Assembly: GCA_902583635.1 (NCBI GenBank)
Contig: CACHWJ010000009.1
Coordinates: forward strand, 1 to 34,114
DNA from: an uncultured Pelagibacteraceae bacterium
Lineage (GTDB): Bacteria > Pseudomonadota > Alphaproteobacteria > Pelagibacterales > Pelagibacteraceae
DNA length: 34,114 bases
Reading direction: 5' to 3'
The position numbers and the translations under genes were made by a program. Below the pieces are notes generated by a model. That model had not been told where the DNA came from. It ran no database searches and worked only from the letters and a program-made list of their open reading frames with translations. Shown piece after piece: positions 1 through 34,114 of the stretch. The first letter of the stretch is position 1, and each line of letters starts with the position of its first letter.

Positions 1-80
1 TTGGTCATTTCATAATAGGGGAGTCAGTATTTCATGGTTTGTTGAAAGTAATTAAAAATTTTAAAAAATTGTTGAAATAA
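1..80 (+). CDS. pdxJ: Pyridoxine 5'-phosphate synthase, C-terminal end (partial)
   Basis: Only the last 25 codons are in the window; the frame starts at base 3 and stops with TAA at 78-80. The peptide begins GHFIIGESVFHGL, the conserved C-terminal signature of PdxJ, which condenses 1-deoxyxylulose 5-phosphate with 3-amino-2-oxopropyl phosphate in vitamin B6 synthesis. acpS starts one base after the stop, and pdxJ-acpS is a known neighbour pair in proteobacteria, which supports the call. The 5' part lies outside the window. Confidence 0.85.
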   Translation, partial: GHFIIGESVFHGLLKVIKNFKKLLK

Positions 81-81
81 T

Positions 82-468
82 ATGAAAATTCTTGGTATTG
101 GTGTCGACATCATTGATAACAAAAGGATCAAGGAATCCCTTAAGAACAATAAATTTAAAAGAAGAATTTATAGTAGTAATGAACTTAAATTATCAAAAAA
201 AACCAAAAATAAAGTAGCTTTTTTTTCTAAGAGATTTGCAGCTAAAGAAGCTTTTTCTAAAGCATTAGGGACTGGATTTTCTTCCAATTTAAGCTTTAAA
301 GACATTGAAATCACAAATGATAAAAAAGGTATGCCTAAATATGTTGATAATAAAAAAATTATAAAAATTGTGCAAAAAAAATATAAAATTAAAAAGTTTA
401 ATTCTTTTCTGTCAATTACAGATGAAAAAGATTATTCAACAGCCTTTGCTATTATTCAATCCATATGA
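82..468 (+). CDS. acpS: Holo-[acyl-carrier-protein] synthase
   Basis: Transfers 4'-phosphopantetheine from CoA to a serine of apo-ACP, activating ACP for fatty acid synthesis in the cytoplasm. The 128-residue protein has the usual AcpS length and both diagnostic motifs: GVDII near the start (metal-binding Asp9) and FAAKEAFSKALGTG (residues 52-65, catalytic Glu56). It follows pdxJ by one base, and its TGA overlaps the ATG of lepB, so it is almost certainly translated within a pdxJ-acpS-lepB-rnc-recO operon. Family assignment is firm. Confidence 0.95.
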   Translation: MKILGIGVDIIDNKRIKESLKNNKFKRRIYSSNELKLSKKTKNKVAFFSKRFAAKEAFSKALGTGFSSNLSFKDIEITNDKKGMPKYVDNKKIIKIVQKKYKIKKFNSFLSITDEKDYSTAFAIIQSI

Positions 469-1202
469 AGCTAGATAAAAATTTTTTTTCTGAAAATATA
501 AAAACTTTATTTTATGCTTTAATAATTGCTATAGTAATAAGATCTCTTTTAATTCAACCATTTTATATTCCTTCATCATCAATGGAGCCAACATTGTTGG
601 TAGGTGATAGGTTGTTTGTTACAAAATATTCCTACGGTTATAGTAAGCATTCTTTTCCTTTTAGTCCTCCAATACTCAGCAAAAGAGTAATGTTCAATAG
701 TCCAAAACGTGGAGATGTAGTTGTTTTTAAAACACCAGCAGATAATAGAACAGATTATATAAAAAGACTTATTGGTCTACCAGGTGATAAGATTCAATTT
801 ATAGATTCTAATCTTTATTTAAATAACAGTGAAATATTAAAATCAAAAACTCTTAGTAAAAGTAATATTTATTGTGGAAGTGAAATTATTGATGTTTTTA
901 AATTTGAGGAAAAATTACCAAATGGAAAAAAATTTCACACTGTCTACTTAAAAGAATACACCTACCAGAATTCAGATATCTTTACTGTTCCTGATAACCA
1001 TTATTTTTTTTTAGGTGACAATAGAGATTGCTCTAAAGATAGTAGATATTTAACTAGCGTTGGTTATGTTCATAAAGACAATTTAGTTGGTAAAGCTCAA
1101 TTTATTTTTTTTTCATCCGATAGAAAGGTGGGTAGTATTTTTGAATTTTGGAAATGGCATAAATCAATTAGATTTAACAGAACATTTGATAAAATTAATT
1201 GA
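465..1202 (+). CDS. lepB: Signal peptidase I
   Basis: Membrane-bound serine protease that removes signal peptides from exported proteins. One N-terminal membrane segment (about residues 14-31) is followed by the S26 boxes: IPSSSMEPTL with nucleophile Ser39, DYIKRLIGLPGD with general base Lys100, and GDNRDCSKDSRY near residue 190. Its 245 residues suit an alphaproteobacterial LepB with a single anchor. The ATG overlaps the acpS stop and its TGA overlaps the rnc start, indicating translational coupling. Lipoproteins encoded in this window would be processed by LspA rather than by this enzyme. Confidence 0.95.
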   Translation: MKLDKNFFSENIKTLFYALIIAIVIRSLLIQPFYIPSSSMEPTLLVGDRLFVTKYSYGYSKHSFPFSPPILSKRVMFNSPKRGDVVVFKTPADNRTDYIKRLIGLPGDKIQFIDSNLYLNNSEILKSKTLSKSNIYCGSEIIDVFKFEEKLPNGKKFHTVYLKEYTYQNSDIFTVPDNHYFFLGDNRDCSKDSRYLTSVGYVHKDNLVGKAQFIFFSSDRKVGSIFEFWKWHKSIRFNRTFDKIN

Positions 1203-1864
1203 TGAAAATAAACTATCAAAAATTAGAAAAAAAACTAAACATAAAATTTAAAAATAATAATTTTTTAATTCAATCATTAACTCACAAGAGTTTCAACCCA
1301 AATGAAAATAATGAAAAGATTGAATTTTTAGGAGATAGAGTGCTTGGCTTAGTTATTGCTCAAAAACTTTTAAAAATCTATCCTGATGAAAAAGAGGGTA
1401 TACTTGATAAAAAATTTGCATCATTAGTAAATAAAAAAACATGTTTAGAAGTTGCAAAAGCTATTGAATTAGAAAAATATATAAAAACCTTCAACCCAAA
1501 AAATAAAATTATCAAAATTGAAGACAAAATTATTTCAGATAGTTGTGAGGCATTAATGGGAGCTATTTATTTAGACAAAGGATTAAATATAGCTGAAAAA
1601 GTTATCTTAAAACTTTGGGGTAGTCATATTGAAAAAAGTGTTGTTACTCAAATTGATGCAAAAACAAAACTTCAAGAACTAGCTTTAAAAAAATTTAAAA
1701 AATTGCCGACGTATAAAATAATTTCTAATACAGGTCCACGTCATAAACCTATTTTTAAGGTGGGAGTTAAGCTTCCTAATACGAAATTTTTTATATCATC
1801 TGGTAAATCAAAAAAAGATGCTGAGCAAAATGCTGCTATCGAATGTCTAAAAAATATAAATTGA
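1202..1864 (+). CDS. rnc: Ribonuclease III
   Basis: Double-strand-specific endoribonuclease acting in rRNA processing and mRNA turnover. The catalytic domain carries the signature EKIEFLGDRVLG (Glu41, Asp45) and SDSCEALMGA (Asp113, Glu116), the four metal-binding acidic residues. A C-terminal dsRNA-binding domain spans about residues 150-220. I chose the ATG at 1202, whose first base is the last base of the lepB stop. A TTG at 1199 directly before it is possible and would add one residue. In many alphaproteobacteria era sits between rnc and recO; here recO follows after 7 bp. Confidence 0.94.
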   Translation: MKINYQKLEKKLNIKFKNNNFLIQSLTHKSFNPNENNEKIEFLGDRVLGLVIAQKLLKIYPDEKEGILDKKFASLVNKKTCLEVAKAIELEKYIKTFNPKNKIIKIEDKIISDSCEALMGAIYLDKGLNIAEKVILKLWGSHIEKSVVTQIDAKTKLQELALKKFKKLPTYKIISNTGPRHKPIFKVGVKLPNTKFFISSGKSKKDAEQNAAIECLKNIN

Positions 1865-1871
1865 AAATAAC

Positions 1872-2552
1872 ATGAACTGGATTGATCAAGGTTTTTTAGT
1901 TAGCAAAAGTAGGTATAGTGAAAACTCTATAATTGCTGAATTATATACTTTGGATAGAGGTAAAGTTTCAGGCATTATATTTGGAGGAACATCTAAAAAA
2001 ATTAAAAATTATCTTCAAGTGGGCAATAAACTCCATGTTAATTATAACTCAAAAAACGATAATAGAATGGGTTATTTTAAAATTGAAATTTTAAATGCTT
2101 ACAGTCCATTTTATTTTGATCATAAACAAAAGCTTTCTTGTATTACTTCAGCAATGAACTTAATAAAAATATTAACGGCAGAAGCACAAGCAAATAAAAA
2201 AGTTTACTCTCTTATCGAAGACCTTTTTAATTTATTAAATAATCAAAACTGGCTTAAAAAATATATTTTTTGGGAATTAGAGTTACTAAAATTACTAGGT
2301 TACGATCTTGAGCTAGAAAATTTGGTAGAAAAAAATTTAGAAGGTAATAAAACTGTTTATTTTGCGACTTCCTTCACTGAAAAGAAATACGTACCCAACT
2401 TTCTTATCGAGAAGGATTTAGAGGTAACAGATATTAACATTTTATTAAGTGGATTGAAATTGGTTGGAGATTATTTGGATAAAACAATCTTGAAACCAAA
2501 TAATTTAAATTATCCTAATAGTAGAGTAATTTTTTTAAATTCTTTGAAATAA
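1872..2552 (+). CDS. recO: DNA repair protein RecO
   Basis: RecO works with RecF and RecR to load RecA onto SSB-coated single-stranded DNA. The N-terminal OB-fold part begins with the typical MNWIDQGFLVSKSRYSENS pattern and continues into LYTLDRGKVSGIIFGG. The helical C-terminal part contains the conserved WELELLKLLGYDLEL. I see no zinc-finger cysteine cluster, as in many proteobacterial RecO proteins. At 226 residues the length is normal. It ends the lepB-rnc-recO run; the next gene, hemB, is convergent and begins its stop codon at the very next base. Confidence 0.88.
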   Translation: MNWIDQGFLVSKSRYSENSIIAELYTLDRGKVSGIIFGGTSKKIKNYLQVGNKLHVNYNSKNDNRMGYFKIEILNAYSPFYFDHKQKLSCITSAMNLIKILTAEAQANKKVYSLIEDLFNLLNNQNWLKKYIFWELELLKLLGYDLELENLVEKNLEGNKTVYFATSFTEKKYVPNFLIEKDLEVTDINILLSGLKLVGDYLDKTILKPNNLNYPNSRVIFLNSLK

Positions 2553-3542
2553 TTATTCTAAAATTTTGTCTATTCTATCAGCATAATATGAAACAATAGC
2601 ATTTGCTCCTGCTCGTTTAAAAGAAACTAAACTTTCATAAACTGCATTTTTTTGTATTAGTTTTTTATTAATAGCAGTTTCTAAAAGACTATATTCACCA
2701 GAAACTTGATATGCTAAAACTGGAATTCTAAAACTTTCTTTTATTGATTTAATTATGTCTAAATATGGCATTCCTGGTTTAACCATAATCATATCTGCAC
2801 CTTCCTTTACATCTAAAGCAACTTCACGCATAGCCTCATCACTATTTCTAAAGTCCATTTGATAAGTTTTTTTATCACCCTTAAGGGAGCTTTTAGAACC
2901 AACAGCATCTCTAAAAGGTCCATAAAAACTAGAGGCATACTTTGCTGCATAGGATAAAATTTGTGTATTTTTAAAATTAGAATTGTCAAGTGCTCTTCTT
3001 ATTTTTCCTATTCTTCCATCCATCATGTCTGAAGGTGCAAGAACATCACATCCCATCTCAGCCTGTAATAGAGATTGATTTATTAGCACTTCAATCGTTT
3101 CATCATTAACTATTTGATTATACTTTATTAATCCATCATGACCATGTGATGTATAAGGATCTAGAGCAACATCACACATAATTCCAATTTGGTTTTTGTA
3201 TTTTTTTTTAATTTCTATTATGGCCCTACAAACTAAATTGTTTTCATTTAATGACTCAGTACCCAAATCATTTTTTAAAGTATTTTTCGTTTTAGGAAAA
3301 AGAGCAACCATAGGAATACCTTTTTTAATTGCTTTATCTACTATTTGCGCAACTCTATTTATTGTGTATCTAAAAACACCTGGCATTGTAGATATCGATT
3401 CTTTTTTATTTGATCCGTCTATTAAGAAAATTGGTAATATAAAATCATTTGAACTGAGTGTGTTTTCTTGAACCAACCTTCTAGTCCACTTTTCCTTTCT
3501 ATTTCTTCTTAATCTTAAACTTGGATATTTTCCTGTAATCAT
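2553..3542 (-). CDS. hemB: Delta-aminolevulinic acid dehydratase (porphobilinogen synthase)
   Basis: Condenses two 5-aminolevulinate molecules to porphobilinogen, the first common step of heme synthesis. The two Schiff-base lysines are visible: Lys201 in SYAAKYAS and Lys255 in MIMVKPGMPYLD. The metal-site stretch around residues 124-136 reads CDVALDPYTSHGH, the Asp-rich form associated with magnesium-dependent plant and alphaproteobacterial enzymes rather than the Cys-rich zinc form. Length is 329 residues. It is transcribed toward recO with no spacer and shares the 73-bp region 3543-3615 with the divergent gene at 3616. Confidence 0.96.
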   Translation of the reverse strand: MITGKYPSLRLRRNRKEKWTRRLVQENTLSSNDFILPIFLIDGSNKKESISTMPGVFRYTINRVAQIVDKAIKKGIPMVALFPKTKNTLKNDLGTESLNENNLVCRAIIEIKKKYKNQIGIMCDVALDPYTSHGHDGLIKYNQIVNDETIEVLINQSLLQAEMGCDVLAPSDMMDGRIGKIRRALDNSNFKNTQILSYAAKYASSFYGPFRDAVGSKSSLKGDKKTYQMDFRNSDEAMREVALDVKEGADMIMVKPGMPYLDIIKSIKESFRIPVLAYQVSGEYSLLETAINKKLIQKNAVYESLVSFKRAGANAIVSYYADRIDKILE

Positions 3543-3615
3543 ATTTAAATATACTTTATTAATGCGACAAATGTATTATACAAATATATAAAATTATAAG
3601 TACAACACAATTTCA
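3543..3615. promoter_or_regulatory. Divergent promoter region, hemB and the oxygenase-like gene
   Basis: This 73-bp spacer is the only room for promoters of the two divergent genes. It is almost entirely A/T and contains several Pribnow-like words, for example a TATAAT read on the minus strand about 35 bp before hemB. I could not pick a convincing -35 partner, so the exact promoters are left open. Confidence 0.35.
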
Positions 3616-4257
3616 ATGACTATAAATAACACAAAAATCGTAGACCTGAATATAAAAAAAGAGGAAAGAATTTTAGATTTCAGTGATTTTCAAAAACAGA
3701 ACATAAAATTTGACATAGATAAATTGCAAGAAGCATATAATCAAATTGTAAATATTAAAAAATTTGATGATGGCGGTGGTGTAACTCACTTTGGAGCCAT
3801 TTCACTAACTCAAATACCTGGAGATCCAGATTCAATAAAAGGCAGTAAGGCTAGAGGAGTTTACTGGACTAAACCTGATAAAACTGGAAAAGAAGTTTCA
3901 AGAGATATTAAAGTTGATGAGTCGCAATATTCCGAATTTATTAAAGATTATGAAAACACATATTTTAAGGAAGTGTATGATGTACTTTCTTCAAAATATA
4001 AATTAGGTAGAGTAAGAATTCTTTTAAAAGAGCCAAGATCTACTTTGAGCTGGCATAGAGATCCTGAGCCAAGACTTCATATACCAATTATTACTAACCC
4101 AGGTTGTTTAATGGTAATAGATAATGTTGCAAAACATATGCCCGCAGATGGTTCTGTATGGGTTACAAATAATACTAAATATCACAATGCATTTAATGGT
4201 GGTGAAGAAAATAGAATTCACCTTGTAGCTTGTGTTCTTGATTATAAATTTAATTAG
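3616..4257 (+). CDS. 2-oxoglutarate/Fe(II) oxygenase-like protein (Asp/Asn beta-hydroxylase-like fold)
   Basis: No gene name recognised. The C-terminal half has the layout of a double-stranded beta-helix Fe(II)/2-oxoglutarate enzyme: an HxD pair at His147/Asp149 (WHRDPEPRLHIPI), a distal His190 in KYHNAFNGG and Arg200 in ENRIHLV. The RLHIPI phrase resembles the aspartyl/asparaginyl beta-hydroxylase family. The N-terminal 120 residues are not recognisable. The protein is 213 residues, with no signal peptide or membrane segment. It is the first gene of a long + run and is followed one base later by the likely rpiB start. The substrate is unknown; a small molecule or a protein side chain are both possible. 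Confidence 0.6.
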   Translation: MTINNTKIVDLNIKKEERILDFSDFQKQNIKFDIDKLQEAYNQIVNIKKFDDGGGVTHFGAISLTQIPGDPDSIKGSKARGVYWTKPDKTGKEVSRDIKVDESQYSEFIKDYENTYFKEVYDVLSSKYKLGRVRILLKEPRSTLSWHRDPEPRLHIPIITNPGCLMVIDNVAKHMPADGSVWVTNNTKYHNAFNGGEENRIHLVACVLDYKFN

Positions 4258-4258
4258 T

Positions 4259-4684
4259 TTGAAAAAAATATATATTTCTTCTGATCATGCTGGCTTTAAA
4301 TTAAAGGAAATCATAAAAAAACATCTAATTAAAAAAAAAATGAATTATTTTGATCTAGGACCATCCTCTGATAACAGAGTAGATTACCCTGATTACGCTC
4401 ATAAGGTTGCTCGAAAAGTAAAAATTAGCAAAAATAATGTTGGAATTTTAGTTTGTGGATCTGGAATGGGGATGAATATAGCTGCAAATAAACATAGGAA
4501 TATTCGAGCTGCCCAATGTTTTAATTTAAAATCAACAAAATTATCAAGATTGCATAATGATGCAAATATCATTACATTAGGTTCAAGGTTGTTAACTAAA
4601 AAAAATGCTTTAAAATGTGTTAGTGTTTTTTTGAATACTAAATTTGAAGGTGGTAGGCACTTAAAAAGGATTAAAAAAATATAA
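4259..4684 (+). CDS. rpiB: Ribose-5-phosphate isomerase B
   Basis: Interconverts ribose 5-phosphate and ribulose 5-phosphate. The protein shows the RpiB/LacAB signatures: [16 protein letters not shown] at the start, [11 protein letters not shown], the [13 protein letters not shown] loop with the active-site Cys, and [13 protein letters not shown] place the start at the TTG at 4259, because it gives the family-typical N-terminus and lies one base after the preceding stop. The alternative GTG at 4232 would add nine hydrophobic residues and overlap the upstream gene by 26 bp. Its TAA overlaps the glyA ATG by one base. Confidence 0.88.
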
Positions 4685-5991
4685 TGTCTAGTGAAAAAAA
4701 TTATATAAATGATAGCTATAAAAGTTTTTTTGAAGACAGTTTATCTTCAAAAGACCCAGACCTTTACAAGGCAATTCAAGATGAACTCTTGAGACAGCAA
4801 CAACATATAGAATTGATTGCTTCAGAGAATATTGTTTCTCAAGCTGTTTTGGAGGCCCAAGGTTCAGTGCTAACAAATAAATACGCAGAAGGTTACCCTG
4901 GTAAAAGATATTATAATGGTTGTGAGCATGTTGACGTTGCTGAAAATTTAGCAATAGAAAGATTAAAAAAACTTTTCAATTGTAAATTTGCTAATGCTCA
5001 GCCACACTCAGGAGCACAAGCTAATGGCGCTGTATTTTTGGCGCTGTTAAAACCTGGTGATACTTTTATGGGTATGAGTTTGAATTCAGGAGGTCATATC
5101 ACTCATGGTTTAAAAATTTCAATGTCAGGAAAATGGTTTAATCCAATAGGGTATGATGTTGATAAAAAATCTGAACTTATAGATTATGACAATGTTGAAA
5201 AACTTGCTTTAGAACATAAACCAAAATTGATAATTGCAGGTGGAAGTGCATATTCCAGAGTTATAGATTTTAAAAGATTTAGAGAAATTGCAGATAAAGT
5301 TGGAGCATATCTAATGGTTGATATGGCACATTTTTCAGGCTTGGTTGCTGGAAAGGGATATCCAAACCCATGTGATTATGCTCATGTAGTAACATCTACT
5401 ACTCACAAAGTTTTTAGAAGTGCAAGAGGTGGAATAATTTTAACTAACCACGAAGAATTATCAAAAAAATTTAACACAGCAGTTTTTCCTGGCTATCAAG
5501 GTGGACCATTAATGCATGTCATTGCAGCTAAAGCAGCTGGCTTCTTAGAAGCTCTTCAACCTGAATTTCAAGACTACATTAAATCTGTTTTAGCAAATGC
5601 AAAAATTTTAGCAGAAACTTTAAAAAATAATGGTTTTAAAATTTATTCTGATGGAACCGATACTCATCTTATGTTGGTTGATTTACGACCTTACAATGTA
5701 AAAGGTAACTTAGCTGCTGAAAGCTTATCAAGAGCTAATATTACGTGTAATAAAAATGGTATTCCTTTTGATACAGAAAAACCAATGGTAACATCTGGTA
5801 TAAGGCTAGGTACTCAAGCTATTACAACACGTGGTTTTGGTTTAAATGAATGTAAGAAAGTGGGTGAATTGATTACAAAAACTCTTAAAGGATTATCAGA
5901 AAACCCTGATGATAACAGTAAAGTAGAAGATGAGGTTAGAAATGAAGTTATTGCTTTAACTTCTTCATTTCCAATATATAAGAATCTTTAA
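4684..5991 (+). CDS. glyA: Serine hydroxymethyltransferase
   Basis: PLP enzyme converting serine and tetrahydrofolate to glycine and 5,10-methylene-THF. The PLP lysine is Lys242 in the fingerprint [14 protein letters not shown]. Other family marks are [26 protein letters not shown] and [14 protein letters not shown]. Its 435 residues include about 15 extra N-terminal residues compared with shorter homologues. It overlaps rpiB by one base and precedes nrdR by three, a rpiB-glyA-nrdR-rib order common in alphaproteobacteria. I see no riboswitch in front of it. Confidence 0.97.
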
Positions 5992-5994
5992 TTA

Positions 5995-6453
5995 ATGATT
6001 TGCCCCTGTGAAAAAAAAGGTGAAACCTCTGTTGTTGACTCACGTCCTACCGAAGATGGTACTGCTATAAGAAGAAGAAGAATGTGTATTTGTGGTGAAA
6101 GATTTACCACATTTGAAAGAATTCAATTTAGAGAGCTGATGGTAGTTAAAAAAAACGGGAGAAAATCTCCATTTGATAGAGATAAACTTTCTAAATCAAT
6201 ATATATTGCTCTTAAAAAAAGACCTATAGATACTGGTACTGCTGAAAAATTTATCAGTAAAGTTTCAAGAGCTTTAGAAGAACTTGGTCAAAGTGAAATT
6301 TCAACAAGTACAATTGGTACAATGGTTATGGAGGGTTTAAAAGAATTAGATCCTGTTGCTTATGTCCGTTTTGCATCTGTTTATCGTAACTTCAGAGAAG
6401 AACAAGACTTTGTTCAATTCGTGGACAAGATAGATGTCTTCAAAAAAAAATAA
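5995..6453 (+). CDS. nrdR: Transcriptional repressor NrdR, variant zinc ribbon
   Basis: ATP/dATP-sensing repressor of ribonucleotide reductase genes. It has an N-terminal zinc ribbon (about residues 1-45) with [14 protein letters not shown], followed by an ATP-cone domain containing [16 protein letters not shown] and [13 protein letters not shown]. The 152-residue length is normal. Both zinc-binding pairs are one residue shorter than the canonical CxxC: Cys3-Pro-Cys5 and Cys31-Ile-Cys33. The DNA itself reads this way at both sites (tgc ccc tgt; tgt att tgt). Its last 20 bases overlap ribD. Confidence 0.94.
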
Positions 6454-7540
6454 ATTTACAAAAAAAGATAAACTATTCATGGAGATTGCCTTGGACTTGG
6501 CAAGATCTCGTGAAGGATTAACAGGAACTAATCCATCTGTTGGTTGTGTAATAGTTAAAAATGATAATATTATTTCAATTGGTCAAACTTCTTATAATGG
6601 GAGACCTCATGCAGAATTTAATGCAATTAAAAATTGTAACGAAAAACTTAATGGTGCAAAAATGTATGTAACCTTAGAGCCATGCAGCCATCAAGGTGTG
6701 ACTCCACCATGTACAAATGAAATAATTAAATCAAAAATATCTGAAGTTGTTTACGCACTTGAAGATACTGATAAAAGAGTAAGAAAAAAAAGTTTTAAAA
6801 TTTTAAAATCTCATAAAATTAATGTTTCGATAGGCCTTCTAAAAAATAAAGTTAAAAAGTTTTATATTCCATATTTTTTTAATAGAAAAAATAAAAAGCC
6901 TTTTGTAACTGGCAAGATAGCTGTTTCAAAAAACAAACTAATTTATAGTAAATTTAAAAGAAAAATAACTAACCAGTATTCTGATAAATTTACTCATTTA
7001 TTAAGATACAAAAATGACTCAATAATGACATCAAGTAAAACTGTAAATATTGATAACCCTAAATTAAATTGCAGAATAAAAGGTTTTGAAAAATTTTCTC
7101 CAGTAAGAGTTATTCTAGACAATAAATTAAGTTTAAAAAAAAACACTTATATTTTTAAGTCAGCTAATAAAAAAAATACTATCGTGTTTTATAATAAAGC
7201 AAATATGTCAAGAATTTCTATGTTTAAAAAAAAGAAAATAGAACTAATTAAAACAAAATTAAATAACAGTAATTACTTAGATTTAAGACCAATTATGAAA
7301 AAACTTTATTCTTTAGGTTTTAGAAATACTTTAGTTGAGGGAGGCGACCTTCTTACAACAAACTTATTGAAGGATAAAATATTTAATAAATTTTATTTAT
7401 TCAAAAGCCAAAAAAAACTGCCAACAAATTCAGATTTTGTTAAATTTAATGGATTAAATGTCTTAAATAAAAAATATCCATTCAGACAAAATCTTAATTC
7501 TTCCTATGGAAAAGATACAATAACTCATTATAACAAATAA
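6434..7540 (+). CDS. ribD: Bifunctional diaminohydroxyphosphoribosylaminopyrimidine deaminase / uracil reductase
   Basis: Catalyses the deamination and side-chain reduction that follow GTP cyclohydrolase II in riboflavin synthesis. The N-terminal deaminase domain shows the zinc site HAEFNAI and [11 protein letters not shown]. The C-terminal reductase domain begins near [12 protein letters not shown] and ends with [13 protein letters not shown]. The reductase half is divergent: family phrases such as the usual SxDGKIA turn are weakly preserved, although total length (368) is normal. The start is an ATG inside the nrdR 3' end. ribE follows after one base, so the rib genes look co-transcribed. 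Confidence 0.92.
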
Positions 7541-7541
7541 T

Positions 7542-8135
7542 ATGTTTAACGGAATTATTTATAATCAAGGGTCTATTTCTAAAATAGTTAAAAGAGATAA
7601 GGGGCTTAATATTTTTGTAAAAAGTAACCTTAAAGTTTCAAATAGAGATATGGGTTTATCAGTAGCTTGTGATGGCGTGTGCTTAACATTAATTTCTTTT
7701 AAAAAAAAGAATATGGAATTTTATCTTTCAAATGAAACAATCAAACGATCAAAGTTTAAATTTTTAAAAACTAGAGATATTATAAACTTAGAATTACCCT
7801 TAAAATACGGTACTAAAATTTCAGGACATATATGTCAAGGACATGTAGACACTGTTGGTAAAGTATTGAGGATCTCTAAGGTTGATAAATCATACGTTTT
7901 TGAATTCGAAATCCCTAATAAGGAAAGAAAACATTTAATAGAAAAAGCATCAATTAGTGTAAATGGTATATCTCTTACTATTTCAAAAGTTACAAAAAAA
8001 GGATTTCAAATTTGGATTATCCCTCACACATATAAAGAAACAAATTTATCTACTCTAAAGAAATCGAGCTTAGTTAATATTGAGATAGATATCCTATCTA
8101 AATACGTTAGAAATTATTTTAATGAAAAAAAATAA
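7542..8135 (+). CDS. ribE: Riboflavin synthase (alpha-type)
   Basis: Dismutates two 6,7-dimethyl-8-ribityllumazine molecules to riboflavin. Two lumazine-binding repeats are visible: MFNGIIYNQGSIS...ACDGVCLTLISF in the first half and GHICQGHVDTVGKV...VNGISLTISKV in the second. Length is 197 residues, typical of the trimeric enzyme. It lies between ribD (1-bp gap) and the DHBP synthase gene, which starts 14 bp before its stop. Confidence 0.95.
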   Translation: MFNGIIYNQGSISKIVKRDKGLNIFVKSNLKVSNRDMGLSVACDGVCLTLISFKKKNMEFYLSNETIKRSKFKFLKTRDIINLELPLKYGTKISGHICQGHVDTVGKVLRISKVDKSYVFEFEIPNKERKHLIEKASISVNGISLTISKVTKKGFQIWIIPHTYKETNLSTLKKSSLVNIEIDILSKYVRNYFNEKK

Positions 8136-9222
8136 TTTTGCTAAAATTGAACAAATAATCAATGTAGCCAAAAGGGGTGGCATGTTTATCCTCGTAGATG
8201 ATGAAAAGAGAGAGAATGAAGCTGATTTAGTTATTTCTACATCTGACACTAATGCAAAAAAGATAAATTTTATGGCCAGGTATGGCCGTGGATTAATTTG
8301 TCTTGCTTTAGATAGCGTACAGGCAAAAAAATTAAATTTAAGTTTAATGTCACCTATCAATCAATCAAGAAATAAAACTGCATTTACAATTTCAATAGAG
8401 GCAAAAAAAGGAATAACCACAGGAATTTCTGCAAAAGACAGATCTAGAACAATTAAAATTGCATCAAGAAAAAATGCAAACAAAAATGACATTGTTTCTC
8501 CAGGTCATATTTTTCCAATTATAGCTAAAGATGGCGGAGTATTAGTTAGAGCAGGACATACTGAAGCTTCAGTTGATATATCTAGATTAGCTAAAAAAAA
8601 TAATTCTGCAGTTATATGTGAAATTATGAATGAAGATGGAACAATGGCAAAAGGTGAAAATCTCTTTAATTTTGCAAAAAAACATAAACTCAAGATTGGA
8701 AAAATAGAAGATCTAATCGCTTACAGACTTAAAAAAGAAAAATTAATACGTTTAAAAAAGCAAAGTAATATTGAAGTAAAGGATCAAAAATATAAAATAA
8801 GAATATATGAAAATTTATTAGATGGTGCTGAGCATTTTGCATTAATAAAGGGAAATATTAAAAAAGGTGTTACACCTAGAGTTAGAGTAATTTCATCAAA
8901 TGTAGTTCAAAATTATTTGATTAGTCAACAATTACCAAATTCATTTAATAAAACTTTAAATTATTTTAAAAAATACTCTTGTTGTGTTTTAGTTTTTATC
9001 AGAGATACCAATCTACGATCCGTCACACAAACCTTGAAGGATTACAAAAACAAAGAATTTTATAAAAGAGGTAATGACAAACTTATAAGAAATTATGGAA
9101 TAGGTGCTCAAATAATTAAAGATTTAAAAATTAAAAATATGATATTGATTACCAAATCACCAAAAAAAGTTATTGGTTTAGAAGGATATGATATAAAGAT
9201 TACTAAACAGGAATTAATTTAA
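8122..9222 (+). CDS. ribB: 3,4-dihydroxy-2-butanone 4-phosphate synthase with degenerate GTP cyclohydrolase II-like domain
   Basis: The N-terminal domain (about residues 1-205) makes the four-carbon riboflavin precursor from ribulose 5-phosphate. It carries DDEKRENEADL, GRGLICLAL and HTEASVDISRLA. The C-terminal 160 residues align in outline with GTP cyclohydrolase II (AEHFALIKG, VRVIS, YGIGAQIIKDL, ITKSPKKVIGLEGYDI). However, the zinc-binding Cys cluster normally found after the VRVHSE-like strand is absent (here NVVQNYLISQQLPNS), as is the usual QEGRG turn. This second domain is therefore unlikely to hydrolyse GTP. Similar hybrids with a dead second domain are known as RibBX. The gene overlaps ribE by 14 bp and ribH by one. 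Confidence 0.9.
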   Translation: MKKNNFAKIEQIINVAKRGGMFILVDDEKRENEADLVISTSDTNAKKINFMARYGRGLICLALDSVQAKKLNLSLMSPINQSRNKTAFTISIEAKKGITTGISAKDRSRTIKIASRKNANKNDIVSPGHIFPIIAKDGGVLVRAGHTEASVDISRLAKKNNSAVICEIMNEDGTMAKGENLFNFAKKHKLKIGKIEDLIAYRLKKEKLIRLKKQSNIEVKDQKYKIRIYENLLDGAEHFALIKGNIKKGVTPRVRVISSNVVQNYLISQQLPNSFNKTLNYFKKYSCCVLVFIRDTNLRSVTQTLKDYKNKEFYKRGNDKLIRNYGIGAQIIKDLKIKNMILITKSPKKVIGLEGYDIKITKQELI

Positions 9223-9611
9223 TGAAAAAAAAATATTTAATTGTTATCGCAGATTATTATAAGGATATATCAAAGGGATTATTAAGTAGCGCCCTAAATT
9301 TAATCCCAAAATCAAATATAATTAAAATTATAACTGTTCCAGGTGTATTTGAAATACCAGTTACAATCTCAAAAAATATTAAAAAGTACGATGCATTTTT
9401 GGCACTCGGTTGCGTTATCAAGGGACAAACCCCTCATTTTGATTTTATTTCTCAAGCATCAACCAATGCAATTATGGACATATCTGTAAATAATAAAAAG
9501 CCTGTTGGTAACGGCATTATTACATGCCTTAATATGAAACAAGCTAAAGCTAGAAAACGAAAAGGTGGCGAAGCTGCTAAAGCTGTAATTTCTATTTTGT
9601 CTCAAAAATGA
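9222..9611 (+). CDS. ribH: 6,7-dimethyl-8-ribityllumazine synthase
   Basis: Condenses the RibD and RibB products to lumazine, the substrate of RibE. Family marks are TVPGVFEIPVTISK, ALGCVIKGQTPHFDFI and PVGNGIITCLNMKQAKAR, the last ending in the conserved helix GGEAAKAV. At 129 residues it is slightly shorter than typical (about 150) because the N-terminus is trimmed. It overlaps the preceding gene by one base and nusB by four. Confidence 0.94.
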   Translation: MKKKYLIVIADYYKDISKGLLSSALNLIPKSNIIKIITVPGVFEIPVTISKNIKKYDAFLALGCVIKGQTPHFDFISQASTNAIMDISVNNKKPVGNGIITCLNMKQAKARKRKGGEAAKAVISILSQK

Positions 9612-10012
9612 GAACTCACTTTAACCCAAAAAATAATCCAAGAGTTATAATTATTCAAAAATTATATGGTAAATTTTATAATGAAGATGATAATTTAGAT
9701 TTCCCGAAACATCGATTTAAAAAATTTATTAAAGATATAGTAAAAGGGACCATAGAAAGAAATGACCTTATATTAGATGAATTAAACACAAAACTAGGTG
9801 ATGATTTTGTTTTTGAGAATCTTGATAAAGTTTTTCAAACTATTCTTAAAGCAGCAACTTATGAATTCATGTATAAACCTCAATTGTCACTAAATATAAT
9901 TATAAAAGAATATTTAAATTCATCTAATTTTTTTTTAGAAAATTCTCAAACAAAATATCTAAATGCTCTATTAGATAATGTTGGAAAAAAATTAAGATCT
10001 AAAAATGCATGA
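9608..10012 (+). CDS. nusB: Transcription antitermination factor NusB
   Basis: With NusE (ribosomal protein S10) NusB binds boxA RNA and promotes antitermination on rRNA operons. This 134-residue all-helical protein is divergent, but its position directly between ribH and thiL is the classical NusB context. Segments such as RVIIIQKLYGKFYNED and the C-terminal YKPQLSLNIIIKEYLNSSNFF...KYLNALLDNVGKK follow the family pattern of the second helical bundle. The start overlaps ribH by four bases and the end overlaps thiL by eight. Confidence 0.85.
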   Translation: MRTHFNPKNNPRVIIIQKLYGKFYNEDDNLDFPKHRFKKFIKDIVKGTIERNDLILDELNTKLGDDFVFENLDKVFQTILKAATYEFMYKPQLSLNIIIKEYLNSSNFFLENSQTKYLNALLDNVGKKLRSKNA

Positions 10013-10964
10013 ATTTGAATTAATTAAAAATTATTTTTCAAAGATTTCAAAAAAAAATAAATCTGCTCTTAATTTAAATGATGATGTTTTTTTTGATAAG
10101 AAGAAGGGTATAGCTATTTCTATTGATACATATAATTTAGGCTATCACTTTATTGATTTTAAACACCCTCATCTAGTTATTAAAAAAATTTTAAGGTCCT
10201 CTATCTCAGATTTAATTTGTAAAGGAGTGTTGCCAAAATTTTATTTTATAGCTGGTTCAGGTAATAAAAAGACTTTTTCCAAAAAAAATTTATCCCTAAT
10301 TTCAAATTCCTTAATACAGGAACAAAATAAATATAATATTGTTTTATGTGGGGGTGATACTACATTTTCTAATAAACTTAGCTTTACTATTACATCGCTA
10401 GGTTATTCAAAAAAAATTATTTATAGAAATAAAGCTTTAGTAAATGATGATATTTATGTAACAGGTAATTTGGGTGATAGCTTTATGGGTCTACAAATTT
10501 TAAAAAACAAAATTAAAGTATCTAAAGAACTAAAAAAATATTTTGCTCAAAAATATTATCTACCTGATATACAAATAAAGCTGACTAAAAAGTTATTAAA
10601 ATTTGCAAATTCCTCTATTGATTTGTCTGATGGTCTGATTGATGATTTGAGTAAAATGATAAACAATCAAAATTTATCATTTTCCTTGAATGAAAACAAA
10701 ATACCAATTTCAAAGAATTTGTTAAAAATAATAAAAATGAAGACCATGAAAAAGATTAAACTTTTATCTAATGGTGATGATTATCAGATTTTATTTACTG
10801 CAAGCAAAGATAAATCTAGAATCATAGCCCAAACATCAAAAAATCTTGGTATTAAAATTTCTAAAATAGGTAAAATTTGTTCTAATAAAAAAAGATCAGT
10901 AATTATTGATGAAAAAGGTAAGGAAATAGTACTTAAAAACAAAGGTTATGTTCATCAATTCTAA
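10005..10964 (+). CDS. thiL: Thiamine-monophosphate kinase
   Basis: Phosphorylates thiamine monophosphate to the cofactor thiamine pyrophosphate. Features of the AIR-synthase/ThiL fold include the N-terminal HEFELIKNYF, the aspartate-rich LNLNDDVFF and DTYNLGYHF, SSISDLICKGVLPKF, LCGGDTTF and, late in the protein, SSIDLSDGLIDDLSK and LLSNGDDYQILFT. Length is 319. It ends the long + run that begins at the oxygenase-like gene. The protein is diverged but the metal/ATP-binding Asp motifs are intact. Confidence 0.9.
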   Translation: MHEFELIKNYFSKISKKNKSALNLNDDVFFDKKKGIAISIDTYNLGYHFIDFKHPHLVIKKILRSSISDLICKGVLPKFYFIAGSGNKKTFSKKNLSLISNSLIQEQNKYNIVLCGGDTTFSNKLSFTITSLGYSKKIIYRNKALVNDDIYVTGNLGDSFMGLQILKNKIKVSKELKKYFAQKYYLPDIQIKLTKKLLKFANSSIDLSDGLIDDLSKMINNQNLSFSLNENKIPISKNLLKIIKMKTMKKIKLLSNGDDYQILFTASKDKSRIIAQTSKNLGIKISKIGKICSNKKRSVIIDEKGKEIVLKNKGYVHQF

Positions 10965-10974
10965 AAGTTAATTA

Positions 10975-11002
10975 TTGTCTTTTTTAGCTTTTTTTGTATT
11001 GT
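10975..11002 (+). promoter_or_regulatory. Candidate sigma70 promoter for hppA
   Basis: TTGTCT at 10975-10980 and TATTGT at 10997-11002 are separated by 16 bp, in the only gap (78 bp) between thiL and hppA. A start site near 11009 would leave a leader of roughly 34 nt with a short AAGG ribosome-binding word just before the ATG. Confidence 0.4.
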
Positions 11003-11042
11003 GCGGGCTTAAAATTTAACAACCAACAACATTAAGGTTTTC

Positions 11043-13148
11043 ATGAGCTCAACAGTAGAAACGATTTTATTATATACAATAACAGCAGGCCTTTTATCCA
11101 TTGTCTATGGTTTTTTCACTGGAAAAAATATTCTTAATTCAAACGCAGGTAATAAAAAAATGCAGGAAATTGCATCTGCTATTCAAATTGGAGCTAAAGC
11201 ATATTTAGCAAGACAATATAAAACAATAGCAATCGTTGGTGTTGTTGTTTTGGTAATTGTTAGTGTAGCTTTTAGTCCATTAGTTGGTGTTGGATATTTA
11301 ATTGGTGCTGCTTTATCTGGTATTGCAGGTTATGTTGGAATGTTGGTATCCGTTGAAGCTAACGTGAGAACAGCAGAGGCGTCAAGAAAAGGTTTAGCTC
11401 AAGGCCTTTCAGTTGCTTTTAAATCAGGTGCTGTAACTGGTATGCTAGTTGCTGGTTTAGCATTATTGTCAATAGCTGTTTATTACTATCTCTTATTAAA
11501 ATTAAATGTTGATGAAAGAGAAATTGTTAATGCTCTTGTTGCATTAGGTTTTGGAGCCTCTTTAATTTCAATTTTTGCAAGATTAGGTGGAGGAATTTTT
11601 ACGAAGGGTGCTGATGTAGGTGCTGATTTAGTTGGAAAAGTAGAAGCAGGTATTCCAGAAGATGACCCAAGAAATCCAGCCGTCATAGCTGACAATGTAG
11701 GAGACAATGTAGGTGATTGCGCAGGCATGGCAGCTGATCTATTCGAAACTTATGCTGTGACTATAGTTGCAACTATGGTTTTATCCTCAATTTTCTTTGT
11801 AGGTGATTTAAATATGATGATTTACCCATTAAGTATTGGTGCTGCGTGCTTGTTAACCTCAATACTTGGTACTTTTTTTGTAAAACTAGGAAACACTAAA
11901 AACGTTATGAACGCCTTGTATAAAGGTTTTATAGTGTCTGCTATAGCATCACTAGTTATTTTATGGCCTGTAACAGATCATGTAATAGGCTTTACTAATG
12001 AATATACAGTAAATGGTAAAACTTTTAATGGTATGAACCTATACTATTGTGGAGTTATTGGTTTAGTAATTACGGGATTATTAATTTGGATTACTGAATA
12101 CTATACAGGTACAAATTACAGACCTGTAAAATCTGTTGCTTTATCCTCAACAACTGGACATGGAACAAACGTTATTCAAGGATTAGCCGTATCTATGGAG
12201 GCTACTGCAATTCCTGCCTTAATTATTGTTGCAGGTATTTTAATTACCAATTCAATTGCAGGTCTTTTTGGTATTGCTATAGCAGTAACTACAATGCTTG
12301 CATTAGCTGGTATGGTTGTTGCATTAGATGCATACGGTCCTGTTACTGATAACGCCGGTGGTATTGCAGAAATGTCAAATTTAGATAAAAAAGTTAGAAA
12401 AACAACTGACGCTTTAGATGCAGTTGGAAACACAACAAAAGCTGTAACTAAAGGTTATGCAATTGGATCAGCTGGTTTAGGTGCTCTCGTTTTATTTGCT
12501 GCTTATACAGAGGATATTAAACATTTCTCAAAAGAAGCTGGTTCAGCTCTAGAAGGTATTGTTGTAACTTTTGATTTGTCAAATCCTTATGTTGTTGTTG
12601 GTTTGTTAATAGGTGGAATGTTACCTTACTTGTTTGGTTCAATGGGAATGCAAGCTGTTGGTAGAGCAGGTGGAGCCGTAGTTGTTGAAGTAAGAAGACA
12701 ATTCAAAAAATACCCAGGCATAATGAAAAGAAAACAAAAACCCGATTATGCAAAATTAGTAGATTTATTGACTGTAGCAGCTATTAAAGAAATGATTATT
12801 CCATCTTTATTACCAGTGTTGTCGCCAGTTGTATTATACTTTATAATTTTAGCTATCGGTGGTCAAGTTGCTGCTCTTGCTGCAGTGGGCGCAATGTTGC
12901 TTGGTGTAATCATAACTGGATTGTTTGTTGCTGTTTCAATGACAGCAGGAGGTGGTGCTTGGGATAATGCTAAAAAATATATCGAAGATGGTAATCACGG
13001 AGGAAAAGGTTCGGAAGCTCACAAAGCTGCTGTAACAGGAGATACTGTTGGAGATCCTTACAAAGACACTGCAGGGCCAGCAGTTAACCCAATGATCAAA
13101 ATTACAAATATAGTTGCATTACTATTACTTGCAGTTATCGCTGGATAA
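11043..13148 (+). CDS. hppA: Membrane-bound proton-translocating pyrophosphatase, K+-independent type
   Basis: Couples hydrolysis of cytoplasmic pyrophosphate to proton export. The 701-residue protein is built of about 16 membrane helices and contains the hallmark loop [11 protein letters not shown] followed by [17 protein letters not shown], plus a second acidic loop DNAGGIAEM and the C-terminal [15 protein letters not shown]. The diagnostic position after GNTT is Lys466 with Thr469 ([10 protein letters not shown]), the signature of the potassium-independent subfamily. It stands alone between thiL and the convergent bamE. Its last 14 bases overlap bamE, and its terminator lies within that gene. 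Confidence 0.97.
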
Positions 13149-13620
13149 TTTCTTTCCGCTTTTTGGCCCTCGAATTAAGAGGGTCATTAATTTTTTGTCT
13201 CATACTAGACATAAATTCGTAAATAAATGAATTTCTCTTAAAGCCACTTTCTGTAGTCTCCATTGCAATTTTTATATCTTCCATATCATCCTTATTATAA
13301 AAATCTTTTTTTTTAAGAATTCCATAATTATCCATCTCTAATACTAAAATATTATTTTTGAAAATTTTCATTTTTCCAAGATTTTTAAGTTTTGACTGCG
13401 TTTGTTGCATTTCAATGTATATCCATAAGTCGTTATCAAATTTACTCTTTGTTGATGGATTGCCTAAAATATTAATTATGTCATTTTTGTTACTTTTATT
13501 TACTATTAATGAGGCTTGTTTTTTTTCTAAAAAAGGAACACCGTGATGTTTAATAACAGGTTTAAAAGAGCAATTTGTAACTATTAATGAAAAAAAAATT
13601 ATATATAATGTTTTATACAT
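13135..13620 (-). CDS. bamE: Outer membrane assembly lipoprotein BamE (SmpA/OmlA family)
   Basis: BamE is the small lipoprotein of the BAM complex that inserts beta-barrel proteins in the outer membrane. Residues 1-16 form a lipoprotein signal peptide ending in IVTN before lipidated Cys17. Asn at -1 is unusual for a lipobox. The SmpA/OmlA domain follows, with the typical [16 protein letters not shown]...DNDLWIYIE pattern. The 161 residues include a charged C-terminal tail, part of which ([11 protein letters not shown]) is encoded by the DNA that also forms the hppA terminator hairpin. The ATG overlaps the divergent neighbour's ATG. Confidence 0.85.
13165..13196 (+). terminator. Rho-independent terminator of hppA, embedded in bamE
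   Basis: A 7-bp stem (GGCCCTC at 13165-13171 with GAGGGTC at 13179-13185, one G-U pair, 7-nt loop) is followed by a run of six T at 13191-13196 on the + strand. It lies 17 bp after the hppA stop, fully inside the C-terminal coding sequence of the opposite-strand bamE. On the minus strand the stem is followed by A, not T, so it should stop only hppA transcription. Confidence 0.8.
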
Positions 13621-14086
13621 GAAACAGAAGTATCTATATCTTTATAATAATTTAATAAATTACACTAGAAATAAAGATTTATACAAAGATTTAAATAGAG
13701 AAGATAATTTTTCTGATAGATTAACCTTATTTTTACTTCATTTTTCTTTTTTCTTAAAGAATTACAAAAACAATGAAAATAAGACTGTCTTACAGGAAAT
13801 TTATGACTTTAATTTTCGTCAACTTGAATTGAGTATTAGAGAAATTGGATACGGCGACCAATCTATTAATAAAAAAATGAAGGATTATATAAATTTATTC
13901 CATTCAATGGTTTCCGAAATTCATTTTTGGGAAGATTTATCTAAATCTGATAAATTAAAAAAAATTTCAATTTTTTTAGGTGGTTTTGGAAATATTGAAT
14001 ATTTATTGGATTATTTTGAGAATTTTAATGATGATTTATCAAAAAAAACTTTGAATTCTTATTTAAAAAGTGTAAGTAACCACTAA
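13619..14086 (+). CDS. Ubiquinol-cytochrome c chaperone family protein (Cbp3-like)
   Basis: Related to the Cbp3 chaperone that assists cytochrome b during assembly of the bc1 complex. The 155-residue protein matches the family in its central part: [17 protein letters not shown], then [39 protein letters not shown], the usual LRE-x-GVGD-x-x-V-x-KRMK core. It sits divergently next to bamE, as in other alphaproteobacteria. The DUF177 gene often found between this gene and rpmF is missing; rpmF starts after 2 bp. The start codon shares CATG with bamE. Confidence 0.82.
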
Positions 14087-14088
14087 TT

Positions 14089-14271
14089 ATGGCTGTACCA
14101 AAAAGAAAACAAACTCCTTCACGAACTGGTATGAGAAGGGCCCAAACAATGAAATATTCAACTAAAAATATAGTTGAGGATAAAAAATCTGGTGAATATA
14201 GGTTATCTCATCATCTTGATTTGAAAACTGGTATGTATAAAGGAAGACAAGTTTTAGACCCAAAAGAATAG
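14089..14271 (+). CDS. rpmF: 50S ribosomal protein L32
   Basis: A 60-residue ribosomal protein starting with the canonical [18 protein letters not shown]. The rest ([19 protein letters not shown]) follows the alphaproteobacterial L32, which lacks the zinc-binding cysteines seen in some phyla. It precedes plsX, the usual rpmF-plsX arrangement linking translation and lipid synthesis. Confidence 0.97.
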
Positions 14272-14277
14272 TATAAT
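14272..14277 (+). promoter_or_regulatory. Perfect -10 hexamer just upstream of plsX
   Basis: TATAAT begins directly after the rpmF stop and ends 11 bp before the plsX ATG. No good -35 is visible 16-18 bp upstream. If used, transcription would begin about five bases before the start codon. Confidence 0.35.
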
Positions 14278-14288
14278 ATATCAATAAA

Positions 14289-15290
14289 ATGTCTGATTTG
14301 ATTAAAATTGCAGTTGATGCAATGGGTGGTGATGGATCACCAAAAAAAATTATTGATGGAATTATTTTTAATAATAAATCAAATAAAAATATTTTTTACA
14401 AAATTTTTGGAGACCAAAAAAAAATCTTAGAATTAATTAAAACTAAAATTGATGAAAAATTTTATGAAATTATTCATACAGATAAGGTCATCAAGAGTAC
14501 CGATAGTCCTTTAGAAGGTGCGAAAAGAGGTAAAGAAACTAGTATGTGGCTTGCTATTCAGAGTGTGAAAGATAAAAAAGCAGATATAGTTATATCAGCT
14601 GGAAACACTGGAGCTTTATTAGTTGTCGCTAAACTAAATTTAAAAATGATTGAAAATATTGACAAACCTGCTTTGTCTGCACTTTGGCCAAATAAAAAAG
14701 GGATGAGTGTTGTATTAGATTTGGGTGCAAATATTGAATGTAGCTCAAAAAATTTGATAGATTTTTCTATAATGGGAGCTTCTTTATACACTTCACTATA
14801 TCCTGAAAACAAACCAAATGTTGCATTATTAAATATTGGGTCTGAAGAATTAAAAGGAAATGAAACAATTAAAGAAACTTTTAAAATTTTAAGTGAAAAA
14901 AATTCTATTAATTATAACTTTGCAGGCTATATCGAAGGGAATCATTTAATGGATGGTGATGTAAATGTTATTGTTTCTGATGGTTTTACAGGAAATGTAG
15001 CCTTAAAAACTGCTGAGGGCACAGCAAACTTTATTACGAGTGAATTAAAAAAAACAATGACTGGTAATATTATGGGTAAAATTTCTTCATTATTAAACAT
15101 ATCAAATTTAAAGAAATTTAAAAAAAGACTTGATCCAAGATTATATAATGGTGCAATTTTTATTGGGTTAGACTCACCAGTAGTTAAAAGTCATGGTGGA
15201 ACTGATTATATTGGTTTTTCAAACTCCCTTGATGTTTGTCATAGAATTGTAAAAGGTAATTTGATAGAAAAGATAAAGCATAATATTTAA
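14289..15290 (+). CDS. plsX: Phosphate acyltransferase PlsX
   Basis: Converts acyl-ACP to acyl-phosphate for phosphatidic acid synthesis. Family motifs include IAVDAMGGDGSPK at the start, SAGNTGALL, LDLGANIECSS, LLNIGSEELKGNE, VNVIVSDGFTGNVALKTAEG and the C-terminal VKSHGGTDYIGFSNSL. Length is 333 residues. It is followed after one base by ihfA; the fabH gene that often lies between plsX and ihfA is not here. Confidence 0.96.
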   Translation: MSDLIKIAVDAMGGDGSPKKIIDGIIFNNKSNKNIFYKIFGDQKKILELIKTKIDEKFYEIIHTDKVIKSTDSPLEGAKRGKETSMWLAIQSVKDKKADIVISAGNTGALLVVAKLNLKMIENIDKPALSALWPNKKGMSVVLDLGANIECSSKNLIDFSIMGASLYTSLYPENKPNVALLNIGSEELKGNETIKETFKILSEKNSINYNFAGYIEGNHLMDGDVNVIVSDGFTGNVALKTAEGTANFITSELKKTMTGNIMGKISSLLNISNLKKFKKRLDPRLYNGAIFIGLDSPVVKSHGGTDYIGFSNSLDVCHRIVKGNLIEKIKHNI

Positions 15291-15291
15291 A

Positions 15292-15591
15292 ATGAGAATA
15301 AACTTAACTAAAAAAGACTTAGTTAATTTAGTGTATATGCAACTCGGATTTTCCAAGCAAATTTCAGAAAATCTCATTGAAGATTTTTTAGCCACAATCG
15401 TTACAAATATTAAGTCAGAAAAAAAATTAAAATTATCTAGATTTGGTACATTCACTATTAGACAAAAGAAATCAAGAATAGGAAGGAATCCTAAAACCAA
15501 GGAGACAAAAGAAATATCAACTAGGGAGGTTGTATTGTTTAAACCATCAAGAGAATTTAAAGAATTTATTAACATGAAAGAAAATGGATAA
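15292..15591 (+). CDS. ihfA: Integration host factor subunit alpha
   Basis: Small DNA-bending protein of the HU/IHF family, expected to pair with IhfB. The 99 residues begin with LTKKDLVNLVYMQLGFSK and contain the beta-arm signature FGTFTIRQKKSRIGRNPKT with the DNA-intercalating Pro, then REVVLFKPSREFK. The position before a MerR regulator gene and after plsX matches alphaproteobacterial ihfA rather than ihfB or hup. Its 3' end overlaps the next gene by 8 bp. Confidence 0.92.
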   Translation: MRINLTKKDLVNLVYMQLGFSKQISENLIEDFLATIVTNIKSEKKLKLSRFGTFTIRQKKSRIGRNPKTKETKEISTREVVLFKPSREFKEFINMKENG

Positions 15592-15946
15592 GTCTGAAAA
15601 TGCTTACAAAACTATTGGAGAAGTTGCGAAAATTTTAAAACTCAAAGCAAATAAAAAAGGTATTCTCCCGACTCATGTAATTAGATTTTGGGAAACACAA
15701 TTTAAGCAAATTAAACCTAAAATATTAAACTCAAACAGAAGATATTATGATGAAAAAACAATTAATCTTCTACAGAAAGTTAAATTTCTTTTAAAAGAAA
15801 AAGGTATGACAATTAATGGTGTAAAAAAAATACTAAATAGTGAAGTTTCTTTAGAGCTTGACGAAATTGCAAATAAATCTATAAAAGCTAAAAATTTAAA
15901 AATTAAATTAATTAAAATTTCTAAAATTATAAAAGAACTTAAATAA
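15584..15946 (+). CDS. MerR family transcriptional regulator
   Basis: A 120-residue protein with an N-terminal MerR-type winged helix: YKTIGEVAKILKL, then THVIRFWETQFKQIKP, and NRRYYDEKTINLLQKVKFLL. A helical dimerisation segment fills the rest. No effector-binding domain or metal-binding Cys is seen. This short MerR protein directly downstream of ihfA is conserved across alphaproteobacteria. Its target is not evident from the sequence. Confidence 0.88.
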   Translation: MDKSENAYKTIGEVAKILKLKANKKGILPTHVIRFWETQFKQIKPKILNSNRRYYDEKTINLLQKVKFLLKEKGMTINGVKKILNSEVSLELDEIANKSIKAKNLKIKLIKISKIIKELK

Positions 15947-15947
15947 T

Positions 15948-16139
15948 ATGCCTAAAAAAACTCATGTTAAAGTAAGACTTGTTCCTGAAGCTAAGCCAGA
16001 TAGTTCGTTTTTTTATTATGTAAAAAAACCTGCTGGTGGAGAAAAAGCTAAAGTAAAGCTTTCAGCTAAAAAATATAATCCAGATACTAGAAAACATGAA
16101 ATGTTTGTTGAGAAGAAGTTGCCCCCACACAGTAAATAG
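15948..16139 (+). CDS. rpmG: 50S ribosomal protein L33
   Basis: A 63-residue basic protein. The C-terminal half, KKYNPDTRKHEMFVEKKLPPH, is the L33 pattern (KYDP-x-x-RKH-x-x-F-x-E-x-K), and the N-terminal THVKVRLV...SSFFYYVKK matches the IKIKLVSTA...GFFYVTKK strand region. It is slightly longer than the usual 55 residues, mostly at the C-terminus. It abuts the convergent chorismate mutase gene with no spacer. Confidence 0.85.
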   Translation: MPKKTHVKVRLVPEAKPDSSFFYYVKKPAGGEKAKVKLSAKKYNPDTRKHEMFVEKKLPPHSK

Positions 16140-16430
16140 TTATTTCTTTTTAAAATTTCTTTTTTCATATTCAATATAAGCCCAAATCATATTTTTCCAT
16201 ATTCTGTTTGTTATTTTTGGGTCTATATTATTTTTAACTGACTTTTTTTTTATATTTCTTAAAATAATATTTATTCTTTTTTGATCAATAATTTGATTTT
16301 TTTTATCTTTTAATTTAAGAACTTTTTTAACAAGATTTGTTCTTTTTTTTATTATTTTGATTAAAGAATTATCAAGTTTATCTAATTGAATTCTAATTTT
16401 ACTTAATTTTTTTTTCTTTAGAGGCGACAT
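16140..16430 (-). CDS. Chorismate mutase (AroQ class)
   Basis: Rearranges chorismate to prephenate toward phenylalanine and tyrosine. The 96-residue helical protein fits the monofunctional AroQ fold: SKIRIQLDKLDNSLIKIIKKRTNLVKKV (residues about 9-36) resembles the conserved R-x-x-I-D-x-x-D-x-x-l-l-x-L-l-x-x-R helix. The central segment QIIDQKRINIILRNI corresponds to the D-x-x-R-E-x-x-V helix. It is very lysine-rich and begins just upstream of the divergent heme A synthase gene. Confidence 0.8.
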   Translation of the reverse strand: MSPLKKKKLSKIRIQLDKLDNSLIKIIKKRTNLVKKVLKLKDKKNQIIDQKRINIILRNIKKKSVKNNIDPKITNRIWKNMIWAYIEYEKRNFKKK

Positions 16431-16438
16431 TTATATAT

Positions 16439-16466
16439 TTGGATTATTAAAAAAATATTATATTTA
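16439..16466 (+). promoter_or_regulatory. Promoter of heme A synthase gene, predicted leaderless
   Basis: TTGGAT at 16439-16444, 16-bp spacer, TATTTA at 16461-16466. The -10 ends seven bases before the ATG at 16474, so the RNA start should fall at or within a base of the start codon. No Shine-Dalgarno sequence precedes the ATG. Confidence 0.5.
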
Positions 16467-16473
16467 AACCCTT

Positions 16474-17490
16474 ATGTACACCGTAAATACCAAAATTAAT
16501 AATCAATTGTCTTTATGGTTAATTATAATGTTTATTATAATTTCTATTATGATTGTAGTTGGTGGCCTGACCAGACTCACCGACTCTGGTCTTTCAATAA
16601 CTGAATGGCAATTAATTTCTGGATTACTTCCTCCTTTAAATCAGAATGATTGGATATTATATTTTAATTTATACAAAGAAATACCTGAGTTTAAATTACA
16701 GAACTTCAATATGACTTTACAAGAATTTAAAGTTATTTTCTGGTGGGAGTGGGTACACAGAATGTTAGGCAGGTTAATAGGACTATGTTTTTTAATTCCA
16801 CTCATATACTTCTCATTCAAATTAAAAATTACAAAAATAATAAATTTATATTTCATTTTTTTTCTTATTTGCTTCCAAGGCTTTATTGGTTGGTATATGG
16901 TTAGTAGTGGTTTAGTTGATAGGGTAGATGTTAGTCATTTTAGATTATCTGTTCATTTGTTAATTGCTTTTTTAATTTTATCGTTAATTTTTTGGAATTA
17001 TTTAAAATATCAAAATTATAACCAGGTTGTAGAGGGAATAAATTCAACTATTCCTTTTGTATTTTTAGTATTAATATTAATACAAATTGTAATTGGTGCA
17101 TTTGTCTCAGGAATGGATGCTGGAAAAATTTATAATTCCTGGCCCCTGATGGGAAATACCTATTTTCCAAATGATAATAATTTTGAAAATTTATTTAAAT
17201 TATCCGCTTTTAGTGATCCATCATTAGTTCAGTTTATTCATAGAAATCTGGCATATATAATTGGATTATTTTATGTATTAATTTTTTTTAAAGTTTATAA
17301 AAATAAAATCACTAAATTATATAGATCAGTTAATATTTTAGGTTTTTTTATAATCTTACAGATTATTTTAGGAATTTTTACAATTATACTTGGTGCACAA
17401 ATATATATTGCTGCTGTACACCAAGTAAGTTCTATTTTTTTAGTAACTTCATCTATTTATTTTTTCTTTATAAATACCAGAACTAGCTAA
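16474..17490 (+). CDS. ctaA: Heme A synthase (COX15/CtaA)
   Basis: Oxidises the C8 methyl of heme O to give heme A for aa3-type cytochrome oxidase. The 338-residue protein has about eight membrane segments and the four family histidine positions: His95 (EWVHRMLGR), His161 (FRLSVHLLIAF), His256 (FIHRNLAY) and His316 (AAVHQVSS). GGLTRLTDSGLSITEW near the N-terminus is a COX15 signature. Its last 8 bases overlap the end of the convergent metY. Confidence 0.95.
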   Translation: MYTVNTKINNQLSLWLIIMFIIISIMIVVGGLTRLTDSGLSITEWQLISGLLPPLNQNDWILYFNLYKEIPEFKLQNFNMTLQEFKVIFWWEWVHRMLGRLIGLCFLIPLIYFSFKLKITKIINLYFIFFLICFQGFIGWYMVSSGLVDRVDVSHFRLSVHLLIAFLILSLIFWNYLKYQNYNQVVEGINSTIPFVFLVLILIQIVIGAFVSGMDAGKIYNSWPLMGNTYFPNDNNFENLFKLSAFSDPSLVQFIHRNLAYIIGLFYVLIFFKVYKNKITKLYRSVNILGFFIILQIILGIFTIILGAQIYIAAVHQVSSIFLVTSSIYFFFINTRTS

Positions 17491-18811
17491 CCGCTTTAAG
17501 CTTACCTTTTGAGGATTTATTTAAAGCTTGATCTAAATCTTCAATAATATCGTCTATATGCTCGATACCTATACACAGTCTGACATAACTTTGTGTTACA
17601 CCAGATGCAATAAGCTCTTTTTCATTTAATTGACTGTGTGTTGTACTGGCTGGGTGGATAGCTAAACTTCTAGCATCCCCAATGTTTGCAACATGATAAA
17701 ACATTTTTAATGATTCAATAAATTTTTTACCAGCTTCAATTCCACCTTTTAGCTCAATGCCAACCATTGGTCCATTTCCACCCTTTAAGTAATGTTTAGC
17801 TCTGTCTGAAATATGTTTATCATGCTCTGTTGAATAAATTACTTTGGTTACTTCTTTATGTTTTTTTAAAAAATTAACAGCCTTTTGTGCATTTTCACAA
17901 TGCTGTTTCATTCTTAAAGCCACAGTTTCAAGACCTTGTATAATTGCAAAAGCATTATCAGGTGCACATGCTGATCCTAGATCTCTCAACAGGCAAACTC
18001 TAGCACGTACAGCAAAAGGAACATTGGCACCAGTCATTTCAGGCACTGCTTTTCCCCATATAACATTATTGTAGCTAGCATCTGGTTCGTTAAATAAAGG
18101 CTGTCTTTTAGGATCAGCTGTCCAATCGAAATTCCCACTATCAACAATACTCCCAGCGATTGCTGTTCCATGTCCACCAATATATTTTGTTAAAGAATGA
18201 ATAACTACAGCAGCTCCATGTTCAATAGGCTTGCAAATAACAGGGGCGGCAGTATTATCCATTATAAGAGGAATATTATATCTTCTTCCAATATCTGAAA
18301 CTTCTTTAATAGGGAAAACTCTTAAATATGGATTAGGTAGAGTTTCTCCATAAAAAGCACGCGTATTATCATCAATTAGTTTTTCAAAATTTTTAGGATC
18401 ACTCGGATCTGCATATCTTATCTCTATTCCAAGTTTACTAAGTGTATTGTTAAATAATGATACAGTTCCACCATATAAATCGGTAGAACTAATGATGTTA
18501 TCACCAGCTTGAGCAACATTTAATACTGCAAAAGAGGAGGCTGTCTGACCAGAAGACACAGTTACACACGACAAACCACCTTCAAGAGCAGCAACTCTTT
18601 TCTCTAACACGTCATTTGTAGGATTCATTATTCTTGTATAAATGTTTCCAAACTCTTTTAGTGAAAACAAATTAGCTGCATGCTCTGTACTGTTAAACTC
18701 ATATGATGTAGTTCTATATATAGGTACAGCAACAGCATTTGTTGCAGGATCACTTCTGTAATCACCACCATGAACCGCAATAGTCTCAGGATTATTTCTT
18801 TTATTTCTCAT
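17483..18811 (-). CDS. metY: O-acetylhomoserine sulfhydrylase / aminocarboxypropyltransferase
   Basis: PLP enzyme of the Cys/Met metabolism family that makes homocysteine from O-acetylhomoserine and sulfide. The PLP lysine is Lys209 in VIHSLTKYIGGHG. Family marks include ETIAVHGGDYRSDPATNAVAVPIY, YTRIMNPTNDVLEKRVAALEGG and SSGQTASSFA. The 442 residues are typical of MetY and longer than MetB/MetC. The leader carries a SAM-V riboswitch over the ribosome-binding site and a SAM-II riboswitch upstream of it, so expression should fall when S-adenosylmethionine is abundant. hom, on the same contig, supplies the homoserine backbone. Confidence 0.94.
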   Translation of the reverse strand: MRNKRNNPETIAVHGGDYRSDPATNAVAVPIYRTTSYEFNSTEHAANLFSLKEFGNIYTRIMNPTNDVLEKRVAALEGGLSCVTVSSGQTASSFAVLNVAQAGDNIISSTDLYGGTVSLFNNTLSKLGIEIRYADPSDPKNFEKLIDDNTRAFYGETLPNPYLRVFPIKEVSDIGRRYNIPLIMDNTAAPVICKPIEHGAAVVIHSLTKYIGGHGTAIAGSIVDSGNFDWTADPKRQPLFNEPDASYNNVIWGKAVPEMTGANVPFAVRARVCLLRDLGSACAPDNAFAIIQGLETVALRMKQHCENAQKAVNFLKKHKEVTKVIYSTEHDKHISDRAKHYLKGGNGPMVGIELKGGIEAGKKFIESLKMFYHVANIGDARSLAIHPASTTHSQLNEKELIASGVTQSYVRLCIGIEHIDDIIEDLDQALNKSSKGKLKAVS

Positions 18812-18816
18812 AATAT

Positions 18817-18875
18817 GCTCCTTTTTTAGTGCTTTAACTTAATGTGAGGCGCACAATATAGTTCAAATGCCTACC
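18817..18875 (-). promoter_or_regulatory. SAM-V riboswitch in the metY leader
   Basis: Read on the minus strand: an AGGC / GCCT stem encloses CATTTGAACTATATTGT, and GTGC (next to the GCCT arm) can pair with GCAC further on to form a pseudoknot. ACTAAAAAAGGAGC follows, and within it AAGGAG is the metY ribosome-binding site, seven bases before the ATG. This matches the SAM-V consensus known from Pelagibacter metY and bhmT leaders. Ligand binding should hide the ribosome-binding site, giving translational repression. Confidence 0.88.
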
Positions 18876-18890
18876 GATAATTTATGAAAT

Positions 18891-18935
18891 TCCTTTTTAG
18901 CAGTTTAAAGCCCGCAATAGGATCAAATCGGCATT
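18891..18935 (-). promoter_or_regulatory. SAM-II riboswitch upstream of SAM-V
   Basis: Minus-strand sequence holds the SAM-II core words GATTTGATCCTATTGC and TGCTAAAAAGGA. AATGCC pairs with GGCTTT (one mismatch) as P1, and TCCT in the loop pairs with the downstream AGGA to make the H-type pseudoknot. It ends about 15 nt before the SAM-V element, so two SAM aptamers of different class act in series on metY. No clear terminator hairpin is seen between them. Confidence 0.8.
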
Positions 18936-18979
18936 ATCCTTTTATCAAATTAAGACCTATTTTCAAGGTAAATATAAAA

Positions 18980-19007
18980 TTGACTTTGATTTTAATAATA
19001 GTATTAA
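18980..19007 (+). promoter_or_regulatory. Promoter of rplM-rpsI, predicted leaderless
   Basis: TTGACT at 18980-18985, 16-bp spacer, TATTAA at 19002-19007. The ATG of rplM is at 19018, so the transcript would start only about four bases before it. The intervening CCTCGCACT has no Shine-Dalgarno match. Confidence 0.6.
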
Positions 19008-19017
19008 TCCTCGCACT

Positions 19018-19476
19018 ATGACGAAATTCCTTAAAAAAGACCAAATAACATCATCTTGGTATGAAATTGATGCAACTAATGCAGTTGTTGGTAGATTGGC
19101 AACTGTTGTTTCAAACATTATACGAGGAAAAAATAAAACTACATATACACCACATATGGATGATGGAGATTTTGTTGTTGTTAAAAATGTTGAACAAGTA
19201 AAATTCACAGGAAAAAAATTTCAGGACAAGAAGTATTATAGACATACAGGTCACCCAGGTGGAATTAAGATCGCTACTCCTGAAAAATTACATGAAAAAA
19301 AACCAGGTGAAATTTTAAAACTTGCAGTTAAAAGAATGTTACCTAGTGGTGTTTTGGGTCGCAAACAATTAACTAAACTAAAAATTTATGCAGGTAATGA
19401 TCACCCGCATACTGCACAAAATCCTAAAGTCATCGAATTAAATAAATTGAACAGCAAAAACTTAACTAGAAACTAA
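19018..19476 (+). CDS. rplM: 50S ribosomal protein L13
   Basis: 152 residues with the L13 signatures WYEIDATNAVVGRLAT, IIRGKNKTTYTPH, YRHTGHPGG and AVKRMLPSGVLGRKQL, ending in the conserved YAGNDHPHTAQNP. It is followed after one base by rpsI, the universal L13-S9 pair. The promoter found directly upstream suggests this pair starts a transcript that may run on into argC. Confidence 0.97.
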   Translation: MTKFLKKDQITSSWYEIDATNAVVGRLATVVSNIIRGKNKTTYTPHMDDGDFVVVKNVEQVKFTGKKFQDKKYYRHTGHPGGIKIATPEKLHEKKPGEILKLAVKRMLPSGVLGRKQLTKLKIYAGNDHPHTAQNPKVIELNKLNSKNLTRN

Positions 19477-19477
19477 T

Positions 19478-19915
19478 ATGGAAAATACTCAAACATCCTC
19501 AAAATCAACTAAACTTAAATTAGATTTTAAAGATAGTAAATATGCAACTGGTAGAAGAAAAACTTCTATTGCGAAAGTTTGGTTAAAAAAAGGATCTGGT
19601 AAAATATATGTAAATGGAAAATTATTTAGTGATTATTTTGCAGACGAAACCCATAAAATGCAAATTACAAGACCTTTTGAGATTATAAATCAGTCTACAG
19701 ACTATGATGTTAGATGTAGCGTTAAAGGTGGCGGACCAACCGGTCAAGCTGGTGCAATGGTTCATGGTATATCTAAAGCATTAGTTTTATTTGATGAAAA
19801 TTTAAAAAGTACATTAAAAACAGAAAAACTTACCACAAGAGACTCTCGAGCAGTTGAGAGGAAAAAACCTGGTAGAAGAAAAGCTAGAAGAAGCTTCCAA
19901 TTCTCTAAAAGATAA
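19478..19915 (+). CDS. rpsI: 30S ribosomal protein S9
   Basis: 145 residues. After a short lysine-rich N-terminal extension comes YATGRRKTSIAKVWLKKGSGKIYVNG, then VKGGGPTGQAGAMVHGISKAL and the C-terminal RDSRAVERKKPGRRKARRSFQFSKR, whose final SKR tail reaches the P-site tRNA in ribosomes. Paired with rplM. A run of eight or more T follows the stop, but I could not build a hairpin in front of it. Confidence 0.97.
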   Translation: MENTQTSSKSTKLKLDFKDSKYATGRRKTSIAKVWLKKGSGKIYVNGKLFSDYFADETHKMQITRPFEIINQSTDYDVRCSVKGGGPTGQAGAMVHGISKALVLFDENLKSTLKTEKLTTRDSRAVERKKPGRRKARRSFQFSKR

Positions 19916-19934
19916 TTTTTTTTTAATATTTAAC

Positions 19935-19943
19935 TGTTATAAT
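19935..19943 (+). promoter_or_regulatory. Extended -10 promoter of argC, predicted leaderless
   Basis: TGTTATAAT at 19935-19943 is a perfect extended -10 (TGn plus TATAAT). The -10 ends five bases before the argC ATG at 19949, placing the RNA start at or inside the start codon. No Shine-Dalgarno is present. Confidence 0.5.
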
Positions 19944-19948
19944 ATAAA

Positions 19949-20971
19949 ATGCTCAAGCTAAATGCATTAGTCGCTGGATCAACTGGATATATTGGAACTC
20001 AATTAATTAAGATATTAGTTAAGCACAAATATATAAATATAAAATATTTATGTGGTAATTCCTCAGTAGGCAAGAGCATTTCTTTTTATGAAAAGTCATT
20101 AAGAAAATATAAATTACCAAAAATAAGAAAATTTAATAAAAATTTATTAGATGGTGTTGATATAATTTTTACAGCTTTACCTAATGGAGAAGCGCAAGAT
20201 ATATCTAAATATTTAAATAAAAAAAATATATTAATTGATTTAGCTGCAGATTTTAGACTTGAAAAAGCTTCAGAATATAAAAAATGGTATAAGCAGAAGC
20301 ATCGAGCAATTAAACTTATGAAAAAAAGTATCTATTCACTACCTGAAATTAATAGAAAAGAGCTGAAAAAATATAATATTATCTCAAGTCCTGGCTGTTA
20401 TCCAACATCTATACTTTTGCCATTAGTACCTTTGATTAATAAAAATTTAGTTAAAGTTTCAAATATTATAATAGACTCCAAATCAGGTTATTCTGGTGCT
20501 GGAAGAGGTGTTCACAAAAAATATAAAAATAAAAATTTATATGAATCTTTAAGCGCATATGGTGTTGGAAATCATCGTCATAATTCAGAAATTGACCAGA
20601 TGTTAAAAAAATTTTCTAAAAAAAAAATTGAAGTAATTTTTACACCACATTTATCACCAATGTTTAAAGGAATTCTAAGTACTATATATTTAGATTTGAA
20701 TAAAAATGTAAATCAATCAAAGGTAATAAGTTTATTATCAAAATTCTACAAAAACGAGAAATTTGTTAAGATTTCTAAATCAAATACTTTCATAAGCACA
20801 AATAATGTTATTAATACCAATAATTGTCTAATATCGGTCTGTAAATCTAAATTTAAAAATAAAATTATAATACTTTCAGCTATAGATAATTTGATAAAAG
20901 GTGGCGCTGGTCAAGCAGTACAAAGTCTAAACAATAGATTTAATTTTCCAGAAACAACTGGATTAATATGA
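19949..20971 (+). CDS. argC: N-acetyl-gamma-glutamyl-phosphate reductase
   Basis: NADPH-dependent reduction of N-acetylglutamyl phosphate to the semialdehyde in arginine synthesis. The nucleotide-binding start ALVAGSTGYIGTQLI, the active-site ISSPGCYPTS with Cys150, SGYSGAGRG and the His-containing GNHRHNSEID are all present. 340 residues, normal for the long form. The downstream small lipoprotein gene overlaps its end by 4 bp and hom follows, forming argC-lipoprotein-hom. Confidence 0.95.
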   Translation: MLKLNALVAGSTGYIGTQLIKILVKHKYINIKYLCGNSSVGKSISFYEKSLRKYKLPKIRKFNKNLLDGVDIIFTALPNGEAQDISKYLNKKNILIDLAADFRLEKASEYKKWYKQKHRAIKLMKKSIYSLPEINRKELKKYNIISSPGCYPTSILLPLVPLINKNLVKVSNIIIDSKSGYSGAGRGVHKKYKNKNLYESLSAYGVGNHRHNSEIDQMLKKFSKKKIEVIFTPHLSPMFKGILSTIYLDLNKNVNQSKVISLLSKFYKNEKFVKISKSNTFISTNNVINTNNCLISVCKSKFKNKIIILSAIDNLIKGGAGQAVQSLNNRFNFPETTGLI

Positions 20972-21195
20972 GATTAATATTTTGTTTATTTTCACTATTA
21001 TTTATTAGCAACTGTTCTTTAAATAAAGATTCTCACTATTGGACTGAAGATTCTATTAAAAAAAAAGATGAGCAAATAAATCTTTCAAAAATATTAAAAA
21101 AATCAAAAAATATAACATCAATGACATTGGATGAATATAAAATATATATAGAAGACTACACAAAAAAAAGTAAATATCCTGATATTAGTAAATGA
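20968..21195 (+). CDS. Small predicted lipoprotein, function unknown
   Basis: 75 residues. A short signal peptide (RLIFCLFSLLFISN) ends at Cys16, giving a lipobox FISNC with Asn at -1. The mature part is about 60 charged residues without recognisable domains: HYWTEDSIKKKDEQINLSKILKK and MTLDEYKIYIEDYTKKS. Four-base overlaps with both argC and hom show it is embedded in that operon. Function cannot be inferred from the operon, since amino-acid enzymes give no hint of an envelope role. Confidence 0.75.
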   Translation: MRLIFCLFSLLFISNCSLNKDSHYWTEDSIKKKDEQINLSKILKKSKNITSMTLDEYKIYIEDYTKKSKYPDISK

Positions 21196-22484
21196 AAAAA
21201 ATATATAATATCGCAGTAGTTGGTTTAGGACAGGTAGGTATCTATTTACTTAATGAGTTAAACACTAAAAAAAAAAAAATTGAAATAAAAACTGGAACAA
21301 AAATTAATGTAGTCGCGATATCAGCAAAAAATATTAAAAAAAAGAGAAAATTTAAAATTAATAAGAAAATTTTTTATACCAACCCTCTTGAAATATTTAA
21401 AAAACATAAAGTAGATATATTATTTGAAGCAATAGGATTATCTGATGGTATGTCTAAAAAGATTGTGGAGAAAGCTTTAAAAAGTAAGGTTCACGTCATT
21501 ACACCAAATAAAGCTTTAATTTCTAAACATGGAAATTATCTAGCAAAATTAGCTGAAAAAAATAATGTTAACCTAGAGTTTGAAGCTTCAGTAGCAGGAG
21601 GTATTCCAATCTTAAGATCAATTAAGGAAGGATTAGCAACAAACAAAATCTCAAAGATTTATGGAATATTAAATGGTACCTCAAATTATATCCTATCTGA
21701 AATGGAAAATTCTAATCAAAAATTTAATGATGTTCTTATTAAAGCACAAAAACTTGGCTATGCAGAACCTGGTAATCCTAAATTAGATTTAAATGGCTTT
21801 GATGCTTTTGCTAAGGTAAGAATTTTATCTGCACTTGCATTTAATAGTAAAATTTCCCACCATAAATGTTTAATGGAAGGGATAGAAAAAATAGAATTAA
21901 AAGATATAAAAATTTCAAATCAATTAGATTTAAGAATAAAACTTCTTGGCATAACAGAATTAAAGAATAATCAACTTTTTGAAACAGTTCACCCGTGTTT
22001 AGTTAACAAAAAATCTTATATTGGGAATGTTAATGGGGTAATGAATGCGGTAATTCTTGAGGGTAAACCTGTAGGTAAAAGTATTTTACAAGGTGAAGGT
22101 GCAGGCCCTGGTCCCACTTCATCTTCACTACTTTCTGACTTATTGTCTATACTTAGAGGGAATATTAAAAAACCTTTTGGAGTTCCTTTTGCACAATTAA
22201 AAGCTTTAAAATCTTATAATTTAAATAATTACACAAACTCACTATATTTAAGGTTTGAAGTGAGGGATCGACCTGGAGTTTTATCTCAAATTACTAATCG
22301 TTTAGCCAAGTATAAAATATCTGTAAAAAGACTTGTCCAAACACCTGATAAAAAAACAAATAAAGCAACAATAGTAATCATAACTCACAAAACTTCTGAG
22401 ATAAATTCCAAGAATTGCTTATCTATATTTAAAAAAAATAAAAATATTTTGAAAACACCAACACTTATTAGAGTGCTTGGTTAA
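21192..22484 (+). CDS. hom: Homoserine dehydrogenase
   Basis: Reduces aspartate semialdehyde to homoserine, the branch point to threonine and methionine. An N-terminal Rossmann motif (IAVVGLGQVG), HVITPNKALIS, ASVAGGIPILRSIKEGL, LNGTSNYIL and the catalytic segment AEPGNPKLDLNGFDAFAK are all seen. A C-terminal ACT domain (about residues 350-430, LYLRFEVRDRPGVLSQITNRLA) suggests feedback inhibition, usually by threonine. 430 residues. It overlaps the AEC transporter start by one base. In many alphaproteobacteria glpX follows directly; here it lies 6.6 kb away on the other strand. Confidence 0.96.
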   Translation: MKKIYNIAVVGLGQVGIYLLNELNTKKKKIEIKTGTKINVVAISAKNIKKKRKFKINKKIFYTNPLEIFKKHKVDILFEAIGLSDGMSKKIVEKALKSKVHVITPNKALISKHGNYLAKLAEKNNVNLEFEASVAGGIPILRSIKEGLATNKISKIYGILNGTSNYILSEMENSNQKFNDVLIKAQKLGYAEPGNPKLDLNGFDAFAKVRILSALAFNSKISHHKCLMEGIEKIELKDIKISNQLDLRIKLLGITELKNNQLFETVHPCLVNKKSYIGNVNGVMNAVILEGKPVGKSILQGEGAGPGPTSSSLLSDLLSILRGNIKKPFGVPFAQLKALKSYNLNNYTNSLYLRFEVRDRPGVLSQITNRLAKYKISVKRLVQTPDKKTNKATIVIITHKTSEINSKNCLSIFKKNKNILKTPTLIRVLG

Positions 22485-23383
22485 TGGATATTTATTTTAA
22501 ACTTTTCGAAGTTTTATTTCCTGTTTTTTTTATGGTGGGTATAGGTTACTTTATTGGTAAAAAAAATCCTAAATTAGATACTTCTTTTATCACAAATTTT
22601 GCTGCTAATGTTGGAAGCCCTGCGATGGTTTTTTACGCTATCACTACTACTGGTGTAACATTCCCAATGTTTATTGAGTATTTTTGGTATTCATTAATTG
22701 CAATATTTGCCTTTGCTATAGTAGGTGTAATCTTTTTAATTTTTTTAAGAAAAGAAATAATACGAGAACTTCCTCCATTTGTTTTACCTAATGTTGGTAA
22801 CATGGGATTACCAATTTGTTTATTTGCTTATGGTGATTTAGGATTAGGTATTGCAGCTACTATCTCTTCATTAGTTATATTTTTTCATTTTACAATAAAT
22901 GTTTTTTTGGCTAGTAAAAAATTTAGTTTAAAGCTTTTACTTCAAAGCCCACCTGTATATGCAATAATAATTTCAATTATCTTTTTATATTATGAAATTG
23001 AAACCCCAGTTTTTTTAGTGAATACAACTATGATTACTGCTTATACAGCAATATTTTTAATATTGATGTCTTTAGGTATAGCCCTTACAAGATTAAAAGT
23101 TTTTTCTTTTAAGTCTGCTTTTATTTCTTCTATATGTAGAGTTTTTATTGGACCATTAATTGGACTAGGTATTATAAAAGTGTTTAATTTATCTGGTTTT
23201 GCAGCAGGTGTATTTTTAATTCAATGTGCTATGCCAAGTGCAGTTTTGACTTATTTAATTGGTTCAATGTATTCACCTAAAAAAATTGTTGATAGCATTG
23301 CAAGTATGATTGTAGTTTCAACAATTATGTCATTTATAACGTTACCAATTGTTGTATTCTTTGCTTTAAAATACTTCTATTAA
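22484..23383 (+). CDS. AEC family transporter (auxin efflux carrier-like)
   Basis: A 299-residue integral membrane protein with about ten hydrophobic segments. The start LFEVLFPVFFMVGIGYFIGKKNP and the central PNVGNMGLPICLFAYGDLGLG are the characteristic Mem_trans (PF03547) motif. The C-terminal half carries the second inverted repeat, QCAMPSAVLTYLIGSMY. Bacterial members are thought to move organic acids such as malate, but the substrate here cannot be told. It overlaps hom by one base, so co-transcription is likely. Confidence 0.88.
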   Translation: MDIYFKLFEVLFPVFFMVGIGYFIGKKNPKLDTSFITNFAANVGSPAMVFYAITTTGVTFPMFIEYFWYSLIAIFAFAIVGVIFLIFLRKEIIRELPPFVLPNVGNMGLPICLFAYGDLGLGIAATISSLVIFFHFTINVFLASKKFSLKLLLQSPPVYAIIISIIFLYYEIETPVFLVNTTMITAYTAIFLILMSLGIALTRLKVFSFKSAFISSICRVFIGPLIGLGIIKVFNLSGFAAGVFLIQCAMPSAVLTYLIGSMYSPKKIVDSIASMIVVSTIMSFITLPIVVFFALKYFY

Positions 23384-23399
23384 ACTATATCCTTCTTTT

Positions 23400-24251
23400 A
23401 TGAAGGCAATAATTTTAAATGCATCTGCCTGGATGATTGTTCCTGTCATGGATGCTTTTGCTAAATATTTAAGCTCATCTATGGATGTTTTGCAGATAAC
23501 TTGGGCGAGATATTTTTTTACTGTAGTCTTTACATTATCCTTAATGCTTATCTTTTATAGGCATTCATTAGTTTGGACAAAAAAACCAGCTCTTCAATTA
23601 ATTAGAGGATTAATTTTTGTTTTTTCTACTTATTTGTTCTTTTATGCAATATCAGAAATTTCACTTCCAAAAGCTCTAACTTTAGCTTTTGTTGCTCCAA
23701 TTTGTGTTACAGCCTTATCTCCATTTTTTTTAAATGAGAAAGTAGGGGTGAAAAGGTGGACCGCTGTGTCTTTAGGATTTATTGGAACATTAATTGTAAT
23801 AAGACCTGGCTTTATTGAACTTAATTTAGCTACCATGGCCGCATTAGGTAATGGAATTTGTTATGGATTTTATCTAATAATAACAAGAAAATTGAGTACT
23901 TCAGATAATCCACTTTTAACGCTTTTATTATCAGGTTTGATAGGAACTATTATAATTAGCCTGTTTATGCCCTCAGTTTGGGTTAATCCTACGTCAAATC
24001 AATGGATTTTAATGGCTTTAATAGGCCTTATAGCCTCTGTAGCGCATCTTTTCCTTATATTATCTCTAAAATACGCTGATGCATCTAAATTAGCTCCTTT
24101 AGGTTATACAGAGATAATTACAAATATACTCATTAGTTACTATTTCTTTCATGAATTGCCTGATAATTGGACTTATTTAGGCTTATTTATTATTGTTCTC
24201 AGTGGCCTATATATTTCTCGGAGGGAATATTTGCTAGCACGTCCTAAATAA
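23400..24251 (+). CDS. EamA-domain (DMT superfamily) transporter
   Basis: 283 residues with about ten membrane helices in two EamA repeats. The first contains MDAFAKYLSSSMDVLQITWARYFF and PLLALTLAFVAPI-like text (KALTLAFVAPICVTALSPFFLNEKVG). The second contains APLGYTEIITNILISYYFFHELP. This fits the family of drug/metabolite exporters, often S-adenosylmethionine or amino-acid related, but substrate is not predictable. It follows the AEC gene by 16 bp. A weak AGTAAA/TTTACT hairpin at 24254-24271 follows the stop. Confidence 0.88.
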   Translation: MKAIILNASAWMIVPVMDAFAKYLSSSMDVLQITWARYFFTVVFTLSLMLIFYRHSLVWTKKPALQLIRGLIFVFSTYLFFYAISEISLPKALTLAFVAPICVTALSPFFLNEKVGVKRWTAVSLGFIGTLIVIRPGFIELNLATMAALGNGICYGFYLIITRKLSTSDNPLLTLLLSGLIGTIIISLFMPSVWVNPTSNQWILMALIGLIASVAHLFLILSLKYADASKLAPLGYTEIITNILISYYFFHELPDNWTYLGLFIIVLSGLYISRREYLLARPK

Positions 24252-24781
24252 TAGTAAACAAATATTTACTTGTATCTAATATATTGCTTTAATATATACA
24301 TATAAACTACTGTAATCATTGTATTATTTTATTTAATAATTATTTACAAATTTGAAAACGATTTATTTTATTTTATTAAATAATAAATTAATATCTATTT
24401 TTTTTAGTAAATGTTAACAAATTTGAAAAAATTTTTATACAAAATTAACATTAATAATAAAATTGTTTAATTCCAATAGTTTTTTAAGCTTATTAATCAC
24501 AAAATTCAAAATATTTAATCGGATAAGTGAGTAGGGCAACAAAAATTGATAAAAATTTTTTGAAATTTTACTCTAAAATGAGCCTTGATATCACTTAAAG
24601 ATAGAGCAATGCAGTTATAGAATATATGTTTTAAAAGGCCATAGAGGTGCTTTATTTTAGTTTATCTAAATTTATAGCACAACTGAAGGGTGAAAAAACG
24701 ATTTATACTAAAATAGGCTTAATTATCAAAAAATTGTTGATTTTATTAGTTTTTTTTACATAAAATAGACTTAAAATGACA
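24252..24781. other. Gene-poor AT-rich spacer after the EamA transporter
   Basis: About 530 bp with no convincing gene on either strand; the longest frames are about 20-30 codons. It holds a 13-bp direct repeat (ACAAATTTGAAAA at 24346-24358 and 24417-24429) and a 34-nt imperfect hairpin at 24647-24680 (GTGCT / AGCAC base, TTTAG / CTAAA tip). For a genome this compact the length is unusual; it may be decayed sequence at the edge of an island or hide an RNA. Confidence 0.5.
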
Positions 24782-25051
24782 CTAAATATAGACTTTTTCA
24801 GATCTCAATAAACGTAGCTTTGTTTTAACTCCACCTCTACCAGAGTACCCACCTAGTTTTCCATCAGATCTAATTACTCTATGACACGGTATTTTGGGAG
24901 CATATGGGTTTTTTGCACATGCATTAGCTACAGCACGAGCCGATTTAGGGCATTTTAAAGCAATTGCTACCTCTTTATATGTTTTGACAGATCCCTTAGG
25001 TATAGTTTTTAAAAAGTTCCAAACTTTTAATTCAAATTTAGTTCCAATCAT
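24782..25051 (-). CDS. ogt: Methylated-DNA-[protein]-cysteine S-methyltransferase, single-domain form
   Basis: Suicide repair protein for O6-alkylguanine. Only the C-terminal DNA-binding/active-site domain is present: 89 residues against roughly 160-170 for full-length Ogt. The active-site IPCHRVIRSDG (Cys56), the arginine-finger helix SARAVANACAKNPYAP and the GGYSG loop are intact, so it should be an alkyltransferase rather than an ATL protein lacking the Cys. It starts with MIGTKFELKVWNFLKTIPKG. It lies next to an unexplained GC-rich island and near a tyrosine recombinase. Confidence 0.88.
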   Translation of the reverse strand: MIGTKFELKVWNFLKTIPKGSVKTYKEVAIALKCPKSARAVANACAKNPYAPKIPCHRVIRSDGKLGGYSGRGGVKTKLRLLRSEKVYI

Positions 25052-25081
25052 TTATATGCAATTTTAAGAGAAAAACCACGT

Positions 25082-25107
25082 TTTTATGCACTTTTAAGTG
25101 CATAAAA
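25082..25107. repeat. 12-bp perfect inverted repeat upstream of ogt
   Basis: TTTTATGCACTT (25082-25093) and AAGTGCATAAAA (25096-25107) are exact reverse complements separated by TT. No T-run follows on either strand, so it is not an ordinary terminator. It marks one edge of the GC-rich island and lies 31 bp before the ogt start codon, so it could be an operator or the end of a structured RNA. Confidence 0.75.
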
Positions 25108-25119
25108 CAGTAGTTATAG

Positions 25120-25265
25120 GCACGTCGTTTACTCGCTACCGCCATGCCACCCGCTTCGCGCGTTCAGCGATTCCCCGCGAAACTTTCTGCCCTCTGAAAT
25201 TGTTCCTTGCGGTTTTTCTCCAGCTGGCCAGTTAAGGGTTGCCCCTTAATTAAGCTTAACATATC
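25120..25265. other. GC-rich structured island of unknown nature
   Basis: Bases 25121-25250 contain 72 G/C of 130 (about 55%), against roughly 25-30% in the flanks. No conserved protein is recognised. The island contains two further stem-loops, TTCGCG/CGCGAA (25155-25181) and TTAAGGG/CCCTTAA with a TTGC loop (25232-25249), plus overlapping palindromes CCAGCTGG and CTGGCCAG near 25220-25232. High GC with stems in an AT-rich genome suggests a structured RNA, a repeat family or foreign DNA. It does not match tRNA, tmRNA, 6S, SRP or RNase P RNA as far as I can read. Confidence 0.55.
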
Positions 25266-25343
25266 AGCTATTTTATCTATTTGTATCACTTTTTAGTTGT
25301 TTTTTAATTTTTTGATTATTACCTGTGAATAATGGGGATAATT

Positions 25344-25520
25344 CTAATCACCAAACACAAGTATAAAATAGCTTATTAAAAAAAAAATAAAGAGTATTGA
25401 TAAATATATTGTCTCTATAGTTTTTCCAACTTTCTTATATTGAATAATGCTTAGAATCGCAAAAGCTATGGCGGTAATGAGAAAATAATTAGGTTCTATT
25501 AATCCGTTCATCGACGCCAT
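25344..25520 (-). CDS. Small two-helix membrane protein, uncharacterised
   Basis: A 58-codon frame starting at the ATG at 25518-25520 and stopping with TAG. The peptide starts MASMNGLIEPNYFLITAIAF and has two strongly hydrophobic stretches, about residues 12-27 and 39-56, joined by a basic loop QYKKVGKT, ending FGD. That hairpin topology resembles small holin-like or toxin-like peptides, but no family is recognised. It is divergent from the recombinase and shares its promoter region; a TTGATA / 18 bp / TAATAT promoter can be drawn on the minus strand at 25561-25590. Moderate confidence that it is real. Confidence 0.5.
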   Translation of the reverse strand: MASMNGLIEPNYFLITAIAFAILSIIQYKKVGKTIETIYLSILFIFFLISYFILVFGD

Positions 25521-25538
25521 AATTTATTTTTTAAACTA

Positions 25539-25567
25539 TTGACATTAAAAATCATCTAATATATTAC
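25539..25567 (+). promoter_or_regulatory. Promoter of the tyrosine recombinase
   Basis: A consensus TTGACA at 25539-25544, a 17-bp spacer and TATTAC at 25562-25567. The start site near 25574 leaves a leader of about 26 nt. The -10 overlaps the left arm of the inverted repeat at 25563-25597, so protein bound there should block transcription. Confidence 0.65.
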
Positions 25568-25597
25568 TATCGATAATTAATTGTTATCAATAGTAAT
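25563..25597. repeat. 35-bp inverted repeat shaped like a tyrosine-recombinase core site
   Basis: Left arm ATTACTATCGATAA (25563-25576) and right arm TTATCAATAGTAAT (25584-25597) are inverted copies with one mismatch in 14, separated by a 7-bp TTAATTG. Arm-spacer-arm geometry of 14-7-14 is close to loxP (13-8-13) and dif (11-6-11). It lies three bases upstream of the recombinase ATG and covers the -10 of its promoter. Site function is inference. Confidence 0.6.
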
Positions 25598-25600
25598 TGT

Positions 25601-26554
25601 ATGAATGAGCTAACAACAGATCTAAAAACACTTCACGAGGAAACTTTAAATAATCTCAGAAGTTCAAAAGCAAATAATACTTTAAGAGCTTATAAATCTG
25701 ACTTTAAAGACTTCGGTGCTTTTTGTTCAAAGCATAGGTTAAATTCATTGCCAACAGAGCCAAAAATTGTTTCCTTATACCTAACTCATCTCTCCAAATG
25801 CTCAAAAATAAGCACTTTAAGAAGAAGATTGGTTTCAATAAGCATGGTACATAAGTTGAAAGGACACTATTTGGATACTAAACATCCGATCATAGTTGAA
25901 AATTTAATGGGAATAAGAAGGGTCATAGGAAGTATTCAGAAAGGCAAAAAACCTATATTAATCAATCATTTAAAATTAATTATTAATGCTATAAATGAGC
26001 AAAACATTGAAGAAATTAAAAAATTTAGAGACAAATCAATAATCTTAATCGGCTTTGGGGGTGGTTTTAGAAGAACAGAGCTCATCTCAATTGATCATGA
26101 GGATTTAGAATTTACTCCTGAGGGTCTCAAAATCACTATTAAAAAATCTAAAACTGACCAAATTGGTGAAGGAATGACAAAAGCACTACCCTACTTCGAT
26201 AATGAAATTTACTGTCCAGTTAAAAACTTAAAAAAATGGTTAGAAATTTCTAAAATTAAGTCTGGACCTATTTTTAGAAGATTTTCAAAAGGTTTATCAT
26301 TAACAAATAAAAGATTAAGTGACCAATCTGTAGTTTTATTAATTAAAGAATATTTAAAATTAGCAGGTATCGAAAATAAAAATTTTTCTGGACATAGTTT
26401 AAGGTCAGGATTTGCAACAGTAGCTGCTGAGTCAGGTGCAGATGAGCGAAGTATAATGGCTATGACAGGTCATAAAACAACCGAAATGGTAAGAAGATAT
26501 ATCAAAGAAGCAAATCTATTTAAAAATAATGCTTTAAATAAAATAAAATTTTAA
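25601..26554 (+). CDS. Tyrosine recombinase / integrase
   Basis: 317 residues. The N-terminal SAM-like domain (about residues 10-95, TLRAYKSDFKDFGAFCSKHRL) is followed by the catalytic domain. Catalytic residues are visible: Arg157 in GGGFRRTELIS, Lys184 in KKSKTDQ, His265 and Arg268 in HSLRSGFAT, His291 in GHKTTEMV and nucleophile Tyr300 in RRYIKEA. It resembles integrases of phages, plasmids or islands more than XerC/D, because it lacks the Xer C-terminal tail pattern. It is not adjacent to a tRNA: tRNA-Glu lies 2.4 kb away. The glycosyltransferase gene converges on it with a 16-bp gap. Confidence 0.93.
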   Translation: MNELTTDLKTLHEETLNNLRSSKANNTLRAYKSDFKDFGAFCSKHRLNSLPTEPKIVSLYLTHLSKCSKISTLRRRLVSISMVHKLKGHYLDTKHPIIVENLMGIRRVIGSIQKGKKPILINHLKLIINAINEQNIEEIKKFRDKSIILIGFGGGFRRTELISIDHEDLEFTPEGLKITIKKSKTDQIGEGMTKALPYFDNEIYCPVKNLKKWLEISKIKSGPIFRRFSKGLSLTNKRLSDQSVVLLIKEYLKLAGIENKNFSGHSLRSGFATVAAESGADERSIMAMTGHKTTEMVRRYIKEANLFKNNALNKIKF

Positions 26555-26570
26555 AAATTAATCAAATTTA

Positions 26571-28673
26571 TTATTTATTCTCCCAAAAAAAATTAAGTTT
26601 GGTATTGATATTTAAAGTTTTATTAACAATAAAATGAGCAATTTTTTCAGAATTCATTTTGGTATGATATTTTTTCATTCCCTGGTATGCAATTTTATTC
26701 CTTAATTTATCAGAGTTTTTAAATTTGATAATCTTATTAATTAAATCATTATTATTTTTGTAAAATACAACTTCTTTTTTTGAAAATAATTTATTAAGTT
26801 GAGTTCTCACATCAACAAATGTAAGAATACCGTTTCCAATTAATTGTGCAAGTCTATCACTAGAATAAAATTTTAATGGATTACCCTGACTAAGATTTAA
26901 TGCCATTTTTGATTTTGATAACTCATTTTTGAATTCTTCAGCCCATACAGGTTGATTGTTTTTCATACCAAAAATATTAAATTTAATTTGATTATTGCCA
27001 TTCATCAATTTTAAAATAAATGATTCCCTTTTATCAATTTTACCTTTCCTCAATATGCCACGATGAACACCGTGAGAGATTGCAAAAAAAAGATCATATT
27101 TATAAACTTTATTTTTATAAATTTTCATATTTTCAAAGGTTTGGTCAACAGGATTCGGTATAAAAAAAATTTTTTTAGATTTTAAATTTCCTAAAGACGA
27201 TGGATGGGTTGTACAAAAACTTGCATCTAAACTTTCAATTTTACTTAAAAATCTTAATTTGTTATTTTTCCAATTTTTATTATCCATCCTATCTAAAAAC
27301 CACTGACAAAATTTAATACTTGGATAAAATTTTCTTATTTGTTCTAATGTATAATTTGAAATTTGATCGGCATGTCCTAATACAATTAAATGAGGATTAA
27401 AATTACCAACAATTTCAAATAACCTATTATTTAGTGAATTAGATCCATAAATATCTGTTATTTTACGATCTTGACTAATAATATCTCTATCACTGAATGT
27501 TTGAACTGTATGACCTAATTTAATAAATCCATTATTAATTCTACGCCCAGTATTATAAAATAATCTGCCATTATGTCTAATATTGAAGTTTGTGATATGT
27601 AAAATTCTAATTTTGTTTTGATAGAATTTTGAGTTTAAAAATAGTTTTTTTCTATAATTATCAATTAATTTCGATGTAAAATCATTAGTGAGGTAAAAAT
27701 TTTTGTAAGAATTAAATTGTAAGTTCTTTAATTTATTTTTATTTAATATTAATTTTTTAATTTCCTTATAAATTTCACTACTCGAAAGTTTTTTTAAAAT
27801 AATACCATCCGTCACAGTCTCAGGTAAACCTCCCTTATTACTAATTATTACAGCACATCCCCTACTACTAGCTTCTAAACTTGATCTGCCAAATGGCTCA
27901 TCCCATCTTGAACAAGCAACAGCGATTGAGGATTTTTTTAGAAATTTAAGGATGCTTTCATTTGATTGGTATCCTTTATTAATAAGTCTTTCATGATTAA
28001 AAATTATTTTTTCCCTAGGCTCATCTCCAAAAACAATACATTTCCAATCTTTAAATTCATTTAAAATATTCAATACTGCTTCACCAAATAAATCATAACC
28101 CTTTGATTTATTTAATTTTCCAACAAAAGTTATTATCTTTTCTTTTTTATCAAATTGAATTTTTTCAAAACTAGTAGATTGATGAATAATTTCAATTTTT
28201 TCACTATTATAATAAAATTTATTTATATCTTTAAAAAAACGTTTTTTTGTCCATTCACTATTAAAAATAATTTTATGACAAAAATTTAATATAAATAAAC
28301 GTTCACTTACTGAAGTAGAGCCGCTCATAGAAAGTGGATCATTATGAAAATAAAAAACTATTTTTTTTTTAAAATAAGAAAAAAATTTAAGATAAGACGG
28401 CCTATTATGTATTTCTAAAATATCTGATTTTCTTTTTTTTTCCAATTTAATGAAGTTGTTTACATAAATTTTTGAAGAACTTTGAAATATTTTTTTGCTA
28501 AAAGGTATATTTACATAATTTTTTGATAAAATATTTTTATAAACTGTATTTCCATAAACTTTAGTTGATTTATAAATACTTTTTTTATTTACACCGTTTA
28601 TAAAAACTGAAACAGCTCCTGCATTATCTCTTGAAAAATTTTCCTTATAAGGAAGTAGAATGGATATTTTCAT
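26571..28673 (-). CDS. Two-domain glycosyltransferase (GT4 plus CgeB-like GT)
   Basis: A 700-residue fusion of two GT-B type enzymes. Residues 1-345 form a GT4 domain with FVGKLNKSKGYDLF (186-196) and the EX7E donor-binding element EPFGRSSLE (Glu259, Glu267), followed by GGLPETVTDG. Residues 354-700 form a second GT-B unit resembling the CgeB/GT1-like group: RILHITNFNIRHNG, FIPNPVD, then RLAQLIGNGILTFVD near the C-terminus. There is no membrane segment. Such enzymes add sugars to surface polysaccharide or protein. Very high Lys/Asn/Phe content. The ATG overlaps the stop of the upstream GIY-YIG gene. Confidence 0.85.
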   Translation of the reverse strand: MKISILLPYKENFSRDNAGAVSVFINGVNKKSIYKSTKVYGNTVYKNILSKNYVNIPFSKKIFQSSSKIYVNNFIKLEKKRKSDILEIHNRPSYLKFFSYFKKKIVFYFHNDPLSMSGSTSVSERLFILNFCHKIIFNSEWTKKRFFKDINKFYYNSEKIEIIHQSTSFEKIQFDKKEKIITFVGKLNKSKGYDLFGEAVLNILNEFKDWKCIVFGDEPREKIIFNHERLINKGYQSNESILKFLKKSSIAVACSRWDEPFGRSSLEASSRGCAVIISNKGGLPETVTDGIILKKLSSSEIYKEIKKLILNKNKLKNLQFNSYKNFYLTNDFTSKLIDNYRKKLFLNSKFYQNKIRILHITNFNIRHNGRLFYNTGRRINNGFIKLGHTVQTFSDRDIISQDRKITDIYGSNSLNNRLFEIVGNFNPHLIVLGHADQISNYTLEQIRKFYPSIKFCQWFLDRMDNKNWKNNKLRFLSKIESLDASFCTTHPSSLGNLKSKKIFFIPNPVDQTFENMKIYKNKVYKYDLFFAISHGVHRGILRKGKIDKRESFILKLMNGNNQIKFNIFGMKNNQPVWAEEFKNELSKSKMALNLSQGNPLKFYSSDRLAQLIGNGILTFVDVRTQLNKLFSKKEVVFYKNNNDLINKIIKFKNSDKLRNKIAYQGMKKYHTKMNSEKIAHFIVNKTLNINTKLNFFWENK

Positions 28674-28933
28674 TATTTATTATTTAAATAATTTTTTTTA
28701 ATTTTTAATCTTTCTTTATAATTTTTTTTTAAAATAAATTCGTTTCTCATTGCAATCGACTTTGTTGCATAGCCTTTTTTATATATTAATTTCCAATATC
28801 TTCCTCTTGTAAATTTAGCTCCTTTTGAGGAGTTATGTAATTTAATTCTATTAGCAATATTTGAAGTATACCCAACATAAGATGTGGTCTTGTTTTTGTG
28901 AGTGCTAATAATTAAATAAACAAAATACTTCAT
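28673..28933 (-). CDS. GIY-YIG domain protein (YhbQ/UPF0213-like)
   Basis: 86 residues, essentially one GIY-YIG nuclease domain. It starts FVYLIISTHKNKTTSYVGYTSNI, where VYL and YVG are the two short motifs, then has NRIKLHNSSKGAKFTRGRYWKLIY (catalytic-type Arg and the conserved KGAK-x-T-R) and ends with RNEFILKKNYKERLKIKK, containing the conserved Glu. Homologous small proteins are frequent and often move with accessory genes; their role is unsettled. Its stop overlaps the glycosyltransferase start, and tRNA-Glu ends 3 bp upstream of its start codon. Confidence 0.85.
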   Translation of the reverse strand: MKYFVYLIISTHKNKTTSYVGYTSNIANRIKLHNSSKGAKFTRGRYWKLIYKKGYATKSIAMRNEFILKKNYKERLKIKKNYLNNK

Positions 28934-28936
28934 TAT

Positions 28937-29011
28937 TGGCGGTCCCTAGGGGAATCGAACCCCTCTTTCGAGGATGAAAACCACGTGTCCTAACCGATAG
29001 ACGAAGGGACC
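28937..29011 (-). tRNA. tRNA-Glu (anticodon TTC)
   Basis: 75 nt including an encoded CCA. Acceptor GGTCCCT pairs with AGGGACC. The D arm GTCT/GGAC, anticodon loop TTTTCAT with TTC, and T arm AGGGG-TTCGATT-CCCCT are clear. The anticodon stem CGTGG/CCTCG contains a T-T mismatch at its middle pair. A promoter (TTGATT, 17 bp, TAAAAA) lies directly upstream at 29022-29050. Confidence 0.95.
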
Positions 29012-29021
29012 GAATTGCTGC

Positions 29022-29050
29022 TTTTTATTGTAAAAAAGTATATTAATCAA
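29022..29050 (-). promoter_or_regulatory. Promoter of tRNA-Glu
   Basis: On the minus strand TTGATT (29050-29045), 17-bp spacer, TAAAAA (29027-29022). The start would be about four bases before the mature tRNA. It lies in the 69-bp gap between glpX and the tRNA, separating this tRNA from the glpX transcript. Confidence 0.5.
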
Positions 29051-29080
29051 GCTTTAACAGATTTAGAATAGTTATCAACA

Positions 29081-30022
29081 TCATCTATTTACAACTTTTT
29101 TAATTATTTTTTTAAAACCTGTGCTCTTATGAGTAACTAAAGTTTCAGAAATGAATTCATTATTTTCAGTTCTTATCCCTGATACTAAATCACCTGAAGT
29201 AATACCTGTCGCACAAAAAATTGAGTCTCCTTTAACAATCTCATCCAATTCATATTTTTTTTTTAAATTAGAAATTCCCATTTTATGAGCTCTTCTCTTG
29301 TCTTTTTCTGTATGAAATAAGAATCTTCCTTGAAAACAGCATTCAAAAGTATCAAGGGCTGCTGAAGCAAGAACACCTTCAGGACCTCCTCCTGTACCTA
29401 GGAAAATATCGACACCATATTTATCATCAGTTACCAATAGAGCACCTGATACATCACCATCGGTAATTAATTTTATATTTACTCCTAATATATTTAATTC
29501 ATTTATGATATCTTTGTGTCTGGGCCTACCCATAACACAAGCAGTAATATTTTCAGGTTTTTTATTTAAATATTCAGATAAATTAAAAATATTTTCTTTG
29601 ACTGAGTAATCTAAATCAATAATGCCCTTTTCATTTACTTTTGCTGAAATTTTTTCCATATATGTTTCTGGGGCATTGAAAAGATTATTTTTTTCAGCAA
29701 TAGCAATCACTGACATAGCACCAGGAAGATTTTTTGCAGCAAAATTAGTACCCTCTAATGGATCAACAGCTATATCAATTTCTGGACCATTAGTGGTGCC
29801 AACTTTTTCTCCAATATATAACATTGGAGCTTCGTCAAGTTCACCTTCACCAATAACTATTTTACCATTTATATTTAATTTATTTAATTCAGTTCTCATT
29901 GAGTCAACTGCTGCTTTATCTGCTGCAACTTTGTCATTTTTTCCAACTAATTGATATGAGGCAATAGCTGCTTTTGATGTAACATTCACAAATTGATCTA
30001 TAAATTTTTGGTCAATTGTCAT
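29081..30022 (-). CDS. glpX: Fructose-1,6-bisphosphatase, class II
   Basis: Gluconeogenic phosphatase of the Li+-sensitive fold. Signature metal-binding segments are GEGELDEAPMLYIGEKVG and IAVDPLEGTNFAAKN; later come DGDVSGALLV and GGGPEGVLASAAL. 313 residues, normal for GlpX. It overlaps the stop of the SbmA-like gene upstream by one base, so the order of transcription is NDUFS4-like gene, SbmA-like gene, glpX. In many alphaproteobacteria glpX follows hom; in this window it does not. Confidence 0.95.
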   Translation of the reverse strand: MTIDQKFIDQFVNVTSKAAIASYQLVGKNDKVAADKAAVDSMRTELNKLNINGKIVIGEGELDEAPMLYIGEKVGTTNGPEIDIAVDPLEGTNFAAKNLPGAMSVIAIAEKNNLFNAPETYMEKISAKVNEKGIIDLDYSVKENIFNLSEYLNKKPENITACVMGRPRHKDIINELNILGVNIKLITDGDVSGALLVTDDKYGVDIFLGTGGGPEGVLASAALDTFECCFQGRFLFHTEKDKRRAHKMGISNLKKKYELDEIVKGDSIFCATGITSGDLVSGIRTENNEFISETLVTHKSTGFKKIIKKVVNR

Positions 30023-31014
30023 TAAATTTTTTCATCAACAAATTCTTCTTGCTTAATTTTGTATTCAAATTCTCTTAAACGTTTATATACACTAGCAAGT
30101 TCAATAATTGTAGGCCAAGCTTTTAATATATATTGCATTGATCCCTCTACCCTGCCAAATGCTCTAATAATTTGCTGCATAACACCTAGTGTAACAGCTC
30201 CTGCAACAATAGCTGGTGCTAAAAATACATATGCTGATAATACATTTGCTTGTAAATATGCAATTCTGCCAATATTAAAATATAAATATCTTAAATAACT
30301 CAAATAATGAATACCTCTTACACCTTCAAATAACTCATCAATAGTTTTAGGTCTTATTGTTCCATCGTCTTCAGCAATGACAAGAATTTTTCTATAAGCA
30401 GCTTCTTTCTTTTGTAAGTCATATTCAACACCTACCAATCTAAGTATCAAACCTAAAATTATAAGAAAAATTGTTCCTCCAACCGACCAAATAAGAGCAC
30501 CTACAATTAAACCATAATTCCAATCACCAAAAAAGAAAATTGGAATACCAATACTTAGACCAAACAAAATTGGCATAAATTCAATTAAAATCATTAAAGC
30601 TTCAATTAAACTTGTTCCAAGAGACTCCATTATTCTTGAAAATTTTATGGTATCTTCTTGTACTCTTTGAGCAGCACCCTCAATTTTTCGAGCTTTATCA
30701 TAAACAGAATGGTACCACTCAACCATGGCAGATCTCCACCTAAATAAATAATGTGATGTAAAAAAACTAACTAATACTGCAACACCAACGTACATAGCAG
30801 CCAGGATTATAAATGATAATAAACTTGCCCAATATTCTTCTATAGTTATTGCATTAGGAGCGCCTAATGCTTTTTGAATCATATCGTAAAATTCACCAAA
30901 CCACTCATTTATTTTAACGTCAATTTTAACTTGAATCCAAAGAGATGAAAGTATTATACCAGTACCTAACCATGACCATAAATACCAATTTCTTTCAGTA
31001 AAAAATCTAAACAT
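30022..31014 (-). CDS. SbmA/BacA-like peptide transporter, membrane domain
   Basis: 330 residues with about six to seven membrane helices. The segment MVEWYHSVYDKARKIEGAAQRVQEDTIKFS is the SbmA/BacA signature, followed by FGLSIGIPIFFFGDWNYGLI and RLVGVEYDLQKKEAAYRKILV. The C-terminal VEGSMQYILKAWPTIIELASVYKRLREFE also fits. SbmA and BacA are about 400 residues; this version is shorter at the N-terminus and has no ABC ATPase domain. BacA/SbmA import peptides and modified antibiotics using the proton gradient. The gene sits between the NDUFS4-like gene and glpX with tight spacing. Confidence 0.83.
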   Translation of the reverse strand: MFRFFTERNWYLWSWLGTGIILSSLWIQVKIDVKINEWFGEFYDMIQKALGAPNAITIEEYWASLLSFIILAAMYVGVAVLVSFFTSHYLFRWRSAMVEWYHSVYDKARKIEGAAQRVQEDTIKFSRIMESLGTSLIEALMILIEFMPILFGLSIGIPIFFFGDWNYGLIVGALIWSVGGTIFLIILGLILRLVGVEYDLQKKEAAYRKILVIAEDDGTIRPKTIDELFEGVRGIHYLSYLRYLYFNIGRIAYLQANVLSAYVFLAPAIVAGAVTLGVMQQIIRAFGRVEGSMQYILKAWPTIIELASVYKRLREFEYKIKQEEFVDEKI

Positions 31015-31018
31015 ATAA

Positions 31019-31300
31019 TTATTTTAAGAAATTATCTGCATAAGATTTTTTTACAGTTTTTCTTTTTTTGGGTTCAATTATCTCATATTCTATTTTTTTC
31101 TTTTTTGCATAGTTAATTGCAAGTTCTTTAGATGAAAATTCTAACTTTAATTCGGTTAACATGTCATCAGAACTTTCCCATCCCATTAAAGGATTTTTAG
31201 TAGGGTCATTTGTTTTAAATTCTAAGAGCCACTTATTAGTTTTTCCAAGACCTGATTGCATTGGACTTTTGTTAGGAATATAAATTATTGCTTTTTTCAT
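31019..31300 (-). CDS. ETC complex I subunit, NDUFS4-like
   Basis: 93 residues matching the ETC_C1_NDUFA4/NDUFS4 family, the accessory 18-kDa subunit of alphaproteobacterial and mitochondrial complex I. Landmarks are AIIYIPNKSPMQSGLGKTNKWLLEF, NPLMGWESSDDMLTELKLEFSSKELAINYAKKKKIEYEI and the basic tail with YADNF. The gene begins 5 bp from the end of tRNA-Pro, a context seen in other alphaproteobacteria. Likely the first gene of the run into the SbmA-like gene and glpX. Confidence 0.88.
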   Translation of the reverse strand: MKKAIIYIPNKSPMQSGLGKTNKWLLEFKTNDPTKNPLMGWESSDDMLTELKLEFSSKELAINYAKKKKIEYEIIEPKKRKTVKKSYADNFLK

Positions 31301-31305
31301 AATGG

Positions 31306-31382
<77 letters not shown>

Positions 31383-31391
31383 AGAGCATTA

Positions 31392-31419
31392 CTAATACAG
31401 TAGTTATTGATATTTTCAA
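31392..31419 (-). promoter_or_regulatory. Promoter of tRNA-Pro
   Basis: On the minus strand TTGAAA (31419-31414), 16-bp spacer, TATTAG (31397-31392), about 10 bp from the mature 5' end. It may also serve the NDUFS4-like gene downstream of the tRNA. Confidence 0.5.
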
Positions 31420-31459
31420 TGATTAAAGCTTCAAAATTAAAAGAATTTTAATAAATATC

Positions 31460-31468
31460 TGGTATATA
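31460..31468 (+). promoter_or_regulatory. Extended -10 of the zinc-ribbon protein gene, predicted leaderless
   Basis: TGGTATATA (TGn plus TATATA) ends seven bases before the ATG at 31476, so transcription would begin at the start codon. No Shine-Dalgarno is visible. Confidence 0.4.
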
Positions 31469-31475
31469 AGAATTT

Positions 31476-31967
31476 ATGATTATTGAATGTCCTTGTAAAA
31501 AAAAAAAATTCAATATCGATATAAACTTAATCCCAGCTGAGGGACGAAATCTACAATGTGGTTCGTGTGATCGTGTTTGGTTTTATAAAAAAGAAGATCC
31601 AATACCAGAAACTCTACAAATAAATGAGGATATTGCTATTAAAGAAAATGAAGAAGTTGAAAATTTAGATGATAATAAATCTAATGATCAAGAAATAAAA
31701 CGACCAGTCGAAAAAAATAAAAAAACAAAATCTGGATTATCAGCTATCAAAGAAACTGAAAGTAAACCTGAATTAGTTAATAAAACTCAAAGTAGCAAAT
31801 TTTTTTCATATTTAATTGTATTTATAATTTCATTAGGGGCACTTATTATTTTATTTGACACTCTAAAAGCACCTTTAATCAACATATTTCCTGGATTAGA
31901 AATGTTGCTTTTCAACCTATATGAAACATTGAAAGATATTAAACTATTTATTATAGACCTCTCATAA
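31476..31967 (+). CDS. MJ0042-type zinc-ribbon single-pass membrane protein
   Basis: 163 residues. The N-terminal zinc ribbon has CPC (Cys5, Cys7) and CGSC (Cys28, Cys31) with EGRNLQCGSCDRVWFY, the MJ0042 pattern. A charged, low-complexity linker follows (about residues 40-105), then one membrane helix (about 108-127, FFSYLIVFIISLGALIILF) and a short C-terminal segment that would lie outside the cytoplasm. Alphaproteobacterial proteins with this layout carry a DUF3426-like end. Function is unknown. The first Cys pair is CxC rather than CxxC, as in NrdR in this window. Confidence 0.8.
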   Translation: MIIECPCKKKKFNIDINLIPAEGRNLQCGSCDRVWFYKKEDPIPETLQINEDIAIKENEEVENLDDNKSNDQEIKRPVEKNKKTKSGLSAIKETESKPELVNKTQSSKFFSYLIVFIISLGALIILFDTLKAPLINIFPGLEMLLFNLYETLKDIKLFIIDLS

Positions 31968-31971
31968 TTTT

Positions 31972-33153
31972 ATGATTAATTATATCTCTAAACCTTTTAA
32001 GTGGTTCTTTAAATTAGAGGCAGCAAGTGGATTAGTTTTGTTATTTGCTGCTATTATTGCTTTATATATAAGTAATTCAAACCTCGCAGATTTATATTTC
32101 TCAACCTTAAACAAATATCTATTTATAGGTATAAATAATTTTGGATTAAAACTTTCTGTAATCCATTGGATTAATGATGCTTTAATGGCAATATTTTTCT
32201 TCTTTGTAACACTTGAGATTAAAAGAGAATTCTTACAAGGAGAGCTTTCAAATATAAAACAAGCCTTACTTCCAATAATTGCAGCAGTTGGTGGAATGTT
32301 AGTGCCTGCATTATTTTATGTTTTTATAAACTTTGGTGATAGTGAAACTTTAAAAGGATGGGCTATACCTTCAGCTACAGATATAGCTTTCTCATTAGGT
32401 GTTTTGTCATTACTTGGAAAAAGGGTGCCTTTATCTTTAAAAGTTTTTTTAACTGCACTAGCTATTATAGATGACTTAGGAGCGATTGTTATTATAGCTC
32501 TTTTCTACTCAGGTGACTTAAGTATAAAATATTTAATTTTGATGCTGGCAGCATTTATCATTTTATTATTGATCAACAAATTTAACATAAAAAAATTCTT
32601 ACCCTACTTGATTGTAGGATTGTTTCTATGGGATTTTACGCATAACTCAGGTATACACGCAACCATTGCTGGTGTTCTGTTAGCTATGACTATACCTCAT
32701 AGGAAAAAAGAAAAAGATTTTTCATTATTAATTAAAATTGAACACGCAATCAGTCCTTATGTTGCCTTTGGTATAATGCCATTATTTGCCTTTGCTAACG
32801 CGGGTGTATCACTTGAAGGCTTAACTTTTGGATCCTTGTTAAACAAAGTGCCTTTAGGGATTTTATTAGGCTTATTTGTTGGTAAACAACTTGGTGTTTT
32901 TATTTTCTCATATGTATCTATTAAAGCAAAAATTGCACAAATGCCTAGTGATACTAGTTGGTACAATTTTTATGGCGTCGGTGTTCTAACTGGTATCGGT
33001 TTTACAATGAGTCTTTTTGTTGGAAATTTAGCCTTTGCAGAAAATATGCAGTATATGGATGGAGTTAAAATTGGTGTATTAACTGGTTCATTACTATCAA
33101 CTTTATTTGGGTATTTTTTAATATTACTTACCCCCAATAAACCTAAAAAGTAA
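31972..33153 (+). CDS. nhaA: Na+/H+ antiporter NhaA
   Basis: Exchanges sodium for protons across the inner membrane. 393 residues, about 12 helices, normal length. Key motifs: FFKLEAASGLVLLFAAIIAL at the start, HWINDALMAIFFFFVTLEIKREFL, ATDIAFSLGVLSLLGKRVPLSLKVFLTALAIIDDLGAI with the paired Asp of the ion site, and GVGVLTGIGFTMSLFVGNLAF with the conserved late helix. It starts 4 bp after the zinc-ribbon gene. Together with the proton pyrophosphatase it fits ion-gradient energetics in seawater. Confidence 0.96.
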   Translation: MINYISKPFKWFFKLEAASGLVLLFAAIIALYISNSNLADLYFSTLNKYLFIGINNFGLKLSVIHWINDALMAIFFFFVTLEIKREFLQGELSNIKQALLPIIAAVGGMLVPALFYVFINFGDSETLKGWAIPSATDIAFSLGVLSLLGKRVPLSLKVFLTALAIIDDLGAIVIIALFYSGDLSIKYLILMLAAFIILLLINKFNIKKFLPYLIVGLFLWDFTHNSGIHATIAGVLLAMTIPHRKKEKDFSLLIKIEHAISPYVAFGIMPLFAFANAGVSLEGLTFGSLLNKVPLGILLGLFVGKQLGVFIFSYVSIKAKIAQMPSDTSWYNFYGVGVLTGIGFTMSLFVGNLAFAENMQYMDGVKIGVLTGSLLSTLFGYFLILLTPNKPKK

Positions 33154-33162
33154 TTACTATAA

Positions 33163-33708
33163 ATGAGAAAAATATTTTTAAGTGGTATATTAATAATTAT
33201 GTTTTTTTTTAACAATTTAGTAAAAGCTGATTATGAAAAAATTTTTTACGACTTAAAAATAGAAAGCATAACTGGAGAGATAATAGATTTTAAGGAGTAT
33301 GAAAATAAAGCTGTCCTTGTAGTTAATACTGCAAGTTATTGTGGTTTTACTAATCAATATGATGAATTACAAGAACTATGGGACACTTATAAATCAAAGG
33401 GCTTAATAGTCTTGGGCATACCCTCAAATACATTTAACCAAGAAAAAAAAGATAATGATGAAGTCAAAAAGTTTTGTGAGGTTAATTTTAATATTAGCTT
33501 CCCTTTATCCACTATTACTGAAATTAAAGGTGATAATGCACATGAAATCTATAAATGGGCAAAAAAAAACTATGGAAAATCAGCAGTTCCAAAATGGAAT
33601 TTTTATAAAATATTGATTAATAAAGAAGGTAAAATTGAAGATACTTTTGCATCTTTTACCAAACCTATGTCCAGTAAATTAATAAAAAAAATTGAAGATA
33701 TACTATAA
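33163..33708 (+). CDS. Glutathione peroxidase family protein, exported
   Basis: Thiol peroxidase reducing hydroperoxides. Residues 1-22 form a signal peptide ending at VKA, so the enzyme should act in the periplasm. The peroxidatic Cys60 lies in VVNTASYCGFTNQY. WNFYKILINKEG supplies the conserved Trp-Asn of the catalytic tetrad, and the Gln position falls in SNTFNQE. A second Cys near residue 112 (KKFCEVNF) could be the resolving Cys of thioredoxin-dependent members. 181 residues. Follows nhaA by 9 bp and overlaps the convergent hydrolase gene by 6 bp. Confidence 0.9.
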   Translation: MRKIFLSGILIIMFFFNNLVKADYEKIFYDLKIESITGEIIDFKEYENKAVLVVNTASYCGFTNQYDELQELWDTYKSKGLIVLGIPSNTFNQEKKDNDEVKKFCEVNFNISFPLSTITEIKGDNAHEIYKWAKKNYGKSAVPKWNFYKILINKEGKIEDTFASFTKPMSSKLIKKIEDIL

Positions 33709-34114
33709 TTTAATTGTTAAACCATCATGTGCTGGGATTACATTTTTAGGTAAAAGTTTTTTTAAAACTTTATAATCTAATACTGGGGATAAATTTGTTA
33801 AAATAGCATTTTTAGGTTTAAATTTCTCAATCATAGATAAAGAGGTTTCTAAATTAAAATGAGATGGATGAAAATTGTACCACAAACAATCAATTATTAA
33901 ATATTTCAGATTTTTAAAATATTTATAATCTTTCTTATATATTTTACTCACATCGCTTATATAAGCTAATTTCTTGTCTATAATAAAGCAATTTGATTTA
34001 ATTTTACCATGATCAACTTCAACAGTTTTAATTTTAATTTTCCTCTTATTATTTAATGTAAAAAAATTATTTTTTAATTTATTTAATTTTAATGTTGCGG
34101 GATATTCTTTCGTA
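33703..34114 (-). CDS. Metallo-beta-lactamase-fold hydrolase (PhnP/RNase Z-like), partial
   Basis: The frame is open from the stop at 33703 to the right edge, so the N-terminal part with the HxHxDH motif is outside the window. An internal GTG at 33951 is not the true start, because conserved text precedes it: VEVDHGKIKSNCFIIDKKLAYISD. Further family marks are LIIDCLWYNFHPSHFNLETSL, AILTNLSPVLDY (the His-to-Asn of the usual TH motif is notable) and VIPAHDGLTI. This is the PhnP-like group, often an MBL-fold phosphodiesterase next to tatD in alphaproteobacteria. Substrate unknown. Confidence 0.8.
   Translation of the reverse strand, partial: TKEYPATLKLNKLKNNFFTLNNKRKIKIKTVEVDHGKIKSNCFIIDKKLAYISDVSKIYKKDYKYFKNLKYLIIDCLWYNFHPSHFNLETSLSMIEKFKPKNAILTNLSPVLDYKVLKKLLPKNVIPAHDGLTIKL

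Follow-up and report, generated by a model that had tools for sequence, protein, structure and literature searches.

A Conserved Inverted Repeat beside a Cre-like Tyrosine Recombinase: A Probable Single-Recombinase dif System in SAR11 Bacteria

Introduction

In most Proteobacteria, chromosome dimers are resolved at a dif site in the terminus by two recombinases, XerC and XerD. Streptococci and lactococci (XerS/difSL), as well as Campylobacter and Helicobacter (XerH/difH), use a single recombinase; the site lies beside the recombinase gene and at the terminus, consists of one near-constant and one weaker half-site, and is accompanied by FtsK (PMC5357621, PMC2731167). Castillo et al. (2017) suggest that this linkage of site and gene may be a hallmark of systems with a single recombinase, and do not settle how chromosomes are resolved in bacteria that lack Xer recombinases (PMC5357621). 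A 2009 survey reported Pelagibacter to lack a dif/Xer system (PMC2731167), and a literature search returned no paper on dimer resolution in Pelagibacter beyond this statement of absence. Few bacterial groups in the ocean are as abundant as SAR11.

The locus described here resembles XerS/difSL and XerH/difH in each of these features, with one recombinase where XerC/XerD-dif has two. It lies in a window of 34,114 nucleotides, the whole stretch of DNA analyzed, from an uncultured Pelagibacteraceae bacterium (Table 1). Its palindrome and the adjacent recombinase very probably form a single-recombinase dif system that resolves SAR11 chromosome dimers in place of XerC/XerD-dif, a reading that goes beyond the proposals of an earlier note on this DNA.

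Table 1. Features of the locus and its surroundings in the window
Feature	Position	Strand	Remarks
SAM-V riboswitch	18815–18881	-	Precedes a 442-aa ORF (17483–18811)
IMES-2 RNA (RF02035)	25117–25256	-	Structured RNA
Divergent membrane-like protein	25344–25520	-	58 aa; no family match
-35-like box TTGACA	25539–25544	+	Putative recombinase promoter; conserved
-10-like box TATATTAC	25560–25567	+	Overlaps left arm; putative promoter element, from sequence and column conservation
Left arm ATTACTATCGATAA	25563–25576		Type-A site; the slightly less constant half; conserved 5' of orthologues in 134 modules of this type
Central region TTAATTG	25577–25583		7 bp, asymmetric
Right arm TTATCAATAGTAAT	25584–25597		Near-invariant half
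Cre-fold tyrosine recombinase (predicted)	25601–26554	+	317 aa; R157, K184, H265, R268, H291, Y300
Predicted beta hairpin with 12-residue insertion	26276–26314	+	Codons 226–238; modeled strands 226–228 and 234–238
Two-domain glycosyltransferase and GIY-YIG protein	26571–28933	-	Downstream of the recombinase

The Site and Its Conservation

The palindrome at 25563–25597 lies exactly where the earlier note had placed it, with two 14-bp arms that differ by one mismatch, a 7-bp center, and three bases between its end and the recombinase ATG at 25601. Taken alone, such a repeat is only mildly unusual for DNA this rich in AT: when the window was simulated 25 times with a first-order Markov model, 7 turned up in total (about 0.3 per copy), spread over 4 of the 25 copies, and the actual sequence holds another at 10650 with a 9-bp spacer. 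A chance palindrome would thus be possible from the window alone and is excluded by conservation; the significance of the repeat lies in its presence in all 162 distinct recombinase modules. The second core site that had been sought in vain is indeed missing, as no match with three or fewer mismatches occurs elsewhere in the window, and the whole draft genome (0.98 Mb, 42 contigs) has a single copy. Among named genomes, the nearest to this draft are single-cell genomes from Pelagibacteraceae. A 9-bp part-arm at 25395 (TATTGATAA), formerly proposed as a possible arm site, recurs at 7048 and inside the site itself, and nothing sets it apart from a chance match. The bare core GATAA-n6-8-TTATC was rejected as a genome-wide marker because it is too common, occurring at approximately 14–22 places per genome.

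The recombinase is present in 150 of 197 family genomes and in 69 of the 77 high-quality ones, as a rule with one match per genome, and spans 13 of the 14 sampled genera. The site lies directly 5' of the gene in 162/162 modules, always with a 7-bp spacer, which reads TTAATTG in 119 and TTAATGG in 36 of them. Alignments of the upstream regions display a near-invariant block at the site between variable flanks; across the 134 type-A modules, every right-arm column is at least 96% identical, and the left arm has two variable positions (76% and 70%). The adjacent recombinase almost certainly has the palindrome as its core site, as the earlier note suggested, and the check that it named, conservation of the arms upstream of orthologous genes, gave a positive result throughout. 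As in Xer/dif systems, two inverted arms enclose a short central region once per chromosome. Good matches to the site coincide with the recombinase as far as coordinates were compared, three type-A matches with 3 mismatches elsewhere in genomes look like chance, and no duplicated site was found in any host genome searched; reversed-pattern controls gave zero matches for either of the two site types described below. Most of the 8 high-quality genomes (of 77) in which the recombinase was not found are multi-contig drafts, and XerC/XerD were absent as well from those recombinase-less family genomes that were looked up.

This distribution also bears on the idea that the module is part of an integrated phage or island, with the palindrome as its att site. 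The closest relatives outside the family are found on plasmids and viral contigs, and the glycosyltransferase region downstream is variable, both of which would suit a mobile element. However, the module is near-universal and typically single-copy across the genera, each genome has one site and no attL/attR pair, and the neighbors are kept in close loci (the small divergent protein in 65 of 80, ogt in 79 of 80), which makes such an origin very improbable.

Several neighbors of the module were recorded in 80 close Pelagibacter loci. In about 50 of the 80, IMES-2 RNA precedes the recombinase by 285–970 nt; it also adjoins the site in genome G043, lies elsewhere in G009 and G022, and was not found in the other complete genomes examined. 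A literature search for IMES-2 with SAR11 returned nothing relevant, and no described function was found. The homologues of the 58-aa protein lie near the same place in their loci. The glycosyltransferase occurs in 61 of the 80 loci and the GIY-YIG protein in 43, at varied distances, which indicates that the flank of the terminus is variable.

The Recombinase and Its Relatives

The six catalytic residues (R-K-H-R-H-Y) are identical in 162/162 proteins, and the window protein scores 77.4 bits against PF00589 (Phage_integrase; gathering cut-off 27.1). It falls far below the cut-offs of the XerC model TIGR02224 (59 bits, cut-off 335), the XerD model TIGR02225 (71 bits, cut-off 330), and the XerS family model (50 bits, cut-off 267). 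A structure model built from close relatives reached a pLDDT of 51, and one built from a more diverse alignment reached 82; the nearest solved fold to the latter is Cre (Z about 22 over about 290 residues, rmsd about 5 Å). XerH matches the fold with Z 19.7 and did not appear when solved structures were searched by sequence.

Outside the family, the proteins most similar to the recombinase are plasmid enzymes with 39–43% identity. Descent from XerC/XerD was considered and ruled out, as identity to the sister-family XerD is 25% vs. 43% to a plasmid enzyme. Within a sample of 385 alphaproteobacterial genomes, a close orthologue occurs only in Pelagibacteraceae, and other members have scattered relatives at 31–41% identity. 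Many of the plasmid and alphaproteobacterial relatives carry GATAA-n6/7-TTATC near or upstream of the gene; where viral contigs have both site and recombinase, the site mostly precedes the gene by no more than about 60 bp. Three plasmid relatives (L357, L358, and L361) have palindromes with the same core approximately 45–110 bp before the gene, and represent what appears to be an undescribed family of linked plasmid resolution modules.

Two Site Types and Their Covariation with the Recombinase

Two types of site are found in the family, type A (TTACTAnnGATAA...TTATCAATAGTAA) in 96 genomes and type B (TTCCGATAA...TTATCGGAA) in 53 by pattern search; a literature search for the motif TTCCGATAA returned nothing relevant. 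Distant orthologues with 54–69% identity have TTCCGATAATTAATGGTTATCGGAA in place of type A. The outer arms of A and B differ on both sides simultaneously, as expected where one protein binds both arms, and type-A arms are longer, with 13–14 conserved bases against 9–10 in type B. Both types coexist within several genera (for example g1, g3, g4, and g9), and the type tracks the recombinase tree, in which type B forms one group (support 89/95) and type A includes two deep branches.

The protein positions that separate A from B concentrate at residues 223–242. A 12-residue insertion occurs only in recombinases with type-A sites; in the structure model, the hairpin that contains it sits directly before helix 241–254, which is plausibly the DNA-recognition helix. 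Residue 242 (Q or K) separates the types as well and adjoins this predicted helix. The natural A/B pair, in which changes in the arms are matched to a small insertion, offers a clean system for studying site choice by tyrosine recombinases.

Terminus Position, FtsK, and Loss of XerC/XerD

Like Xer/dif sites, the site lies at the GC-skew switch that marks the replication terminus in 5 of 6 complete genomes (G005, G009, G022, G040, and G063), with the switch interval resolved to about 60 kb and the skew sampled over approximately one third of each genome; in G003, the skew optimum is 49–113 kb off the site. The chance of the site falling within the interval is about 5% or less per genome, and five of six under random placement would have a probability of about 2e-6 if shared synteny is ignored, although the six genomes are not fully independent in this respect. 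The distance from the site to ftsK is 0.48–0.53 of the circle in these six genomes. Within the window, cumulative skew reaches its maximum at 22–24 kb, and on either side of the site most genes are oriented towards it.

A search with an XerD model found no XerC or XerD in Pelagibacteraceae, where it detected only the divergent recombinase and a few weak extra matches; most sister-family genomes gave two good matches, one XerD-like and one XerC-like. All 18 genomes tested encode FtsK with the gamma domain. The octamer GGGNAGGG is oriented towards the site 25:5, a bias that ranks third among 56 permutations, with two other G-rich ones as high.

Chromosome dimer resolution is the proposed role because the terminus position, the absence of XerC/XerD, and the retained FtsK-gamma domain all point there. 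Once homologous recombination has joined sister chromosomes, the pumping of DNA by FtsK at the septum would bring their two sites into contact at the terminus. Two recombinase monomers would bind the two arms of each site, and the enzyme would cleave and swap strands across the 7-bp center, yielding two monomeric chromosomes.

Pelagiphages Carrying the Sites

Scans of viral contigs recovered many with exact A or B arms. Among the matches listed, 135 of at least 149 viral loci lack a recombinase gene of this kind in the stretch examined, and 120 of these 135 have a GC content below 0.40. An A-like site lies within 60 bp of a B site at 29 of the at least 94 B sites listed, all on AT-rich contigs, and the corresponding controls (a reversed pattern, or a place 400 bp away) gave none among the matches listed.

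Terminases tie two inspected groups of contigs to pelagiphages, with 79% identity to HTVC106P and 61% to HTVC010P. The small viral contigs had been considered as microviruses, which was ruled out by the terminase and portal of HTVC010P- or HTVC106P-like tailed phages. The cultured phages HTVC106P, HTVC035P, HTVC100P, and HTVC024P have tandem A-like and B-like sites beside the large terminase gene, and Greip has one A site; none was found in the stretch examined of HTVC010P, HTVC204P, HTVC034P, and HTVC203P.

The tandem sites of cultured pelagiphages (L520, L521, L525, L519, and L518) have non-host spacers. Common host spacers occur in 9 of 94 B sites and 3 of 31 A sites among the matches listed, and most phage spacers differ. 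Differing centers usually block recombination by tyrosine recombinases, here with the host chromosome. As the spacers mostly differ and no host genome has a duplicated site, the favored reading is that phage sites would mostly serve the resolution of phage genomes rather than integration. In three pelagiphage-like contigs (L341–L343), a type-A site equals the host site, spacer TTAATTG included, which would allow them to integrate there.

Promoter and Probable Autoregulation

The site is located in the putative promoter of the recombinase gene in every relative compared. All 162 modules have TTGAC no farther than 45 nt from the core, 144 of them at exactly 33 nt, and the -10-like box extends into the left arm, which bears out the overlap with the recombinase promoter proposed earlier. 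Because the site covers part of the -10 region, a bound recombinase would probably repress its own gene. The same note had the divergent small protein share this -10 element, which finds no support: its ORF begins at 25520, at a distance of 43 bp from the site.

Its fixed place in the promoter would also suit a palindrome that is only an operator, bound by the recombinase or another regulator while the recombinase acts elsewhere. Against this, the distance from site to gene varies from 44 to about 880 bp in plasmid relatives, in pelagiphages, both contigs and isolates, the arms flank 6–8-bp spacers at loci that lack a recombinase gene, the arms covary with the recombinase itself, no other candidate site recurring once per genome was found, and a terminus position is meaningless for an operator. 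An operator role alone is hence improbable. That the overlap with the promoter serves phase variation or promoter switching, and that recombination would uncouple the gene from its promoter as once suggested, is hardly credible at all, since the arrangement is the same in all modules and a second site occurs neither in the genome nor in relatives. Under the preferred dimer-resolution reading, recombination between two identical sites regenerates the same junction; nothing is uncoupled, and a second site in the window would not be expected.

Implications and Comparison with Known Systems

It is about an even bet that a Cre-like plasmid multimer-resolution module became the family-wide chromosomal dif, with A and B alleles persisting within the same genera, and that pelagiphages carrying both types in tandem beside the terminase, mostly with altered spacers, recruit either host recombinase, likely to resolve their own genomes and perhaps, in a minority, to integrate. 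The locus offers a concrete, testable answer to how SAR11 chromosomes are resolved, namely a further single-recombinase solution built on a Cre-like, plasmid-type enzyme; the site can serve as a terminus marker for SAR11 genomes, and it may help to trace the use of host enzymes by pelagiphages.

XerS/difSL and XerH/difH are the closest in organization, with several differences. The center is about 11 bp in difSL and 6–10 bp in difH as against 7 bp in SAR11, where the site sequence is also different, and the recombinases are about 355 aa long compared with 317 aa (PMC5357621, PMC2731167). The SAR11 site, unlike theirs, lies inside the promoter of the gene, the bacterial lineage is another one, and the predicted fold is nearer to Cre than to XerH. 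With XerC/XerD-dif, the SAR11 module shares the proposed job and place, and its inner arms are dif-like (ATAA...TTAT).

Cre/loxP of the phage-plasmid P1 likewise combines short palindromic arms with a small asymmetric spacer, and has plasmid-type relatives. Cre gives the best match among solved folds, over nearly the whole protein, yet its identity to the SAR11 enzyme is 19–22%, and loxP is built as 13-8-13 where the SAR11 spacer is 7 bp in every module. Cre works without FtsK, whereas the SAR11 module is chromosomal, family-wide, and at the terminus in genomes with FtsK-gamma. The closest proteins by sequence outside the family are the plasmid integrases of Alicyclobacillus, Sporosarcina, and Paenibacillus, which align over the whole protein and, in most cases, have GATAA-n-TTATC palindromes upstream as in SAR11; in contrast to the SAR11 enzyme at its chromosome terminus, they reside on plasmids and are annotated only as site-specific integrases.
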